Assembly: GCF_003851885.1 (NCBI RefSeq)
Contig: NZ_BHZE01000001.1
Span: forward strand, 1 to 64,000
Source of the DNA: Thermaurantimonas aggregans
GTDB lineage: Bacteria; Bacteroidota; Bacteroidia; Flavobacteriales; Schleiferiaceae
Length of the DNA stretch: 64,000 nt
Direction of reading: 5' to 3'
Shown here: positions 1 through 64,000 of the stretch, in pieces
Numbering within the stretch: the first letter of the stretch is position 1
Layout: each line of letters begins with the position of its first letter
Program-made: the position numbers and the translations under genes
Notes under the pieces: generated by a model
What the model was told of the DNA's origin: nothing
The model's input: only the letters and a program-made list of their open reading frames with translations
The model's database searches: none

Positions 1-156
1 GCATTCCCCGCTGTGGGGCAAAGAAAGAAGCTGGCGAGGCCGCCAGAAACACCAGCTACTAAGTACACACGTCAGCCGGCCGACATTCCGGCTTCGCTGA
101 GAAGAATGCCGGCCGTAGCTGTCGTGGAGAAAAGGTTTTCAGGCTTGACCTTTTTG

Positions 157-186
157 GTTCCTTTTTGTGTCAAGACAAAAAGGAAC
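157..186. repeat. perfect 12-bp inverted repeat (hairpin)
   Basis: GTTCCTTTTTGT at 157-168 pairs perfectly with ACAAAAAGGAAC at 175-186 across a 6-nt loop. The loop bases GTCAAG (169-174) can instead pair with CTTGAC at 144-149, so two stems exclude each other. Without a T-run directly after the stem it is not a clear terminator. Its function is unknown. Confidence 0.75.
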
Positions 187-314
187 GCCCGCGCGGCAGC
201 GCATTCACATAGTCCAAAACCATAAACCTACCCAAAACCCACACCCCTTCAACACCCATTAGCGAGTCCTGCAGGCAATAACTCCCCCCCCCAATAAATC
301 CAATGGAAATAGAT

Positions 315-381
315 CCACAGATCCCGACAAATCTCCTCTGAGCTTTCGTCGGTAGGGGCAGGGGGGGTAGTGAACAGAAAA
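315..381 (+). repeat. dispersed repeat copy E
   Basis: The block beginning CCACAGATCCCGACAAAT and containing CTTTCGTCGGTAGGGG is about 80% identical by eye to 4596-4642, in the same orientation. It ends in a G-rich run and TAGTGAACAGA, a degenerate form of the GGGTGAGTA end seen in the other copies. It has no coding content. Confidence 0.7.
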
Positions 382-435
382 ATCTCATCCGAGCGAACTG
401 TCAATAGCCTTTTATCGGCAAATCATTTATCCGTT

Positions 436-485
436 TTTTTTACTCACCCTAAATCCCTCTCTAAATCCGACGAGTGGATTTAAAG
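436..485 (-). repeat. dispersed repeat copy F (inverted copy)
   Basis: On the minus strand this reads TTTAGAGAGGG, then GGGTGAGTAAAAA, matching copy C at 30303-30360. It lies head to head with copy A, so 441-544 forms a composite with outer arms ACTCACCC (441-448) and GGGTGAGT (537-544), like paired REP units. Confidence 0.65.
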
Positions 486-496
486 AAGGACTTCTT

Positions 497-556
497 TCCC
501 CCCTCTTTGTTGCCGTAGGCAATAGAGAGGGGCCGGGGGTGAGTAGAACAAAATAG
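497..556 (+). repeat. dispersed repeat copy A (nested hairpin)
   Basis: CCCCTCT and AGAGGGG form an outer stem, and TTGCC/GGCAA an inner stem around a 3-nt loop. The block ends in GGGGGTGAGTAGAAC. It is about 80% identical by eye to copy B at 30121-30179, 29.6 kb away. Confidence 0.75.
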
Positions 557-659
557 AGCCCGTCACTAAAACCATGAAACTGACCACAAAATGTTAAAAT
601 TCCCCCAAAATCAACCCTGTTTTTTATCTTTGAACAACCAACCAAACAACCCACTCGTC

Positions 660-2210
660 ATGAAACACTTACTACACACCTCGCACGCACCTCGTATCCC
701 CATTGGGGGGGTGTAAAGCGCTGTATATCAGCTGCATATATAGCCATACATACATGGCTCAGCACCATTGCACTTACTGCACAGCCCGTTAATCCCGCCA
801 ACACACCTGACCAGATGATGCCCGGAGGTCCCTATCCCAACGTACAATACACCGGCGCCGACCAATGTTGGTGTCCCACTTGCCCGCAAAACGTGGCACA
901 GGTCTATTGTTGGGACGGCGACAACCCCGGCATAGCCTACTATGTGCCCGGCTCCGGCAATCCGCCACAGGTGCTTTCGCTGCCCATCGGCGCACATGAC
1001 CCGGACATTATTGTGGGCAGAGAGGGAGTATGGGGCTATGTGGTATACGAACTTGGTACAGATATCGTTTTGCACGAGTTCACCTGCAGTCCGCCGGTTG
1101 CGGCCACCTTATCACTTGGGTCAGCGACTATTTTGTCAACAAATGGACGACATCCGAATATAGATAGAGAAATAGATTGCGAGTTTTCGGGTTCAAAAGT
1201 TGCTGTTGTTTATCAAAATTTGACAGGAATACCCGATTTGGAGTATTATGAGGGCACATTTAATTCTTCTTTTAATGGACCACTTACGATTACAAATTTA
1301 TCAACTCCAATTAATAGCCCAATTAGAAGTTATGTAAACAGAACAAATCCAGATATTAATTTAATTAAGTTTAATAATGATTTTATTTATCAATTTACTT
1401 TCTGTGGATATGAAAATAACATATATTATGATAATATGGTTGATTATGTTCATGAAACCTCTTCAATTATAGGAACTAATATTTTTGCTCCAGAAATTCC
1501 CCTAAGTATTAATAATTTATATGATGTAAAACCTAGAATTGATGGAAATTTAATAATTTTTGACCCTCCACAATATGTATATACAGATCAATCATACATA
1601 ATTACTGTTGAATCAAATAATCAAATATTTTATTCTCACGCAAATGCTCTTTCACCCTCTTGGACAGATATAAACATATCTGGCACATTTGCTCAAAAAC
1701 CTGCCATAGCTGTACACGGTGATTTTGCAGATATAATTTGGTCAAATAATTTTCATGGCAAAATTAACATACTCGGCACAGAAATTCATGGTACGATTCA
1801 TTCATCTATCTATAAAGATGGAAATGTAAACATTACTTCGGGTTACAATTTTTTTGTATCCATCCATAGCATCTAATACATGTAATAAACTGACAGATTT
1901 ATATGCCATGTGCTGGTGGAGTACTGATGAAAATATTTATTTCAAAGCAGCGAGAACTCCACCATCACCAGCATATAGATATCAAAATCCAGAGAATACA
2001 CTTGTTCTGTATAAAGATAAATTTGAACAAGGAATAAAGTTAGTCGAAATATTTGATGTTGATCAACACATTACAGTTAATGATATTTCTGGTAAAATTC
2101 TTTTTAGAGGTAACGTAAGTGAAGTTCAAAATATATTAAATCAATTTTCAAAAGGTATATACTTAATTACCGCAAAAAATGGTATTAATAAGAAATTGCT
2201 GATACAATGA
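660..2210 (+). pseudogene. frame-broken T9SS type A surface protein
   Basis: The gene is open in three successive frames. An ATG at 660 starts a basic leader that must change frame at a run of seven G (705-711, one base short) to reach the hydrophobic signal segment ending LSTIALTAQ. The main frame then runs to a stop at 1876. A run of seven T (1849-1855, one base too many) shifts it into the last frame, which encodes a Por_Secre_tail (type A) sorting domain ending KGIYLITAKNGINKKLLIQ at 2210. The body holds spaced xPxI repeats (HDPDI, RHPNI, TNPDI, VKPRI, QKPAI) that suggest a beta-propeller. The function is probably cell-surface binding, by inference. It could be a true pseudogene, a phase-variable gene or a product of sequencing error. 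It overlaps the next gene by 4 nt, so the two are probably cotranscribed. The sequence from about 1140 onward is much more AT-rich than its start. Confidence 0.6.
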
Positions 2211-4486
2211 ATAAGGTTTTAAAAATAATGCTTTTAACAACTGCCCATTTGCTGGTCAGCTATGGTCAGCAAATGAAGCAGGTCATTTTTGGAGAAGGCA
2301 TTATGATGGACCTGACAACGGGCACTCCGGTGTTTTCACAGGTGCCGTCATGGCAGCAGCGCACCTTTCCTCCTTTCAGGCAGTGGAGCAATCAGGTATC
2401 GGTGTGGCCTGATGAAGATGGAAAGATAAAATTTTATTTTCTCAATGGCAAATACTTCGATGCAAATCACCAATTTTTAGGTGATGCCTGTAGTAAATAC
2501 ATAGATCCAATGTATACGTTTTTACCATCTAATTTTCTCAAATTTCCCGACGATCCGGATTCGGTGATATATCATTTTTTTTGTTATGTAGATACAGCTA
2601 ATAATTATAATGTTTTTCTTCCTGCTTTTCATCTTAATTTCAGCTCTATTAAGTTAAGATTGAATAAAATTATTTTATCATCATCTTTTATAATCGATTC
2701 TATAAATGAGTTAACTGTTACACTTTCTAATTCAACAAGCTTTTATGGTCATATTTTTTCACATATTGTATCGTTTACATCACGACTTGGAAATTTTAAT
2801 GTATTATTATTTGATTCAATAAATAAAACTTTTTATTTTTTTCATCCAAACCTTCAATCAATTAATTCTTTGTACCTTTACAACAAAATTTCAATAAATA
2901 AATTTCAAATAGATTTACAAAATGATAGTCTATTTAATTCGAGAATTTATATTTATTATGATAAAATAAGAAATTTATTAATATCATTTCACGGAAATTG
3001 GAGTTCTATACTAAATCAATGTTATTGTATTATAATCAAAAATTTGAATGATAATAGTATAAAGATTCTTGACACAAAAATAAATCAACTTATTTCTCTT
3101 ACAAATCCAGTTAGATACTTTGGTATTTTTTCAAACTTAGGAAAATATTTGTATTTATTTATTTTTAATAATCAAAATCTGAGGATTTTTAGATATAATT
3201 TGTACAACTTAGATAATTCACTTGTGTTTTCAAATACAGCTGAAGAGTTAGTTCTTAATCAAAATATTAATAACAAATTATTATTACTTCTGTCAAATAT
3301 ATCGAGTAATTATTCATTTTTCTACAATGGTTTAAATGAAATCTACTTTATAAAAAACACATATGAGTCTTCTTTTTTTCCTAACTACATTAATTCTTCT
3401 CTTTCAAACAATAAAGTTCATCGCATTTTAAATTCTGATGCGGATGATATCAATCAGGTCATATTTGATTTAGATATGTATCAGGGGCTACCGCATAGTA
3501 CCTTTGGCACATTTCCCTCACCATTACCTTTTAATTCATTACCTCCTGTTTTTTCTGTTAAAAATTCTTGCATCGACTCTACCCATTTTCACCTCAATTA
3601 TACGGCCATAGCCGATTCGGTGTGGTGGGATTTTGGCGACCCTGCCGGTCTTGGGCCGTTGAACCACAGCACGCAGTTTCACCCCGTGGTGAAGTATCCA
3701 CAGCATGGTACATACTACGTGCAGGTACAGCTCTGGTACGATGGCGACAGCATTACGACGATGGGCGATTCGGTGAAGGTGCTGCCCGTACCCCAGGTGG
3801 ACCTTGGCTTTACCGATACTTTGCTTTGCCGGGGCGAGAGTGTGTTGTTGGACGCATCACAGGGCTTCCCGGCCAGCTACCTCTGGAGCACAGGCAGTAG
3901 CGACAGCACGCTATCGGTCAATCAATCGGGTCGCTATTGGGTGCAAGTGTCCACTCCCTGCGGTACGGTGAGCGATACGGTCATCGTATCGGTGATTGAC
4001 CCGCCGGAAATGAAGGTACACGACACAGCCGTGTGCTTTTTCGGGCCGGTGCTTTACGATGTATTGGCTGACAGCGCCACCTATCTGTGGAGCGACGGGA
4101 GCACATCGCCCACCTTTGCCCCCCGACAGATGGGCAACTATTGGGTAGAAGTGACCAACCCATGCGGGGGCTATCGGCAGGACTTCAGGGTAGAACTTCA
4201 AAACTGTGAAACCACCCTGTACATCCCCAATGCCTTCACGCCCAACGGCGATGGGCGGAATGACTGCTTTCAGGTGGTAGGCGACAATCTGAGCAGCTAT
4301 CAGATACAGGTCTTTAGCCGGTGGGGAGAATTGGTGTACGAGAGCGATGATGTAAGCCAGTGCTGGGATGGCACCCACCGGGGTCGTCCGGTGCCCGACG
4401 GGGTTTACTTGTATGTAATCCGCCACACTGACCGCCACGGCGCAGTTATGCCTGTTCGCCGGGGAGAGATACGGCTGTATCGGTGA
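2207..4486 (+). CDS. T9SS type B sorting-domain surface protein with PKD domain
   Basis: This is a 759-residue secreted protein. A signal peptide (MNKVLKIMLLTTAHLLVSYG) is followed by about 420 residues of unrecognised sequence rich in Asn, Ile, Phe and Ser. A PKD-like domain (about 445-530, with VWWDFGDPAG) and an Ig-like segment with two YLW/YWV repeats come next. A CHU_C domain with IPNAFTPNGDGRNDCF fills about 670-759. CHU_C is the type B sorting signal that sends cargo through the T9SS to the cell surface. The DNA is mosaic: about 2430-3550 is strongly AT-rich, while both ends have higher GC, with a sharp change near 3560. The gene starts inside the stop of the upstream broken gene. The ligand is unknown. 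Confidence 0.85.
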   Translation: MNKVLKIMLLTTAHLLVSYGQQMKQVIFGEGIMMDLTTGTPVFSQVPSWQQRTFPPFRQWSNQVSVWPDEDGKIKFYFLNGKYFDANHQFLGDACSKYIDPMYTFLPSNFLKFPDDPDSVIYHFFCYVDTANNYNVFLPAFHLNFSSIKLRLNKIILSSSFIIDSINELTVTLSNSTSFYGHIFSHIVSFTSRLGNFNVLLFDSINKTFYFFHPNLQSINSLYLYNKISINKFQIDLQNDSLFNSRIYIYYDKIRNLLISFHGNWSSILNQCYCIIIKNLNDNSIKILDTKINQLISLTNPVRYFGIFSNLGKYLYLFIFNNQNLRIFRYNLYNLDNSLVFSNTAEELVLNQNINNKLLLLLSNISSNYSFFYNGLNEIYFIKNTYESSFFPNYINSSLSNNKVHRILNSDADDINQVIFDLDMYQGLPHSTFGTFPSPLPFNSLPPVFSVKNSCIDSTHFHLNYTAIADSVWWDFGDPAGLGPLNHSTQFHPVVKYPQHGTYYVQVQLWYDGDSITTMGDSVKVLPVPQVDLGFTDTLLCRGESVLLDASQGFPASYLWSTGSSDSTLSVNQSGRYWVQVSTPCGTVSDTVIVSVIDPPEMKVHDTAVCFFGPVLYDVLADSATYLWSDGSTSPTFAPRQMGNYWVEVTNPCGGYRQDFRVELQNCETTLYIPNAFTPNGDGRNDCFQVVGDNLSSYQIQVFSRWGELVYESDDVSQCWDGTHRGRPVPDGVYLYVIRHTDRHGAVMPVRRGEIRLYR

Positions 4487-4595
4487 TTATTTGAACTTTT
4501 ACTTGAACTAAAATCCAATTCAAGGCCCTATCTGCGCCTTTGTGTGTTCAGAAACAAACAACTCCTACCTTTTTGATGCCAAAGGCAACAGAGAG

Positions 4596-4660
4596 CCACT
4601 GATCACGACAAATTTCCCCCTGAACTTTCGTCGGTAGGGGGATGAGGGGGGTGAGTAAAT
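4596..4660 (+). repeat. dispersed repeat copy D
   Basis: This copy matches E (315-381), including GACAAAT and CTTTCGTCGGTAGGGG, and ends in the full GGGGGGTGAGTAAAT tail. It lies between the convergent ends of the surface-protein gene and murF-alr. With E it brackets the 660-4486 gene pair as direct repeats. A short GCC/GGC hairpin at 4578-4587 precedes it. Confidence 0.7.
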
Positions 4661-4665
4661 AAAAC

Positions 4666-7170
4666 CTACTCCTTGTAATAAATCCTCCTAACCCGATGAC
4701 CTACTGACGTAAGTACTTCATATGGTATGGTTCCCATTTGACGCGCGAGATCTTGTATGCTCTGGTGTGGACCAATGATTTCCACCGGATCATCAGCCTT
4801 TATATTATCAAGTCCCGAAACATCTACCATTGTCATATCCATACATACACGACCGATGATTGGACAATACACACCGTGTATATAAAATCCGCCTTTTCCG
4901 TTGCTAAGCGAGCGTCGAATGCCATCGGCATATCCAACCGCTACAGTCGCTGATTTCATCGGCTTATCAGCCACAAACGACCTACCATACCCCACCGAAT
5001 CACCAGATTTTAATTCCTTTACTTGGCTTACAAACGAATACCATTCTACCGCCGGTTGCAGATTGCGTTCTATCTCCGGCGAATGAGCTATACCATATAA
5101 ACCTATTCCTAAACGCACCATTTGACATCGATCATCAAAATAGTCCAATGAACCAGCTGTATTGTGGATATGTCTGATCACCTTGTATCCAATGGCTTTT
5201 TCTATTTTCTCTGCAATGGTGTGAAATTGCTCTATTTGTTTAATTGTAAAGTCTTTATGTAAGGGCTCATCGGCAGCTGCCAGGTGTGAGAGCACACTTT
5301 CTACTACAATGTGATTTGGCAGCTTTTGAAGTTTTGAAATCAATATATCAGCATGATCAGGTTCAAAGCCTAGCCTTTTCATGCCTGTATCGATTTTCAG
5401 GTGGATTTTAATCAGACTTGTGGTAGAAAGATTTTTCAATTGCTCAAGCTGTTCGAAGCTGTAGATCTCTGGTTGCAGATCGTGCTCTATCACCAGCGGC
5501 AGCACATGTGGGTGTGCGTTCATCACCATAATGGGAAGCGGAATGTGTGCATTGCGCAATTCAATGCCCTCGTCGGCATAGGCTACAGCTAAGTAATCGA
5601 CCCCCACTGAAGTAAGGAATCTCGCCAATTCCACTGATCCCGAGCCGTAGGAAGCAGCTTTTACCATAGCCATTACTTTGGTGCTATTGGGCAATCGCGA
5701 ACGGAAGTAAGAGAGATTTCGTCCAATGGCACTGAGGTTAATTTCCAAACGGGTTTCGTGCACATGTGCAGACAGACTTTGGGCGATTTTTTCAAAACCA
5801 AATCGCCGGGCACCCTTCAGCAAGATATCTGTATGCGTGGGCGGATGATGTTTAAAGTCCTGAAGAAGCTCTTCAGTTGTAGTAAATATCTTAATAGCAT
5901 TTGATGAAAAGGGAATGGGCAGAATAGGCCTTTTGCCAACATAATAGACTGTGTATCTATCAGAAGGTTGCACACTCAGTTCGCGCTGCAAAATATCAAA
6001 ATACTCCAGTTGCTGTTCGCTTTTGAGCTGGTCAAGCTCCGAGAGCACCAGGATTTTTTTTCGGCTTGTATCCAATGAAAAAAGGGTGCGCAGGGCATAC
6101 ACGAGTGCCTCAGGGTCTGCTGTGTACGAGTCGTTCAAAATCATGCAGTCGTTGATGCCGTGTGTCCATTCCATGCGCATGCGTACCGGTGTGAGAGCAG
6201 CCATTTTCCGCAGGATTTGTCTGTCTCCATTGGTGAGTAAAAGAGCTGCTGAAAGGGCAGTAAAGCTGTTTTTGACAGAAAGTTCATCTGTGAAGGGAAC
6301 AGCAAATTCACATTCTTTCTGACTTAAAGGCTTAAACGGGCTTTTCTTTAGAGTGTAAATGTCATTTTTTACATGTTGAAATGCAAAGTCGCTGTCTTTT
6401 GATTCGAATGACCATCTGTAAAGATGTCTATCAGAAAAATTATTTGAAAAAAATTCCAAAACCTCAGGTTGATCTGTGCCCAAAATGATGTTCTTTACTT
6501 GCTGAAAGAGTTTACTCTTTTCAGTCAATTTCTGCCTTCGGTTGGTAAACCCGGCGTCGTGAGCACTGCCCAGATACGTAAAAATACCAACATCAGGGCG
6601 AATGATGCGTTCCAGCTTTTCCATTTCGCCAGGCTGAGAAATGCCGGCTTCGATAATGGCGAAGCTATGGTGGGGTTCAATCTTCCAGACCGAGAGCGGC
6701 ACACCTACCTGCGAATTATAACTCAGAGGGCTTTTTGCGACATCGTAATCCGGCCACAGGAGGTCATAGAGCCATTCTTTTACCATAGTCTTGCCATTGG
6801 AGCCGGTGATGCCGATTACAGTGGTCGATTTCAACCGGCTTCGGTGATGAGCTGCCAAAATTTGTAAAGCTGCAAGGTTGTCTGATACTTTGAAAAAAGT
6901 GACCTCCGGCGGTATTTCTGATGGCAATCGTTCGACCACAGCGTATTTTAAGCCGTTTTGAATAGCTTGTGGTAAGAAATCGTGCGCGTCGAAATGAGGG
7001 CCACGCAGGCAGAAAAAAAGGCTTTCTGACGCCGGCATAGCCTGTCGGGTATCAGTCCACAAGTGATACAAACAGCGCCTATCATGCACCGGACCAATAA
7101 CCTCAGCTTGTAGAATTTCAGCTACTTCTGCCGGTGAATATGGCTTAGGATGATGAATGCTCGAACTCAC
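4666..7170 (-). CDS. bifunctional MurF ligase / alanine racemase
   Basis: This 834-residue fusion joins two steps of peptidoglycan precursor synthesis in the cytoplasm. The N-terminal half (about 1-465) is UDP-MurNAc-tripeptide:D-Ala-D-Ala ligase, with ATP loop GITGSNGKT at about 120-128 and [10 protein letters not shown] near 346. The C-terminal half (about 473-834) is a PLP-dependent alanine racemase with PLP lysine K504 in [10 protein letters not shown], catalytic Tyr near 728 in SVGYGRSF, and [11 protein letters not shown] near 774. Alanine racemase supplies D-Ala for the D-Ala-D-Ala that MurF attaches. The same fusion is standard in Bacteroidota, so it is not an assembly artefact. The start overlaps the tdk stop by 4 nt, and both are probably read from the promoter at 7771-7778. 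Confidence 0.95.
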
Positions 7171-7754
7171 TTTGTTCGCGATTTCATGGCTTCTACAAAA
7201 GCTCTGCGGCTTAAGGGCTCGTATTCGTCCTTTTCACCGAGAAAAATTTGCTGGTCAGAAGCGACCTTGCGAAAGCTGTAATGTGCCAGATCGCCGGTGC
7301 GGGTACATATGGCGTGTACCTTGGTCACAAATTCCGCCGTAGCCATTAGGAAAGGCATTGGACCAAAGGGTCGGCCTTCGCTGTCCATATCCAGCCCGGC
7401 TACTATGACGCGCACACCCTGATTGGCTAATTGATTGCACACATCCACAATGCCCATGTCGAAAAATTGGGCTTCGTCAATGCCCACTACATCGATCCCT
7501 TCGCTCAAGAGAAGAATGGATGAACTGTGCTCTACGGGTGTGGATGGTATCCGATTCTGGTCATGCGACACTACATCGGTATCGTCGTATCTGGTGTCAA
7601 TGGCAGGTTTAAAAATTTCGATTTTCTGTCTGGCAATTTGCGCTCGGCGCAATCTGCGCATCAACTCTTCCGTTTTACCGCTAAACATTGGGCCACAAAT
7701 CACCTCTATCCACCCGGCTTTTGTACTTTCGCCTCTGTATTGTTCTAAAAACAT
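7167..7754 (-). CDS. tdk: thymidine kinase (class II)
   Basis: This 195-residue enzyme phosphorylates thymidine to dTMP with ATP in the salvage pathway. It has P-loop GPMFSGKT at about 21-28 and the acidic motif [11 protein letters not shown] that holds the catalytic Glu. An ATG at 7793 is also in frame, but the -7 element at 7771-7778 lies inside that longer version, and family members start MFLE..., so 7754 is preferred. The C-terminal zinc-ribbon cysteines of classical TK1 enzymes are largely missing ([13 protein letters not shown] and PLSRRAF keep one Cys). As I recall, this is common in Bacteroidota TKs. The gene is upstream of murF-alr in the same operon. Confidence 0.92.
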
Positions 7755-7770
7755 TCCACAAATCAACAAC

Positions 7771-7778
7771 CAAAAGTA
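7771..7778 (-). promoter_or_regulatory. -7 promoter element for tdk-murF/alr
   Basis: On the minus strand this reads TACTTTTG, an exact match to the Bacteroidota TAnnTTTG element. It lies 16 nt upstream of the chosen tdk start and fixes that start. Confidence 0.65.
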
Positions 7779-7796
7779 GTAACCAAAATTCATCTT

Positions 7797-8525
7797 ATGG
7801 CTAAAGAAGCTAAACAGGTACTCGACGAACTCTGTACAGCCATACTCAAAAGTTCACGCGACGACTTACCTCAGCTACTGGAGTGGAGCAGAGAGCTCTA
7901 CGAGCAGCTCGTGGTCATGCACTATTTGTACACGCATCCAGTCGAATACAATGAAAAACAGGAAACTTCCACAGAGGAAAATGTATATGTATCTACCGAT
8001 GTAACAAATGAAATTGTTTTGAAAAATGAAAAGTCAAACAAAAAACAAGAAGTTGAATCTGTAATACAATCCGACAAAGATTTTACTTTAAAATTTGAAG
8101 ATGAACATATTGAAAATAAAATTGTAAAAGAAAAAATAGAGAAATCAACAGCCGAAAAGAATTTGTATGTAGGTACAGATAATGTTGGAAAGGTAGTTTA
8201 CGCAGAAATAAAACAAGAAAAAATTGAAGTTTCTCTTTCTGATAGTGGAATGGCGCTGAACGAGCGCCTGGCAGCAACCAGTAAAATTGCCCTTGGGCTG
8301 AACGACAAAATCGCCTTTTCGCGCCACCTTTTCAACGGCAATGACGCTGCCCTCTCGGCACTCATTGATGTCATGAATGGAGCCCAAACCTTCGAGCAAG
8401 CCATGAATTATCTCCATCAGGCAAGGGCTCAGTTTGGCCATTGGGATGAAAAGAAAGAGTTTGTAACCCGGCTTGAAAATCTGGTGCGCCGGAAGTTTGG
8501 CAAACCCGAAATACTCGAAGACTGA
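7797..8525 (+). CDS. conserved hypothetical protein with Lys/Glu-rich insert
   Basis: This is a 242-residue protein of no family I can name. The N-terminal part (1-50) is helical and acidic ([22 protein letters not shown]). Residues about 55-148 are low-complexity, rich in Lys, Glu, Asn and Val, and encoded by AT-rich DNA. The C-terminal 95 residues ([20 protein letters not shown]..., [10 protein letters not shown]) look conserved and helical and resemble a Bacteroidota-restricted family. It has no signal peptide, so it is probably cytoplasmic. Its stop overlaps the rsmI start by 1 nt, implying cotranscription. A near-consensus TACTTTCG at 7724-7731, inside divergent tdk, may be its promoter. 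Confidence 0.8.
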
Positions 8526-9196
8526 TGGGCAAACTCTACGTGGTGCCCACTCCCATCGGCAATCTGGAAGACATCACCCTGCGTGCACTCAACGTGCTTA
8601 AAACGGTAGATGTGATCTACGCCGAAGATACACGCACCACAGCCGTGCTGCTCAGGCACTACGACATAAAGACCCCCTTGCGCAGCTATCACATGCACAA
8701 CGAACACCAGGTGACTGCTCATATCGTGTCGTCATTGGCTGGTGAGGTCACTGCAGCGTTGGTATCCGATGCGGGTACTCCAGGTATAAGTGATCCGGGC
8801 TACTTGCTTGTGCGCGCCTGCATACGCAATGGGGTAGAAGTGGAGTGTCTGCCCGGTGCTACGGCATTCGTGCCGGCTTTGGTAGAGAGCGGTTTTCCGT
8901 GTGAAGAGTTTGCGTTTCTGGGTTTTCCGCCGGTCAAAAAAGGCAGGCAATCCTTCTTTCGCTCGCTGGCTGCACGTCAGGAAACCATTGTTCTATATGA
9001 GTCGCCCCACAAGATTGAAAGGACGCTAAGCGACCTGGCTGATGCGCTCGGGCCTGACCGAGAGGTGTCGCTCAGCCGTGAAATAAGCAAAATGTTTCAC
9101 CAAACCGTTCGCGGCACCCTCAGCCAACTTTTGAGCATGCAACGCGAAAGACCGTTTAAAGGAGAACTGGTAATCGTAGTTAGTCGATCTGTTTAA
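8525..9196 (+). CDS. rsmI: 16S rRNA (cytidine1402-2'-O)-methyltransferase
   Basis: This 223-residue SAM-dependent enzyme of the tetrapyrrole-methylase fold methylates the ribose of C1402 in the ribosomal P site. Diagnostic motifs are YVVPTPIGNLEDITLRAL at the N-terminus, YAEDTRTT, and LVSDAGTPGISDPG near residue 80. It is shorter than the roughly 285-residue proteobacterial enzyme because it lacks the small C-terminal domain, as is usual for Bacteroidota. ATG 8525 overlaps the upstream stop by 1 nt. Confidence 0.95.
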   Translation: MGKLYVVPTPIGNLEDITLRALNVLKTVDVIYAEDTRTTAVLLRHYDIKTPLRSYHMHNEHQVTAHIVSSLAGEVTAALVSDAGTPGISDPGYLLVRACIRNGVEVECLPGATAFVPALVESGFPCEEFAFLGFPPVKKGRQSFFRSLAARQETIVLYESPHKIERTLSDLADALGPDREVSLSREISKMFHQTVRGTLSQLLSMQRERPFKGELVIVVSRSV

Positions 9197-9295
9197 ATCG
9201 CCCACTTCAATTTTGACAATTATTAGTCCTTCTATCTGTACATATGATTGTCTTAATTAAAAAATCCAGAGCAAGCAAGATCACATCTTTATAAA

Positions 9296-10096
9296 ATGAA
9301 CCGATCGGTAACCACCTGGCTGTATCGCATTTCACACGCTGCTATTGAAAAACCTTCGTACCTCTTCGGTACCATGCACATTGTGTGTGCAGATCGATAC
9401 CAATGGCCGGCCAGCATGCCCGACCTGCTACCGTCCATCGAAACTCTTTACCTGGAAACGGATATTTCACCTGATGCGCTGTACCAATCACATTTTAATT
9501 TGTTCGACATGCGATCGGATGAAACAGTCATAATGGACGAAAATGAGCTGGAAAAACTGCGCACCTTCAATCGGTACCACTGGGGATACGGAGACGATGA
9601 GCTCCTGAGCATACATCCCTTTGTGTTGCTTGCACAGCTGCAGATAAATGTATTTGATTGCCCAACGATGGCGCTTGATCAGCAACTCATGTATCAGGCA
9701 GTGAGCGCCGGTATTCGCGTAAAAGGGCTGGAAAGTTTTGAAGAACACATCGGCACCATCGGCAAAGTTCCCACTAACGAATACTGGCGTCAGCTTTTGT
9801 ATTGCATCACGCATTACAAAGAGGTCAAAAATGGCATGAATGCATTGATTGACGCCTATCACTCCGGAGATGCAGAAGGCATTAAGCAGCTCTTTGATGA
9901 ATGGGCCTGGATATTACTTCCATCAGCTGCAGAAAGGGCTTTTATCACCGATAGGAATGCGCACTGGATACCGGTGATGGAGGATGCTATGCGCACCGGG
10001 TCGATGCTCTTTGCCGTAGGAGCCGGGCATCTGCTCGGTGAAGGGGGTGTGTTATCTTTGTTAGAGCAAAAAGGGTATAATGTGCAAATGATATGA
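9296..10096 (+). CDS. TraB/GumN family protein
   Basis: This 266-residue protein has the TraB/GumN hallmarks: LFGTMHIVCAD near the start (GTxH motif), a Glu-rich early segment (ETLYLETDI), and FAVGAGHLLGEGGV near residue 240. The fold is distantly related to Tiki-type metalloproteases, which use the GxH residues for metal binding, but the substrate of bacterial members is unknown. No signal peptide is seen at this start, so it may be cytoplasmic. Its end overlaps the next gene by ATGA, which indicates translational coupling with the M1 peptidase. Confidence 0.85.
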   Translation: MNRSVTTWLYRISHAAIEKPSYLFGTMHIVCADRYQWPASMPDLLPSIETLYLETDISPDALYQSHFNLFDMRSDETVIMDENELEKLRTFNRYHWGYGDDELLSIHPFVLLAQLQINVFDCPTMALDQQLMYQAVSAGIRVKGLESFEEHIGTIGKVPTNEYWRQLLYCITHYKEVKNGMNALIDAYHSGDAEGIKQLFDEWAWILLPSAAERAFITDRNAHWIPVMEDAMRTGSMLFAVGAGHLLGEGGVLSLLEQKGYNVQMI

Positions 10097-12063
10097 TCGG
10101 TCGCAGTTGGTTTGTTGTAGGGGCTGTGCTGCTTACAACGAAGGTATGGGGTCAACGGGTTGATTGGGCAGCTCAGGATAGCGATATGGTGTGCAAGCGG
10201 CCGTTAGTGTTGAAAAGCAGCCCATGGAAAAGTGGCCAACTCTCATCGCCCTTAATGGCCCGGTACGATGTGGTGTATCATCGATTGCACTTTTGGGTAA
10301 ATCCGTCTATACTGTTCATTCAAGGGGCTGCAACTACCTACGTACGTGCTCTACAAGACAGCGTTGGAACCCTTGTCTTCGACTTGCGCAATACGATGAC
10401 GGTTGATTCGGTCAAAAGCCTTCGCACGGGGCAATCGCTCAGCTATCAGCATCAGTTTCATCAGGTTACTATTCAGCTTGGAAATGTACTTGCCAAAGGT
10501 GCGCTCGACAGCGTGGTGATCTACTACCGCGGTACACCGGTAAGCACCGGACTGGGCAGCGTTGGCCGGCAGTCGTACAGCTTTGGCAGTGCTTTTTGGA
10601 CGCTCTCTCAGCCCTATGGATCACCCGACTGGTGGCCGTGTAAAGACGGCTTGACCGACAAAATCGATTCTATAGACATCCTCATTACAACCCCACTGCC
10701 CAATCGTGGAGCTTCGCTGGGCCTATTGGTAGCTGAGTCTGTTGAGGGCAATCAGCACACCAGCTATTGGAAGCATCGATATCCGGTGGCGCCCTATTTG
10801 GTGGCCATTGCCGTTGCGCCATATGTGGTTTTCGATCAGCCGATCACACTACCATCCAACGGACAGTCGCTCCCTTTCATTAACTACGTGTATCCTACCG
10901 ATACCCCTATTGTGTATCAAAGTGTGCAATTCACCCATCAGGTGATGAAGTTGTTTGATACATTGATTGCGCCCTATCCCTTTTCATCGGAAAAATACGG
11001 ACATGCCCGATTTGGGTGGAGCGGGGGTATGGAGCATCAGACAATGAGCTTTATGGGCGGATGGCAACAAGACCTGATTACCCATGAGCTGGCCCATATG
11101 TGGTTTGGCGACCTTGTAACCTGTGGCTCATGGGCTGACCTCTGGCTCAACGAAGGCTGGGCCGTGTATCTGACGCAACTTACCTACGAACACCTCAAAC
11201 CCCAGCAATATCAGGCCTACAAAATCAACGAAATCAACAAAATCACTGCTCAGCCCGATGGCTCCGTCTATACTCTCGACACACTTAATCTCAGCCGACT
11301 TTTCAGCGGTCGGCTCACTTACTCCAAGGCCGGATATGTGCTGCATTCGCTGCGATGGCTTGTGGGTGATTCGGCTTTCTTCGCCGGAACGCGAAACTAC
11401 CTAAATGACACTTCGTTAGCTTATGCCTTTGCACTCACACCGCAGTTTAAAGCTCACATGGAATCCGCCTGTCTGTGTTCGCTCACAGAGTTTTTCGATC
11501 AATGGATTTACGGACAGGGCTATCCGACCTATCAAATCATCTGGTGGCAGGATGGCGACAGCTTGCGCATGAATATCTCTCAGACTACCAGCCATCCTTC
11601 TGTGCCCTGGTTTAACATTCCTTTGCCAATACGCGTGACCGACAGTAATCAGCAGGTACATCAATTGCGTGTAGTTGTGCCGGGAGCGTCCTTTTCCTAT
11701 GCGCACTACTTGCCTCAAGGTGCAGCAGCTGTGGTTTTCGATCCTGAGCGTTGGTTGATATCAAAAAACAGCGTCAGCCTGCACATCAGTCAGCTTAGGG
11801 AGCTTACCCCGCAATTTAGCCTGTATCCCAATCCCGGCCGCGATCAACTGACCCTAGAGTTGGGAAGCAGAGTGCAGGATGTACGCTCAATTGTGTTAGT
11901 CTTTCCCGATGGACGAATTGTTCAGAAAATTTCTGCTAATGAGCTGGAAATAAAAGACAGCAAGGTTATTATTCCGACCGGAACTATAACCAGAGGTATG
12001 TACATCGTAACTGTAGAACTTGGCGATGAGCTTCATCATCAAAAGTGGATTAAAACGGATTAG
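10093..12063 (+). CDS. secreted M1 family metallopeptidase with T9SS type A tail
   Basis: This 656-residue zinc peptidase is related to aminopeptidase N. It has a signal peptide (about 1-22), a beta-saddle domain, a GGMEHQ exopeptidase-like motif near 315, and the zinc site HELAH at 331-335, with the third ligand Glu about 19 residues later in LWLNEGWA. From about 570 a Por_Secre_tail domain (FSLYPNPGRDQLTLEL ... GMYIVTVEL) directs T9SS export. Lacking the long C-terminal domain of PepN, it is of the short M1 type seen in Bacteroidota. It is expected to trim peptides at or outside the cell surface. The start overlaps the TraB-like gene by 4 nt. Confidence 0.92.
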   Translation: MIGRSWFVVGAVLLTTKVWGQRVDWAAQDSDMVCKRPLVLKSSPWKSGQLSSPLMARYDVVYHRLHFWVNPSILFIQGAATTYVRALQDSVGTLVFDLRNTMTVDSVKSLRTGQSLSYQHQFHQVTIQLGNVLAKGALDSVVIYYRGTPVSTGLGSVGRQSYSFGSAFWTLSQPYGSPDWWPCKDGLTDKIDSIDILITTPLPNRGASLGLLVAESVEGNQHTSYWKHRYPVAPYLVAIAVAPYVVFDQPITLPSNGQSLPFINYVYPTDTPIVYQSVQFTHQVMKLFDTLIAPYPFSSEKYGHARFGWSGGMEHQTMSFMGGWQQDLITHELAHMWFGDLVTCGSWADLWLNEGWAVYLTQLTYEHLKPQQYQAYKINEINKITAQPDGSVYTLDTLNLSRLFSGRLTYSKAGYVLHSLRWLVGDSAFFAGTRNYLNDTSLAYAFALTPQFKAHMESACLCSLTEFFDQWIYGQGYPTYQIIWWQDGDSLRMNISQTTSHPSVPWFNIPLPIRVTDSNQQVHQLRVVVPGASFSYAHYLPQGAAAVVFDPERWLISKNSVSLHISQLRELTPQFSLYPNPGRDQLTLELGSRVQDVRSIVLVFPDGRIVQKISANELEIKDSKVIIPTGTITRGMYIVTVELGDELHHQKWIKTD

Positions 12064-12095
12064 ATGTTGATACACTTGATGGAACCATCCTAATC

Positions 12096-12103
12096 TATTT
12101 TTG
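12096..12103 (+). promoter_or_regulatory. -7 promoter element before the EamA gene
   Basis: TATTTTTG matches TAnnTTTG exactly, 38 nt upstream of the start at 12142. A TTG at 12076-12078 may be the -33 element. Confidence 0.55.
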
Positions 12104-12141
12104 CCCACAAATTTTAAAAGTTCATTTTTACACAGTTTACC

Positions 12142-13059
12142 TTGTCTGTCGATAGCCAGCTGAGCGCGCGCTTGCGCATGCATTTCATTGTGTTTATTTG
12201 GGGATTTACCGGCATTCTAGGCCATTTGATTACAGTAGATGCTTACACGCTTGTGTGGCATCGCATGTGGATGGCTACAGTAGTGCTGGTCACCTATCTG
12301 TTGATAATCGGAAGAAGTTTCAGGGCATCGGCGCGCGAAATTATCACCTTACTACTGGCAGGTAGCGTAATTGCCGCGCATTGGATTACCTTCTTTCACG
12401 CCATTAAGATCTCCACTGTATCCGTCACCCTGGCGTGTTTGAGTACAGGGGCACTCTTTACGGCACTGCTGGAGCCGATTTTCTTTCGCCGGAAGCTCGA
12501 TGTGCGTGAAATCTTGCTTGGAATGGCCGTGGTGGTCGGACTGTACATCATTTTCAACTTTGAGACGCAGTACACCTTGGGCATCATCGTGGCGCTGAGT
12601 AGCGCTTTTCTTTCAGCTCTTTTTTCGGTCATTAACGGTTTGATGGTCAAGCGCCTGAAGCCGAATGTGATTACCACATACGAGCTTACGGGCGGGTGGA
12701 TTGCACTTACGGTCTATTTGTGGATTTCAGATCGGTTAGACCAAGGGCTTTTTACATCGCTTACGACTACCGGTTCGCTGGGATGGCTCAATGGCGATTG
12801 GTTTCTGATTTTCATACTGGCCAGTGTGTGCACCGCCTATGCTTTCATTGAAAGCGTGCGTGTGATGAAAGTGCTGAGTCCCTACAGCGTGATGCTCACC
12901 ATCAATTTGGAGCCGGTGTACGGCATTCTGATGGCTGCACTCTTTCTCGGCGAACGGGAAAAGATGAGTCCACAATTTTATCTCGGCACAATCATTATTC
13001 TTTCGGTAGTGTTTATTGAAGCCTGGCTACGACGTCGAAAGCAAGTGGTTACAGGTTGA
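12142..13059 (+). CDS. EamA/DMT family membrane transporter
   Basis: This 305-residue inner-membrane protein has ten predicted hydrophobic segments in two EamA repeats, typical of drug/metabolite exporters (MHFIVFIWGFTGILGHLI at the start, FLGEREKMSPQFYLGTIII near the end). The substrate cannot be read from sequence; relatives export amino acids, purines or other metabolites. TTG 12142 gives a short soluble leader as in many relatives; ATG 12178 is the alternative start. Confidence 0.88.
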   Translation: MSVDSQLSARLRMHFIVFIWGFTGILGHLITVDAYTLVWHRMWMATVVLVTYLLIIGRSFRASAREIITLLLAGSVIAAHWITFFHAIKISTVSVTLACLSTGALFTALLEPIFFRRKLDVREILLGMAVVVGLYIIFNFETQYTLGIIVALSSAFLSALFSVINGLMVKRLKPNVITTYELTGGWIALTVYLWISDRLDQGLFTSLTTTGSLGWLNGDWFLIFILASVCTAYAFIESVRVMKVLSPYSVMLTINLEPVYGILMAALFLGEREKMSPQFYLGTIIILSVVFIEAWLRRRKQVVTG

Positions 13060-13118
13060 TTATCATTTTTCGAAAAACCAAACCCGAGTAGTACTTCTCA
13101 CAAAAGAAAATTCAAGGG

Positions 13119-13126
13119 TAAATTTG
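13119..13126 (+). promoter_or_regulatory. -7 promoter element before the esterase gene
   Basis: TAAATTTG matches TAnnTTTG exactly, 27 nt upstream of the ATG at 13153. Confidence 0.55.
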
Positions 13127-13152
13127 GTTGTGATTCAATAAAATTATTTGGA

Positions 13153-14043
13153 ATGTTGAAAAAATTCTTGATAGCCCTTTTTTTACCGGTATGCACACTC
13201 ATCGCCCAACCCGGCAGAATTGACACTCTTCGAATACCGGGCAGACCAGCGAACGAAGACCGCGTATTTGTATGGATACCCGCTCAAGGAGTTGAAAACG
13301 TGCAACATGTGCTCTACATGAACGATGGTCAAAACCTATTTGACCCCTCTACCACTTGGAATGGCCGCGCCTGGATGGTGCGCGAATCGCTCGACAGCCT
13401 GATTTCAAACGGTTACATTCCACCAGTCCTTTTAGTTGCGATACCCAACAGCGACATCCGACACTCAGAATACACGCCTGAGAAGCCATTCCGCTCCTTA
13501 CCGGCTGAAGTACAGCAATACTATCGCACAGCTGTGCGTCCCAATGGAACATCGTATTTCCGGGCTGATGTAGTGGGTGATGCCTATCTTCAGTATGTCA
13601 CTCAACGCATAAAGCCCGAAATAGAAAGGCGATATTTGAAAAACAAGTCTTCAGTCAAATCTTATATAGCCGGAGCATCGATGGGCGGCCTGAACGCCTG
13701 GTATGCCGTTTTGCGCTATCCCGATATTTTCGACGGCGCTGCCTGCCTTGCTACTCATTGGCCGCTAATACAGGAAATACCTTCGGCCGCAGGCGAAAGC
13801 TTCATGAGCTATTTTCATCAGCGCTTTCATACCGTGAAAGACAAGCCCTGGTACTTCGATTATGGTGATCGGGGTATTGATACCTTGTATGCACCTTACC
13901 AGCAGACGGTAGATCGACTATTTGAACGACAGGGCGTCAGCGGCTCGTACAAAAGCCTGTTCTTTCCCGGTCATGACCACAATGAGCTGTATTGGACCAA
14001 GCGATTTCCGGAGGCTATTCGATTTTTGTTAAATTCATTATAG
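13153..14043 (+). CDS. exported alpha/beta-hydrolase, putative esterase family
   Basis: This 296-residue protein has a signal peptide (MLKKFLIALFLPVCTLIAQ) and the putative-esterase fold. The nucleophile is S176 in GASMGG; YMNDGQNLFDP near residue 55 is the conserved oxyanion-side motif; a C-terminal GHDHNELYW supplies the likely catalytic His. Relatives include carbohydrate and siderophore esterases and esterase D-like enzymes. It has no sorting tail, so it is probably periplasmic. The stop codon TAG overlaps the -7 element of the next gene. Confidence 0.87.
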   Translation: MLKKFLIALFLPVCTLIAQPGRIDTLRIPGRPANEDRVFVWIPAQGVENVQHVLYMNDGQNLFDPSTTWNGRAWMVRESLDSLISNGYIPPVLLVAIPNSDIRHSEYTPEKPFRSLPAEVQQYYRTAVRPNGTSYFRADVVGDAYLQYVTQRIKPEIERRYLKNKSSVKSYIAGASMGGLNAWYAVLRYPDIFDGAACLATHWPLIQEIPSAAGESFMSYFHQRFHTVKDKPWYFDYGDRGIDTLYAPYQQTVDRLFERQGVSGSYKSLFFPGHDHNELYWTKRFPEAIRFLLNSL

Positions 14044-14048
14044 CTTTG
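14041..14048 (+). promoter_or_regulatory. -7 promoter element before the serine protease gene
   Basis: TAGCTTTG matches TAnnTTTG exactly and includes the TAG stop codon of the esterase gene. It lies 24 nt upstream of the ATG at 14073. Confidence 0.5.
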
Positions 14049-14072
14049 AAATAATTTTAATTCTCTCTTTCC

Positions 14073-15578
14073 ATGCACTTTTCTCGATCCTTACTTATTG
14101 TTTTTCTCCTCTTTTCTCAATTTGTTTTTTCACAAACAATAATTAGAATTGAAAATCCTGTATTCGAAGCCCTTCGCAAAAATCCCCACCCGCGCCTCAC
14201 TCCGGCAGGTGTAATAATTTCAAAAAATATCGACCTCTCAGAGCCTTTGATTCTTGAAAATCGTACGGACGATGAGGTGTGGGTGCAGCTTCATGTGCCC
14301 TCAACTGATGAAAAGGTTGTGATTACATTTTTCTACAATGGTTCCGAACGCAGAGAGGAAATATTTGCCAATAAGATCGAAAGCATCGGTCCCTTTGAAA
14401 AAGGCACGGTGGAAATACCTTCGCTGCCGGGAGTGAGGATCACATCTGTTTGGCATACCGAAAAGCGCACCACGGACTTTGGCACATCGGGCAGCTGCAA
14501 TGTAAATGTGCGCTGCCCCGAAGGCAACAACTACCAGCTGCAGCGACGCAGTGTAGCGCGCATGAATGTGCCCATCGGTGGATTTATCTACTATTGTACA
14601 GGCACATTGGTGAATAATACAGCTCAGGACCGCAAACCCTATCTGCTCTCGGCAGAGCATTGCGTGCTGGATGACAACGATGTGATCATTGATTCTGTAG
14701 GCCTGGCGTCTATCGTATTTCGGTTCAATTGGGAATCTCCTACGTGCGTAAATCCGCCCAGTGCCTCAGGTTTGCCCAATCAAATCGTAACAGGTGGCCG
14801 CCTACGCGCCCGCTCTAACGATAACGGGGGCGCTACCGGCTCTGATATGCTGCTATTGGAGCTTGCCATTCAGCCGCCGGCCACTTACAACGTTTTCTAC
14901 GCCGGCTGGAACCGCTCCAACATTCCTTCTATCGGCGGAGCAGGCATTCACCACCCAAATGGCGACATAAAAAAGATCAGTACCTACTCGGCCACTCTGC
15001 AGAGTGGCACTTTTCAGCAGGCTCAAAACGCTTTTTGGATGGTCAATTGGGTAGCTACACAGAGCGGTCATGGCGTGACTGAGGGCGGCAGCAGTGGCTC
15101 ACCACTTTTTAATGCAGCCGGCGAAATCGTTGGCACACTCACCGGCGGTTCGGCTTCCTGCACTTTCCGTACAGGTACGGATTATTATGGTAAGTTTTGG
15201 TACCATTGGGATAAGAACGGCACAGCAAACAACCGTCAACTTCGCCCCTGGCTTGACCCGCTCAATACCGGCCAAACGAGTTTAGGTGGACTTTATGTAA
15301 ATCAAGAAGAATTTGAACAAAGCTCTTCCTCCTGGCGGTTGTTTCCAAATCCTTCGACGGATGGGCGCTTTACCCTCTCATTTATAGACACACGGCCCGT
15401 ACGAGAAGCTGAGCTCACTCTAAGCGACATGACTGGCAGAGTGCTGCACCGCGTAACGTTGACAGACATAACCGAAGGTATGTCCCAACACTTTGAACTC
15501 TCACGTGCCGGGGTGTACATCTTACAAATCGAATCGCAAAACAAAACCTGGCATGAAAAGGTGGTGGTGGCTAAGTAG
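14073..15578 (+). CDS. secreted trypsin-like (Lys-C type) serine protease with T9SS tail
   Basis: This 501-residue protein has a signal peptide (about 1-21), a propeptide-like region to about 140, and a chymotrypsin-fold S1 domain. The triad is H196 in LLSAEHC, an Asp in GSDMLLLEL, and S341 in GGSSGSP. This matches lysyl-endopeptidase-like proteases of Bacteroidota. Residues from about 418 form a Por_Secre_tail type A sorting domain (WRLFPNPSTDGRFTLSF). The enzyme is expected to cleave proteins outside the cell. Its 3' end overlaps the start of the next lipoprotein gene by 26 nt. Confidence 0.92.
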   Translation: MHFSRSLLIVFLLFSQFVFSQTIIRIENPVFEALRKNPHPRLTPAGVIISKNIDLSEPLILENRTDDEVWVQLHVPSTDEKVVITFFYNGSERREEIFANKIESIGPFEKGTVEIPSLPGVRITSVWHTEKRTTDFGTSGSCNVNVRCPEGNNYQLQRRSVARMNVPIGGFIYYCTGTLVNNTAQDRKPYLLSAEHCVLDDNDVIIDSVGLASIVFRFNWESPTCVNPPSASGLPNQIVTGGRLRARSNDNGGATGSDMLLLELAIQPPATYNVFYAGWNRSNIPSIGGAGIHHPNGDIKKISTYSATLQSGTFQQAQNAFWMVNWVATQSGHGVTEGGSSGSPLFNAAGEIVGTLTGGSASCTFRTGTDYYGKFWYHWDKNGTANNRQLRPWLDPLNTGQTSLGGLYVNQEEFEQSSSSWRLFPNPSTDGRFTLSFIDTRPVREAELTLSDMTGRVLHRVTLTDITEGMSQHFELSRAGVYILQIESQNKTWHEKVVVAK

Positions 15579-16026
15579 TGTGTTGATTGTTTTGGCGATG
15601 AGTTGTAAAGTGAAAAAACTCAATCCCACAGAAACTTTGTCGGAATCAGCTCCTGAATCTATAGAAAAACCCGCCTGCACTCCCATGGTCATTAAACCCT
15701 TTCAGGCGGTGGAAGATTCCCTTAAGGTACAAGTTGCCACACCACTTGAAGTAATACAGGACGGCTTATGCGTGCGAATTCGCTTTCAATACAGTGGTTG
15801 CAGCGAAGGTAATGCGTTTTTGGTCTGGAATGGGGTTGTACTCAAATCGTATCCACCACAGGCCCATTTGGTTTTATATGCTGACGATACCGGACCTTGC
15901 GACAGATTGATCGATGGCTTTGGAGAATTTGACCTAAGTGAGCTTCGACATTTTTCCGATAGTCTAGTCATACTCCGCATACGCGAGTATCCGGAGCGCA
16001 TTCGTATAAAGGTGAGGGATTTTTAA
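15553..16026 (+). CDS. small lipoprotein of unknown function
   Basis: This 157-residue protein starts MKRWWWLSSVLIVLAMSC, a signal peptide with lipobox LAMSC, so it should be lipid-anchored in the envelope. I chose ATG 15553 because a longer reading from 15493 has no signal peptide. The mature part has four further cysteines (PACTP, GLCVR, SGCSE, GPCDR) and looks beta-rich. No family was recognised. It overlaps the protease gene by 26 nt and is probably cotranscribed with it. Confidence 0.78.
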   Translation: MKRWWWLSSVLIVLAMSCKVKKLNPTETLSESAPESIEKPACTPMVIKPFQAVEDSLKVQVATPLEVIQDGLCVRIRFQYSGCSEGNAFLVWNGVVLKSYPPQAHLVLYADDTGPCDRLIDGFGEFDLSELRHFSDSLVILRIREYPERIRIKVRDF

Positions 16027-16078
16027 ATTTCAAAAAAAGCAACATGATATTTTAAAATCCATTCCAAAGCCATCCCCT

Positions 16079-16086
16079 TACATTTG
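16079..16086 (+). promoter_or_regulatory. -7 promoter element before yicC
   Basis: TACATTTG matches TAnnTTTG exactly. It overlaps a possible TTG start at 16084 and so favours the ATG at 16105, 18 nt downstream, as the yicC start. Confidence 0.6.
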
Positions 16087-16104
16087 CCGGCTAAAAGCTC
16101 GTAT

Positions 16105-16971
16105 ATGCCTTTGCAATCGATGACCGGCTTCGGCAAGCACACCTTTCAATGGAGGGGGAAGCGTTATGTGGCTGAAATCAAAACGTTGAACAGCCGTCAG
16201 CTCGACCTCACCCTCCGTATTCCCGCTGAATTTCGACCGCTAGAACCCAACATTCGAAAACTGACTGCCGACTACTTACTTAGAGGCAAAGTAGATATTA
16301 CCATTCACTCTGATTCTCAGGAAGCGCAATTGCCCATTAACGAAGAGGTACTGATGTTATACCTAGAGTATTTTAAAAAACTATCTCATCAGTTCGGCTT
16401 TCAAACCGATTTGCTACAAGCCGCCATTCGAATGCCTGATGTATTTGCACAGACACCCGTAGAGCATTCAGAGGAGGATATTTTTTCCTTTGAAAAAGAC
16501 TTTACTATCGCTCTCGAATATGTGATAAAGCACAGACAGGCTGAAGGCTCGGCACATACGAAAGAGTTTGAAAAAGAAATCTCTGCTATTCGCTTTTTGC
16601 TTGCGCAGATCGAGCCCTTCGAAAAGGAACGCATCGATCGCATACGTGAACGACTGAAAAATAGTCTCATAGCCTTAGGTGAGGAAACCCTGGTGGACCA
16701 AAACCGCTTTGAACAAGAGCTCATTTATTACCTCGAAAAGCTCGATATCACCGAAGAAAAAGTACGTCTAACCAACCATCTGGACTACTTCATCGAGACC
16801 ATGAGCAACGAAGAATATGCTGGTCGTAAACTCAATTTCATTGCTCAAGAAATAGGCCGCGAAATCAATACCCTTGGCTCAAAAGCCAACCACGCCGGTA
16901 TTCAAAAAATCGTCGTTCAGATGAAAGACGAGCTCGAAAAAATCAAGGAACAGATTTTGAACATCTTGTAA
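16105..16971 (+). CDS. yicC: YicC/YloC family endoribonuclease
   Basis: This 288-residue protein begins MPLQSMTGFGKHTF, the family signature, followed by EIKTLNSRQLDLTLRIP. The C-terminal YicC domain has EEYAGRKLNFIAQEIGREIN and NTLGSKANHAGIQ near 250-270. Family members are endoribonucleases linked to RNA turnover in E. coli and B. subtilis. It precedes gmk by 15 nt; yicC-gmk linkage is widespread. The promoter at 16079-16086 supports this start. Confidence 0.93.
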   Translation: MPLQSMTGFGKHTFQWRGKRYVAEIKTLNSRQLDLTLRIPAEFRPLEPNIRKLTADYLLRGKVDITIHSDSQEAQLPINEEVLMLYLEYFKKLSHQFGFQTDLLQAAIRMPDVFAQTPVEHSEEDIFSFEKDFTIALEYVIKHRQAEGSAHTKEFEKEISAIRFLLAQIEPFEKERIDRIRERLKNSLIALGEETLVDQNRFEQELIYYLEKLDITEEKVRLTNHLDYFIETMSNEEYAGRKLNFIAQEIGREINTLGSKANHAGIQKIVVQMKDELEKIKEQILNIL

Positions 16972-16986
16972 GCCAGAAGATTATTC

Positions 16987-17580
16987 ATGCAGACCACCAC
17001 CAAAGACTTCAGAAAATTACTCATTTTTTCTGCGCCCTCTGGGTCAGGCAAGACGACCATTGTACGGCATTTGTTAAAAACTTTTCCCGATTTCATCGAA
17101 TTTTCTGTTTCAGCCACCAGTCGTTCCCCCAGGCCTACAGAGGTAAACGGGCAAGACTATTATTTCCTATCTAGAGACGAATTTCTCCAAAAAATACACA
17201 GAGGCGAATTCGTGGAATGGGAAGAAGTATACAAAGACACTTATTATGGTACATTGCGCAGTGAAATCGACCGCATCTTTCAAAAAGACAAAGCTGTTAT
17301 CTTTGATATCGATGTTGTAGGTGGCTTAAATCTTAAAAATCAGTTTGGTTCGAATGCTTTGGCTGTATTTGTAAAGCCACCTAGTCTTGAAGTTCTTAAA
17401 GAACGCCTTCAGCAGCGCAACACCGAAACACCCGAAAAACTTCGCCAGCGACTTTCTAAAGCTGAAAAAGAAATGCAATATGCCAATCTTTTCGACGTTT
17501 GTCTCGAGAATTCTGATTTACAAGTAGCCCTTAAGAAAGCTGAACAACTTGTAAAATCCTTTCTAAATTTACCTGAATGA
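16987..17580 (+). CDS. gmk: guanylate kinase
   Basis: This 197-residue enzyme phosphorylates GMP to GDP with ATP. The P-loop is FSAPSGSGKTTI at about 14-25, and SVSATSRSPRPTEVNGQDYYF carries the GMP-binding Arg and Tyr residues. FVEWEEVYKDTYYGT is also diagnostic. Length is normal. Its stop overlaps nadD by ATGA, so translation is coupled. Confidence 0.96.
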   Translation: MQTTTKDFRKLLIFSAPSGSGKTTIVRHLLKTFPDFIEFSVSATSRSPRPTEVNGQDYYFLSRDEFLQKIHRGEFVEWEEVYKDTYYGTLRSEIDRIFQKDKAVIFDIDVVGGLNLKNQFGSNALAVFVKPPSLEVLKERLQQRNTETPEKLRQRLSKAEKEMQYANLFDVCLENSDLQVALKKAEQLVKSFLNLPE

Positions 17581-18155
17581 AGAAAACGGGTCTCTTTTTC
17601 GGTACATTTAATCCGATTCATATTGGCCACCTGATCATAGCTCAATTCTTTTTAAACGAAACGGATCTCGAAGAGGTCTGGTTTGTCATTAGTCCCAAAA
17701 GTCCATTTAAGCAAAAAGAAAAAATCACCGACGATCGACAGCGTCTGTACATGGTACAACTTGCCATCGAGGGCGTTCAGGGTCTTCGGGCATCTGATGT
17801 GGAGTTTGGAATGCCTAAGCCAAACTACACGGTTCATACACTCGAAAAACTTCGTGGGTTGCATCCCGATAAAACTTTTGTGTTGCTAATGGGAGCTGAC
17901 AACATTAAGAACTTTCGTAAATGGTATGAATACGAGCAGATCTTAGCACATCATACAATTTACATTTATCCGCGACCATTTGTCAGGCTCGATGTCGATG
18001 AAGGTGAGTTCGGAATGTACTTCGAAAAAGCGCCTTCCATGGACATTTCCTCTACCTACATACGTGATAGTCTTAAGGCTGGAAAAGACGTCCGTTTCCT
18101 GCTTCATCACAAAGTGTGGAATTACATCGATGCTACCGGACTCTACACTCATTAA
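17577..18155 (+). CDS. nadD: nicotinate-nucleotide adenylyltransferase
   Basis: This 192-residue enzyme adenylylates nicotinate mononucleotide in NAD synthesis. The nucleotidyltransferase motif GTFNPIHIGHLIIAQ (residues 8-22) carries the HxGH signature. SPFKQKEK, MGADNIKNFRKW and the C-terminal DISSTYIRDSLK (ISSTxIR) complete the family pattern. The 4-nt overlap with gmk puts it in the yicC-gmk-nadD operon, as in other Bacteroidota. Confidence 0.96.
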   Translation: MKKTGLFFGTFNPIHIGHLIIAQFFLNETDLEEVWFVISPKSPFKQKEKITDDRQRLYMVQLAIEGVQGLRASDVEFGMPKPNYTVHTLEKLRGLHPDKTFVLLMGADNIKNFRKWYEYEQILAHHTIYIYPRPFVRLDVDEGEFGMYFEKAPSMDISSTYIRDSLKAGKDVRFLLHHKVWNYIDATGLYTH

Positions 18156-18170
18156 ATTCCGCAATATCTT

Positions 18171-18542
18171 ATGTCACTACACTCCAAAGCAGCATCTCAG
18201 GAAGAAAAACTCATTCGAATGTCCTTTTCAAAGGTTTATCCCCTATATGTGCAAAAAGTAGTGAGAAAAGGCCGCACAGAAGAGGAGCTGCTCTCGGTCA
18301 TACAATGGTTGACCGGGTACAATGCTGGCGAAATAAAATACCTGGCAGAAAGCTCTGTCACCTTCAGTCAGTTTTTCGATAAAGCTCAAATACATCCCCT
18401 AGCCTCAGAAATAAGAGGCGCTGTGTGCGGAGTTCACATAGAAATGATTCAGAATCCTGTAGCACGATTGGTGCGAATACTTGACAAGCTTGTTGACGAC
18501 CTTGCTAAAGGCAAACCTTTAGAAAAAATTTTACCGGGATAA
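18171..18542 (+). CDS. DUF2200 family protein
   Basis: This 123-residue cytoplasmic protein matches DUF2200 along its full length: MSFSKVYPLYVQKVVRKGRT, WLTGYN, VCGVHIEMIQNPVARLVR and LDKLVDDLAKGKPLEKIL. The function of the family is unknown. It follows nadD after 15 nt and precedes the DUF1801 gene by 14 nt. Confidence 0.88.
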   Translation: MSLHSKAASQEEKLIRMSFSKVYPLYVQKVVRKGRTEEELLSVIQWLTGYNAGEIKYLAESSVTFSQFFDKAQIHPLASEIRGAVCGVHIEMIQNPVARLVRILDKLVDDLAKGKPLEKILPG

Positions 18543-18556
18543 TTATCAGTATATTA

Positions 18557-18997
18557 ATGCAAAATAAAACAACCTTTACCGGCCTATCCGTTGATGATTT
18601 TATCGAATCTGCTGTTAAAAATCCGCAAAAAAAAGCAGATTCGTATACCCTAATTCGCTTATTCAAAGATTTGACAGGAAAAGATCCCAAAATGTACGGA
18701 CCTTCGATCATCGGATTTGGTACGTATCACTACCGCTATGCCAGCGGCCATTCTGGTGAAGCGCCTGTGCTGGGATTTTCACCACGAGCATCAGCCATTT
18801 CACTTTACATCTATTCGGATACGGACAAGAGCAGAGAACTCTTGCAAAGCTTAGGGAAGTTTGAAATGGGCAAAGCGTGCATTTACGTAAAAAAGCTCAG
18901 TGATATTGATCTGGAAGTTTTAAAAGCGCTTTGTAAGGAAACAATACGATTTCTGTATGAACAATACAGCTCTGATGTAGTGTTAGGGCAAGGGTAA
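18557..18997 (+). CDS. DUF1801 (YdhG-like) family protein
   Basis: This 146-residue protein carries the DUF1801 fold: KKADSYTLIRLFKDLTG, MYGPSIIGFGTYHYRYASG and LGKFEMGKACIYVKKLSDID. The fold relates to iron-chaperone frataxin-like proteins, but no activity is established for this group. It lies in the run of genes after nadD, 36 nt before the DNA ligase. Confidence 0.88.
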   Translation: MQNKTTFTGLSVDDFIESAVKNPQKKADSYTLIRLFKDLTGKDPKMYGPSIIGFGTYHYRYASGHSGEAPVLGFSPRASAISLYIYSDTDKSRELLQSLGKFEMGKACIYVKKLSDIDLEVLKALCKETIRFLYEQYSSDVVLGQG

Positions 18998-19033
18998 AAA
19001 AACCTATTGCTGTGATTTTCTGTTATTTAGGAT

Positions 19034-20629
19034 ATGAAACGCTTCTCTGACCTCATCCGTGAGCTCGACCAAAGCAACAAGACAAATGACAAAACGGCAG
19101 CTCTCGTCAGGTATTTCCGCGAGGCTGATGACCCCGACAAGCTATGGGCAGCGGCTCTTTTCAGCGGAAAACGTCCACGCAAGGCAGCCAGTAGTACGGA
19201 GTTGCGTATATGGGCTGGCCAATTGGCAGGGTTACCCGATTGGCTGGTGCATGAAACCTGGCATATCGTAGGCGATTTAGCCGAAACCATTGCCAAAATT
19301 CTGCCGGAAGGTCCGGGAGATGCCTTTCAAGGCCTGGCCGAAAGCATGGAATTTTTAAAAAGTGCCGGTACACTCACCCCTGAAGAGAAGAAAACAGCTA
19401 TCAGTGAAAAATGGCTGCAAATGACGGTAGATGAGCGCTTTGTCTTTAATAAGCTGATGATGGGGGGCTTTCGAATCGGTGTTTCTGGTGGACTTCTACA
19501 CAGAGCTATTTCCACAGCCATTGGCCTTGAGCAAGATGCCGTTGCGCTTGCCCTTACCGGGAATTGGAACCCCGCTGAAACCACCTGGCAGGCCCTTTTT
19601 GATCGACCTGCTGACGCGAAAAACGAATTAAAGCCCTATCCGTTTTGCCTGGCGTATCCCCTTGAAGATGTACCGGAATCACTCGGTCCAGTTGGCGATT
19701 GGCTGATTGAGTACAAATGGGATGGCATCAGAGGACAGCTCATTATTCGGGGAGATGCCATTGCCCTTTGGTCAAGGGGCGAAGAACTTATTTCGGAAAG
19801 CTTTCCGGAGCTGGTAGAGGCAGCTACGTGTTTGAAGCACGCAGTTGTGCTCGACGGTGAGATTCTTCCCGTGATGAAAGATGGCCGTGTGGCGCCCTTC
19901 CATGCCCTGCAGCCCCGCCTGGGCCGAAAAAAGGTAACCAAATCTCTTATCGAAAAATATCCGGTACTCTTTAGGGTGTATGATCTGCTGGAGGCAGATG
20001 GAACAGATATGCGCACATCGCCAGCTGCTGAGCGCAGGGCAGCATTAGAGCAAATCATATCAACCTGCACCAGCTCACTCTTTGACTTATCACCTTTGAT
20101 TGATGCCAAGAGTTGGGATCAAGTAGCCCTCATTCGCTCAGAAGCACCAAAAGAGGGCAGTGAGGGGCTTATGCTCAAGCACAAACAGTCGCCCTATCAC
20201 ACCGGCCGCAAGAGGGGTGACTGGTGGAAGTGGAAAGTGGATGCCCGCACAGTAGATGCAGTACTCATCTATGCCCAGCGCGGTCACGGCCGCAGGGCAA
20301 ATCTTTACACAGACTACACCTTTGCCGTGTGGGACGGAGATACTCTTGTGCCTTTTACCAAAGCATACAGCGGCCTAACCGACGATGAAATTAAAGAAGT
20401 GGATAAATTCATCCGACAAAATACTTTGGAAAAATTTGGCCCTGTACGAAGTGTAAAACCTGAACTGGTCTTTGAAATTGCGTTTGAAGGCATACAACCA
20501 AGCAATCGACATAAAGCCGGAGTGGCCTTGAGATTCCCCAGAATCCAAAGATGGCGCTTGGATAAAAAGGCACAAGAAGCGGATACACTAGAATCCTTAC
20601 TTTTGATGGTCAAAAAGTCACAACATTAA
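19034..20629 (+). CDS. ATP-dependent DNA ligase
   Basis: This 531-residue ligase has an N-terminal DNA-binding domain (about 1-190), an adenylation domain with nucleophile K228 in EYKWDGIRGQL, and an OB domain ending near VALRFPRIQRWR. EGLMLKHKQSPYHTGRKRGDWWKWK carries motifs IV and V. It is the archaeal/LigB-like type, an accessory to the NAD-dependent LigA. In many bacteria this ligase sits with a ligase-associated exonuclease, a Lhr-type helicase and a PdeM phosphoesterase; none is next to it here. It probably acts in repair. It is 6 nt upstream of the PAS gene. Confidence 0.93.
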   Translation: MKRFSDLIRELDQSNKTNDKTAALVRYFREADDPDKLWAAALFSGKRPRKAASSTELRIWAGQLAGLPDWLVHETWHIVGDLAETIAKILPEGPGDAFQGLAESMEFLKSAGTLTPEEKKTAISEKWLQMTVDERFVFNKLMMGGFRIGVSGGLLHRAISTAIGLEQDAVALALTGNWNPAETTWQALFDRPADAKNELKPYPFCLAYPLEDVPESLGPVGDWLIEYKWDGIRGQLIIRGDAIALWSRGEELISESFPELVEAATCLKHAVVLDGEILPVMKDGRVAPFHALQPRLGRKKVTKSLIEKYPVLFRVYDLLEADGTDMRTSPAAERRAALEQIISTCTSSLFDLSPLIDAKSWDQVALIRSEAPKEGSEGLMLKHKQSPYHTGRKRGDWWKWKVDARTVDAVLIYAQRGHGRRANLYTDYTFAVWDGDTLVPFTKAYSGLTDDEIKEVDKFIRQNTLEKFGPVRSVKPELVFEIAFEGIQPSNRHKAGVALRFPRIQRWRLDKKAQEADTLESLLLMVKKSQH

Positions 20630-20635
20630 ACTGAA

Positions 20636-22219
20636 GTGAGCAAAACCCTTAAACTCTCTGCTAAAGTCTATTTTCTAATTGCCCTTGCGATTTGCATTTC
20701 GTTAGCACAATACTATTTTTATAATCAAGGCCAGGAAAAACAAAACTTACTTCAAACATTTTTCGTAATCACTTCGCGCTTTAAAAACGAAACAGCTGAA
20801 CTAAAATACCACATCCTGCTTTCAGCACATGATGGTATAACGGAAAGAGTGTTGAAAACCTATAAAGAACTGCTGAAAACCATTGATTTTTCCACACAGT
20901 TTTACGGAAATACAGACATCGATTTTAAAAAGAAAGATTATGTACTTCAAGAATTCGATAAATTAGAGAAAATCATACAAAGTTCCTATGAGGATTATTT
21001 AATTACACCAAAAGATGAAGTCGATCGCCTGAAGGGAGTCATTGAACAAGTAGATTCAGCACTCAAAGTGATCAGTGATATGATCATCGAAATGGTAGCT
21101 TACACCGATCATGAGGAAAATATTAACAAAAAAATCAACATAGCCTTTTCCCTCTCTTCGGTCTTCATTGTCATTATAATTCTCGCCGTAATTATTGTGC
21201 CACAAATTATAGAATTAGAAAATCTAAACATCGAACTTACCGCATCCAATACATTGCGAGAGTCCATCCAAAACAGCTCTCCGAATGGAATCTTATTTGT
21301 CATTAAAGATCAAATTTATCTATATAACAATACAGCAAAAGATGTAATTAAAAATCTCTCAGGTAAAGACATAAAAACCGGAGATAAACTAGAAAATCTT
21401 CTGATTGATGAATTGGTTAAAGACGAATTTTTAAAGGGCATCAAAGAGACTGTGAGCGGAAATATTTTCCATGGATATTTTTCTCACAAAAATCCAGACG
21501 GAAATATTTTTTACTACAAAGTTCTTTTCTATCCCGTTTTTGATATACGGACAAAATCATATGGTACAAGTATTATTTTTAGTAATATAACCAAAGAAAT
21601 ACTTGCTCAACAACAAATTAAAAAATCGGAGCAATACTATAGAACGATTATAGACAACAGTCATGGTATAATTTTCACCCTATCAGAAGATTTCTATATC
21701 AAATTTGCTTCACATTTAGCAGAAAAGTATTTTAACACAAGACCCCAAAATCTGGAGGGCACTAACTTTCTGGAATTAGTTCATGAAAATGACCGACAGA
21801 GAGTAGAGTTTTTCTTAAAAAAAGTTTCAAATAATCTTGTAGTAGAGGATCAAATTCAATTTTATCTTAACTCTGAAACGCATGAGACTATTTTAATGGG
21901 AAAATGCGGAATAATCGAACAGGAGAACTCAAAAGAGATTATATTGCTCTGTATTGACATTACAACTCAAGTAAAAAATGAAGAAAAACTTCAGATTCAG
22001 AATGAAAAATTACGGGAAATAGCATGGTTACAATCCCATGTAATCCGCAGACCTGTAGCTAATGCACTTGGTATATGCGAAGTGCTTATGAACAAGGATT
22101 TGTTAAATAACGGATCAGTAGAATTTAGCAACGAAAAATTGTTAGAACTTTTGTTTAAAGAAATAAAAAAAATTGACGAGGTCATCCACCGCATCAACGA
22201 AAAGACTCAGGAGCTTTGA
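20636..22219 (+). CDS. membrane PAS protein with histidine box but no kinase ATPase domain
   Basis: This 527-residue protein starts at GTG. It has TM1 (about 12-30), a helical periplasmic domain (31-165), TM2 (166-190), PAS domains at about 205-320 and 335-445, a short coiled coil, and then REIAWLQSHVIRRPVANALG with a histidine at 468 in the position of a phosphoacceptor H-box. It ends 60 residues later, without the N, G1, F and G2 boxes of HATPase_c. It could be phosphorylated by another kinase, act as a phosphatase, or be a sensor half. The downstream gene is convergent, so there is no separate ATPase gene adjacent. Confidence 0.85.
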   Translation: MSKTLKLSAKVYFLIALAICISLAQYYFYNQGQEKQNLLQTFFVITSRFKNETAELKYHILLSAHDGITERVLKTYKELLKTIDFSTQFYGNTDIDFKKKDYVLQEFDKLEKIIQSSYEDYLITPKDEVDRLKGVIEQVDSALKVISDMIIEMVAYTDHEENINKKINIAFSLSSVFIVIIILAVIIVPQIIELENLNIELTASNTLRESIQNSSPNGILFVIKDQIYLYNNTAKDVIKNLSGKDIKTGDKLENLLIDELVKDEFLKGIKETVSGNIFHGYFSHKNPDGNIFYYKVLFYPVFDIRTKSYGTSIIFSNITKEILAQQQIKKSEQYYRTIIDNSHGIIFTLSEDFYIKFASHLAEKYFNTRPQNLEGTNFLELVHENDRQRVEFFLKKVSNNLVVEDQIQFYLNSETHETILMGKCGIIEQENSKEIILLCIDITTQVKNEEKLQIQNEKLREIAWLQSHVIRRPVANALGICEVLMNKDLLNNGSVEFSNEKLLELLFKEIKKIDEVIHRINEKTQEL

Positions 22220-22221
22220 TA

Positions 22222-22899
22222 TTATTCATTAATCTCTAAAAACCGATCGATATCCTTCGATTTTCCAAAAATGACGATAATGTCGTTTTCGAGTATTTTG
22301 GTAGAAGGTTCTGGTACGCCAATAATGTGCATTTTGTCGTCAATAGCTCCCCGGCGCATAAGGGTTATTAAGTTGATGTTATATTTCTCGCGCAGGCCAA
22401 TATCTGCCAAAGTGCGGTTGCAAATGATGCGGGGAGCTTTGACTTCTATGATTTCATAGTCGTCAGGCAGGCGAATGCTCATCAGCACGGAGGGATTGAG
22501 CAGCTGCTCGGCCACGTTGTTTGATACCTCATCTTCGAGCGATAAGATTTCACGCACGCCGATTTTTTCAAGAATGCGCTTCTGAATGGGGTCTTGAGCC
22601 CGTACGATGATGCGCTCCACGTCGAGCTCCATAAGGGCGAAGGTGGTGAGTATCAGATCCTGGAAATTGGTGCCTATGGCTACCACCACGGCATCCATTT
22701 CCTGGATGTTTTGCGATTCGAGATTTTTGGGGTCGGTGGAGTCGAGGGTAATGGCGTAGGCCACATCTTCTTTAATATCTTCGACCTTTTCTTCGTTAAT
22801 GTCAATGGCCATCACTTCGGCTCCACGCTCTGAAAGCTTGCGAGCAATGGCGCTGCCAAAGCGTCCAAGGCCTATTACGGCAAACTTTCTACCTTTCAT
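22222..22899 (-). CDS. ktrA: KtrA/TrkA-type potassium uptake regulatory subunit
   Basis: This 225-residue RCK protein has an N-terminal Rossmann domain (FAVIGLGRFGSAIARKL, acidic D at MAIDINEEKVE) and a C-terminal TrkA_C domain from about 140. It binds nucleotides and gates a membrane potassium channel (KtrB/TrkH), which is not in this window. Its start overlaps the metB stop by 4 nt, so it is the last gene of a four-gene minus-strand operon. Its stop is 2 nt from the end of the convergent PAS gene. Confidence 0.92.
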   Translation of the reverse strand: MKGRKFAVIGLGRFGSAIARKLSERGAEVMAIDINEEKVEDIKEDVAYAITLDSTDPKNLESQNIQEMDAVVVAIGTNFQDLILTTFALMELDVERIIVRAQDPIQKRILEKIGVREILSLEDEVSNNVAEQLLNPSVLMSIRLPDDYEIIEVKAPRIICNRTLADIGLREKYNINLITLMRRGAIDDKMHIIGVPEPSTKILENDIIVIFGKSKDIDRFLEINE

Positions 22900-24053
22900 T
22901 GAAGTACCTGTTTCAGGTCGTTGATAAGGTCATCGGCATCTTCAAGGCCAACACTTAAGCGAATCAGAGAATCAGAGAGGCCTGCCTTTAGTCGCTCTTC
23001 GCGAGGTATGCTGGCGTGTGTCATAGTGGCCGGGTGTCCAGCTAAGGATTCTACTCCACCCAATGATTCGGCCAAGGTAAACACTTTAAACGAGGATACG
23101 GCGCGAAAGGCCTCTTCGATGTTATCACCTTTTATGGTAAATGAGATCATGCCACCAAAAGCTCGCATTTGCTTTTTGGCGATTTCGTGGCCCGGATGGT
23201 CGGGAAAGCCTGGCCAATAAACCTTTTCCACTTTGGGATGTGAGCGCAGAAAACGGGCAACCTTCTCGGCGTTTTCGCAATGGCGCTGCATGCGCACGTG
23301 GAGCGTTTTAATGCCGCGCAGAGCTAGGAAACAATCCATTGGTCCGGGTACGGCTCCAGCAGCATTTTGTAAGAAGTACAATTGCTCAGCCAAGGCGTCG
23401 TCGTTAACCACCAATGCACCCATCACTAAGTCGCTATGGCCGCCAATGTATTTGGTGGCAGAATGCATTACAATGTCGGCACCGAGCTTGAGTGGCTGCT
23501 GCAGGTAGGGTGAGGCAAAGGTGTTGTCCACCGCCAGCAGTATGCCTTTGGACTTGGCTAACTGTGCTACCGCTTCGATGTCAATCACATTGAGCATCGG
23601 ATTAGTAGGAGTTTCTACCCAGATTAAGCGCGTTTTTTCGGTGATTTTTTCTTCGATGGTGGCCAACTGCTGCATGGGCACGAAGTGAAAGCGAAGGCCG
23701 AATTTTTCATATACCCGCACAAAAAGCCTGTACGTTCCACCATAAAGGTCGTTGGTAGAGATGACTTCGTCGCCCGGATTTAGTGTTTTCAAAAGAGTGT
23801 CAATGGCCGCCAGTCCACTGGCAAAAGCAAGACCGTATTTGCCGCCTTCGATGGCTGCTAGATTAGCCTCCAAAGCTTTGCGCGTGGGATTGTGAGTGCG
23901 CGAATATTCATAGCCCTTGTGTTTGCCGGGGGCTTCTTGTGCGTAGGTCGAGGTTTGGTAAATGGGAGTCATCACAGCTCCTGTGCCGGGATCCGGTTCC
24001 AGCCCGGCGTGAATGGCACGGGTACCAAAACCCTTGTAGGGTGAATTGTTCAT
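22896..24053 (-). CDS. metB: cystathionine gamma-synthase/lyase family PLP enzyme
   Basis: This 385-residue enzyme of trans-sulfuration has FGTRAIHAGLEPDPGTGAVM at the N-terminus, YEYSRTHNPTR, and PLP lysine in MHSATKYIGGHSDLVMG. SLGGVESLAGHPATMTHAS near the C-terminus is typical. It probably makes cystathionine from an acylated homoserine and cysteine; cystathionine gamma-lyase activity cannot be excluded from sequence. It lies between kbl (8-nt gap) and ktrA (4-nt overlap). Confidence 0.88.
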   Translation of the reverse strand: MNNSPYKGFGTRAIHAGLEPDPGTGAVMTPIYQTSTYAQEAPGKHKGYEYSRTHNPTRKALEANLAAIEGGKYGLAFASGLAAIDTLLKTLNPGDEVISTNDLYGGTYRLFVRVYEKFGLRFHFVPMQQLATIEEKITEKTRLIWVETPTNPMLNVIDIEAVAQLAKSKGILLAVDNTFASPYLQQPLKLGADIVMHSATKYIGGHSDLVMGALVVNDDALAEQLYFLQNAAGAVPGPMDCFLALRGIKTLHVRMQRHCENAEKVARFLRSHPKVEKVYWPGFPDHPGHEIAKKQMRAFGGMISFTIKGDNIEEAFRAVSSFKVFTLAESLGGVESLAGHPATMTHASIPREERLKAGLSDSLIRLSVGLEDADDLINDLKQVLQ

Positions 24054-24061
24054 TTGAGGAT

Positions 24062-25255
24062 TTAAATGACGTTGAGTTTTTTTCCGACTTTGATAAAAGC
24101 TTCTACGGCGCGATCGATGTGTTCAATTTCGTGAGCGGCTGATAGTTGCACGCGAATGCGCGCTTGGTCACGGGGCACTACCGGATAGAAGAAGCCGATG
24201 ACGTAAATGCCTTCTTTTAGCAGTTCGTCGGCCATTACTTGTGAGAGGCGGGCATCGTAAAGCATTACTGGAGTGATAGGATGAATGCCAGGCTTAATAT
24301 CAAAACCAGCCTCCATCATACGGTTGCGAAAGTAGGCCGCATTGTGCATCACCTTGTCGCGAAGGGCAGTGGTTTCGCTGAGCATATCTATTACGGCAAT
24401 TGAAGCCCCTACGATGGCCGGCATAAGCGAGTTGCTAAAGAGATAGGGTCGCGATCGCTGGCGCAACATGTCGATGATTTCCTTGCGACCTGAGGTGAAG
24501 CCGCCCATTGCCCCACCAAGGGCTTTGCCAAGTGTACCGGTGATGATGTCCACGCGGCCCATGACGTTGTGAAATTCGTGGGTACCTCGGCCAGTGTTGC
24601 CAATAAATCCGGTAGCATGACACTCATCAGTCATTACCAGCGCATCGTACTTCTCGGCCAGCTCTACGATGTGATTCATCTGGGCGATGTAGCCATCCAT
24701 GCTGAATACGCCGTCTGTCACGATGATTTTATTCCGTGCTCCAGCTTCATTGGCTTCCTTGAGCTTGGCCTCCAGGTCGTTCATGTCATTGTTTTTGTAT
24801 CGATAGCGCTTTGCCTTACACAGGCGCACCCCGTCGATGATGGAGGCGTGGTTCAGCTCGTCGGAGATGATAGCGTCCATTTCGTTAAACAGCGGCTCAA
24901 AGACTCCCCCGTTGGCATCGAAGGCGGCAGCGTAGAGGATAGTGTCTTCAGTGCCGAGAAAGGCCGAAATCTTTTCCTCCAGCTCCTTGTGAATATCCTG
25001 AGTTCCGCAGATGAAGCGCACACTGGACATACCAAAGCCGTGCGTTTCTAGAGCGCGATGAGCAGCTTCGAGCACTCTGGGATGCGATGACAGCCCCAGA
25101 TAGTTGTTTGCGCAGAAGTTGAGTACTTTTTGGCCTGTATTGAGAGTGATTTCTGGTCCTTGAGGTGAGGTAATGATGCGCTCGCGTTTGTAAAGGCCGG
25201 CTTCTTCAATGCTTTTCAGCTCGTCGGCAAGTCGCTGTTTGAGAGTACCGTACAT
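24062..25255 (-). CDS. kbl: glycine C-acetyltransferase
   Basis: This 397-residue PLP enzyme of the alpha-oxoamine synthase family converts 2-amino-3-ketobutyrate and CoA to glycine and acetyl-CoA. [14 protein letters not shown] and [15 protein letters not shown] are diagnostic for KBL rather than BioF or Spt. The PLP lysine lies in [15 protein letters not shown]. The usual partner, threonine dehydrogenase (tdh), is not in this window. The gene lies 10 nt after the sugar kinase and 8 nt before metB. Confidence 0.93.
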
Positions 25256-25265
25256 AGGATTGCAT

Positions 25266-26207
25266 TTAAATGAGTTGTTTCAGAGTCGAAAAATCCATCT
25301 CATAGTGAGTCAATGCCCGGAAGAGGCGGTGGCGGTGTGCCAGTTCGTCGAGTGTGAGTTCTTCAAGGCGCTGTGTTCCGAATTTTTCCACACAAAAGGA
25401 AGCCATTGCCGAAGCGTGAATGATGGCGCGCTTCATGTTTTCGAAGCTCACATCGTCGGTGCGGGCAAGGTAAGAGATAAATCCGCCAGCAAATGTATCT
25501 CCGGCTCCGGTGGGATCGAAGACTTCTTCCAGGGGCAGTGCCGGCGCTATGAAAATGTGCCCTTCGCCGAAGAGCAAAGCACCGTGCTCTCCTTTTTTTA
25601 TGATCAAGTATTTTGGCCCCATTTGCAGGATTTTAGAAGCTGCTTTTACCAGTGAGTATTCGCCGGAGAGCTGTCGGGCTTCTGAATCGTTAATGGTGAG
25701 TACATCCACGTTTTTCAAGTTTTCCATCAGGTCGTCCCAATGGTGCTCCATCCAGTAGTTCATGGTGTCGAGCACGATTAAGCGCGGACGCTCGTTCATC
25801 TGTTCCAGCACACGCTGTTGCACGCTGGGCATCAGGTTGCCGAGCATCAGGTATTTGCTGTCTTTGAAATGGTCGGGAAGTACAGGGTCGAAATCGGCCA
25901 GCACATTGAGCTGGGTTTCAACCGTATCTCTGGTATTCATATCGAGGTGGTACCGCCCGCTCCAGAAAAAGGTCTTCTGACCTGACTTCACCTGAAGGCC
26001 ACTAGTATCTACTCCCCGCTCGCGCAGCATCTGAATGGTTTCATCGGGAAAATCATCTCCCACCACCGAAACCAAGCGAATCTCCGGCAACAGATACGAA
26101 GCTGCCAGACTTATGTAGGTGGCAGCGCCACCGATGATTTTATCTGTCTTGCCAAACGGGGTCTCCAGAGCATCAAAGGCTACCGTACCCACTACTAATA
26201 AACTCAT
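25266..26207 (-). CDS. PfkB family carbohydrate kinase
   Basis: This 313-residue ribokinase-fold kinase starts [19 protein letters not shown] and has [14 protein letters not shown] (substrate side) and [17 protein letters not shown], which holds the catalytic Asp and anion hole. The substrate could be a sugar or a nucleoside and cannot be told from sequence. It is the first gene of the minus operon, with a -7 element at 26237-26244. Confidence 0.9.
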
Positions 26208-26236
26208 GTAAACGATTTAAATAGACCAAACTGCGG

Positions 26237-26244
26237 CAAATATA
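26237..26244 (-). promoter_or_regulatory. -7 promoter element for the pfkB-kbl-metB-ktrA operon
   Basis: On the minus strand this reads TATATTTG, an exact TAnnTTTG match, 29 nt upstream of the start at 26207. Confidence 0.6.
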
Positions 26245-26619
26245 GAGGTATGCTGGTGAATGCGATTATGAAGTACCACAGCTATGTACATCAATTAACA
26301 GAATTACGACGGTTAAACATCTTAATAAAACAATCACTTGGATACCTGTGTGCTATATTTAAGGTTTAATCTCCTCGATGGAGCATCTAAATAATGTTTC
26401 TAATGTATACCGACCTTCAGTCGGTCCTGTCTGCCTGTTGTTATTGGAAGTTTAAATGTTTCTTGTACTTGAAATAGTTTATTTTAACCAAAAATCACTT
26501 TTTCATCCAGCGAAAATGTAGATAATCTTTAAACTCAGAGAGTTTGATAAAAAAGTAAAAACCATTTTTTGATTTTCATCTTCAAGAAAACATAACTCCC
26601 GCAATCGCCTGTTTTCAGA

Positions 26620-26627
26620 TATATTTG
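26620..26627 (+). promoter_or_regulatory. -7 promoter element directly before the 26633 gene
   Basis: TATATTTG matches TAnnTTTG exactly and ends only 5 nt before the ATG at 26633. The transcript would then begin at or almost at the start codon. Confidence 0.45.
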
Positions 26628-26632
26628 TTAGT

Positions 26633-29600
26633 ATGAAGAGCGTTATACGTGTGTTGATTGTCAGCCTGCTGATGCATCCCATGTGTTCAGATGCACAGTT
26701 TTACTACGGGCTGCTGCAGCAGTACGGGCGCAACCGCGTGCAGTACAATCAGTTTGATTGGGGCTTTTACCGCTTCGACCGAGTGGACATTTATACCTAT
26801 GCTGATAATGATAATCTGCCCCACGCTGTAGCTACGATGGCACATATGCACCTGCGCGAGCTCGAAGCCGCACTCGACGTAGCCTTTGACGACCGCTTTC
26901 AGATCCTACTCTTCAATACCTTAGGCGATAAAAAGCAATCTAACAACAACCTCGATATCAACCAGCCCGACAACGACACCCGCCTTACCCGCTATAATGA
27001 TCGCACTTCCATCCTGCTCTACTTCGACGGCAATCTGCAAAACCTCGAACGCGACCTGAGAGCCGGCATTGCCGATGTGCTCATCCGATATCAAATCTAC
27101 GGAGACCTTTCGGCGGGTGGACTCGACCTTTACCGTGCGCAGTTTCCCGATTGGTTCCTGCAAGGTTTAGTGTCCTGGTTTGCCTATGGCGACGACCCAC
27201 AGTACACTTGGGAGATTCTACAGCTCCACTCAGAACGAGCTTTCCGGCGTATCAATTCGCTCGAACCTGAAATGGCGAGGCTTGCAGGTCATGGCATTTG
27301 GTCGTATATCGTACTCACATATGGAAAGAATGTGATTAAAAACATACTATTCACCAGCATTGTACACAAAAACCTAGACTTCGGCATCGAATATGTCCTC
27401 GGCATCTCAACCAAAGAACTCATTCGTCGCTGGAACGAATACAGCTCCCAACTCTACAAAGAGCTTGGGGAACTCCAGCGTTCGAGCTCCGATATGCCTT
27501 TGATCAGATTTCGAAAAGGTGAAGTCATCACAGGCATCTCTTTTGGCCATCAGCAGCAAAAGTTGGCCATAGCCACCAGCCGAAACGGAAAAAAGCGCGT
27601 TTATCTTGTTGACATTGAACGTGGAAAGAAAAAGCGTATCTTCCGCTCCGGCTCTCTCTCTTACAAAGCACAGGATCTCCAGGTGCCCCTCATTGCCTGG
27701 AATCCCGTCCTTCCTATCCTGTTGCTCATCGACGAAAAAGCCGGTTTTATCCAACTGCACTTTTACGATTTCGACGAAAAAAAATGGACCGTAAAACCCC
27801 TCTATGGAGTCAATAAGGTCTATTCTGCCACTTACAGTCCCGATGGAGAGAAGCTGCTCCTCAGCGCCATGAAAGAGGGTAAAAGCGACGTAATCGAATA
27901 CACCATTCGCAATACGAATTTGAAAAAAATAACCTCCGACATTCATGCCGACCTCTGGCCAGCGTACATTTCCGATAGCCGATGGATTGCCGTAGCCACC
28001 ACCCGCCGAACCAACGACCTGGACAACAAACTCAAATGGACTCCCACCCGTAACCCCTTGAACATCCAATACATCGACCTTCAGCAAAAAGACCGACCTG
28101 AACTAATCCTTCAGTCAACAGGCCAACACATTCGGCCTCTGAAAGCCGGAGATGGCCGCATGCTCTTTGCCGAGCACACTTCCGACCTTTACACCCACCT
28201 CTATCGCGCAGTACTCGACAGCACCATCAGCCATGTGGACACCGCTATACACTACCGCTACTTCTTTCGCAATCAGCGCATCGCTACCCTCGCCGGAATT
28301 GTTCAAACCTACACCCTTGGTGCCGATACAGGAGACTTTTATTACATACTCCGGCGAAAAAACAGGGCCTACATCCTTCGACGTTCACTAGCTGAACACC
28401 CACCCACTCCTCTGCCCAAAAAACCATCTACCAGTCCAGAAAACAAAGAACCAGAACGCACCTATCAATTCATTGACGCACCTCAAGGCCGGCATCCCGA
28501 CAACGAAATCAACATCAACGATTACCAATTTGACTCCCGTTTGCTCGAGCGTTACCGATATGCCCCACGCCCTTCGGCGCAACAGCCGCCCGCTCAGGCA
28601 CTTCCTAATGTGCCCTCTATCCTCGGCCGAATGCATGCTACTCGCTCCATCCCTGAGCTAGAAGAAGTTAAACTCCCACCCCGACGCCCATACTTGGTCA
28701 GCTTCTACCGCGAAAATGTCACCTTCAGCCTCGACAATGCCTTTCTCGTGCCCCAGTATCAGCCCTTCACCGGAAGGCCGCAGCCTTTCCTGCTCAATCC
28801 GCAATTCAACGGCATGTTTAAGGTCGGAATGGCTGATGTACTTCGCGATTACCGATTGCTTGCCGGCATCCGCACCGAGCTCAATCCCTTGGCAGGCCGC
28901 TCTCTGGCCCCCAATCACGAAATCGTCCTCTGGCTGGCCAATCACAAGAAGCGCTGGAAGCACGAATACACCTTCTACCGACGCAGTGCTATACAGACTG
29001 GCGGTCAACCCTTGTGGGTGCGCTTTCTCACCCACGAAGCCCAGTATAAAGCCATTTTTCCACTCGACGAGGTTCGCTCACTGCATCTTCATCCCTCCTA
29101 CCGGCTAGATTCCCGCATCACCCTTGCACGCGATGCCGTGTCGCTCCAGCAGCCCACACTCTATCAGCACTTCGGCATACTGCGCGCCAGCTACGTGCAC
29201 GACGAGGCTCTATCAACAGGTGTTAACCTTTGGCGTGGTTTCCGCTGGAAGGTCTTTACCGAGTACTACCGCGACCTCTTCCATCCCCGCTCAGGCATGC
29301 ACACTGCCGGCATCGATGCCCGCCACTACCTGCCGGTTTGGCGTTCGTCTATTTGGGCCAACAGGTTTGCCGTCGGCACATCCTTCGGCCCAGAGCGACT
29401 GATTCATTTCCTTGGCGGGGTTGACAATACCTTCGTACCCCGCTTCGACGAAGGCACACCCATCGCCCAGTCGCAGAACTACATCTTCCAAACCCTCGTC
29501 ACCAACATGCGCGGTTTCTTCCAAAACGCCCGCAATGGCAACAGCTTCGCTCTCCTCAACTCCGAGTTGCGCCTGCCCATCTTCCGCATGCTCCTCAACC

Positions 29601-29899
29601 GCCCCATACGAAACTCCTTCGTCAGCAGCATGCAGATCGTTCTCTTCAGCGATGTAGGCACCGCCTGGAATGGCCTCTCACCCCTCAGCCCCGAAAACGC
29701 CATCAACCAAAAAATCATCGACAAGGGCAACCTCCGCATCATCATCGATAGTCGCAAGGATCCCCTCATCGGTAGTTTTGGCGCGGGCCTTCGCATGCTG
29801 CTCTTTGGCCACATGGTGCGCATCGACTGGGCACGCGGCATCGAAGATTATCGCATTCTCCCCCGCCATTTCCACTTCTCGCTCGGCTTTGATTTTTGA
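26633..29899 (+). CDS. three-module outer-membrane protein: peptidase-MA-like, TolB-like propeller, BamA-like barrel
   Basis: This is a 1088-residue exported protein. After a signal peptide (about 1-21), residues about 25-290 resemble gluzincin-like (peptidase MA) domains (FPDWFLQGLVSWFAYGD), but no HExxH is seen, so it may be inactive. Residues about 300-560 hold PD40/TolB-type propeller repeats (ATYSPDGEKLLLSA, LWPAYISDSRWIAVAT). A Pro-rich linker (about 600-680) leads to a C-terminal beta-barrel of the surface-antigen/Omp85 kind, ending MVRIDWARGIEDYRILP and FHFSLGFDF with a terminal Phe typical of barrel insertion. It probably sits in the outer membrane with its propeller in the periplasm. 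The role is unknown. Coding DNA is unusually C-rich. Confidence 0.82.
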   Translation: MKSVIRVLIVSLLMHPMCSDAQFYYGLLQQYGRNRVQYNQFDWGFYRFDRVDIYTYADNDNLPHAVATMAHMHLRELEAALDVAFDDRFQILLFNTLGDKKQSNNNLDINQPDNDTRLTRYNDRTSILLYFDGNLQNLERDLRAGIADVLIRYQIYGDLSAGGLDLYRAQFPDWFLQGLVSWFAYGDDPQYTWEILQLHSERAFRRINSLEPEMARLAGHGIWSYIVLTYGKNVIKNILFTSIVHKNLDFGIEYVLGISTKELIRRWNEYSSQLYKELGELQRSSSDMPLIRFRKGEVITGISFGHQQQKLAIATSRNGKKRVYLVDIERGKKKRIFRSGSLSYKAQDLQVPLIAWNPVLPILLLIDEKAGFIQLHFYDFDEKKWTVKPLYGVNKVYSATYSPDGEKLLLSAMKEGKSDVIEYTIRNTNLKKITSDIHADLWPAYISDSRWIAVATTRRTNDLDNKLKWTPTRNPLNIQYIDLQQKDRPELILQSTGQHIRPLKAGDGRMLFAEHTSDLYTHLYRAVLDSTISHVDTAIHYRYFFRNQRIATLAGIVQTYTLGADTGDFYYILRRKNRAYILRRSLAEHPPTPLPKKPSTSPENKEPERTYQFIDAPQGRHPDNEININDYQFDSRLLERYRYAPRPSAQQPPAQALPNVPSILGRMHATRSIPELEEVKLPPRRPYLVSFYRENVTFSLDNAFLVPQYQPFTGRPQPFLLNPQFNGMFKVGMADVLRDYRLLAGIRTELNPLAGRSLAPNHEIVLWLANHKKRWKHEYTFYRRSAIQTGGQPLWVRFLTHEAQYKAIFPLDEVRSLHLHPSYRLDSRITLARDAVSLQQPTLYQHFGILRASYVHDEALSTGVNLWRGFRWKVFTEYYRDLFHPRSGMHTAGIDARHYLPVWRSSIWANRFAVGTSFGPERLIHFLGGVDNTFVPRFDEGTPIAQSQNYIFQTLVTNMRGFFQNARNGNSFALLNSELRLPIFRMLLNRPIRNSFVSSMQIVLFSDVGTAWNGLSPLSPENAINQKIIDKGNLRIIIDSRKDPLIGSFGAGLRMLLFGHMVRIDWARGIEDYRILPRHFHFSLGFDF

Positions 29900-29925
29900 T
29901 GCCTTCTTTTTCTATTTTTTGTTTT

Positions 29926-30037
29926 GGGCGTGCCCCCGGCGAAAGCACTCTTAGCGCTTTCGCCGGGGGCGGGATTATCCAGACAAATCAGCTTTTGCTG
30001 ATGGCGTCTGTGACTATCTGCTTCTATCCCTCACGCG
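29926..30037. repeat. GGGCGTGCCC...TCACGCG element, copy 1
   Basis: It begins GGGCGTGCCCC 27 nt after the stop at 29899 and ends TCACGCG. Inside is a perfect 15-bp stem: GCCCCCGGCGAAAGC (29932-29946) with GCTTTCGCCGGGGGC (29956-29970). Both the start motif and the end motif recur in copy 2 at 53902-54030. The ends are short inverted repeats (GCGTG/CACGC). Confidence 0.75.
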
Positions 30038-30038
30038 G

Positions 30039-30060
30039 AAGCGGCCTTCAGCCGCTTTTT
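30039..30060 (+). terminator. terminator-like hairpin
   Basis: AAGCGGC (30039-30045), loop CTTCA and GCCGCTT (30051-30057) are followed by T residues to 30060. It could end the transcript of the 26633 gene, although it lies 140 nt after its stop. Confidence 0.5.
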
Positions 30061-30120
30061 AATATTTCAACTAAAAAATCCTTTTTCCACACCCACCTAC
30101 GAGTTCTACTGGAGACACTA

Positions 30121-30179
30121 TCCCCCCTCTTTGTTGCCGAAGGCAACAGGGCGGGGCTAGGGATGAATAGAACAAATAA
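30121..30179 (+). repeat. dispersed repeat copy B (nested hairpin)
   Basis: It starts TCCCCCCTCTTTGTTGCCG, identical to copy A at 497, and ends GGATGAATAGAAC. The inner stem GTTGCC/GGCAAC has loop GAA; the outer stem is CCCC/GGGG. Identity with copy A is about 80% by eye over 60 nt. Confidence 0.75.
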
Positions 30180-30302
30180 GCAGAGGGGTGGTAACTCTTT
30201 TGGGTTAAAAGGAAAGGGTTAAGGCAAAAGGGATTTGAACACCAACTTCAACTAAAATCAAAACTTTTTTTGCGTTCTTTTGAGCGTTCTGCGGGAAAAC
30301 AA

Positions 30303-30360
30303 CTCCCCTCTTTAATTCCAATGGATTTAGAGAGGGGGAAGGAGGGTGAGTAAAAAATTC
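30303..30360 (+). repeat. dispersed repeat copy C (hairpin)
   Basis: CCCCTCT (30305-30311) pairs with AGAGGGG (30331-30337) around an inner TCC/GGA stem. The tail GGAGGGTGAGTAAAAAA matches the copy F tail. It lies just before the convergent glycosyltransferase end. Confidence 0.65.
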
Positions 30361-30424
30361 GAATGCACTTGTCTGTAATTATTCAAAGAATGGAAATAAA
30401 AACAATAAACAGCGATTTAGTAAA

Positions 30425-31555
30425 TTATATTTTTTTTAATAATTCCCTCTTAATTACCTCCAATCGCATCGTCCATGTATTTTCCATGGCTTCTAAAAGA
30501 GGAGCTTTTTGCTCATAATTTTTTTCTAACAACTCATAAATAGCCTCCACAAAACCTTTAACTCCCTCAGCTACCAACACATGTCCCGAAACCTTATCCA
30601 CCAGATCTGTTAAAGGGGTCGTCACTACCGGCTTATTACAAGCCAGATATTCATAGTATTTCGTGGGAAATACGCCGGATGTGCGCTGGTTGATCAAATA
30701 GGGAATTAATCCTACATCAATGCTGTTCAATGCTTTATTCAGCTCAAAATAGCCCAAACGGCCTGTGAAATACACATTTGGATATTTCTTAAGACCACTT
30801 AGTCCTCCTCGGCTAAAATCGCCGATCAAAACAAACAGCACATCAGAGCATTTCTTTATTACACCTTCCATCAGGGCTACATCAACTACAAGGTCGGTAC
30901 CCATGTAACCCACTACCCCTCTGTATCTGGCAGCCTGCAGGGCAATATACTCAAGTCCATCCGCCGGATAAAATCTTCCGACATCTACCCCTTGAGGCAA
31001 GTACACAATATCTGGCCTTATATCGGCATAGTCTTCTATCGTAGTTCGGCTGTCAGCAGTTATTAAATCCGCAGTTTCTACTGCTTTGCATTCAATTGCT
31101 TTAGCTTTGCTCGACAACTGTTCAGATACCTGACGACGTGCAAACAAGTCCAACCATCGAAAACCTCCTTTTCGAAAATAGTGCAACATAAACGCATTGC
31201 AATATCCTGCATACACTACCGATCCTTCGGCTGGGGCAGCTTTTTTTGACAGAATTTTGTAATTCAGCCTGTCTATCGCCTGTATATAATGAAAAGGAAC
31301 GAATATGTGATTTACGAATTCAAAATTCTTTCCAACGGGATTTGTTAAAATTGAAGGAGCTGATTTTCTTTTATTCGACGAGTATTCTTGAATTTTTTCC
31401 AACAATTCTTTAATGCCATAGTTGATTAAACCATAGGGCTGATGCACGTAAGTTTTTTCAAACCACTCTGAAGTTCGAAAGATTAACTCGTGCTGTCGCT
31501 CCCAATTGTGGCTCCAGTGAACTGTTGGAAAAGCAACAAAATTTTTGATTTTCAA
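30425..31555 (-). CDS. glycosyltransferase, family 4-like
   Basis: This 376-residue GT-B glycosyltransferase has the C-terminal donor-binding half typical of group 1 enzymes: YKAARYRG-VGYMGT-like strand near 235, FTGRLGYFELNKALNSIDVG near 270, and SGVFPTKYYEYLACNKPVVTT (EX7E-like) near 310. The N-terminal half has VHWSHNWERQHEL. Donor and acceptor are unknown. It has no signal peptide. It is the last gene of a minus-strand trio with a gamma-carbonic anhydrase and a small exported protein. Confidence 0.85.
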   Translation of the reverse strand: MKIKNFVAFPTVHWSHNWERQHELIFRTSEWFEKTYVHQPYGLINYGIKELLEKIQEYSSNKRKSAPSILTNPVGKNFEFVNHIFVPFHYIQAIDRLNYKILSKKAAPAEGSVVYAGYCNAFMLHYFRKGGFRWLDLFARRQVSEQLSSKAKAIECKAVETADLITADSRTTIEDYADIRPDIVYLPQGVDVGRFYPADGLEYIALQAARYRGVVGYMGTDLVVDVALMEGVIKKCSDVLFVLIGDFSRGGLSGLKKYPNVYFTGRLGYFELNKALNSIDVGLIPYLINQRTSGVFPTKYYEYLACNKPVVTTPLTDLVDKVSGHVLVAEGVKGFVEAIYELLEKNYEQKAPLLEAMENTWTMRLEVIKRELLKKI

Positions 31556-31963
31556 TTAGTTCTTTTTCTTTTTTCGATGAAATACAAACACCTTCATCGG
31601 AAATCCATTTACATCCTGCGAAAATGCCGTTTGTAGCTTCCAGCCTAAATCCGATGCTTTTTCAAGCACTTCAGCTGATGAGGGAATTACCGGGGATCGC
31701 AAAATGGCGGCTTCTCTCAGATTTTCAGGAGTGGCATACACTTCCACGATTAACCCCATGTTGCGCATGTCTTGCAATTTGCGATCTACCTCGGTCGTCA
31801 TCGGACGGAGTTGTCCGGCTGACTGAAGTACATCCGACTGCGCCGGTTCATAAACCGAAACGATAAGATATTCGAGCTTAAGCGACTTGTGCTGAGCATG
31901 AGTTTTATGTCCAGCAATCAAAAAGACTACAAATGCAATAAAACTAAAAACTTTATTTTTCAT
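31556..31963 (-). CDS. small exported protein of unknown function
   Basis: This 135-residue protein has a signal peptide ending near HKTHAQ (residue 24). The mature part begins with a hydrophobic strand (LKLEYLIVSVYE), has a helical middle, and ends in a basic tail (FHRKKKKN). No family was recognised. It is adjacent (no gap) to the glycosyltransferase and overlaps the carbonic anhydrase 3' end by 11 nt, so the three genes are one operon. Confidence 0.75.
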   Translation of the reverse strand: MKNKVFSFIAFVVFLIAGHKTHAQHKSLKLEYLIVSVYEPAQSDVLQSAGQLRPMTTEVDRKLQDMRNMGLIVEVYATPENLREAAILRSPVIPSSAEVLEKASDLGWKLQTAFSQDVNGFPMKVFVFHRKKKKN

Positions 31964-32474
31964 TTTTAAACCATGAACTGTACATAACGTAATTGTTTGC
32001 TATTCGCATTACCTCGCCTTCGAAAAGATCCTGATCCAGCTCTTTGACTTTTCGTGCAGGTACACCGGCAAATATACTTCCGGAAGGCACGCGTGTGCCT
32101 TCGAGTACTACAGCCCCTGCGGCTATTATGCAATTGCTTTCAATCACACATCCATCCATTACTATAGCGCCCATGCCTATGAGCACATTGTCGTGTATTG
32201 TACATCCGTGTACAATGGCATTGTGACCTATAGAAACGTTGTTGCCTATGTTGGTTGGAGCTCTTTGATATGTACAGTGTATAGTAGCGTTATCTTGTAC
32301 ATTCACCTTGTTGCCCATTCGTATGTAGTGCACATCGCCCCGCACCACAGCATTAAACCATATACTGCAATCATCGCCCATCACCACATCGCCTACCACC
32401 ACTGCCGTATCGGCCAAAAAGCAATTTTGCCCAAAAACCGGAGCTTTTCCACGTATTACTTTTATTATAGCCAT
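31953..32474 (-). CDS. gamma-carbonic anhydrase family protein
   Basis: This 173-residue left-handed beta-helix protein has hexapeptide repeats throughout (NVQDNATIHC, NVSIGHNAIVHGC, NVLIGMGAIVMDGCVI, NCIIAAGAVVLEGTRV). Three His residues at the expected metal sites (IHC, GHN, VHG) fit a zinc or iron carbonic anhydrase of the YrdA/CaiE-like group. Catalytic activity is not certain in this group. It is read from the divergent promoter at 32498-32505. Confidence 0.9.
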   Translation of the reverse strand: MAIIKVIRGKAPVFGQNCFLADTAVVVGDVVMGDDCSIWFNAVVRGDVHYIRMGNKVNVQDNATIHCTYQRAPTNIGNNVSIGHNAIVHGCTIHDNVLIGMGAIVMDGCVIESNCIIAAGAVVLEGTRVPSGSIFAGVPARKVKELDQDLFEGEVMRIANNYVMYSSWFKNEK

Positions 32475-32497
32475 AACGATTTACAAAAATCTGAACA

Positions 32498-32505
32498 CAA
32501 AGGTA
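32498..32505 (-). promoter_or_regulatory. -7 promoter element for the gamma-CA operon
   Basis: On the minus strand this reads TACCTTTG, an exact TAnnTTTG match, 23 nt upstream of the ATG at 32474. It is divergent from the nfu promoter. Confidence 0.6.
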
Positions 32506-32536
32506 ACAGGATGGTTTGTTGAGAGAGAGGTAAAAG

Positions 32537-32544
32537 TACTTTTG
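32537..32544 (+). promoter_or_regulatory. -7 promoter element for nfu
   Basis: TACTTTTG matches TAnnTTTG exactly, 18 nt before the ATG at 32563. A TTG at 32548 lies too close to be the start. Confidence 0.6.
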
Positions 32545-32562
32545 TGATTGAATACTGCACTT

Positions 32563-33195
32563 ATGGAAACAAAAAAAATACCCATTAGCATATATGCCGA
32601 ATCCACTCCCAACCCTTCTGTCATGAAGTTTGTGGCCAATAGAATGTTGGTAGAAGAAGGCGCATATGAATTTAAAAACATCGAAGAAGCGCGCATATCA
32701 CCCTTGGCTACTAAGTTGTTTCACTTTCCTTTTGTAAAAGAAGTGTTTATTACGGCTAATTTTATAGCTATAGCCAAATACAACATCACCGAGTGGAACG
32801 ATGTGGCATTAGAAGTGCGCGAGTTCATTTCATCATATCTGCAAGAAGGCAATCCCATAGTAACAGCGCCGGCACCAGCTGCTGCTGTCGAAGACGAAAC
32901 TTGCAGTACACAACCCGAAACCACTTTTGACATTCAGCTTCCTAATCCTGATAAATTAGGAGAGATAGAGCGAAGAATCGTAGAAATACTCGATGAATAC
33001 GTAAAACCTGCCGTCGAACAAGACGGAGGCAACATCGCCTTCGTAGGTTACGATGAAGGCGTTGTAAAAGTGCTTTTGCGCGGTGCCTGCTCGGGTTGCC
33101 CATCCTCTACCCTCACACTTAAGAACGGAATACTTACCTTGCTCCAGCGCATGCTGCCCACTCTGGTCAAAGACGTTGAGGCCATAAATGGGTAA
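32563..33195 (+). CDS. Nfu/NifU-like Fe-S cluster scaffold
   Basis: This 210-residue protein has an N-terminal Nfu_N domain (about 5-90, with AESTPNPSVMKFVAN) and a C-terminal NifU domain (about 130-210) whose CSGC motif binds a cluster between two subunits. It delivers Fe-S clusters to client proteins in the cytosol. The linker (about 95-130) is Ala/Pro/Glu-rich. LipB lies downstream on the same strand; lipoyl synthase, which needs Fe-S clusters, is not in the window. Confidence 0.92.
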   Translation: METKKIPISIYAESTPNPSVMKFVANRMLVEEGAYEFKNIEEARISPLATKLFHFPFVKEVFITANFIAIAKYNITEWNDVALEVREFISSYLQEGNPIVTAPAPAAAVEDETCSTQPETTFDIQLPNPDKLGEIERRIVEILDEYVKPAVEQDGGNIAFVGYDEGVVKVLLRGACSGCPSSTLTLKNGILTLLQRMLPTLVKDVEAING

Positions 33196-33303
33196 AGGAA
33201 GAACCTTAAAATAAGTTGATTTATTCTAGAATTTTTTGCATCAAAACGTTGGATATATCGACGTAATCTAATTTAGCCGCCAACGAAAACAATTCTTTTA
33301 CCC

Positions 33304-34293
33304 ATGATGCTCTCTCTTATCGAAAATTTTCCAGGGCACATTGTCGATGCACTTACTACAGCAAAAAACAGCTCATTTAAAAAACCTCAAAACGAAATCC
33401 GAAACGTAATCATAACAGGATTGGGAGGTAGTGGCATAGGCGCATCTATGGTGCAAGACCTCTTAGCAGCACATACCGAAGTGCCTATCGTAGTAAACAA
33501 AGACTACCACCTGCCGGCCTTTGCCGGTGAAAATACTCTTGTAATTGCCTGCAGCTACAGTGGCGATACCGAAGAAACCATCAGTGCCTTACAGCAGGCA
33601 GAAGATTGCAGTTGCGAAATAGCCATTATTACCTCAGGTGGACAGCTGCTCGAAAGAGCTCAAAAAAAGGGCTACAACCACTTAGTGATGCCTGCCGGCA
33701 ACCCACCGCGCTCTATGTTGGGCTACAGCTTAGTCTTTCAGCTCTACATGCTGGCCAATTATGGCATTTCGCGCCTTGCACTTGGCAACGATATTTTGCT
33801 CACCTCTGATTACTTGCGTGAGAATCGTGAAAAAATTCAAACCGACGCTCGATATGTAGCCGTGCGCTTGCACAGAAAAGTCTTTGCCATCTACGCATGT
33901 AGCGGCTTTGGTAGTCTGGCTGAGCGTTTCCGTCAGCAATTGAATGAAAATGCCAAAATGCCCGGCTGGAATGGAACCATCCCCGAAATGAACCACAACG
34001 AACTAGTCGGCTGGCAAGGCGGTGATGCCAATCTCGCAGCTGTATTTATCCATACTCCATTTGACGACAAGAGAAATCAACGCCGGGCCGAAATCAGCGC
34101 GCAAATCATCTCCGACAGCACGCCAACCGTACTACACATTCAAGCCGTTGGTGAAACACCCTTGCGCGCCATGCTGTACCTAATCCATCTAACAGACTGG
34201 ATTTCCTTCTACCTCAGCGAATTAAATGGCGTGGACATCTTGGATATTGAAGTGATTAATCATCTTAAAAAAGAATTAGCCAACTACCGTTGA
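33304..34293 (+). CDS. bifunctional phosphoglucose/phosphomannose isomerase (SIS family)
   Basis: This 329-residue protein has an SIS domain with GLGGSGIGASMVQDLL near 40 and CSYSGDTEETISALQQA near 80, and a PGI/PMI C-terminal domain. MPGWNGTIPEMNHNELVGW near 220 is diagnostic. It interconverts glucose-6-P, mannose-6-P and fructose-6-P, feeding both glycolysis and sugar-nucleotide synthesis. Its end overlaps lipB by 4 nt. Confidence 0.9.
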   Translation: MMLSLIENFPGHIVDALTTAKNSSFKKPQNEIRNVIITGLGGSGIGASMVQDLLAAHTEVPIVVNKDYHLPAFAGENTLVIACSYSGDTEETISALQQAEDCSCEIAIITSGGQLLERAQKKGYNHLVMPAGNPPRSMLGYSLVFQLYMLANYGISRLALGNDILLTSDYLRENREKIQTDARYVAVRLHRKVFAIYACSGFGSLAERFRQQLNENAKMPGWNGTIPEMNHNELVGWQGGDANLAAVFIHTPFDDKRNQRRAEISAQIISDSTPTVLHIQAVGETPLRAMLYLIHLTDWISFYLSELNGVDILDIEVINHLKKELANYR

Positions 34294-35006
34294 ATGAGCT
34301 TTCAAACCATCCTCGTACTGTAAAACTGCTCCGATGGGGCTATCGCGACTACGCTCCCTCCTGGGATGAGCAAGAGATGCTCTTTAAGCGCGTAGAAGAG
34401 GGCAAATTGCTTAGAAGAAATGGCCAAACTGATCAGTATCCTCTCAATTATCTCATTACCGTAGAGCATCCGCCTGTTTATACCTTGGGCAAGAGCGCTA
34501 ATGCAGCCAATCTCATTTACCCAGATCAGTTTTACCTCGAAAGAGGAGCTCAGCTTTTTAAAATCAATCGAGGTGGAGACGTTACCTTTCATGGCCCTGG
34601 CCAACTGGTGGTTTATCCCATTTTCGATCTCGACCAGTTTTTTACAGATATACACAAATATTTGAGGTTTTTAGAGGAAGCCGTTATTCGCACTTTGGCA
34701 GAGTATGGTATCATGGCTGATCGCTCACCCGGCGAAACCGGTGTTTGGATCGATCCCAAAGGGCTACAACCTCGAAAGATTTGCGCAATGGGAGTACGAG
34801 CAGCCCGATGGATTACCATGCACGGCCTCGCCCTCAATGTAAATACTGACTTGAGGTGGTTTGATTACATCATTCCTTGTGGCATTCGCAATAAAGCAGT
34901 AACATCGATCAAAGAAGAACTCAATCGAGAAATTTCCTTGAACGAAGTCGAAGAAAAACTATTACGCCACTTTCAAGAGCTGTTTGATTTTCACTGGCAA
35001 GGATAA
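34290..35006 (+). CDS. lipB: lipoyl(octanoyl) transferase
   Basis: This 238-residue enzyme moves octanoyl groups from ACP to lipoyl domains. RGGDVTFHGPGQLVVYPI, catalytic Lys in RKICAMGVRA and catalytic Cys in FDYIIPCGI are all present. No in-frame ATG fits, so TTG 34290 overlapping the upstream stop is the likely start. It ends 6 nt from the end of the convergent HupE gene. Confidence 0.93.
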   Translation: MNELSNHPRTVKLLRWGYRDYAPSWDEQEMLFKRVEEGKLLRRNGQTDQYPLNYLITVEHPPVYTLGKSANAANLIYPDQFYLERGAQLFKINRGGDVTFHGPGQLVVYPIFDLDQFFTDIHKYLRFLEEAVIRTLAEYGIMADRSPGETGVWIDPKGLQPRKICAMGVRAARWITMHGLALNVNTDLRWFDYIIPCGIRNKAVTSIKEELNREISLNEVEEKLLRHFQELFDFHWQG

Positions 35007-35012
35007 AATCCA

Positions 35013-35585
35013 TCACAACGGACTGTTCTGTATGGCCATCCACAGCGAAAGGGTAAATCCGCCCCCGGACACAAAGATGAGCCAATCTCTGTGCTTGTAG
35101 TTGAGCAAATTTTGTATCAAAAGCGATACACCTAAAATAATAAAAACCACCACCAGTTGTCCCCACTCTATTCCCAAGTTAAAAGGCAAAAGCGCCGACC
35201 AAAAATTGCCTGCAGAATTTGTAAGCATTGAGTAGTAATTTGAAAAACCAAATCCATGAATTAATCCAAAAATCAAGGCAATCCACTTGGTGAATTTTCC
35301 CCCCTTTTTGTCGAGCGAGATAAGATTATTAATTGACGAGAGTAAAATTGTAATAGGAATTAAAAATTCTATCCAATTTTTTGAAGGCACAAAAAGATTT
35401 AAAGCCGAAACAATTAAAGTGATGGAGTGGCCGATAGTAAAAAGCGTAATCGTTATCAAAATGTCGAGCCATTCTTTGGGTTGAAAGCGCACAATGAGCA
35501 CCAACAAAAACAAGATGTGATCAATGGCTGCCAGATCTGTTATATGCGCATATCCAAGCCAGAAATATGTAGAAAACGCTTCCAT
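35013..35585 (-). CDS. HupE/UreJ family membrane protein
   Basis: This 190-residue inner-membrane protein has six hydrophobic segments and the family motifs DHILFLLVL and LFTIGHSITLIVSALN, with HGFGFSNYYSM near 120. Members are linked to nickel, cobalt or other metal handling, but this Bacteroidota subgroup is untested. It is cotranscribed with the DUF6702 gene (1-nt overlap). Confidence 0.87.
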   Translation of the reverse strand: MEAFSTYFWLGYAHITDLAAIDHILFLLVLIVRFQPKEWLDILITITLFTIGHSITLIVSALNLFVPSKNWIEFLIPITILLSSINNLISLDKKGGKFTKWIALIFGLIHGFGFSNYYSMLTNSAGNFWSALLPFNLGIEWGQLVVVFIILGVSLLIQNLLNYKHRDWLIFVSGGGFTLSLWMAIQNSPL

Positions 35586-36037
35586 CAGGGCAACGTATAT
35601 TCAGTAGTTCTTGCGTCTAAAACAGTAGTTTTTATCTTATCGTTTCGATATATGTGCACTATATTTTTTTGTGCCGAAAATTCATCTATGAAAATAATGT
35701 TTTTTACTTTTAAATGGTTTACCGAACTGCTTGATGTTGTGCCAACGATCAGTACTGCGTCTCCTTTGTCTATTATATCCTTAAAAAGTATTTTAAGGGT
35801 CTTTTGGTCATCGTATAGCTGAAAATGTTTTTCAAAATAAACATATACTTTTTGTGGATTTTTTTCTAAATTTTCAAAATCATCGTTCAGAACTTTTTCA
35901 AGATCGTCTTTAAAGACTCGAATTTCAATTTGAAGGCCACTTTCTGTAAATCTAATCGTTGAAACGCTCAAATAGTACTCGTGGAAAATAGCACTAAATG
36001 CTGTGCAGAGGCTCAGCAGTAAAATCTTTATGGGCAT
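35585..36037 (-). CDS. DUF6702-type exported protein
   Basis: This 150-residue protein has a signal peptide (MPIKILLLSLCTAFSAIFHE) and begins its mature part with HEYYLSVSTIRFTESGLQIEIRVF, then DDLEKVLND, the pattern I recall for DUF6702. Function is unknown. It overlaps both the HupE gene (1 nt) and the 36028 gene (10 nt), and DUF6702 with HupE is a recurring Bacteroidota pairing. Confidence 0.75.
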   Translation of the reverse strand: MPIKILLLSLCTAFSAIFHEYYLSVSTIRFTESGLQIEIRVFKDDLEKVLNDDFENLEKNPQKVYVYFEKHFQLYDDQKTLKILFKDIIDKGDAVLIVGTTSSSSVNHLKVKNIIFIDEFSAQKNIVHIYRNDKIKTTVLDARTTEYTLP

Positions 36038-36417
36038 CTGACCGAAGCAGTTTTAGCAGTATCTATATAAAGTACCGTGGCTTCATTTTCACAATTTCGG
36101 ATTACCATATGCACAGTAGCCGAAGTGCTTCTCGTGCTCAGTACGTATTCAGGGCATTCCATTCCGCGTATTTTACTCTCTGAAAAGTAAACTTTAGATA
36201 CCGACAGTAAACTGTCAATGGATTCCTTTTTAATTCCAATCTGTGAGAGCTGGCATTCGGAAAATTCTGTAAAAGATACTTCTTTCTTCTTTAGATTGTC
36301 GATGACTCTGCCTTCAGGAAAGTAGTTACAAGCAATATTTCGGCCTCCAAATAAAAATCTGACTAGAAAAATTCCGAGTACCACACCAAATAGATACAAA
36401 ATGATTTTCTTTGCCAT
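36028..36417 (-). CDS. small membrane-anchored protein of unknown function
   Basis: This 129-residue protein has an N-terminal membrane segment (about 4-22, LYLFGVVLGIFLVRFLFGG), followed by RNIACNYFPEGRVIDNLKKK and a C-terminal soluble part with several Cys. It resembles a Bacteroidota family of small anchored proteins that I recall being labelled DUF4258, but I cannot verify this. It is first in the 36417-35013 operon. Its start lies only 7 nt from a -7 element. Confidence 0.75.
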   Translation of the reverse strand: MAKKIILYLFGVVLGIFLVRFLFGGRNIACNYFPEGRVIDNLKKKEVSFTEFSECQLSQIGIKKESIDSLLSVSKVYFSESKIRGMECPEYVLSTRSTSATVHMVIRNCENEATVLYIDTAKTASVRCP

Positions 36418-36424
36418 GATGGGG

Positions 36425-36432
36425 CAAAAGTA
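36425..36432 (-). promoter_or_regulatory. -7 promoter element directly before the 36417 gene
   Basis: On the minus strand this reads TACTTTTG, an exact TAnnTTTG match. It ends 7 nt before the ATG, so the leader would be nearly absent. Confidence 0.55.
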
Positions 36433-36449
36433 GAGAAATCAGCTAACAG

Positions 36450-39359
36450 ATGAGAAGTAAATTTCCATACCTGGTTGCACTCATATTAAGTCTTCTCGCC
36501 GTATTCTCAGCAAATGAGCTTATTGGCCAAGACCTTTTGGTGAATGAAATCAATGTTTTTGAAGGGATCTCTAATGTACCCATTTATACCATACAAACCG
36601 ATGAAAAAGGATTTATTTATCTCTCTACCGAAAAAGGCATAATTCGGTATAATGGAATTACATTTACAAAATTCGATCTTGAAGGGGCTAATAATGAATC
36701 TTTTAATTACGTTTATAAGCTCAGCGATGGAAGGATTTTAGCTATCAACTTTTACGAAGGCATCTTTGAACTTAAAAACGACAAATTTGAAAAGAAAAAC
36801 ATTTTCGGAATTAAAGACTACAAATACACTTTTTTCTCTGTAACTGAGCTAAATAAAAAAATCTATTTGCTTACTGATATTGCTCTTTTTGTGCTTGATA
36901 AAGAATTTCAAATAATTAAAATATTAGACAATGAAAACAAAGAATTCAACATAAAGTACTTCTCACATATGGAAAAATTTGGGGACACTATTTATGTGTT
37001 TCCAAAAGGAAAAAACTTATTAAAAATCGATAAATTTGGAAATTTTTACAAAGATTCTTTACCTTTTGATTGTCGGTGGACTGCCAATGTAATGCGCGAT
37101 CAATTGTTCTTCACATGCAGAGATTTCCCCTCTGCTATTTATAAAAGAAAAAATGGAGTAAATCAAAAAATTTATGACGTTATATTTAAAGAGGAAATAA
37201 CAACATATAAAATTAAAAACATCAACGATGAATTTTATTTCTGTACATCAAAGGGATTAGCAAAAATAAATAAAAAAACAAACAAATTAGAATGGATTAT
37301 TAGAAACAAACGCACTAATGACTTAACCATAGATTACGAAGGAAATTACTGGGCAATTACACTTGATGGGGAACTTTTGAATTGGAATGATTTCAACATT
37401 CGAAAAATACAAACAAAACTCGAGGAAAACATAACTAATTCAATAAAAATAGATTCCACCAGAATTGTGATAGCTACAAGTTTAAATAATTTTTATTTGT
37501 TTGATCTTAAAACGAAATCCCTAAAACACATCGGACAGTTTGGCAAAGATGGTGTAAAATTTTTGTATTACGATAAAGCATTAAATAAGCTTTATTTTCA
37601 GTTTGGTAGTATTGATTTAGCCACTGGAAAATATGACAATTTTTATTCAGGAAATTACATCGCCAAAGGACCAGATGGCGATATGATTTTTTGTATTTCC
37701 AATAAAATTTATGTCTTTTCATCCTCACAAAAAGATAGCACATACAAATATCAACCTGATATGGGCGGGTACTTAAAACAAATCTATGAATCCCGTTCAT
37801 ACAAATCTGTCTTTATAGATTCAGCTGCTTACATTCTCCTTTTTAATGGAATAATTAAATATTACAATGGAAATATAACATTTGTGAAGGACCTGTTAAC
37901 CGGTAAAAGTATAATCGGTTACGATATGGTGATTGATTCAGAAAAAAATTTATGGGTTGCCAATTTAGATAAAGGTATTGAAGTGTATCGATATGAGTTT
38001 TTGAAGAAAACGTTCGATATGCAAAATTACTTTACAAAGGGGAGCTCAATCTTGAGATTAAAATACAACAAGCCCTACATACTTGTCTTGTATCAAGAGG
38101 GTTTAGTCATGATTCATGAAAAGACGCATGAAATTATTGATGTAAATAGCATTTTAGGTAAGTTTAGCAAAGTGATGAATGATGCTCTCTACACAAACGA
38201 TACACTTTATATTTTCACAAAAGATGAAATCATTTATTGCACCTTGATAAATAACAAAAATGCACGAGCAAAAATATTTATCAATGGTATAACTGACGTA
38301 AATTCAAACTTTTATCCCTTTGAAAATAATAGGGAAACAAAATTAAGCAGTAAAACCATCTTCTTAAATTACGATTTTTTATGCTACAGCAATCAGGGTG
38401 GAATAAAAATAGCTTATAGAATAAAAAATTTAGATACTTCATGGAACTTTATAAGTGCCGATGTAAACAAAATCTTTTTTCCTTATTTAATACCAGGTAA
38501 ACACACCATACAATTGGCTGCTGTAAATAGTACTGGAAAAATTATATCGGATGTACAAGTCGTAACTGTCATTGCACCTCAATCTTTCTTTTTAACTCCA
38601 TTGTTTTTTATAATTGTCATTGTTGTTTTAATCGGATTATTAGTTATAGCATACTATTTAAACGATGCAAAGACGAAGAAAAAAGAGCTTCTGAACAATC
38701 AACTTCGGATGTCAAAACTTACAGCACTTCGTTCGCGAATGAATCCTCACTTTGTATATAATATATTGAATTCAATACAAAGTCTAATTTACATAGGCGA
38801 TAAGAAAACAGCCAGCTCTAGCTTATCAAAATTTTCCGAATTGATGAGGCTGGTATTAGATCTTTCGGATAAGGAAAACATTTCACTAGTAGATGAAGTG
38901 CATGTCATTGAATTATATCTTGAATTGGAAAAATTGCGATTTGGAGATGAATTTAAATTCACCATTGATTTTGATAATGAATTGAAGTATTTAAACCCTG
39001 AAATCCCTGGATTTTTCATACAACCTTTTGTAGAAAATGCTATCAAACACGGTCTACTACACAAAAATGGAGAAAAGAGATTGCTGTTAAAAATAGAAAA
39101 GGGTACTAATAATGACATACGCATAATAGTGGACGACAATGGCATTGGTCGGAAAAAATCTGCAGAAATTAACGCCCGACGCAACGTAAAAAAATCGTCT
39201 TTTGCAGTAGAAGCGATTATCAATCGTATAAATTTGATAAATTCGCAACTGAAACGGAAAATTGTGTTACAAATTTTTGACAAAGTGGACTTGAACAATG
39301 AACCTTCAGGAACCACTGTGATAATTAGCATACCCGTTGAATTAGAACTGGATACATAA
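36450..39359 (+). CDS. LytS-type sensor histidine kinase with beta-propeller sensor
   Basis: This 969-residue membrane kinase has a signal peptide (about 1-27) and a long N-terminal part built of two-component-regulator-propeller repeats (YLSTEKGIIRYNGITFTKFD and similar, to about 600). A Y_Y_Y-like domain follows at about 610-700 and a TM segment at about 710-732. The His_kinase domain has H767 in RMNPHFVYNILNSIQS. The ATPase domain has FIQPFVENAIKHGLL and VDDNGIGRKKS. It is the partner of the LytTR regulator 9 nt downstream. The inducing signal is unknown; propeller sensors of this kind often sense polymers or envelope state. Confidence 0.92.
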   Translation: MRSKFPYLVALILSLLAVFSANELIGQDLLVNEINVFEGISNVPIYTIQTDEKGFIYLSTEKGIIRYNGITFTKFDLEGANNESFNYVYKLSDGRILAINFYEGIFELKNDKFEKKNIFGIKDYKYTFFSVTELNKKIYLLTDIALFVLDKEFQIIKILDNENKEFNIKYFSHMEKFGDTIYVFPKGKNLLKIDKFGNFYKDSLPFDCRWTANVMRDQLFFTCRDFPSAIYKRKNGVNQKIYDVIFKEEITTYKIKNINDEFYFCTSKGLAKINKKTNKLEWIIRNKRTNDLTIDYEGNYWAITLDGELLNWNDFNIRKIQTKLEENITNSIKIDSTRIVIATSLNNFYLFDLKTKSLKHIGQFGKDGVKFLYYDKALNKLYFQFGSIDLATGKYDNFYSGNYIAKGPDGDMIFCISNKIYVFSSSQKDSTYKYQPDMGGYLKQIYESRSYKSVFIDSAAYILLFNGIIKYYNGNITFVKDLLTGKSIIGYDMVIDSEKNLWVANLDKGIEVYRYEFLKKTFDMQNYFTKGSSILRLKYNKPYILVLYQEGLVMIHEKTHEIIDVNSILGKFSKVMNDALYTNDTLYIFTKDEIIYCTLINNKNARAKIFINGITDVNSNFYPFENNRETKLSSKTIFLNYDFLCYSNQGGIKIAYRIKNLDTSWNFISADVNKIFFPYLIPGKHTIQLAAVNSTGKIISDVQVVTVIAPQSFFLTPLFFIIVIVVLIGLLVIAYYLNDAKTKKKELLNNQLRMSKLTALRSRMNPHFVYNILNSIQSLIYIGDKKTASSSLSKFSELMRLVLDLSDKENISLVDEVHVIELYLELEKLRFGDEFKFTIDFDNELKYLNPEIPGFFIQPFVENAIKHGLLHKNGEKRLLLKIEKGTNNDIRIIVDDNGIGRKKSAEINARRNVKKSSFAVEAIINRINLINSQLKRKIVLQIFDKVDLNNEPSGTTVIISIPVELELDT

Positions 39360-39368
39360 ACATTGATT

Positions 39369-40139
39369 ATGGAAGAACAAAAAATCACCGCACTCATTGT
39401 TGACGACGAATTACATGCGCGTAGAGGTTTGCAGAGTTTGCTTGCCGAGCATTTTCCTGAAATCACCGTCTTAGGAGAGGCTAAGGATTTGCCTGAAGCT
39501 GTTAAACTAATCAATGAACTACACCCCACGGTGATTTTTCTCGATGTGGAGATGCCTGGCTACAGCGGTACTCAGATATTTGATTTCTTTCCAAGCACAG
39601 ATGTTGACTTTAAAATCATTTTTGTAACTGCTTACAGCGAATATGCTGTTACAGCATTCGAATTAAGTGCGGTTGATTACATTCTAAAACCAATTACGCT
39701 CGAAGCGCTAAATAGAGCAATTACAAAACTGAAAGCTGCGCTTCAAGCTGATAAAAGCCTAGAAAAAGAGCGATTACAAGCATTGATTGCCAATATTCAG
39801 AACCCAGAAGATGCAAGACTCGTTCTGCCCTCAAACGATGGGCAAGTTGTAATAAAGCTCAATGATATTGTGTTTCTGAAAGCTGATAGCTCCTACACGG
39901 AAATTTACCTGGCTGATGGGTCTAAACTATTTTTGAGTAGAAAGCTGCTTGAGTTTGAAAAACTACAAAACTATGGCCCCTTTATGCGTACTCACAGATC
40001 ATACATCGTTAATCTGAACCGCATTAAGAAAATTCTTAAACAAGATGGTGGCTTATTGATGGACAATGGGAGGGAAGTAGCCTTAGCTGCAGATAAGAAA
40101 AATCTATTGTACGAAAAGCTTAACGCTCTTAGATTATAA
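39369..40139 (+). CDS. LytTR family response regulator
   Basis: This 256-residue regulator has a receiver domain (phosphoacceptor D59 in IFLDVEMPGYSG, K in DYILKPI) and a C-terminal LytTR DNA-binding domain (about 160-256, VFLKADSSYTEIYLADGSKL and MRTHRSYIVNLNRI). ATG 39369 is preferred to the TTG at 39363. With the upstream kinase it forms a two-gene system. Its end overlaps the convergent 88-residue gene by 11 nt. Confidence 0.93.
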   Translation: MEEQKITALIVDDELHARRGLQSLLAEHFPEITVLGEAKDLPEAVKLINELHPTVIFLDVEMPGYSGTQIFDFFPSTDVDFKIIFVTAYSEYAVTAFELSAVDYILKPITLEALNRAITKLKAALQADKSLEKERLQALIANIQNPEDARLVLPSNDGQVVIKLNDIVFLKADSSYTEIYLADGSKLFLSRKLLEFEKLQNYGPFMRTHRSYIVNLNRIKKILKQDGGLLMDNGREVALAADKKNLLYEKLNALRL

Positions 40140-40395
40140 TTTTAATGTCTTCGCCAAAGAGCTTTTTCAAAAATTCTGAAATTATACCTTTCATCGCCCC
40201 ATAAAGGTCGTCAATAGGGCTGTCGTATCCCGGAATGATGTCGATAGCGTAATACCTTTTAAGCTCTAACAGCATAAAGAGGAAGAAAAACAAGAAGGCA
40301 AAAACATAAATGATTTCCAATACGATTTTCGTGTCTTCTAAAAGAAGCCAAAGCTTGTTTTTGAGTTTGTTTTTTTGAGTAGAGTTTTCCGTCAT
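40129..40395 (-). CDS. small single-span membrane protein
   Basis: This 88-residue protein has a basic N-terminus, one strong TM segment (about 24-44, VLEIIYVFAFLFFFLFMLLE), and a C-terminal amphipathic stretch. No family was recognised. It follows the 40425 glycosyltransferase by 29 nt on the same strand and may be the last gene of the exopolysaccharide operon. Its end overlaps the lytTR gene tail by 11 nt. Confidence 0.6.
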   Translation of the reverse strand: MTENSTQKNKLKNKLWLLLEDTKIVLEIIYVFAFLFFFLFMLLELKRYYAIDIIPGYDSPIDDLYGAMKGIISEFLKKLFGEDIKIII

Positions 40396-40424
40396 TTTAG
40401 TTTAAAAAGCCAATAAATTGATTA

Positions 40425-41594
40425 TCAGGTAGTGGCCCTTCGAGCCCTCTCCCAAGTGGCTTTTTGACTGCCTTTAAGCCAACGAATGAACCCAGCAAAA
40501 ACGGCATAGTTCATCATTGTAAAATAATAGGGCACAAAAAGTACTTTAACTTTTATCTTTTTGCTTTTCAGATACCAGCCTATCAATGCCATAAGATAAA
40601 AGAGCACTTGGCCAGCGAAAAGCACTTGATAAAACCATCCCCTTTTGAGCAAGAATATGTTTAATATGAAAATAAACGGAAGGGAAAAAGCAGCGATACT
40701 CCAACGCAAAACTCTGTGTGAAGTATATAAAAAGGTGAGCAAGGGGTGTTTAAAGAAGTTAAACGCAGGGAGCAGTCGGCTCATGCTTTGCCATCCACCA
40801 GCACATATGCGCACCTTGCGCTTGAGTTCTTCCTTTACATCAGCCGAAGCAGTTTCCATTGCATAGGCTTTGGGCTCGTAGATCACTCTGTATCCCTTCA
40901 GGGCTATACGCATGCTTTGCATAAAGTCGTCGAGTATAGTGTCTTCTTCCAAGTCTTGGACCAGCGAGGTGCGAAAGGAAATCAGTTCGCCTGCTGCACC
41001 CACGATGGTAAGCATTTCGGAGTCCATTTTTTTCAGAGCACTTTCGTATTTCCAATACAAGCCTTCACCGGCAGCAGAGGCCCCTTCGGCTTCGGAGGTC
41101 ATGATGCGCTTTTCACCACTTACGGCTCCAATCTTGGGATCGCGATAATGCTTCACGAGCTCTCGAATGGCTTCTTTGTTGAGCAGGGTATTAGCATCGC
41201 AAAAGACGACGATTTCTGATTTCACAAATTTCATTGCTCTGTTTTCGGCGGCCGATTTGCCTGCTCTTCGATCTTCGTGCAGCACTTTCACGCGACCATC
41301 TTGTTCCAGGAGCTCTTTTGTGCGATCGGTGGAGCCATCGGTGATGAAGATGATTTCAAATTTGTCTTTAGGATAGTCTAGCTGAAGGCAGTTTTCCACC
41401 TTTTTCAAGATGAAATCTTCTTCGTTGTAAGCCGGCACTACAAGTGTAACCGTTGGCTCATAAGGCGTTTCGTCGGTAAGCTTTTTAGATGGGGTAAAAA
41501 GTCTTTTTAGTTGAACTAAGAAGTAAAGTAAGATGCCATAACCCAGGTATGCGTAAAAGACGATGAAGACCAGAATCCAAAAGAGCACTTCCAT
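40425..41594 (-). CDS. membrane glycosyltransferase, family 2
   Basis: This 389-residue inner-membrane GT2 has an N-terminal TM segment (about 4-30) and a GT-A domain with VVPAYNEEDFILKKV, EIIFITDGSTDRT, the DxD-like VFCDANTLLN and EDTILDDFMQSMRI. KVRICAGGWQSMSRL takes the place of the QxxRW motif, and three C-terminal TM segments follow. It resembles processive polysaccharide synthases. It is the fifth glycosyltransferase gene of the minus-strand cluster. Confidence 0.9.
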   Translation of the reverse strand: MEVLFWILVFIVFYAYLGYGILLYFLVQLKRLFTPSKKLTDETPYEPTVTLVVPAYNEEDFILKKVENCLQLDYPKDKFEIIFITDGSTDRTKELLEQDGRVKVLHEDRRAGKSAAENRAMKFVKSEIVVFCDANTLLNKEAIRELVKHYRDPKIGAVSGEKRIMTSEAEGASAAGEGLYWKYESALKKMDSEMLTIVGAAGELISFRTSLVQDLEEDTILDDFMQSMRIALKGYRVIYEPKAYAMETASADVKEELKRKVRICAGGWQSMSRLLPAFNFFKHPLLTFLYTSHRVLRWSIAAFSLPFIFILNIFLLKRGWFYQVLFAGQVLFYLMALIGWYLKSKKIKVKVLFVPYYFTMMNYAVFAGFIRWLKGSQKATWERARRATT

Positions 41595-41599
41595 AGCTG

Positions 41600-42454
41600 C
41601 TAACGGGTTTTTTGGGTTGTAAAATAATGGGTAAAGTATTTCAAGTTGTTTTTAAGCCTAATCCACAGCGCCTTCGAAATAGGTCCGTCGGCCTTCATTC
41701 GTCGGGCTGAAGTGTAGATAAAGGCTTTTGGCGAAGACACGAGTTTTATCTTTCCAAATTTGCTCAATTCAAACGCCAAAGTGCCATCACTGCCTCTCTT
41801 CAGGCTCTCGTCATATCCCCCAAATCGCAAGGCCACATCGCGCACATAGGCTGAGCTAGCTCCACCGCAGTTGAGATGTGGGCGCTTGAAGTTTTTTAAA
41901 TAAATGCCCATTAACTTGATGTACTGATAAATGTAGAGCGCCAGGGGGTAGTGATTGTCGTCGTCGTAAAACACATGGAGGCTGTACGTACAAACCACAT
42001 TTGAATCGTCGAGCATGGGTTGCACCATCTTATCAGGCCATTCAGGCAGATAGATCGTATCTACATCGCCTGAGATTACGTATTTGCCTTTTGCTGCCTT
42101 AAGGCCGGCATTACGAGCTTTTGCGATGCCTGGTCGGGTTTCGAGTACCGATTTCACATTACAGCGGTCAAGAAAGTCTTGTGTGCGATCTGTACTGTTG
42201 TTGTTTACCACAATGATCTCTATGGAGTGGTTGCTCTTTATATCAGCTAAGCTTGCCAAGGTAGGCAGTATGTTTTCTTCTTCATTCCACGCGATAAGTA
42301 CGATGGATATGAGGGGATTTTCAGCGTGAAACTTTTTGAATTTTTCTGCTATTGTATCGAAGAATTCGGTCGGTACGTTTTCGAAAGGCACCTTTCGCCA
42401 TTTTAGGTACTCTTTGACTTTTTTAGGCACATAAAACCGGGAAAGTTGCAGCAT
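41600..42454 (-). CDS. glycosyltransferase, family 2 (paralogue 1)
   Basis: This 284-residue GT2 has SIVLIAWNEEENILPTLASL, IVVNNNSTDRTQDFL, the DxD-like SGDVDTIYLPEW and RPHLNCGGASSAYVRD. It has no TM segment. It is a close paralogue of the next gene (42468-43313), sharing the FKRPHLNCGGAS and DGTLAFELSK-type motifs along its whole length, so the pair arose by tandem duplication. Substrate is unknown; context points to an exopolysaccharide. Confidence 0.88.
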   Translation of the reverse strand: MLQLSRFYVPKKVKEYLKWRKVPFENVPTEFFDTIAEKFKKFHAENPLISIVLIAWNEEENILPTLASLADIKSNHSIEIIVVNNNSTDRTQDFLDRCNVKSVLETRPGIAKARNAGLKAAKGKYVISGDVDTIYLPEWPDKMVQPMLDDSNVVCTYSLHVFYDDDNHYPLALYIYQYIKLMGIYLKNFKRPHLNCGGASSAYVRDVALRFGGYDESLKRGSDGTLAFELSKFGKIKLVSSPKAFIYTSARRMKADGPISKALWIRLKNNLKYFTHYFTTQKTR

Positions 42455-42467
42455 GTTTTTTCAGTTT

Positions 42468-43313
42468 TTACTTGTTTTTAATTCGTGTGAAATACTCAGG
42501 CAAGTTAATGAGCTGTTTTTTTACACGGATTAGAAAAGCTTTTGCGATGCTACCATCGGCGCGCATTCGGCGATTGCTGGTGTAGATGTAGGCCTGACGA
42601 TGGGGTATCATTTTTACTTTTCCAATTTTACTGAGGTCATATGCCAAGGTACCATCCTCCCAACGTTCCAAATCGGTATTATACCCTCCAGCCATAAGGG
42701 CATCAGCCCGACGATAGGCCATACTTGCTCCACCGCAGTTCAAATGAGGGCGCTTAAAGCTGTGTAGATACTTATTGGCGTGTTTTAAGTATTGATATAC
42801 ATGTAGATCCAGAGGATAATGCATTTCGTCGGTGTAAAGCACGTGCATCGAATAGGTGACGGCTATTTTAGGATCTTTTTTAAGTGGTTCGGTCAATCTG
42901 ATGTGCCAGTCGCTGGTGTACACTGTATCTGTGTCGCCCGTCACGATGTAAGTACCTTTCGCCTGTTCTAATCCGAGTTGCCGTGCCGGACCGGCTCCTA
43001 CTTTCTTCTCAGTGAAGTACTTGACACCTAATCTTTCGAGAATTTCCGCTGTGCGGTCATTCGAGTCGTTATTGATCACCAAAAGTTCAGCTGGAACTGA
43101 AACATCAAATTCCGCTACACTCGAGAGCGTGCAGAGTATTCGCTCTTCTTCGTTGCGGGCAATCAGCACGATACTGACTTCTGGATTGGGATGATTAAAG
43201 GAAGAGAGCCTATTGCGCCAGTGGCTCCATTGTGCTTCTGAAATAGCCTCTATTGGAGTTTTAAGCCACTTAAGGTGCTCTTTTACATGGGCAGGAAGGA
43301 TAAATCTGGGCAT
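42468..43313 (-). CDS. glycosyltransferase, family 2 (paralogue 2)
   Basis: This 281-residue GT2 has SIVLIARNEEERILCTLSSV, VINNDSNDRTAEIL, VTGDTDTVYTSDW and FKRPHLNCGGASMAYRR. It is the tandem paralogue of 41600-42454. I chose ATG 43313 because it aligns with the paralogue start; a GTG at 43340 is also in frame but would overlap the upstream gene by 14 nt. No membrane segment is present. Confidence 0.87.
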   Translation of the reverse strand: MPRFILPAHVKEHLKWLKTPIEAISEAQWSHWRNRLSSFNHPNPEVSIVLIARNEEERILCTLSSVAEFDVSVPAELLVINNDSNDRTAEILERLGVKYFTEKKVGAGPARQLGLEQAKGTYIVTGDTDTVYTSDWHIRLTEPLKKDPKIAVTYSMHVLYTDEMHYPLDLHVYQYLKHANKYLHSFKRPHLNCGGASMAYRRADALMAGGYNTDLERWEDGTLAYDLSKIGKVKMIPHRQAYIYTSNRRMRADGSIAKAFLIRVKKQLINLPEYFTRIKNK

Positions 43314-43326
43314 AAAGTGGGCATTT

Positions 43327-44457
43327 TTAGGTGAGCTCACGATAGTGGCTGATGAGTTGTGAAGCGGAGTTTTCCCAATTAAAGAGCTTTGCCCGTTCTA
43401 ATCCTTTTTCGATTAATTGATTTCGGAGTGCTACATCAGAGAGCAGCCGCAGTGCAGCTGATGCGATGTCATCTGGCTTAGTGGGATCGGCAAGCAGAGC
43501 AGCATCGCCTGCTACCTCAGGCATGGAGGTCACACTACTGGTTACTACAGGTGTACCGCAAGCCATTGCCTCTATGATGGGTATGCCAAAAGACTCTCGG
43601 AGCGATGGATAGAGAAATACCTCGGCTTGTGAAAGTATGGCTGGTAAATCAGAATTTTTAATATACCCGGTAAAGTGAATGTGATTAAAAAGCTCAGAAA
43701 GATTGTTTCGGTCGAGTATGTTTTTTACAAACTGCTTGTCGAGATCACCAAGTAGAAGTTTGTAGGAGTAATTCGTTTCTTTGGCTATTAAGGCATAGGC
43801 TTTTAAGGTGTTTTCGGTATTTTTTTTCGGGTCAGTATTGCCTAAGAACATTATGAATTTTTCTGGCAAGTGGTACTTCTTGCGCACAGTGTTCAGCTGT
43901 AGTGAGTCTGTTATCTTCTGAAAGTGTGCACCTACTCCGTTGTAAAGCACGTGCAGTCGATCTTTAATCTGAGGCAAAAACTTTAGCACGTTGCCTACTT
44001 CGTATTGGCTTACGGTAAGCACTCTGTTAGCTTGGGGGATGGCTGTTTTCACCACCCAGCGTCGGTACATATTTCCGAAGCGCTGATAAGGGGTGTATCC
44101 TGGAGCAAAAAGCGGATTTTTTTCTAAGTAAATGACATCGTGCAGAGTTACCATTAAAGGAACATCAAGCCAAATAGGGGCAGTGTTTGAGGTGCAGTGG
44201 AGCAAGTCCAGCTTGTCAGCTTTGGCGCGCTTTGGCAGCCAGTGTTGTTCCCAAACAGGATAAGGTGCCTTGTGAACGATCACTTTAAAGTTGGGGTGTG
44301 ACTCAAAACAGGGATCCTCTCCTTCGTTTATGTAAACAAAATATTCGTTCTGTTTATCAATCTTGCTCAGTGCTTTAAGCAGCTCGAGTGCCACAAAATC
44401 CATCCCGTGCTTTTTTGCTCGGAAAATTCGCTGTGCTTCAAAACCGATGCGCGCCAT
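43327..44457 (-). CDS. glycosyltransferase, family 4
   Basis: This 376-residue GT-B enzyme has an N-terminal acceptor domain starting MARIGFEAQRIFRAKKHGMD and a donor domain with FIMFLGNTDPKKNTENTL and EVFLYPSLRESFGIPIIEA (EX7E), then CGTPVVTSSVTSMPEVAG. It transfers a sugar from a nucleotide donor; donor unknown. It lies 13 nt from paralogue 2 and 3 nt from the next gene, so these genes form one operon. Confidence 0.9.
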   Translation of the reverse strand: MARIGFEAQRIFRAKKHGMDFVALELLKALSKIDKQNEYFVYINEGEDPCFESHPNFKVIVHKAPYPVWEQHWLPKRAKADKLDLLHCTSNTAPIWLDVPLMVTLHDVIYLEKNPLFAPGYTPYQRFGNMYRRWVVKTAIPQANRVLTVSQYEVGNVLKFLPQIKDRLHVLYNGVGAHFQKITDSLQLNTVRKKYHLPEKFIMFLGNTDPKKNTENTLKAYALIAKETNYSYKLLLGDLDKQFVKNILDRNNLSELFNHIHFTGYIKNSDLPAILSQAEVFLYPSLRESFGIPIIEAMACGTPVVTSSVTSMPEVAGDAALLADPTKPDDIASAALRLLSDVALRNQLIEKGLERAKLFNWENSASQLISHYRELT

Positions 44458-44460
44458 AAT

Positions 44461-45378
44461 CTAAAGTTTTACTACTTCAAGGGGTCTTACTTTGGGTGAA
44501 TGTGTAACGTTCCAGACGTAAGCCTTCCAAAGAGCTTCGAGCAGTTTGAACTCGCCCTTTGCGATAAAGCGAAGCGAATTGACTGGCAAGGATACAAGGG
44601 TGTAAAATACCCATGCCGAGAGCAGTTTGGTGCCGTTAAAGTTTCGACGAGCGAAGAGCAATCTGTTCCTGTTTAAGTAATACACTTTTAGAGGGCTCAT
44701 ACCGCCCACCGATACCGACTCTCGATGGATGATTTGCGACGTGCCTACATACCAGATTTCGTACCCCGCCTTTCGAATGCGTTCGTTCCAGTCCACCTCT
44801 TCGTAGTAGAGGAAGTAGTCTTCGTACATCTCGCCTACTTCGTCGATTACTTTTCGAGGCACCATCATAGCCGCTCCATGTATGTAAGCTGTAGGCCGCA
44901 CATCGCGATATTGGCCGGTATCTGGCTCTCTGTAGCCTATTCCTTTATTGCGTACCGTGTAGGGATTAATTGGAGTGGTGCCCGCATATTGCAATAAACC
45001 TTCCGGCTTGTGGTACACGATGCGCGGGCTGGCCATACCGCATTTGGGATGGGTTTTAAAGTGATCGACAAGCGGTTCTAAAAACCCTGGTTCCACCAAT
45101 ACATCGTTGTTTATAAAAAAGATGTATTCTCCGGTGCAATGCTTTAAACCAAAATTGTTTCCCCCGGCAAATCCCAAATTTTTTCCTGTTTTTAAAAATT
45201 TGATGTAAGGAAATTTTTGACCGATCGGATCTGGATTATCGCGTTCACTGCCGTTGTCCACGATTACAATTTCAATGTTTGGATAAGTAACTTTTTTCAG
45301 CGATTCAATTAACTCAATTGTCATCTGTGTCTGATTGAAGTTGACAGACAAGATGCTGACCAACGGCTGTGTGCTCAT
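44461..45378 (-). CDS. glycosyltransferase, family 2 (rhamnosyltransferase-like)
   Basis: This 305-residue GT2 has VSILSVNFNQTQMTIELIES, IVIVDNGSERD, FAGGNNFGLKHCTGEYIFF and NNDVLVEPGFLEPLV. This pattern is typical of dTDP-rhamnosyl-type transferases of the WbbL kind. ATG 45378 (MSTQPLVSIL) is preferred; the longer start at 45441 adds an unrelated stretch. It is the first gene of the minus-strand cluster and has a membrane-associated C-terminus. Confidence 0.88.
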   Translation of the reverse strand: MSTQPLVSILSVNFNQTQMTIELIESLKKVTYPNIEIVIVDNGSERDNPDPIGQKFPYIKFLKTGKNLGFAGGNNFGLKHCTGEYIFFINNDVLVEPGFLEPLVDHFKTHPKCGMASPRIVYHKPEGLLQYAGTTPINPYTVRNKGIGYREPDTGQYRDVRPTAYIHGAAMMVPRKVIDEVGEMYEDYFLYYEEVDWNERIRKAGYEIWYVGTSQIIHRESVSVGGMSPLKVYYLNRNRLLFARRNFNGTKLLSAWVFYTLVSLPVNSLRFIAKGEFKLLEALWKAYVWNVTHSPKVRPLEVVKL

Positions 45379-45473
45379 ATGGGCAAATAATGGGTGTAAA
45401 TGTAAAAGGATTGCCCCTGAAACATTCATGATTTTCAGCAATATTTGTTTAAATTGAAAAGAAAACCTACGCG

Positions 45474-45481
45474 TATTTTTG
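45474..45481 (+). promoter_or_regulatory. -7 promoter element for the 45505 gene
   Basis: TATTTTTG matches TAnnTTTG exactly, 23 nt upstream of ATG 45505. It rules out the in-frame start at 45445. Confidence 0.6.
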
Positions 45482-45504
45482 TAAACAAATTAGTAACACA
45501 GCGG

Positions 45505-46326
45505 ATGAGGATTGTCCTGATGTTTTCTGTTTTTGTATTTCTGTCAACTTTAAATGCCCAACCGCGCAAACCTGAACCACTGATAGAACCTCTCGGTAAA
45601 AAACATGTACTCATCGATAAAGGCATTACAGGCTACATGTACAGCATCGATGGTCAGTGGATATCAGCCCCTATGAAAATACCTGCCCGGCTTAATTCCA
45701 GAGATAAGCAAAGTTTTAAGCTCAAAGAAAATCTATTAGGCACCGACAATATCGTTGCACTCTACATGCATCAAGTGAAGTACGGCGACAAAAAACTCTA
45801 TGTATTGTATAAATTTTACAAAGTCGGATATTATAAGTATCAAGCTACCCAAAAGGGCTGGAAAGAGGAATTAAAAGCCTATTATTACGTACTTGACGAT
45901 GATGTCCTCCAAGCAATTTTAAATGCCCCAAAAGAAGATGTAATGCTCAAACTCAAACTGTACGACTCTGGCTTGCTGAGCAATGTTAAAATTTCCAACG
46001 TGCAGAAGAAAGCCCTCTTGCAGATTCGCGTAAAACCTGAATTCGACCGTCAGTTAATCTTTCACATCGACAAGTCGAATGGAGACGGAGATGTTCGATT
46101 TTTCTTTTACTCGCAGCATAAGATTTTTAAAGATACTGAGGGTGTGCTGCAGCCAGAGTTTAAAATATCAGGACGATCGTACTTTGCTCAGCCAGTATTA
46201 TTGAAATTTTTTTATTACCAGATAGCTGGCGAAACGCTTGAAAATTTTCTAAAAATGATCAATCCGAAATTTAAAGACGAAGAACCAGAATTGCCATTAA
46301 GCGATGCAAACACAGGACAAGATTAA
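45505..46326 (+). CDS. exported protein of unknown function, exopolysaccharide locus
   Basis: This 273-residue protein starts MRIVLMFSVFVFLSTLNAQ, a clear signal peptide. The mature part is mostly beta-strand with many Tyr and Lys residues (LYVLYKFYKVGYYKYQATQ), and the C-terminus is acidic. No family was recognised. Its end overlaps the O-antigen-ligase-like gene by 23 nt, so it is probably translated with it and acts in the same pathway, perhaps in the periplasm or outer membrane. Confidence 0.78.
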   Translation: MRIVLMFSVFVFLSTLNAQPRKPEPLIEPLGKKHVLIDKGITGYMYSIDGQWISAPMKIPARLNSRDKQSFKLKENLLGTDNIVALYMHQVKYGDKKLYVLYKFYKVGYYKYQATQKGWKEELKAYYYVLDDDVLQAILNAPKEDVMLKLKLYDSGLLSNVKISNVQKKALLQIRVKPEFDRQLIFHIDKSNGDGDVRFFFYSQHKIFKDTEGVLQPEFKISGRSYFAQPVLLKFFYYQIAGETLENFLKMINPKFKDEEPELPLSDANTGQD

Positions 46327-47785
46327 TCGATTCTTTCAAAACGAAACGATTGCTGAGGTCCTACGCTGGGCTGCATTTCTGAGTTTTGCGGTTTTCACTG
46401 CGTTTTTAATTGCAAATAAGGGGATTGCCATAGCTGCAGTGCTGTTGGCATTGCCTATCGTGGTGGCTTATGTTATTCTTTTCTTTCGCTATCCAAAACT
46501 TGGTATTTATACCTCGCTGGTCATCAGCTTTGTACTTCCAATGATTAACCGATGGGGCGACTACTACGGCATTCCCCTTCCGCCTTTGGGATTAGGTGTC
46601 GATATTCTGTTGCTTCTTACCTATGTGATTGTTATATTGAAGTATTGGCGGAGGACAGATTTTTCAGCCCTTAGCAACGATGTGATGCTATTGCTTACCA
46701 TCTGGATGGCCTACATCGTACTGCAAATAGCTAACCCGCTGGCCTACAGTTTTGCGGCTTGGTTCTATTCCATGCGCGGCATTGCGCTGTATCAATTACT
46801 CATCATTGGGCTCGGTTTCTGGATGTTCAACAGTCGAAAGGATTTTTACAACTGGTTGCATCTCTTCCTCGGTTTTTCGGCATTAGCAATTGTTTGGGCT
46901 ATTAAGCAGAAGTTTATCGGTGTATCGCCCGCCGAACAAAAGTGGCTTGACGATGGGGAGCACATAACCCATGTGCTTTTCGGAAAATTGAGAATCTTCT
47001 CTTACTACTTCGATGCTGGTACCTTCGGGGCAGCCATGGGGCATGTGTGTATCGTTTCTGCTATTTTATTTTTAGGTCCCTATTCTAAGGCACGAAAAAT
47101 CTTCTATTTTTTAATGGCATTGTTTGGTTTCTACGCCATGATGCTCAGCGGCACACGTGGTGCATTGGCAGTGCCTGGTTTAGGAGGGATAGCGTTTTTG
47201 GTGATGTCTAAAAATGTTCGACTCCTGGTAGCAGGGTCGCTCATCATGCTCGCTGGCTTTGTTTTTCTCAAATACACAACAATTCTACAGAGCAACTATG
47301 AAGTCAACCGCCTTAGAACAGCCCTCGATAGCGACGATCCCTCGCTCAACACCCGAAAGCGCAACCGAAAACGCCTTACCGAATACCTAAGAGATAAACC
47401 TTTTGGCGGAGGCGTAGGTACCACCGGCAGCTGGGGCAAACGCTTCTCGCCGGGCACATGGCTGGCCGACTTTGAACCGGATGGATTATATACCCGTATA
47501 CGGGCTGAGACTGGTCTCATTGGTCGGCAGTTCTACGTGTGGATGTGGCTGTATATTTTATTTAAAGCAATTTGGAAAATTTGGAAAATGCCTACGGGTA
47601 CCGAAGAGCACAATGTGTCGATGGCCCTAATGGCGGGATACGCCGGCATCCTTCTGGCTAACTATGGAAATGCGGTGATGACGCAACACCCTATTAGCCT
47701 CGTCACATTTTTATCCATTTCTACTGTGTATACCATACATCGATGGAATAATCCAACGAAGCCATATAAAGATCGCGAATGGTAA
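46304..47785 (+). CDS. O-antigen ligase/polymerase family protein
   Basis: This 493-residue inner-membrane protein has about 11 hydrophobic segments and the Wzy_C-like region LSGTRGALAVPGLGG with the periplasmic loop ending FGGGVGTTGSWGKRFSPGTW, the Arg/Gly pattern of the O-antigen ligase/polymerase family. It would join or polymerise oligosaccharide units made by the divergent glycosyltransferases. No flippase (Wzx) or priming transferase is in this window. A weak hairpin at 47786-47803 with a following T-run may terminate it. Confidence 0.87.
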   Translation: MQTQDKINRFFQNETIAEVLRWAAFLSFAVFTAFLIANKGIAIAAVLLALPIVVAYVILFFRYPKLGIYTSLVISFVLPMINRWGDYYGIPLPPLGLGVDILLLLTYVIVILKYWRRTDFSALSNDVMLLLTIWMAYIVLQIANPLAYSFAAWFYSMRGIALYQLLIIGLGFWMFNSRKDFYNWLHLFLGFSALAIVWAIKQKFIGVSPAEQKWLDDGEHITHVLFGKLRIFSYYFDAGTFGAAMGHVCIVSAILFLGPYSKARKIFYFLMALFGFYAMMLSGTRGALAVPGLGGIAFLVMSKNVRLLVAGSLIMLAGFVFLKYTTILQSNYEVNRLRTALDSDDPSLNTRKRNRKRLTEYLRDKPFGGGVGTTGSWGKRFSPGTWLADFEPDGLYTRIRAETGLIGRQFYVWMWLYILFKAIWKIWKMPTGTEEHNVSMALMAGYAGILLANYGNAVMTQHPISLVTFLSISTVYTIHRWNNPTKPYKDREW

Positions 47786-47816
47786 CAGACCTCTGGTAGT
47801 CTGATAAACTTTTTTA
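47786..47816 (+). terminator. possible weak terminator
   Basis: CAGAC (47786-47790) pairs with GTCTG (47799-47803), followed shortly by a run of T (to 47816). The stem is short, so this is a tentative terminator for the 46304 gene. Confidence 0.35.
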
Positions 47817-47841
47817 GAACAGCATGCAAACAAATAATTGG

Positions 47842-47849
47842 TATGTTTG
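47842..47849 (+). promoter_or_regulatory. -7 promoter element for the FMN reductase gene
   Basis: TATGTTTG matches TAnnTTTG exactly, 33 nt upstream of the ATG at 47883. Confidence 0.5.
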
Positions 47850-47882
47850 CTTTAGTATTTTGTACCAAAAATCATGTTTTAA

Positions 47883-48458
47883 ATGAAAATAACCATACTC
47901 TCGGGAGCCACACGCGAAAGCAGCCACTCCACCTCCATTGCAAAAAGATTAGAGAAAAAATTTTATGAGATTCAGGAAGATCTAGACATTGTACTGATCG
48001 ACAATAGAAAACTCCGTCTTCCTGTGTACGACAATTTTGAAAACCTTACAAATGAAGAAAAAGACCGTTTAGATGCTATATCCGGAACATTTTTTTCATC
48101 AGATGCTTTGATAATCGTTTCGCCAGAATATAACGGCGGAATGGCTGGCGGATTAAAAAATACTTTGGATTACTTTAGAAAAGAGTATGAATGGCGCCCA
48201 ATGGGCCTGGTAAGTGTTACTTCTGGAACTTTAGGTGGCCAAAATGCAATGAATCAAATGGCAGCCTTTGCCAGCTATGTGGGTGCGTGCCTTGCCCCTA
48301 CGCGCTTGATGGTAAGCCAAGTTCAAGAGGTAGTCAACCACCCGCACAGCGCTGAGTCAGTGCGTTTTGAAAAAAACGCCGAAAAGTTTTGCAGCGATTT
48401 GCTTCGCTTTGCTCAGATCATTAAAAATGGGATGTTAAATTATTCGCTCGTAAAATAG
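47883..48458 (+). CDS. NADPH-dependent FMN reductase family protein
   Basis: This 191-residue flavodoxin-fold protein has the FMN-binding SGATRESSHSTSIAKRL at the start and IIVSPEYNGGMAGGLKNTLDY near residue 80, then SVTSGTLGGQNAMNQM. These are typical of NAD(P)H-dependent flavin/quinone reductases such as azoreductase-like enzymes. The physiological acceptor is unknown. It is a single gene between its own promoter and the lipoprotein promoter. Confidence 0.92.
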   Translation: MKITILSGATRESSHSTSIAKRLEKKFYEIQEDLDIVLIDNRKLRLPVYDNFENLTNEEKDRLDAISGTFFSSDALIIVSPEYNGGMAGGLKNTLDYFRKEYEWRPMGLVSVTSGTLGGQNAMNQMAAFASYVGACLAPTRLMVSQVQEVVNHPHSAESVRFEKNAEKFCSDLLRFAQIIKNGMLNYSLVK

Positions 48459-48474
48459 AGTTTTGGATTTCTTT

Positions 48475-48482
48475 TAATTTTG
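48475..48482 (+). promoter_or_regulatory. -7 promoter element for the 48501 lipoprotein
   Basis: TAATTTTG matches TAnnTTTG exactly, 18 nt upstream of the ATG at 48501. Confidence 0.55.
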
Positions 48483-48500
48483 TAATAAATCCAAAGTATC

Positions 48501-49016
48501 ATGAAAAAAATTAACCTTTTTGCAGTAGCGCTCTCCTTGCTGCTCTTTTACGCTTGTAACTCCAACGAATCAACTGAAAAGCAAGAACCAGCTCAAGAAC
48601 AACAAGAAGTTGTAGCTGACGATACAACCGAAGAAGCTGAAGAACACGACCATCATATGCACGACGGTCATGAACATTCCTCTGAACCTGCCGAGAATAC
48701 TTCAACAAAGTCTACATCAGCTTCAGAAAGCACCAAAAAATCTACCTCTTCAAAAACGTCTTCAGGCAAACAGGCTTCGACCGATCAAACTCAAGCTCAG
48801 CAGCCCACCACATTAAAAGATGCGCTGAAACAACAGCCTACACAGGTAGAACAAGCCGCTCAAAAAGCCCAGCAGCAAAGCCAAGAAGCGATTCAACGCG
48901 GACAACAAGCCACCGAAGACGCTGCTAAACAGGCTCAAGAACAGCAAAGAGAGTATCGCAAAGAAATGATACGTCGTAGCCGTAACAATACAGAAAGCAC
49001 TGGTGGCGGACAATAG
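48501..49016 (+). CDS. His- and Gln-rich lipoprotein of unknown function
   Basis: This 171-residue protein starts MKKINLFAVALSLLLFYAC, a signal peptide with lipobox FYAC. The mature protein is low-complexity: an acidic Glu/Gln stretch, a His cluster EEHDHHMHDGHEHSSE that could bind metal ions, a Ser/Thr/Lys stretch, then Gln/Ala-rich coiled-coil-like helix and a basic tail. No domain is recognised. It is a stand-alone gene with its own promoter and a strong terminator (49041-49068). Confidence 0.75.
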   Translation: MKKINLFAVALSLLLFYACNSNESTEKQEPAQEQQEVVADDTTEEAEEHDHHMHDGHEHSSEPAENTSTKSTSASESTKKSTSSKTSSGKQASTDQTQAQQPTTLKDALKQQPTQVEQAAQKAQQQSQEAIQRGQQATEDAAKQAQEQQREYRKEMIRRSRNNTESTGGGQ

Positions 49017-49040
49017 TACCTCTTAACGTCATGCAATTCA

Positions 49041-49068
49041 AAGCCGTCTTTATTCGACGGCTTTTTTT
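49041..49068 (+). terminator. rho-independent terminator
   Basis: AAGCCGTC (49041-49048), 7-nt loop, GACGGCTT (49056-49063), then a T-run to 49068. It is the clearest plus-strand terminator in the window and ends the 48501 gene. Confidence 0.85.
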
Positions 49069-49113
49069 GTTTCTGATGGTTTAATTACTTTGTAAATAGA
49101 ATTTTTTTTTGAC

Positions 49114-49845
49114 ATGCCACTGAGCCAAAAGGAAATAAAGCTGATTAAATCCCTTCAAATAAAAAAATATCGAAAGCAACACAACCTTTTTGTCGCAGAG
49201 GGTCGTAAGCTGATCGAAGACCTACTTGAATCGAATTTAAAACCCTTTAAACTACTTACTACACAGCCTTCAGAAGCCCATACGTATGAGCTGATTGACG
49301 AAAAAACAATGAAGACCATTAGCAATCTTGATACACCTTCATCACACTTCGCCGTTTTTGAAATTCCGAAACTTCACAAATTTGAATCGCTTAAACCAAA
49401 GCGGTTTTTTGCGCTTTATGCACTTCAAGACCCTGGTAACCTTGGCACCATACTGAGGTCGCTCGACTGGTTTGGACCTATACCGGCTGTCATTTTATCT
49501 GGCACAGTCGATCCTTTTTCTCAAAAGGTTGTTCAAGCATCAATGGGCAGCATAGGCAGAGTGCCCTTAGTAATGGCTGATTGTGAAGAACTCAATAGCT
49601 ACATAAAGGAAGAGGGGATCAGCCTGCTGGCTGCCCATATGACTGGGTTCCCAATCGATCAAATGAATGCTCCCGAAAAGTTCTGCATCGTAATTGGAAA
49701 CGAAGGACAAGGATTATCTGATTTTCCTTTAATCCCCGATCAGATGATCAGCATCCCGCCCTCGCCGTATTCCAAGTGCGAAAGCTTGAATGCTTCCGTA
49801 TCGGCCGGTATTTTAGCCTATTGGCTTTTTTCTGCTTCGAGGTAG
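49114..49845 (+). CDS. TrmH/SpoU family RNA methyltransferase
   Basis: This 243-residue SPOUT enzyme methylates a ribose 2'-OH in rRNA or tRNA; the site cannot be told from sequence. An N-terminal substrate-binding domain (LIKSLQIKKYRKQHNLFVAEGRKLIEDLL) precedes the knot domain with LQDPGNLGTILRSLDWFG, VIGNEGQGLS and CESLNASVSAGI. A near-consensus promoter (TTACTTTG) lies upstream. It ends 1 nt before the convergent CBM48 gene. Confidence 0.9.
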   Translation: MPLSQKEIKLIKSLQIKKYRKQHNLFVAEGRKLIEDLLESNLKPFKLLTTQPSEAHTYELIDEKTMKTISNLDTPSSHFAVFEIPKLHKFESLKPKRFFALYALQDPGNLGTILRSLDWFGPIPAVILSGTVDPFSQKVVQASMGSIGRVPLVMADCEELNSYIKEEGISLLAAHMTGFPIDQMNAPEKFCIVIGNEGQGLSDFPLIPDQMISIPPSPYSKCESLNASVSAGILAYWLFSASR

Positions 49846-49846
49846 A

Positions 49847-50155
49847 TTACAGCTTTAATACACAGTTTTGGGCTTCTCCTATTCCGGCAGGTACATACTC
49901 ATCTGCTTCGTTATCATTGATGTATTCGCTGCCATTTAACACATATCTGAACTGATAGGTTGCATCTTTTGGTAATTCTATCTGAAGGCTAAATCCGCCG
50001 GCTTTGAGCTTTTTCATGGGATGTGCAGAGGGGTTCCAGCCATTGAAGTCTCCCACCAAAGAAGCCGTTTCAGCACCTTTAGCCTCCGAAGCGTCTATTG
50101 AAAAGCTCACTTTGCACACTTCCTTCGTCTTGAAGTATTGTTTCTTTATAGCCAT
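49847..50155 (-). CDS. isoamylase N-terminal/CBM48-like glycogen-binding protein
   Basis: This 102-residue stand-alone domain has SLVGDFNGWNPSAHPMKKLK and ATYQFRYVLNGSEYINDNEADEY, the pattern of early-set E/CBM48 glycogen- or starch-binding domains. It has no catalytic module. It is common in Bacteroidota and may bind glycogen in the cytoplasm. Its promoter is at 50176-50183. Confidence 0.88.
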   Translation of the reverse strand: MAIKKQYFKTKEVCKVSFSIDASEAKGAETASLVGDFNGWNPSAHPMKKLKAGGFSLQIELPKDATYQFRYVLNGSEYINDNEADEYVPAGIGEAQNCVLKL

Positions 50156-50859
50156 GTGTTAAGAATTTTGTGTTGCAAAAGTACAATTTAAAATCATAAA
50201 AGCATATTAATCAATTATTTGTAAATTGATAGTAGCTTGTTCGAAATTTAAAAATTTGGTAATACTATTCTTAATTTGATGCTTTCCAATTCATTTTTTT
50301 AGCCAAACGACCACCTAGCAAATTGCGACGTTGGTGTACATTTTACACTTTGATTCACGCGCTCCACATTGTCCTTTTTGTATTGACTTTGCCTTTAGTT
50401 GATGGGGATAATTAGTGTATTCGGGTAAATATGCGAAAAAGTGAAAGAAAGTGTTTTCCGGAATCGTACTTGGATTTGGAAGTTCTGAAACAGTTATAAA
50501 TTTTTTCTTTTCAAACACGCTTGAATACACCTCTTTATAGGGACTTTCAAGGCGAAATTTTAACGAAGACTTTTGATTTACCACATCAGTTTTCTACTTT
50601 CAATACGCTGCTGCTTGAACATGCGAAGTACTCTTTTTTAAAATACATGTACTCCAAGCTGCTTTAAATTGCTGATCAAATAATAGCTGAGATATTAAAC
50701 TCTTAACCTTGACGATTAACCCTCAAAAAAAGAAATAAAAGCTATTACAGTAATGGATTTTAAGTAAAAGTATAACAATTAGAAAATATGAAGATAGTTT
50801 TTTAAATGCAGTTTTTTTCAAATACATTCGTCCATACATGATCAAACATCAAAATTATT
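50156..50859. other. long AT-rich intergenic region
   Basis: Apart from the CBM48 promoter no clear signal is seen. A minus-strand open frame of 89 codons at 50315-50584 has no recognisable domain or promoter and is not counted as a gene. The sequence close to recQ (50690-50855) is AT-rich and may carry the recQ promoter; no exact TAnnTTTG was seen there. Confidence 0.5.
50176..50183 (-). promoter_or_regulatory. -7 promoter element for the CBM48 gene
   Basis: On the minus strand this reads TACTTTTG, an exact TAnnTTTG match, 20 nt upstream of the start at 50155. Confidence 0.6.
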
Positions 50860-52674
50860 TTGACGCCAGAAGAAGCGCTTAGAATCTATTGGGGATTCAG
50901 CAGTTTTAGGCCACTTCAAAGAGAGATAGTAGAGTCAGTACTTTGTGGCCGAGATACGCTTGCGCTCTTGCCAACGGGTGGTGGCAAATCGCTGTGTTAT
51001 CAAGTACCGGCTGTTTGTTCAGAAGGTGTAACGTTAGTCATTTCACCGCTCATAGCGTTAATGAATGACCAGGTGGCTGCGCTCCAGAAGAAAGGCATAC
51101 GAGCTGCAGCCATCACATCACAGCTTTCAAAACGCGAATGGCTATCAGTTTTAGACAACTGGCGCGAGAGCGATGTAAAACTTCTCTACCTCAGTCCTGA
51201 AAAGCTACAAAATTCTCTTTTGCAAGAAAAACTCGGTCAATTAAAGATATCTTTTATCGCCGTCGATGAGGCGCATTGCATCTCTCAATGGGGGCACGAC
51301 TTCAGGCCGGCCTATCGCCAAATAGACAACTTGCGTGAGGTGCTGCCTCCTGATACGGCTGTTTTAGCCCTTACAGCTACAGCTACACCTGAAGTGATCG
51401 ACGATATTGCTACCTCGCTGCGCTTCCGACCCGGTCATCAAGTTTTTAAAAAAAGTTTTCATCGCCCTAATCTCAGTTACAACATTCGTATAGTAGAGAA
51501 TAAAATCGACCGACTTATCCAAGCTCTTCGGGCGGTACCGGGCAGTGCTATTGTATTTATGCGTCACAGACTTAAAACGGCTCAAGTAGCTCAGTTTCTT
51601 CGTGCACATGGAATTATGGCTGATTATTATCACGCTGGCCTCACTGCCGAAGAACGCATGGAAAAACAAAATGACTGGATGCAAGGAAAAACGCGTGTTA
51701 TTGCTGCAACGAATGCCTTCGGAATGGGCATTGACAAACCAGAAGTACGCCTTGTCGTTCACCTCGACCCTGTGCCATCGCTTGAAGAGTACTTTCAAGA
51801 AGCTGGACGTGCCGGGCGCGACGAAAAGTTGGCTTATGCCGTCAGTTTCATAAGTCCGGCCGACATAGCACGCCTTACCGACCCGTCGAACAATCCCTTT
51901 CCCTCGCCTGATGAAATCGCGGAGGTGTATCAAAAACTCTTCGAGTTTCTAAGAATTCCATTGGGACAAGGCGAGTGGGAAAAGTTCCCTTTCTCTATCC
52001 AAAAATTTGCCGAGTACACAAAGCTTCCAAAGCTAAAATGCTATGAAATACTTCGCTGGCTCGAACGCGATGGGCACATTAGCTTCGACGATCAATGCCT
52101 TCGGCATTCGAGGCTACACTTCTACTTCGACTTTTACGACCTAAGTGCACGCCATTCACCTGAGAGTGCAGTCGTGCAAGTTGTACAAAACGTCCTTCGC
52201 ATGTACGAGGGTGTACGTTACACCTTAGTGGAAATCGACGAAGCTCGAATAGCCAAAATGGCAGAAGTAGATGAACCTCAAGTGAAAAAAATCCTCTATC
52301 ATTTGTCGCGTACCGGCGATGCAGATTACTATCCAAAAAACACCGAGGGCTTTCTTACGCTGTTAAAGCCAAGGCTCGACCGCAAAATTTTTAAAATTGA
52401 CCCGGAAGAATACTCTTTTCGAAAAGCCCGGCATCAAGCTCGACTCGAATCTGTCAAAAAGTTTTATCAATCGACTAATCAATGCCGCGTTATTCAATTG
52501 CTCCACTACCTCGGAGAGAAAAAAACAGAGCCGTGTGGTCTCTGTGACTTTTGTCGCGACCAGCGTCGAATGCAGAAAAATCCCTCTCCTCACAGCCTCC
52601 AATTGCGCAAAGCATCTGAAAAAGAAATCATTACCCGCCAGGCGGATGGTCAGATTCTCTTTAAAAAAACCTAG
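50860..52674 (+). CDS. recQ: RecQ family ATP-dependent DNA helicase
   Basis: This 604-residue helicase unwinds DNA 3' to 5'. It has the RecQ motif 0 FSSFRPLQREIVESV, motif I LLPTGGGKSLCYQVP, motif II VDEAHCISQWGHDFRPAY, motif VI EYFQEAGRAGRDE and the RQC zinc site ending EPCGLCDFC. No HRDC domain follows, so it is a short RecQ. An upstream TGA at 50839 limits the frame; TTG 50860 gives the usual MTPEE start. It is followed after 68 nt by an acyl-CoA dehydrogenase with its own promoter. Confidence 0.92.
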   Translation: MTPEEALRIYWGFSSFRPLQREIVESVLCGRDTLALLPTGGGKSLCYQVPAVCSEGVTLVISPLIALMNDQVAALQKKGIRAAAITSQLSKREWLSVLDNWRESDVKLLYLSPEKLQNSLLQEKLGQLKISFIAVDEAHCISQWGHDFRPAYRQIDNLREVLPPDTAVLALTATATPEVIDDIATSLRFRPGHQVFKKSFHRPNLSYNIRIVENKIDRLIQALRAVPGSAIVFMRHRLKTAQVAQFLRAHGIMADYYHAGLTAEERMEKQNDWMQGKTRVIAATNAFGMGIDKPEVRLVVHLDPVPSLEEYFQEAGRAGRDEKLAYAVSFISPADIARLTDPSNNPFPSPDEIAEVYQKLFEFLRIPLGQGEWEKFPFSIQKFAEYTKLPKLKCYEILRWLERDGHISFDDQCLRHSRLHFYFDFYDLSARHSPESAVVQVVQNVLRMYEGVRYTLVEIDEARIAKMAEVDEPQVKKILYHLSRTGDADYYPKNTEGFLTLLKPRLDRKIFKIDPEEYSFRKARHQARLESVKKFYQSTNQCRVIQLLHYLGEKKTEPCGLCDFCRDQRRMQKNPSPHSLQLRKASEKEIITRQADGQILFKKT

Positions 52675-52704
52675 TAAAACCATTCGAACCACCGCAGCCC
52701 TTAT

Positions 52705-52712
52705 TACATTTG
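52705..52712 (+). promoter_or_regulatory. -7 promoter element for the acyl-CoA dehydrogenase gene
   Basis: TACATTTG matches TAnnTTTG exactly, 30 nt upstream of the ATG at 52743. Confidence 0.55.
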
Positions 52713-52742
52713 CACGCTTAACATTTAATTCCTTAACTGACA

Positions 52743-53888
52743 ATGAACTTTCAACTGACGGAAGAGCACCTGATGATACAGCAGGCTGCACGCGACTTTG
52801 CTCAAAACGAGCTTCTTCCAGGAGTCATTGACCGCGATACCCACGAAAAATTCCCTGCCGAGCAAATCAAAAAAATGGGTGAACTCGGCTTTATGGGCAT
52901 GATGGTCGATCCTAAATACGGCGGTGCAGGCCTCGACACCATCAGCTACGTGCTCGCAATGGAGGAGATTTCAAAAGTAGATGCTTCAGCCTCAGTGTGT
53001 ATGAGTGTAAACAACTCACTCGTATGCTGGGGTCTCGAAAAATTTGGCACCGAAGAGCAAAAGCAAAAGTACCTCGTGCCCTTAGCTAAAGGGGAAATCA
53101 TCGGCGCCTTCTGCCTCTCTGAACCCGAGGCTGGTTCTGACGCCACTTCACAAAAAACCACCGCCATCGATATGGGTGATTACTACTTGCTCAATGGCAC
53201 CAAAAACTGGATTACCAATGGCAGCTCTGCCAGTGTGTACCTCGTCATGGCGCAGACCCACCCTGAGAAAGGTCACCGCGGCATCAACTGCCTCATTGTA
53301 GAGCGCGGCATGGAAGGTTTCGTAGTTGGTAAGAAGGAAGAAAAAATGGGTATTCGCGGTTCAGATACCCATTCGCTGATGTTTACCGACGTTAAAGTGC
53401 CCAAACAAAACCGAATCGGTGAAGATGGCTTCGGATTCAAGTTTGCCATGAAGACCCTCTCAGGTGGCCGCATAGGTATTGCTGCACAGGCGCTCGGCAT
53501 TGCCTCAGGAGCTTACGAGCTCGCCCTCAAGTACAGCAAAGAGCGAAAAGCCTTCGGAAAAGAAATCTACAAGCACCAGGCCGTTGCCTTCAAACTCGCT
53601 GACATGGCCACTGAGATCGAGGCTGCACGCCTTATGACCCTCAGAGCCGCCTGGCTCAAAGACCAAGGCCTACCCTTCGACAAAGAGAGCGCTATGGCCA
53701 AACTCTTTGCCTCTGAAGTGGCTATGAAGACCACTATAGAGGCCGTACAAATACACGGCGGTTATGGCTATGTAAAGGAATTTCACGTAGAGCGCCTCAT
53801 GCGCGATGCTAAGATTACTCAGATCTATGAAGGCACCTCTGAGATTCAGCGCATCGTAATTTCTCGCGCCATTTTAGATCAGCAATAA
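52743..53888 (+). CDS. acyl-CoA dehydrogenase
   Basis: This 381-residue flavoenzyme oxidises acyl-CoA to the 2-enoyl-CoA in fatty-acid or branched-chain degradation. N-terminal, middle and C-terminal ACAD domains are all present; GAFCLSEPEAGSDATS, NWITNGSSASVYLV and QIHGGYGYVKEFHVERLMRD are standard. The catalytic Glu is in QIYEGTSEIQRIV. The chain-length preference cannot be told. The coding DNA is GC-rich, unlike recQ next to it. Its stop is followed after 13 nt by the GGGCGTGCCC element. Confidence 0.95.
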   Translation: MNFQLTEEHLMIQQAARDFAQNELLPGVIDRDTHEKFPAEQIKKMGELGFMGMMVDPKYGGAGLDTISYVLAMEEISKVDASASVCMSVNNSLVCWGLEKFGTEEQKQKYLVPLAKGEIIGAFCLSEPEAGSDATSQKTTAIDMGDYYLLNGTKNWITNGSSASVYLVMAQTHPEKGHRGINCLIVERGMEGFVVGKKEEKMGIRGSDTHSLMFTDVKVPKQNRIGEDGFGFKFAMKTLSGGRIGIAAQALGIASGAYELALKYSKERKAFGKEIYKHQAVAFKLADMATEIEAARLMTLRAAWLKDQGLPFDKESAMAKLFASEVAMKTTIEAVQIHGGYGYVKEFHVERLMRDAKITQIYEGTSEIQRIVISRAILDQQ

Positions 53889-54191
53889 GATTTTTTTATT
53901 TGGGCGTGCCCCAGGCAAAGCGCACAAGCCGCTTTGCCTGGGTCGGTCCCTTCCGGGCTCGCTCTTCGCTCGGTGCTCCGCTGCGCTACGCACTGCCGGC
54001 TTCGCCGTCACCCTCCAGGTACCTCACGCGACGCTCACTTCGTTCGCTTTCCTTGTAAAATCAACCATTTCTATTGTCTTACCCTCATTCAAGTTACATC
54101 TCTTATCTTAATAATCCACTACACAGGCTTTAACTTTCTCTGAACAATCACACACCAATACTGCGTTTCACCTTTGTAAAAAGATATAAAC
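53889..54191. other. intergenic region with dispersed repeat
   Basis: Nearly all of 53902-54030 is a GGGCGTGCCC element. The remainder (54040-54191) is ordinary AT-rich sequence before hemE. A near-consensus -7 element CACCTTTG lies shortly upstream of the hemE start. Confidence 0.6.
53902..54030. repeat. GGGCGTGCCC...TCACGCG element, copy 2
   Basis: It begins GGGCGTGCCCC, 14 nt after the acyl-CoA dehydrogenase stop, and ends TCACGCG, as copy 1 does. A perfect 13-bp stem, CCCAGGCAAAGCG (53910-53922) with CGCTTTGCCTGGG (53930-53942), is followed by short GC-rich hairpins (TCGCTCTTCGCTCGG, GGCTTCGCC). I recall similar GGGCGTGCCC sequences between genes in many Bacteroidota. Confidence 0.75.
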
Positions 54192-55220
54192 GTGCAAGAC
54201 CATCTGCTACTCAAAGCCCTAAGAGGCGAACCCGTACAGCGCCCCCCCGTATGGATGATGCGCCAGGCTGGCCGCTATTTGGCATCTTACATGGAACTTA
54301 GAAAAAAGTACGACTTCTTCACCCGAGTTCAAACGCCTGAGCTCGCTTGCGAAATCACCCTTCAACCAGTGGACCAAATCGGAGTAGATGCTGCCATCTT
54401 GTTCTCTGACATACTTGTAGTTCCTCAAGCCATGGGCCTCGAAGTAGAGCTGGTCGAGCATAAAGGACCTTATTTGCCCAAAACCGTACAGACCAAAGCC
54501 GATATAGCCGCCCTTGAGGTAGATGAAGCTGCTGAAAGATTACACTACGTGTACGATGCGATCAAACTGATCAAAAATGCCCTAAACAATCGAGTGCCTT
54601 TAATTGGTTTTGCCGGAGCTCCATTTACCATACTCTGCTACATGGTCGAAGGCAAAGGCTCAAAAAACTTTGACAGCGCCCGTCAGTTTTGTATTAGCAA
54701 GCCAGTAGAGGCCCACAGCTTGTTGACTAAAATTACTCAAGTAACCATTGATTATCTCAAACGACAGGTAAAGGCAGGTGCCGATGTAGTACAAGTATTT
54801 GACTCATGGAGCGGTTTGCTTTCCCCCACTGACTTTAACAAATTTGCCCGCCCTTATCTCATTCAGATTGCTGATGCCCTGAGTGTACACGTACCTGTAA
54901 TCCTTTATCCTAAAGGTTCATGGTATGCCTTGGCAGATTTAGCAAAAAATTCTAAAGCTGCAGCCCTTGGGGTCGATTGGTGCATCTCCCCCAAAACAGC
55001 CCGTGAACTTACCGGTGGCACCATCACCCTCCAGGGCAACTTCGATCCTGCTCATTTACACCTTACACCAGACCAAATAAGGGAAGAAGTCCATCAGATG
55101 ATCGAAGATTTCGGCCCACAGCGCTACATTGCCAATCTCGGCCATGGCATTACGCCAGATGTACCCGTAGATCACGCCAGAGCCTTTGTGGAGGCGGTAA
55201 AAGAATATCGTATACACTGA
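54192..55220 (+). CDS. hemE: uroporphyrinogen decarboxylase
   Basis: This 342-residue cytoplasmic enzyme decarboxylates uroporphyrinogen III to coproporphyrinogen III in haem synthesis. It starts at GTG with [18 protein letters not shown] and has [12 protein letters not shown] (conserved Arg pair), [12 protein letters not shown] with the key Asp, [16 protein letters not shown] and GNLDP-type GNFDPAHL. Length is normal. A di-haem peroxidase gene follows on the same strand after 113 nt. Confidence 0.95.
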
Positions 55221-55306
55221 AAACACATCACAAGCAATAGATTGAAAAAGAGTATCTTTAACCTCTTTAAGTACCGTTTCTCACATTTTAAACGGATTAA
55301 AAAGGG

Positions 55307-55314
55307 TATTTTTG
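55307..55314 (+). promoter_or_regulatory. -7 promoter element for the di-haem peroxidase gene
   Basis: TATTTTTG matches TAnnTTTG exactly, 19 nt upstream of the ATG at 55334. Confidence 0.6.
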
Positions 55315-55333
55315 TAATTAAAATTTTTGGAAG

Positions 55334-56416
55334 ATGAGGATCAGGCTCTATGTACTTGGTGCGCTAATGCTTTTCGTTTTTATTTTAGCTATAAGTTGCA
55401 AAAAAGAAAACAATCAGCCTGACATATTTACACCTACACCTTATAAACTTCAAGTTCCACCAGGCTTTCCTCCCCCTATTCTCAACCCCGAAAATCCACT
55501 TACTGTCGAAGGTGTAGAGCTTGGCCGCCATCTCTTCTATGAAAAGAAATTGTCGCGCGACAATACCATGAGCTGTGCCAGTTGCCACAAGCAGGAGTTT
55601 TCCTTTTCTGATGCACCCAACAAACTGAGCAAGGGCGTCGACGGCATAGAGGGAAATTTCAACGCCATGCATATTGTGAACATGGCTTGGCTCGAAAATT
55701 TTTTCTGGAATGGACGCTCCCCAAGTCTCGAAGAGCAAGCCTTTCACCCCGTCGTCGATCCACTCGAAATGAACACCACCTGGGAAGCTGTACTTGAAAA
55801 ACTGCGCGAAACGCCCAAATATCCACCCATGTTCAAAAAAGCTTTTGGCACGGAAGAAATCACAGTAGAGCGCGTGACCAAAGCCATTGCTCAATTTGAG
55901 CGCACCTTACTTTCAGGAAATTCTAAGTTCGACAAATGGCGTAGAGGAGAGGCAACCCTTACGGAGCTTGAGCTCTTTGGCTTTACCATGTTTGAAACAG
56001 AAAAAGGTGATTGTTTTCATTGTCACGGTAGTACTACTACAGGCAATATGTTTGGCGCCTTTGGACAGCTGATTTTTACGAATAATGGTGTGGAACCAGA
56101 AGCTACCTTGCCTCTGGGCCGTATGGCTGTAACCGGCAATCCTGCTGATCGTGGTAAGTTTAAAATTCCATCCCTGCGCAATGTGGCAGTTACCTTTCCT
56201 TACTTTCACGACGGACGCTTTCAGTCCTTGCAAGAGGTAATAGAATTTTACAACATGGGTGGTCATCCCTCATCTACTATCGACCCAAATATGAAGGCCG
56301 CCGGTGTGGGTCGCAACTGGACACAATACGAAAAAAGTGCTCTCATTGCATTTTTAAATACGCTCACCGACGTCGATTTTCTTACTGACCCCCGTTTTTC
56401 TGATCCTAACGAGTAA
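55334..56416 (+). CDS. di-haem cytochrome c peroxidase family lipoprotein
   Basis: This 360-residue protein has a signal peptide with lipobox LAISC (Cys22), so it is lipid-anchored in the envelope. It carries two c-type haem sites, CASCH at 81-85 and CFHCH at 227-231, and the family pattern LGRHLFYEKKLSRDNTMSC and PSLRNVAVTFPYFHDGRF. Members reduce hydrogen peroxide or have MauG-like oxidase roles; which applies here is not clear. It needs a cytochrome c maturation system that is not in the window. Confidence 0.92.
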   Translation: MRIRLYVLGALMLFVFILAISCKKENNQPDIFTPTPYKLQVPPGFPPPILNPENPLTVEGVELGRHLFYEKKLSRDNTMSCASCHKQEFSFSDAPNKLSKGVDGIEGNFNAMHIVNMAWLENFFWNGRSPSLEEQAFHPVVDPLEMNTTWEAVLEKLRETPKYPPMFKKAFGTEEITVERVTKAIAQFERTLLSGNSKFDKWRRGEATLTELELFGFTMFETEKGDCFHCHGSTTTGNMFGAFGQLIFTNNGVEPEATLPLGRMAVTGNPADRGKFKIPSLRNVAVTFPYFHDGRFQSLQEVIEFYNMGGHPSSTIDPNMKAAGVGRNWTQYEKSALIAFLNTLTDVDFLTDPRFSDPNE

Positions 56417-56440
56417 ATTTTAATCCATCTGATTGAATGC

Positions 56441-56479
56441 CGAGTGTAGTACACTCGACGATTTGAATTTTCATTCAAA
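56441..56479. repeat. two hairpins between the peroxidase gene and prfB
   Basis: CGAGTGT (56441-56447) pairs with ACACTCG (56451-56457). TTTGAAT (56462-56468) pairs with ATTCAAA (56473-56479), followed by A-rich sequence. They may end the upstream transcript, but no T-run follows. Confidence 0.45.
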
Positions 56480-56501
56480 AAAGAAAATTCTGTTGTTACA
56501 T

Positions 56502-56509
56502 TACCTTTG
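56502..56509 (+). promoter_or_regulatory. -7 promoter element directly before prfB
   Basis: TACCTTTG matches TAnnTTTG exactly and ends 8 nt before the ATG at 56518, so the prfB leader would be very short. Confidence 0.6.
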
Positions 56510-56517
56510 CCCATTGT

Positions 56518-57634
56518 ATGAGAACATTTGAAGAAGTAAGTGCATTAGCGGGGCGCCTGGAAGCGCTAAGGGGGTATCTTTGACCCCGAAGGCAAAAGAA
56601 TAACTCTTCAAAATGAAGAAGAGCGCACTGCCGCTCCAGGCTTTTGGGATGATCCACAAAATGCCCAGAAAATTCTTCGAAAGATTAAAGAACTCAAATT
56701 CTGGATCGAAGGCTTTGAAGAAGCTGTCCGCCTAGTAGAAGAAGCGCAGCTGGCTTACGATTTTTACAAAGAAGAAGTCATAAGCGAAGAGGAGCTCGAC
56801 AAAGCGTATGACGCTGCTTTAAAAGCAATTGAAAACCTCGAATTCCGAAACATGCTTTCGGCTGAAGAAGACCGGTTGAGTGCAGTACTACAGATTACTG
56901 CAGGTGCAGGTGGTACCGAGAGCTGCGATTGGGCATCTATGCTTCTGCGCATGTACACTCGATGGGCAGAGCAGCACGGCTATAAGGTCACTGAACTCAA
57001 CATTCAAGATGGCGATGTGGCTGGTATTAAAACAGCTACCATCCAAATAGAAGGCGATTATGCGTTTGGCTATTTGAAGGGCGAAAATGGAGTACATCGA
57101 CTTGTGCGCATCTCTCCCTTCGATGCGAATGCTAAGCGACATACATCTTTTGCCTCTGTTTACGTGTATCCACTTGTGGACGATACTATTCACATCGAAA
57201 TCAATCCTGCCGACATCGAATGGGATACCTTCCGCTCAAGTGGTGCTGGTGGACAAAACGTAAACAAGGTCGAAACCGGCGTGCGCCTTCGTCACAAGCC
57301 TACTGGCATCATCATCGAAAATACAGAGACTCGCTCCCAGCTTCAAAACAAAGAAAAAGCCCTTCAATTGCTCAAATCGCAACTCTATGAAATGGAGTTA
57401 GAAGCCCGCAACCAAAAGCGAGCTGAAATAGAAGCCGGCAAAAAGAAAATCGAGTGGGGCTCACAAATTCGCAACTATGTGCTACACCCCTACAAGCTGG
57501 TAAAAGATGTGCGCACGGGCACCGAAACATCGAATGCCGAAGGCGTACTCGACGGCGATCTCGACGAATTCCTCAAGTCCTATCTAATGAGCACCGGCAG
57601 CAGTCAGACAGCCAATGCTGAATCGGCTTTATGA
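56518..57634 (+). CDS. prfB: peptide chain release factor 2 (programmed +1 frameshift)
   Basis: RF2 frees the finished peptide at UGA and UAA stops. The reading frame starts at 56518 and meets an in-frame TGA after 21 codons, at 56581. The site reads AGGGGGTATCTTTGAC: an internal Shine-Dalgarno-like AGGGGG and the slippery CTT before TGA. A +1 shift there continues with LDPEGK and runs to 57634, giving about 371 residues. The class signatures are present: [10 protein letters not shown] near 125, SPF anticodon-like tripeptide in [10 protein letters not shown], and catalytic GGQ in [17 protein letters not shown]. The frameshift is autoregulatory because low RF2 favours it. Its end overlaps the LptF/G gene by 4 nt. 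Confidence 0.95.
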
Positions 57635-58713
57635 GGGTAGGAATTATAGATCGCTACATCTTGCGATATTTTCTGGGCACGTTTTTTTTGACGCTCGTGC
57701 TCATTTTACTCATTGCTATAGTTTTTGATATTTCAGAAAAGATCGAAGATTTTATCACAAAAGGAGCCTCAGCCCGCGAGATCATCTTCGATTACTACTT
57801 AAACTTTATTGTGTACTATGGCAATATGTTCACCAGCATGATTGTGTTTATTTCAACCATCTTTTTCACGAGCATGCTGACGAATCGCACAGAGATAGTC
57901 GCTATTCTGACAGGGGGAATGAGTTTTCGTCGGCTAATGTTTCCATATGCCGTAGGCACCATCATTGTCACGGTAATCAGTATGCTCTTGGCGCATTTTG
58001 TAATTCCCATCAGCAATGTGCACAGACTTCACTTCGAAAATCTCTACATCAATGTTACATCAGGCGAGCGGAACAACGACTTACATCGTCAGATTAAACC
58101 TGGCCACCTGATTTATCTGGAAAACTACAACCCCGACCGTATGAGCGGGTATCGATTTACGTATGAAGTATTTGATGGTCAGCGTCTTATTTCTAAGCTT
58201 TCCTCTGATTTCATCAGTTTCGACACTGTCCAATCTAAATGGAGGCTCGACAATTACACCATTCGATTTATACAGGAGGAAGGTGATCGGCTCGTAATCG
58301 GTAGGCAGCTCGATACGGTTTTTGATTTTAAACCCAATGAACTAAGCCCTAAGCTCTACAGCGTCACCATGATGAATACGCCACGACTGATAGAATTTAT
58401 TCGAGCAGAAAAAGTGAGGGGTTCGGAAAAAATAAATATGTATTTGCTTGAACTGCATCAGCGCACCGCTTGGCCCTTCGCCACAGTCATACTTGTTCTT
58501 ATTGCTGTAAGTTTGAGTAGTCAGAAGCGTCGTGGCGGCATGGGATTAAACATTGCTCTTGGCTTAGGACTTTGTGTTACTTATGTTTTTTTTCAAAGGG
58601 TATCGGTCGTTTTCAGTACCAATGGCAATCTTTCGCCTTTCATAGCTCTTTGGGTGCCAAATGTGATATTTGCTGTAGTGGGAGTTTATTTATATCGAAT
58701 TGCACCAAAATAA
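57631..58713 (+). CDS. LptF/LptG family permease
   Basis: This 360-residue inner-membrane protein has three TM segments at each end and a periplasmic beta-jellyroll middle (about 125-265), the YjgP/YjgQ architecture. With LptB, LptC and a partner permease it moves lipopolysaccharide from the inner membrane. The start is [20 protein letters not shown]. It cannot be told from sequence whether it is LptF or LptG. The start overlaps prfB by 4 nt. Confidence 0.93.
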
Positions 58714-58736
58714 AAAACCCGGGAACGAATCCCGGG
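58709..58736 (-). terminator. rho-independent terminator of the 58776 gene
   Basis: CCCGGGA (58718-58724) pairs with TCCCGGG (58730-58736), with the loop ACGAA between. On the minus strand the stem is followed by TTTTTTATTTT, so it ends the minus-strand transcript from 59759. It overlaps the LptF/G stop. Confidence 0.85.
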
Positions 58737-58775
58737 CTTCGTCTTAGAGGAGTGTCTAACCCTAAAACAAAAAAA

Positions 58776-59759
58776 TTATCGAACTACCAGCTTGCCGCTT
58801 ACAGATTCAGTAGCAGTGCGCAGTGTGTAGGTGTAAACACCTGCAGGCAAATGACCAATGCGGATGTTTTTAGCATTTGCTCCTTGGTATACAGCTACAA
58901 GTTCTTCGCTGTGTACAGTCTTGCCAGTCAAGTCATGAATGCTGAACTGGGCTCTGCTGTTTTGTGCGAGGCTGTATGAAACGGTTACAATATCAGAAGC
59001 AGGATTTGGAAACACCTTCACTGTATTTTTAGTAAGAAGGAAGTCATTGTCCAGGCCGATAGTTCCAGTTCTTTCTACCTCAGCGAGAATATAAAGTACT
59101 ACATCGACTTGTGTGCCCCAGGCTTGTGGATCGTTGAAAGCATACCACTGACCTGTATCCCATTTTTCCCATGCTGAGCCACCACCACAATTTCCACCTG
59201 TGTGTAAGATGCCAACAGTATCGTTTATATTACTGCCACCTACAACTACACTAGCAAAGAAAGGTCCTGAGTAATTTACAGGTGTGGTAAAGGTGAATTT
59301 GGTGAATTGACCAGAAGTATCAATATTGGATGATGATACGCTGGCTGAAGTGGCTACACCGGTACCAGAGGGTGATCCATTTGCTGCATTTACATTGTAA
59401 ATTATAACGTTATAGTCATCAGCAGTGCCAACAATTCTTTTAGCTCCGAAAGCCACAAGCACTGAGTGAATATTACCCAAAGTGTTGGTAGCAATTCTTT
59501 GAGCTTTCTCAAGGTCTCCATATCCGTTACTACCAGCTACAAATCCACCATTGCTTGAACTAAGAAGCTGTGGACCAACTGTACACCCGGCAAGAAGCGT
59601 AGGGGAGAGGGTGTCGTTTACAATTTCGGTACCTGCCGCTGAAAAATAATGTGATAAATTAGGAGCAATCTTAACAACAGGTTTTCCTGCAATTTTTTGT
59701 TGTGCCTGTGTCGATAAGCCTATGCTTAGAGCAACTGCGAAGAGGTAAATTTTTTTCAT
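58776..59759 (-). CDS. secreted T9SS type A sorting-domain protein
   Basis: This 327-residue protein has a signal peptide (MKKIYLFAVALSIGLSTQAQ), nearly the same as that of the 48501 lipoprotein. The middle part is Gly/Ser/Thr/Asn-rich and beta-strand-like (GGNCGGGSAWEKWDTGQWYAF). Residues from about 245 form a Por_Secre_tail domain (VKVFPNPASDIVTVSY ... LPAGVYTYTLRT). It is cargo for the T9SS; its activity is unknown. A strong terminator follows at 58709-58736. Confidence 0.88.
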   Translation of the reverse strand: MKKIYLFAVALSIGLSTQAQQKIAGKPVVKIAPNLSHYFSAAGTEIVNDTLSPTLLAGCTVGPQLLSSSNGGFVAGSNGYGDLEKAQRIATNTLGNIHSVLVAFGAKRIVGTADDYNVIIYNVNAANGSPSGTGVATSASVSSSNIDTSGQFTKFTFTTPVNYSGPFFASVVVGGSNINDTVGILHTGGNCGGGSAWEKWDTGQWYAFNDPQAWGTQVDVVLYILAEVERTGTIGLDNDFLLTKNTVKVFPNPASDIVTVSYSLAQNSRAQFSIHDLTGKTVHSEELVAVYQGANAKNIRIGHLPAGVYTYTLRTATESVSGKLVVR

Positions 59760-59795
59760 ATCTAACCAATTTTGTACAAAGCAATAAAAAAAAAT

Positions 59796-60320
59796 CTAAT
59801 AAATGTTAGGCGATTTAAGATTTTCTAGGATTTTCAAGGCATTAACAAGCCTTTCTTGTCCGAAACCTGAAACTATTTCAAATGAATAGTTGCAATTTTT
59901 TAAAGTTTCTATGTGAAAATCAAACAACTCCTTTCGATCGTGAGGGTTTTCGCGCTGTGGATCGTATGTCCAAGGTAGATCTATATCTGATAACAAAATC
60001 AAATCATACTTTGGGCTGCAATAGTTATTCTCAATCAATTTAGCTGTCTTACCGTATTTCCACTCACTCCAAATTTTAATGGTCAATAGTGTAGTATCGT
60101 AAAACAGCCAAGTATTTTTATTACAGCTTTCGTAAAGTCGTTCCCAGAAGAGTTGCCCAACGGCTATTTTTTCTAAATCTGCGTAGGTATATGAATTTGA
60201 TTGGGTTAATAAGAAATATCGAGCAAATTCCGGCACCCATAATCCGTTGTAATACAGAGCAAGTTTTTTACATAAGACGGATTTACCGGTAGATTCCGGT
60301 CCAACTACAGCAATTTTCAC
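59796..60320 (-). CDS. NadR-like nicotinamide riboside kinase
   Basis: This 174-residue P-loop ATPase has VVGPESTGKSVLCKKLA at the N-terminus, YNGLWVPEFARYF, and FYDTTLLTIKIW and LLSDIDLPWTYDPQRENP (Walker B and lid region). These match the kinase half of NadR, which phosphorylates nicotinamide riboside. GTG 60320 gives the natural KIAVVGPESTGKS start; a longer frame adds unrelated sequence. It overlaps the stop of the metallophosphoesterase by GTGA, which indicates coupling. Confidence 0.85.
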   Translation of the reverse strand: MKIAVVGPESTGKSVLCKKLALYYNGLWVPEFARYFLLTQSNSYTYADLEKIAVGQLFWERLYESCNKNTWLFYDTTLLTIKIWSEWKYGKTAKLIENNYCSPKYDLILLSDIDLPWTYDPQRENPHDRKELFDFHIETLKNCNYSFEIVSGFGQERLVNALKILENLKSPNIY

Positions 60321-60826
60321 AGCGGTTGAGCGCGTTTTCCGAATTCGATGACCTCGAGATTTTCCACTTTTCCTGCCCTGACTTGAAAACGCAAAGCAGT
60401 GCGAACCTGGTGAAATCCGTGAATTCCGGCAGCACCTGGATTCATGTGTAAGCATGCATTTTTAGAGTCGTACATCACTTTTAAAATGTGCGAATGTCCA
60501 CAAATAAATAGTCCAGGTTTGATGGAATTCCACTTTTGTTGTACACGTCTAACGTATTTGCCGGGATAGCCGCCGATGTGCGTGATCCACACCTTTAGTC
60601 CTTCTATTTCAAAAACAGCATCCTCAGGCCATTTTTTTCGTAGAGAGGTATCGTCGATGTTGCCAAATACTGCACGAAGTGTGATGCTGCTTTGCGATAG
60701 ACTTTCGAGTACATTTTCAGAGCCAATATCGCCGGCATGCCATACTTCATCAGCTTGGGCTGCATATCGGCATATGGCATCATCCACGTAACCATGTGTG
60801 TCTGAAAGTAAAAATATCCGTTTAAT
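60317..60826 (-). CDS. metallophosphoesterase, YfcE-like, with ATT start
   Basis: This 169-residue calcineurin-fold phosphoesterase has all metal motifs: SDTHG near residue 8, AGDIGS, FGNIDD, THIGGYPGKY and CGHSHI. The first motif lies upstream of the only standard start (GTG 60787), and the frame is closed by a stop at 60839-60841. The codon that aligns with the family start (MKRIFLLSDTHG) is ATT at 60826, so ATT initiation or a sequence error is implied. It is 14 nt before the downstream NadR-like gene and shares a bidirectional promoter with truA (60846-60861). Confidence 0.85.
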   Translation of the reverse strand: MKRIFLLSDTHGYVDDAICRYAAQADEVWHAGDIGSENVLESLSQSSITLRAVFGNIDDTSLRKKWPEDAVFEIEGLKVWITHIGGYPGKYVRRVQQKWNSIKPGLFICGHSHILKVMYDSKNACLHMNPGAAGIHGFHQVRTALRFQVRAGKVENLEVIEFGKRAQPL

Positions 60827-60845
60827 ACCCGCTATCGATTACATG

Positions 60846-60853
60846 TACCTTTG
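60846..60853 (+). promoter_or_regulatory. -7 promoter element for truA
   Basis: TACCTTTG matches TAnnTTTG exactly. The transcript would start near 60860 and truA at TTG 60876, which argues against a longer truA from an ATG at 60843. Confidence 0.6.
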
Positions 60854-60861
60854 CAAAAGTA
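60854..60861 (-). promoter_or_regulatory. -7 promoter element for the metallophosphoesterase gene
   Basis: On the minus strand this reads TACTTTTG, an exact TAnnTTTG match. With 60846-60853 it forms TACCTTTGCAAAAGTA, a near-perfect palindrome. The start would be about 28 nt downstream at ATT 60826. Confidence 0.55.
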
Positions 60862-60875
60862 AATACAAGTGTGCC

Positions 60876-61634
60876 TTGCGATATTTCATAGAGTTTGCTT
60901 ATAATGGAATGGCTTTTCACGGATGGCAAATTCAGCCCAACTCCATAACCGTACAGCAAACCCTGAACGAGGCATTGAGTACAGTGCTGAGACATGATGT
61001 GTATGCAGTAGGTGCCGGTCGAACGGATACTGGTGTGCATGCCCGACAAATGTTTGCACATTTTGACACCTCAGAGCCAATTGATGATCTTGAGAGGTTG
61101 ACACGCTCACTGAATGGTATTCTTTATCCTAACATTGCAGTAAATCAGGTGCTGAGGGTGCGCGACGATGCTCATGCACGATTCAGCGCTACAGAACGCG
61201 AGTACCAGTATGATATTCACTACAAGCACAATCCCTTTCTCTATCAGCGCAGCCTCTTATGGCTTTGGCAGCCATTTGAGGTAGCTGACCTTAATAGAAT
61301 CAGCCAACGTCTCTTAGGCGAAAAGGATTTTTCTTGCTTCGAAAAAACTGGAGGTAACAACAAACACTCCTTTTGCCAGGTGCGATTAGCAAAATGGACA
61401 GAGACGGATGTGGGTATTCGTTTTACAATTCGCGCTAATCGCTTTTTGCGAAACATGGTGCGCGCTATAGTGGGCACTCTACTCGATTATGGCTCTGGGA
61501 AACTTTCGGAAGTTGAATTTGCCTCCATTCTCGAAAGCGGAGATCGCCGTCAGGCAGGAGCTTCTGTTCCGCCTTATGCACTTTATCTGACTCAAGTTTG
61601 TTATCCCGACACAATTTTTATTGCTAATGAGTGA
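60876..61634 (+). CDS. truA: tRNA pseudouridine(38-40) synthase
   Basis: This 252-residue enzyme makes pseudouridine at positions 38-40 of tRNA anticodon arms. It has RYFIEFAYNGMAFHGWQIQP, the catalytic Asp in GAGRTDTGVHAR, the flexible SCFEKTGGN region and FLRNMVRAIVGTLLDYG. TTG 60876 is chosen because it gives the family start and follows the promoter at 60846; a longer frame from 60798 would cover the promoter. Its end overlaps the ABC transporter start by 8 nt. Confidence 0.93.
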   Translation: MRYFIEFAYNGMAFHGWQIQPNSITVQQTLNEALSTVLRHDVYAVGAGRTDTGVHARQMFAHFDTSEPIDDLERLTRSLNGILYPNIAVNQVLRVRDDAHARFSATEREYQYDIHYKHNPFLYQRSLLWLWQPFEVADLNRISQRLLGEKDFSCFEKTGGNNKHSFCQVRLAKWTETDVGIRFTIRANRFLRNMVRAIVGTLLDYGSGKLSEVEFASILESGDRRQAGASVPPYALYLTQVCYPDTIFIANE

Positions 61635-63411
61635 ATCATCCGGAACATCCAAAGCCTTAGACATTTCAGCACTTCGCAAGGTTTTCAGATTCATAGGGCC
61701 TTATAAAAAGGAATTTTTTTACGGTATGGGGTTGGTCATTTTTTTGTCAATCATCACATCGGCACGTCCTGTACTCATCCAAAAGGCCATAGATGAATCC
61801 ATCCTTATACGTGACAAAACATTGCTCATTCAGCTGAGCACCTTAATATTAGCCTTGATGGTTTTCGAAAGCATTGCCCAATACTTTTACTCCTATCTGG
61901 CAAATTTTCTAGGTCAAAATATCATCAAAGACATACGCGCCTCGCTTTACAAGCGTTTGATGCACTTTAAACTTGAATTTTACGACCGCACACCCGTAGG
62001 CAATCTCGTAACTCGGGCAATATCTGACATTGAAGTTATCTCCGAAATTTTTTCTGAGGGATTACTTGTTATCATTGGTGACATGCTGAAGGTAGTAGCT
62101 ATGCTAATTGCCATGTTTTATTTCATCGACTGGCGATTGAATATCATAGCGCTATCCGTTTTGCCTTTTTTATTCATAGCTACAAGGTGGTTCCAGAAGA
62201 ACATAAAAATTTCCTTTCAACAGGTGCGCAACGAGGTGGCCAATTTGAATGCCTTTGTGCAAGAACGCCTCACCGGAATGAGTGTCGTTCAGATCTTTGG
62301 CCGCGAAAAAGCTGAATTTGAAAAATTCAAAATCATCAATGCTCGACATCGAGATGCTAACATCAAGGGCATATGGTACTTCAGCATCTTTTTACCGCTT
62401 CTCGATCTGATTTCAGCTATTTCTATTGCATTAGTAGTAAGTGCAGGATCATGGTGGGCAGTAAGTGGACAGGATATTTCTCTCGGTGAATTAACCTCTC
62501 TAATCATGTTTATCAACATGATCTTCAGACCACTTCGGCAGCTGGCAGACCGTGTCAATTCGCTTCAAATGGGTATTGTGGCTTCTAATCGCGTATTTGC
62601 TCTGCTCGACGATGTAAAACTTTTAGAAGTAGATGATTCAACCGCAACAATGCCACCGATCGTCGGCCATGTTCGTTTCGAAAAAGTGACTTTTGGCTAC
62701 AAGCCCGACGAAACGGTCTTGCACAACATTTCCTTCGACATCGAAGCGGGCAAAACCCTGGCAATAGTTGGCGCTACCGGCGCTGGCAAGTCCACCATCA
62801 TCCAGCTGCTTTCGCGCTATTATGAGCCGCAGTCAGGCACTATTTTTATAGATAATATCAATATTTCTCACGTAGCGCTTCAGTCGCTCAGAAGTCAGAT
62901 GGCCGTAGTGCTTCAAGATGTCTTTCTTTTTTCTGACACCATTTACAAAAACATTACGCTCGGGCAGCCTTACACACTTGCTGAGGTAGAAGAAGCTGCA
63001 GACAGAATTGGCATTTTGCCTTTCATTCGTTCATTGCCTGGTGGTTGGGATTACAATGTGCGCGAGAGGGGTGCTACGCTCAGCACAGGTCAAAGGCAGT
63101 TAATCGCCTTTTTGCGAGCGTATTTGGTCCGACCTAAAATTTTTATTCTCGATGAGGCCACCTCAAACATTGATAGCCAAACCGAACAGATGGTACAAAG
63201 AGCCATTGAACACATTACACGCGGCCGTACAAGCATCATCATCGCCCACCGATTGAGCACCATCTTGCATGCTGATAAAATACTTGTACTCAAAAAAGGA
63301 AAAATCATTGAAGAAGGTACGCACCAAGAGTTGTTGAAAAACAAAGGCTATTACAGCAAATTGTTTGAGATTCAATTCGCTTCTTTAACCGAACAAATCT
63401 CAGATCGATAA
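61627..63411 (+). CDS. ABC transporter, permease/ATPase fusion (MsbA-like)
   Basis: This 594-residue exporter subunit has six TM segments in the N-terminal 320 residues and a nucleotide-binding domain. Walker A is GATGAGKST, Walker B is IFILDEATSN and the Q-loop is VLQDVFLFSD. The signature is LSTGQ in place of LSGGQ. It likely acts as a homo- or heterodimer exporting lipid or drug-like substrates. ATG 61627 overlaps truA by 8 nt and the 7TM-HD gene follows after 3 nt, so all three may be cotranscribed. Confidence 0.9.
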   Translation: MSESSGTSKALDISALRKVFRFIGPYKKEFFYGMGLVIFLSIITSARPVLIQKAIDESILIRDKTLLIQLSTLILALMVFESIAQYFYSYLANFLGQNIIKDIRASLYKRLMHFKLEFYDRTPVGNLVTRAISDIEVISEIFSEGLLVIIGDMLKVVAMLIAMFYFIDWRLNIIALSVLPFLFIATRWFQKNIKISFQQVRNEVANLNAFVQERLTGMSVVQIFGREKAEFEKFKIINARHRDANIKGIWYFSIFLPLLDLISAISIALVVSAGSWWAVSGQDISLGELTSLIMFINMIFRPLRQLADRVNSLQMGIVASNRVFALLDDVKLLEVDDSTATMPPIVGHVRFEKVTFGYKPDETVLHNISFDIEAGKTLAIVGATGAGKSTIIQLLSRYYEPQSGTIFIDNINISHVALQSLRSQMAVVLQDVFLFSDTIYKNITLGQPYTLAEVEEAADRIGILPFIRSLPGGWDYNVRERGATLSTGQRQLIAFLRAYLVRPKIFILDEATSNIDSQTEQMVQRAIEHITRGRTSIIIAHRLSTILHADKILVLKKGKIIEEGTHQELLKNKGYYSKLFEIQFASLTEQISDR

Positions 63412-63414
63412 TTC

Positions 63415-64000
63415 ATGAAAATACTTTTAAATGTATTTAAATTTTTAAAAAATGTCCTTGTAAAAAACAGAGAGTTAGTTCTGTTTTTTATTGCGTCTGT
63501 TTTAATAGCGTTGCTCTATCCAGAGGGAAGAAGATTTCCACACGATTGGAAAAAAAACTCGACTTGGAAATACGATGATCTGATCGCTGAATTTTCCTTT
63601 GTTAGGCCTCTCTCCGACGATGAACTTTTCGGACAACAGGACAGCATCCATCAAAAAATAGTGTATTTTCAACTAATACAACTAAGACCTCAAATTGAAC
63701 TACATTTTTCTGATTCTTCGGTAAAAAACTTTATCGGTGATGAGATTTCAGATCAAATTATAAAAGCGTTTGAAGTTAAGTTAATTGCCAACGAAAAAAT
63801 AAATGAAATAAGCAATGAAAAAAATTCATGTTTTATTTTAAAAGAATCAGACACGCTTGCTATCGATTGCAAAAATATTTTGCTCGCATCACATGTTCAG
63901 AGGGAGTTAAAAAAGTCACTAGACAGTGCTTTTTTATACAAGGGTTTTTCACCTCAAGATGTTTCAATTATAGTCTTGCCTAATCTAAAATTATTTAAAC
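63415..64000 (+). CDS. 7TM-HD family protein, N-terminal part (cut by window end)
   Basis: The frame opens at ATG 63415 and has no stop before the window ends, so only about 195 residues are seen. An N-terminal TM segment (about 18-40) is followed by LYPEGRRFPHDWKKNSTWKY and DDLIAEFSFVRP, the start of the 7TM-HD extracellular domain, then a basic region. The missing part should hold seven TM segments and an HD phosphohydrolase domain that cleaves cyclic di-AMP in related PgpH proteins. The prediction is from the start only. It lies 3 nt after the ABC transporter. Confidence 0.75.
   Translation, partial: MKILLNVFKFLKNVLVKNRELVLFFIASVLIALLYPEGRRFPHDWKKNSTWKYDDLIAEFSFVRPLSDDELFGQQDSIHQKIVYFQLIQLRPQIELHFSDSSVKNFIGDEISDQIIKAFEVKLIANEKINEISNEKNSCFILKESDTLAIDCKNILLASHVQRELKKSLDSAFLYKGFSPQDVSIIVLPNLKLFK

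Follow-up and report, generated by a model that had tools for sequence, protein, structure and literature searches.

Close to the start of contig C1 of Thermaurantimonas aggregans lies an inverted pair of hairpins, and the question it raises is what kind of repeat this pair is and what could have spread it. We analysed the first 64,000 nucleotides of that contig (the window) together with the whole genome assembly (2.67 Mb, 57 contigs, 99.93% complete). An earlier sequence-only reading had described two head-to-head hairpins with internal stems and had likened them to bacterial interspersed mosaic elements (BIMEs). That arrangement was borne out, with outward ends ACTCACCC (442-449) and GGGTGAGT (537-544) and an internal stem in each half. 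The element and its parts are as follows.

442-544, no strand assigned: two-hairpin element, matched end to end by covariance model R1.
442-449, minus strand: left outer arm ACTCACCC; read on the minus strand it is GGGTGAGT and forms the left half's mirror tail, a candidate third strand; from the sequence and the mirror-tail rule.
450-493, minus strand: left hairpin, type-A-like, reading GAGAGGG-ATTTA-GGGTGAG on the minus strand, with an extra inner stem AAATCC/GGATTT; from the sequence, model R1 and the fold.
500-532, plus strand: right hairpin CCCCTCTTTGTTGCC-GTA-GGCAATAGAGAGGGG, type-B-like; from the sequence, the strict motif rule, the fold and the triplex pattern.
533-544, plus strand: linker CCG (533-535), mirror tail GGGGTGA (536-542), then GT, forming the candidate third strand and the right end; from the strict rules and the triplex pattern.

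The complete layout of 442-544 is ACTCACCC-TAAAT-CCCTCTC-TAAATCC..GGATTTA-AAGAAGGA-CTT...CCCCTCT-TTGTTGCC-GTA-GGCAATA-GAGAGGGG-CCG-GGGGTGA-GT, and in the predicted fold the ends would pair together and enclose the two hairpins. The right half is a perfect 7/7 mirror with a linker of 3 nt. In the left half (442-493) the outer arm, tail and pyrimidine arm are intact, and the mirror is not perfect because the inner (purine) arm has decayed (AAGAAGGA). Under the 7-nt rule the window has a single strict hairpin-plus-mirror-tail motif, at 500-542, and 10 shuffles made in 200-base blocks have none.

The family recurs in the window. The three recurrences listed in the sequence-only reading, at 4596, 30121 and 30303, correspond to the last three copies below, and a decayed neighbour copy had been overlooked.

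283-385, no strand assigned: decayed neighbour copy with hairpin module M3 (CCGACAAATCTCC..GAGCTTTCGTCGG), the end of an ~420-bp array unit that the contig start truncates; from sequence matches.
4562-4666, no strand assigned: related copy with modules M2 and M3 and right end GGGTGAGTA, convergent ORFs on either side; from sequence matches and the ORF rule.
30118-30176, no strand assigned: right-half relative at 85% identity with decayed end GGGATGAATAG; from sequence matches and the ORF rule.
30293-30357, no strand assigned: related copy ending GGGTGAGTA, between the same convergent ORFs as 30118-30176; from sequence matches and the ORF rule.

The copy at 30118-30176 ends in GGGATGAATAG, and therefore the GGGTGAGTA end is not universal, contrary to the common end that had been ascribed to all copies. 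GGGTGAGTA is found exactly at four sites in the window (441-449 on the minus strand; 537-545, 4649-4657 and 30344-30352 on the plus strand), and with up to one mismatch there are 13 matches where 6.83 (sd 2.32) are expected, a number reached in 0 of 100 shuffles. In the whole genome, positions 436-552 used as query find 17 places at E<=1, two of them at E 0.146, and a longer relative gives 51 matches at E<=10, the 16 with E >=0.8 being at chance level. The sequence-only reading had left it to a genome-wide count whether there are more than the few copies in the window; merged by hand, the matches amount to 23 places, two of which are supported solely by the E 0.146 matches. Its description of the copies as always between genes holds for all of them, with 0/23 inside an ORF of 110 aa or longer under a simple ORF rule: eight lie between convergent ORFs, six between divergent and four between tandem ORFs, and five are at contig edges. 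GGGTGAGTAAA occurs six times in the genome and its reversed control not at all. The strict motif is present in only three (7-nt rule) or five (6-nt rule) places in the window and 13 fetched stretches, and the genome copies combine, in mosaic fashion, three or more hairpin modules between similar ends.

Two arrays of ~420-bp units hold the element, and several contigs end in or near such repeats, so the copy number is probably underestimated. The palindrome-rich units (e.g. GACCTTTTTGGTTCCTTTTTGTGTCAAGACAAAAAGGAACG) are seen at C5:63250-64950 (L054), at C4:75750-76700 (L055) and at 1-385 of the window; the contigs ending in or near the array are C1, C20, C7 and C32. We considered a coding array and rejected it, as the unit spacings of 443, 418 and 421 are not multiples of three. 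Module M3 (CCGACAAA.CTC..GAGCTTTCGTCGGTAG) is nested in element copies at 311-369 and 4592-4649 of the window and in L059. About 100 bp from the element there is often another repeat, CCCTCACGCGGCAGCGGCC..GGCCGCTTTT (30029-30076 of the window, L058, L063, L065, L066), which is also found with no element nearby (C8:22031).

With REP/BIME repeats and their RAYT transposases the family shares short palindromic units, inverted pairs, and gene-less copies beside a presumed cognate enzyme, as that system is described in the accessible part of PMC3733652. The BIME comparison made in the sequence-only reading stood as far as the mosaic, intergenic, multi-copy, paired and inverted hairpins are concerned, and RAYTs are present in the same order of bacteria; it fell where it implied the REP/RAYT system, because a profile search of the whole genome with PF01797, in which the E. 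coli control was detected, found no Y1 transposase. The statement that the window has no RAYT gene thus extends to the genome, and no Y1 gene lies beside any copy. Among the 99 genomes searched together, this one included, 34 have a PF01797 match. The hairpins flanking the RAYT genes of relatives are, judged by eye, of different sequence, and of 27 Y1/RAYT genes none lies within 250 bp of a hairpin with purine and pyrimidine arms or within 300 bp of a triplex-type motif. Furthermore, REP tags are GTAG or CGTC (accessible part of PMC3733652), whereas no such tag stands beside the hairpins of 442-544, whose ends are ACTCACCC/GGGTGAGT; the GGGTGAG 'tag' of the element repeats the purine arm in mirror order behind a short linker, and the protein associated with the family is not a Y1 enzyme but the PD-(D/E)XK-type DUF559 protein discussed below. 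The absent Y1, the differing RAYT-flank hairpins and the count of 0/27 speak against a REP/RAYT system, and we regard it as very improbable that the window elements were mobilised by a RAYT. The letters CGTC and GTAG do occur in module M3. By eye, the RAYT genes of relatives (L086-L103), flanked by inverted, genome-specific REPs, form typical REP/RAYT pairs.

The mirror tail places the element in another class of repeat. In many hairpins of the family the outer end mirrors the purine arm, commonly after 3 nt, as in AGAGGGA-TTT-AGGGTGA, AGAGGGG-CCG-GGGGTGA, GAAGGGG-TCG-GGGGATG, AAGGGGG-TTA-GGGGGTT and GGAGGGG-CCG-GGGGTGG. The rule pairs G with G and A with A or T over 7 positions, and the count reads each palindrome on both strands. 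Near DUF559 genes, the mirror tail is a perfect 7/7 in 68 of 212 hairpin readings, compared with a mean of 13.8 (maximum 23) for permuted tails (n=200), 2.5 for shuffled tails and 4/213 on the 5' side; at 6/7 or better the contrast is weaker, with 80 readings against a permuted mean of 62.3 (maximum 74). Arm and tail covary between genomes. Linker length, which varies with where the arm is cut, is 3 nt in 53 and 5 nt in 43 of 119 motifs with 6-nt arms. In three loci of relatives (L265, L266 and L272) another hairpin in the linker seems, by eye, to part the mirror tail from its hairpin.

An intrastrand-triplex motif of this kind is named BoxC, PIT or TM, and such repeats have been known since the 1990s; in the accessible part of the E. 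coli survey, the triplex is reported to form in vitro, stable triplexes in vivo are not supported, K-12 has 23 TM copies including five inverted pairs, each of one type A and one type B, and mobility genes (transposase, integrase remnants) are said never to be found around the TM sites (PMC4666352). The element in the window has the same pyrimidine arm, loop, purine arm, short linker and mirror tail GGGTGAG(GG), and its intergenic pair is A-like plus B-like, with ATTTA and CCG linkers, like the E. coli pairs (compared by eye, for this one element, with Table 1 in the accessible part of PMC4666352). Its stems differ in carrying extra inner stems and nested hairpins, and both of its tails face outward; the same table shows, as we read it, inward tails in four of the five E. 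coli pairs. Compared with the E. coli repeats as surveyed, the lineage and the link to DUF559 genes are new. With a right-half mirror tail, multiple intergenic copies and an inverted A+B pair, the window element is very probably, to judge from its sequence, a BoxC/TM-type repeat in a new lineage.

The reach of the family is hidden from ordinary DNA comparison. The full element as a DNA query gives only two weak matches in 98 relatives, and the wide family therefore came to light only with an end-plus-stem pattern. This 19-nt pattern, ACTCACCCYAAATCCCTCT, matches at least 113 stretches in 257 billion bases, where by our estimate about four are expected by chance, and the titles of the matching records include Ignavibacteria, Bacteroidetes, Calditrichota, Zixibacteria, Peregrinibacteria and cyanobacteria. 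The usual order of parts is AACTCACCCTAAAT and a CCCTCTC/GAGAGGG hairpin, then ACTT and a spacer, and last a CCCCTTCTC/GAGAAGGGG hairpin followed by YGGGGGATGAGTT; a loose two-end pattern is matched by 63 different stretches, of which at least two look doubtful by eye, and other ACTCACCCYAAATCCCTCT stretches lack the second hairpin. Model R1 was built from 32 cross-phylum stretches, none of them from this genome. In a search of the whole genome in which 150 of 674 first-look candidates were scored, with a short calibration that leaves the E-values rough, 442-544 matched end to end and was the best of the candidates scored (51.4 bits, E 6.4e-8). The ends and two-hairpin layout of 442-544 are those of elements in other phyla. 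Four more copies in the genome score 35.0, 30.1, 28.5 and 24.1 bits (E 3.6e-4 to 0.12), and two further matches are at chance level. In L120, L130, L139 and L212 the loop of the second hairpin holds another palindrome (AAGTCGAAGATCCCGCC..GGCGGGAAGAAGGGG), a nested insertion.

Could these be bidirectional terminators of an ordinary kind, or intergenic structures acting at the RNA level, maintained by selection and convergent in sequence? The eight of 23 copies between convergent ORFs would suit such a role, and similar repeats in Enterobacter 638 have been presumed to be terminators (accessible part of PMC2869309). However, six of the 23 lie between divergent ORFs, a 19-nt end-plus-stem sequence is identical across phyla, and a terminator has no need of a mirror tail. 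Earlier work found no terminator activity, as related in the accessible part of PMC4666352, and Rfam returns no family at threshold for positions 1-6000 of the window, with three sub-threshold matches. We therefore consider the terminator explanation improbable. The element also resembles a MITE in being short and gene-less with inverted ends, but its ends are hairpins with mirror tails, and none of 52 cross-phylum elements (a set to which the window copies do not belong) has a direct repeat of at least 4 nt in its flanks. Among the same 52, one has a flank repeat of 3 nt (0.18 expected) and five of 2 nt (2.1 expected). The first 3 nt outward pair above permuted flanks (mean 1.94 versus 1.51, reached in 0/1000 permutations), a weak lead.

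The new observation is that triplex-type motifs flank genes for DUF559 (YcjD-type, PD-(D/E)XK) proteins. A DUF559 ORF is present in nine of 80 element loci scanned (of 113), mostly less than 200 bp from the element and in several cases between two hairpins; three of these nine loci supplied the DUF559 profile. A DUF559 match is found in 34 of 36 genomes that were chosen because they bear the element, with up to 10 matches each, some broken, and in two of the 34 solely as a domain of a frame of more than 1100 aa. We examined 30 DUF559 loci from these genomes and 29 from relatives unselected for the element, which had 33 matches. By a rule written after the DUF559 flanks had been seen (a hairpin within 250 bp), purine/pyrimidine hairpins stand on both sides of the gene in 21/30 element-selected and 16/29 unselected loci, versus 0/27 Y1/RAYT genes, 0/106 same-locus controls and 0/2000 random positions. 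On at least one side the counts are 27/30 and 23/29, versus 0/27, 5/106 and 32/2000, respectively.

The stricter motif gives the same picture. Under the 6-nt rule it lies within 300 bp on at least one side in 37 of the 59 DUF559 loci and on both sides in 26, or in 63/118 flanks versus 1/107 control stretches; the 7-nt rule gives 33/59 on one side and 20/59 on both. The fairest test comes from 16 named records of cyanobacteria, Deinococcus, Proteobacteria and Bacillota, our own pick from 55, which were fetched after the mirror-tail rule had been set. Here the motif is present on at least one side in 11/16 and on both in 6/16 (8/16 and 3/16 under the 7-nt rule), and in 17/32 flanks versus 2/32 control stretches 700-1000 bp away. 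There is no strict motif within 300 bp in 22 of the 59 loci and five of the 16 named records. A single triplex pattern, run over 99 genomes (~246 Mb of relatives plus this genome), matches 10 times and its reversed form never. One match is 500-542 of the window element, and seven of the nine outside this genome are 180 bp or less from a DUF559 match (the exceptions being G018 C6 and G004 C4), a proportion that is partly built in because the pattern was written after seeing the flanks of the same DUF559 genes. DUF559 is present in 8/8 genomes holding triplex-pattern matches versus 18/98 (Fisher 2.8e-7), a value that overstates independence because the 99 genomes represent one order, some sharing a genus, and include this one.

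YcjD is a known member of the PD-(D/E)XK nucleases (accessible part of PMC1189080), and the DUF559 profile matches the endonuclease-like PDB entry 3hrl (E 2.7e-30) and a mobile intron protein, 3r3p (E 4.7e-7). An alignment of 10 sequences has 16 invariant columns, including D65, E76 and G79. The genes between and beside the hairpins are of the same type as those for DUF559/YcjD/Vsr-like proteins, E. coli YcjD being a member, but the accessible parts of PMC1189080 and PMC12907096 treat these as PD-(D/E)XK nucleases or mismatch-repair candidates and not as part of a repeat-ended mobile element. A literature search that covered neither subscription papers nor preprints returned no report linking DUF559 to the repeats as a mobiliser. 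DUF559-like matches are also seen in five phage records.

DUF559 units are further observed within long open frames (L251, L252, L270, L253, L258, L250 and L262). The frame at L270 we take, by eye, to be MetH, and others of these frames, again by eye, to be LeuRS, HsdR and a methylase-type protein. At L251, DUF559 lies in frame inside IleRS, frame residues 476-620 (145 residues) being extra between residues 539 and 541 of PDB chain 8c8u. A further hint of mobility is that, in two Deinococcus plasmids, DUF559 units occupy different sites of the same hpa gene cluster. Several DUF559 units have the same ends as short gene-less elements.

The architecture, the family match across phyla, the mirror-tail rule and the close association of motif and DUF559 gene are established. 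The best explanation, on which we are evenly divided, is that the window element is a non-autonomous, decaying copy of a cross-phylum element linked to DUF559. In this reading the element is an inverted pair of intrastrand-triplex hairpins of the BoxC/PIT/TM kind, with A-like and B-like halves and outward tails, and its fuller form would carry the DUF559 nuclease-like gene between or beside such hairpins. The protein may recognise the folded ends on single-stranded or cruciform DNA, cut there, and move or copy both its own element and gene-less relatives in trans. The enzyme would here have been lost, or be provided from elsewhere, given that no free-standing DUF559 turned up in the genome.

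We infer, with a confidence just short of even, that DUF559 is the cognate mobiliser of the family. Several observations count against this. The putative mobiliser is absent where the element is, as the genome search found no free-standing DUF559, its one clear match being an MTES_1575-type domain in a 1497-aa frame; that search can miss DUF559, since E. coli was not among the PF04480 controls detected although YcjD scores 167 bits. The orientation of the outermost tails is mixed in the 59 loci, pointing outward in 17/32 leftmost and 16/31 rightmost cases, compared with 8/8 and 8/9 in the named records. The DUF559 loci with no motif, the two of nine pattern matches away from DUF559, the decayed left half, the lack of target-site duplication in the 52 elements and of observed movement, and the lack of support for stable triplexes in vivo (accessible part of PMC4666352) also weigh against it.

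Some of the same observations could be read in another way, with DUF559 as a passenger that inserts in or near repeats in a homing-like manner while the repeats spread by replication slippage, recombination or some transposase. The match to the mobile intron protein 3r3p (E 4.7e-7) and the in-frame units inside IleRS, where homing elements can sit, agree with this, as do the mixed tails and the presence of repeats in a genome in which no free-standing DUF559 was found. However, the same ends occur on several DUF559 units and on short gene-less elements, and hairpin arm and mirror tail covary between genomes, a pattern most simply explained by ends and gene moving together as a unit. We therefore consider a passenger role unlikely, though it is the weightier of the alternatives to mobilisation by DUF559. 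Slightly more tentatively than for the mobiliser role itself, we propose that pan-bacterial mobile elements with intrastrand-triplex hairpin ends use DUF559/YcjD nucleases as their enzymes and form a class of which the BoxC/PIT/TM repeats, those of E. coli and of the window included, would be gene-less copies. DUF559:BoxC could then be a second system beside RAYT:REP and unrelated to it, inserting even in frame into essential genes.

The nuclease-like DUF559 protein, as a frequent neighbour, is a first mobility candidate for the BoxC/PIT/TM repeats. If the proposal is true, triple-helix-forming ends would be a new kind of mobile-element recognition site, and a role could be assigned to a large protein family whose annotation is 'unknown function'. 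Because E. coli K-12 has both ycjD and 23 TM motifs, the question can be addressed in a laboratory strain. There, ycjD (1351407-1351760; DUF559 match of 167 bits) lies 167 bp, measured from its 3' end, from TM/BoxC copy no. 9 (1351204-1351239), and the chance of any of the 23 copies being so close is about 0.004. A query of the ycjD region matches 5375 of 5426 genomes, 3333 of them over at least 80% of its length, but includes sapF and fabI sequence, so these are not counts of ycjD; among the matches listed for it, ycjD is annotated in 12/12. In MG1655 the 3' end of ycjD runs into TM-like sequence (L302, 1700-2310), and a long palindrome, TCACCTCATTCTGACA..TGTCAGAATGAGGTGA, lies upstream. Strain KE47 has a fuller TM-like copy at the ycjD 3' end than MG1655 (L302, L293, L294).
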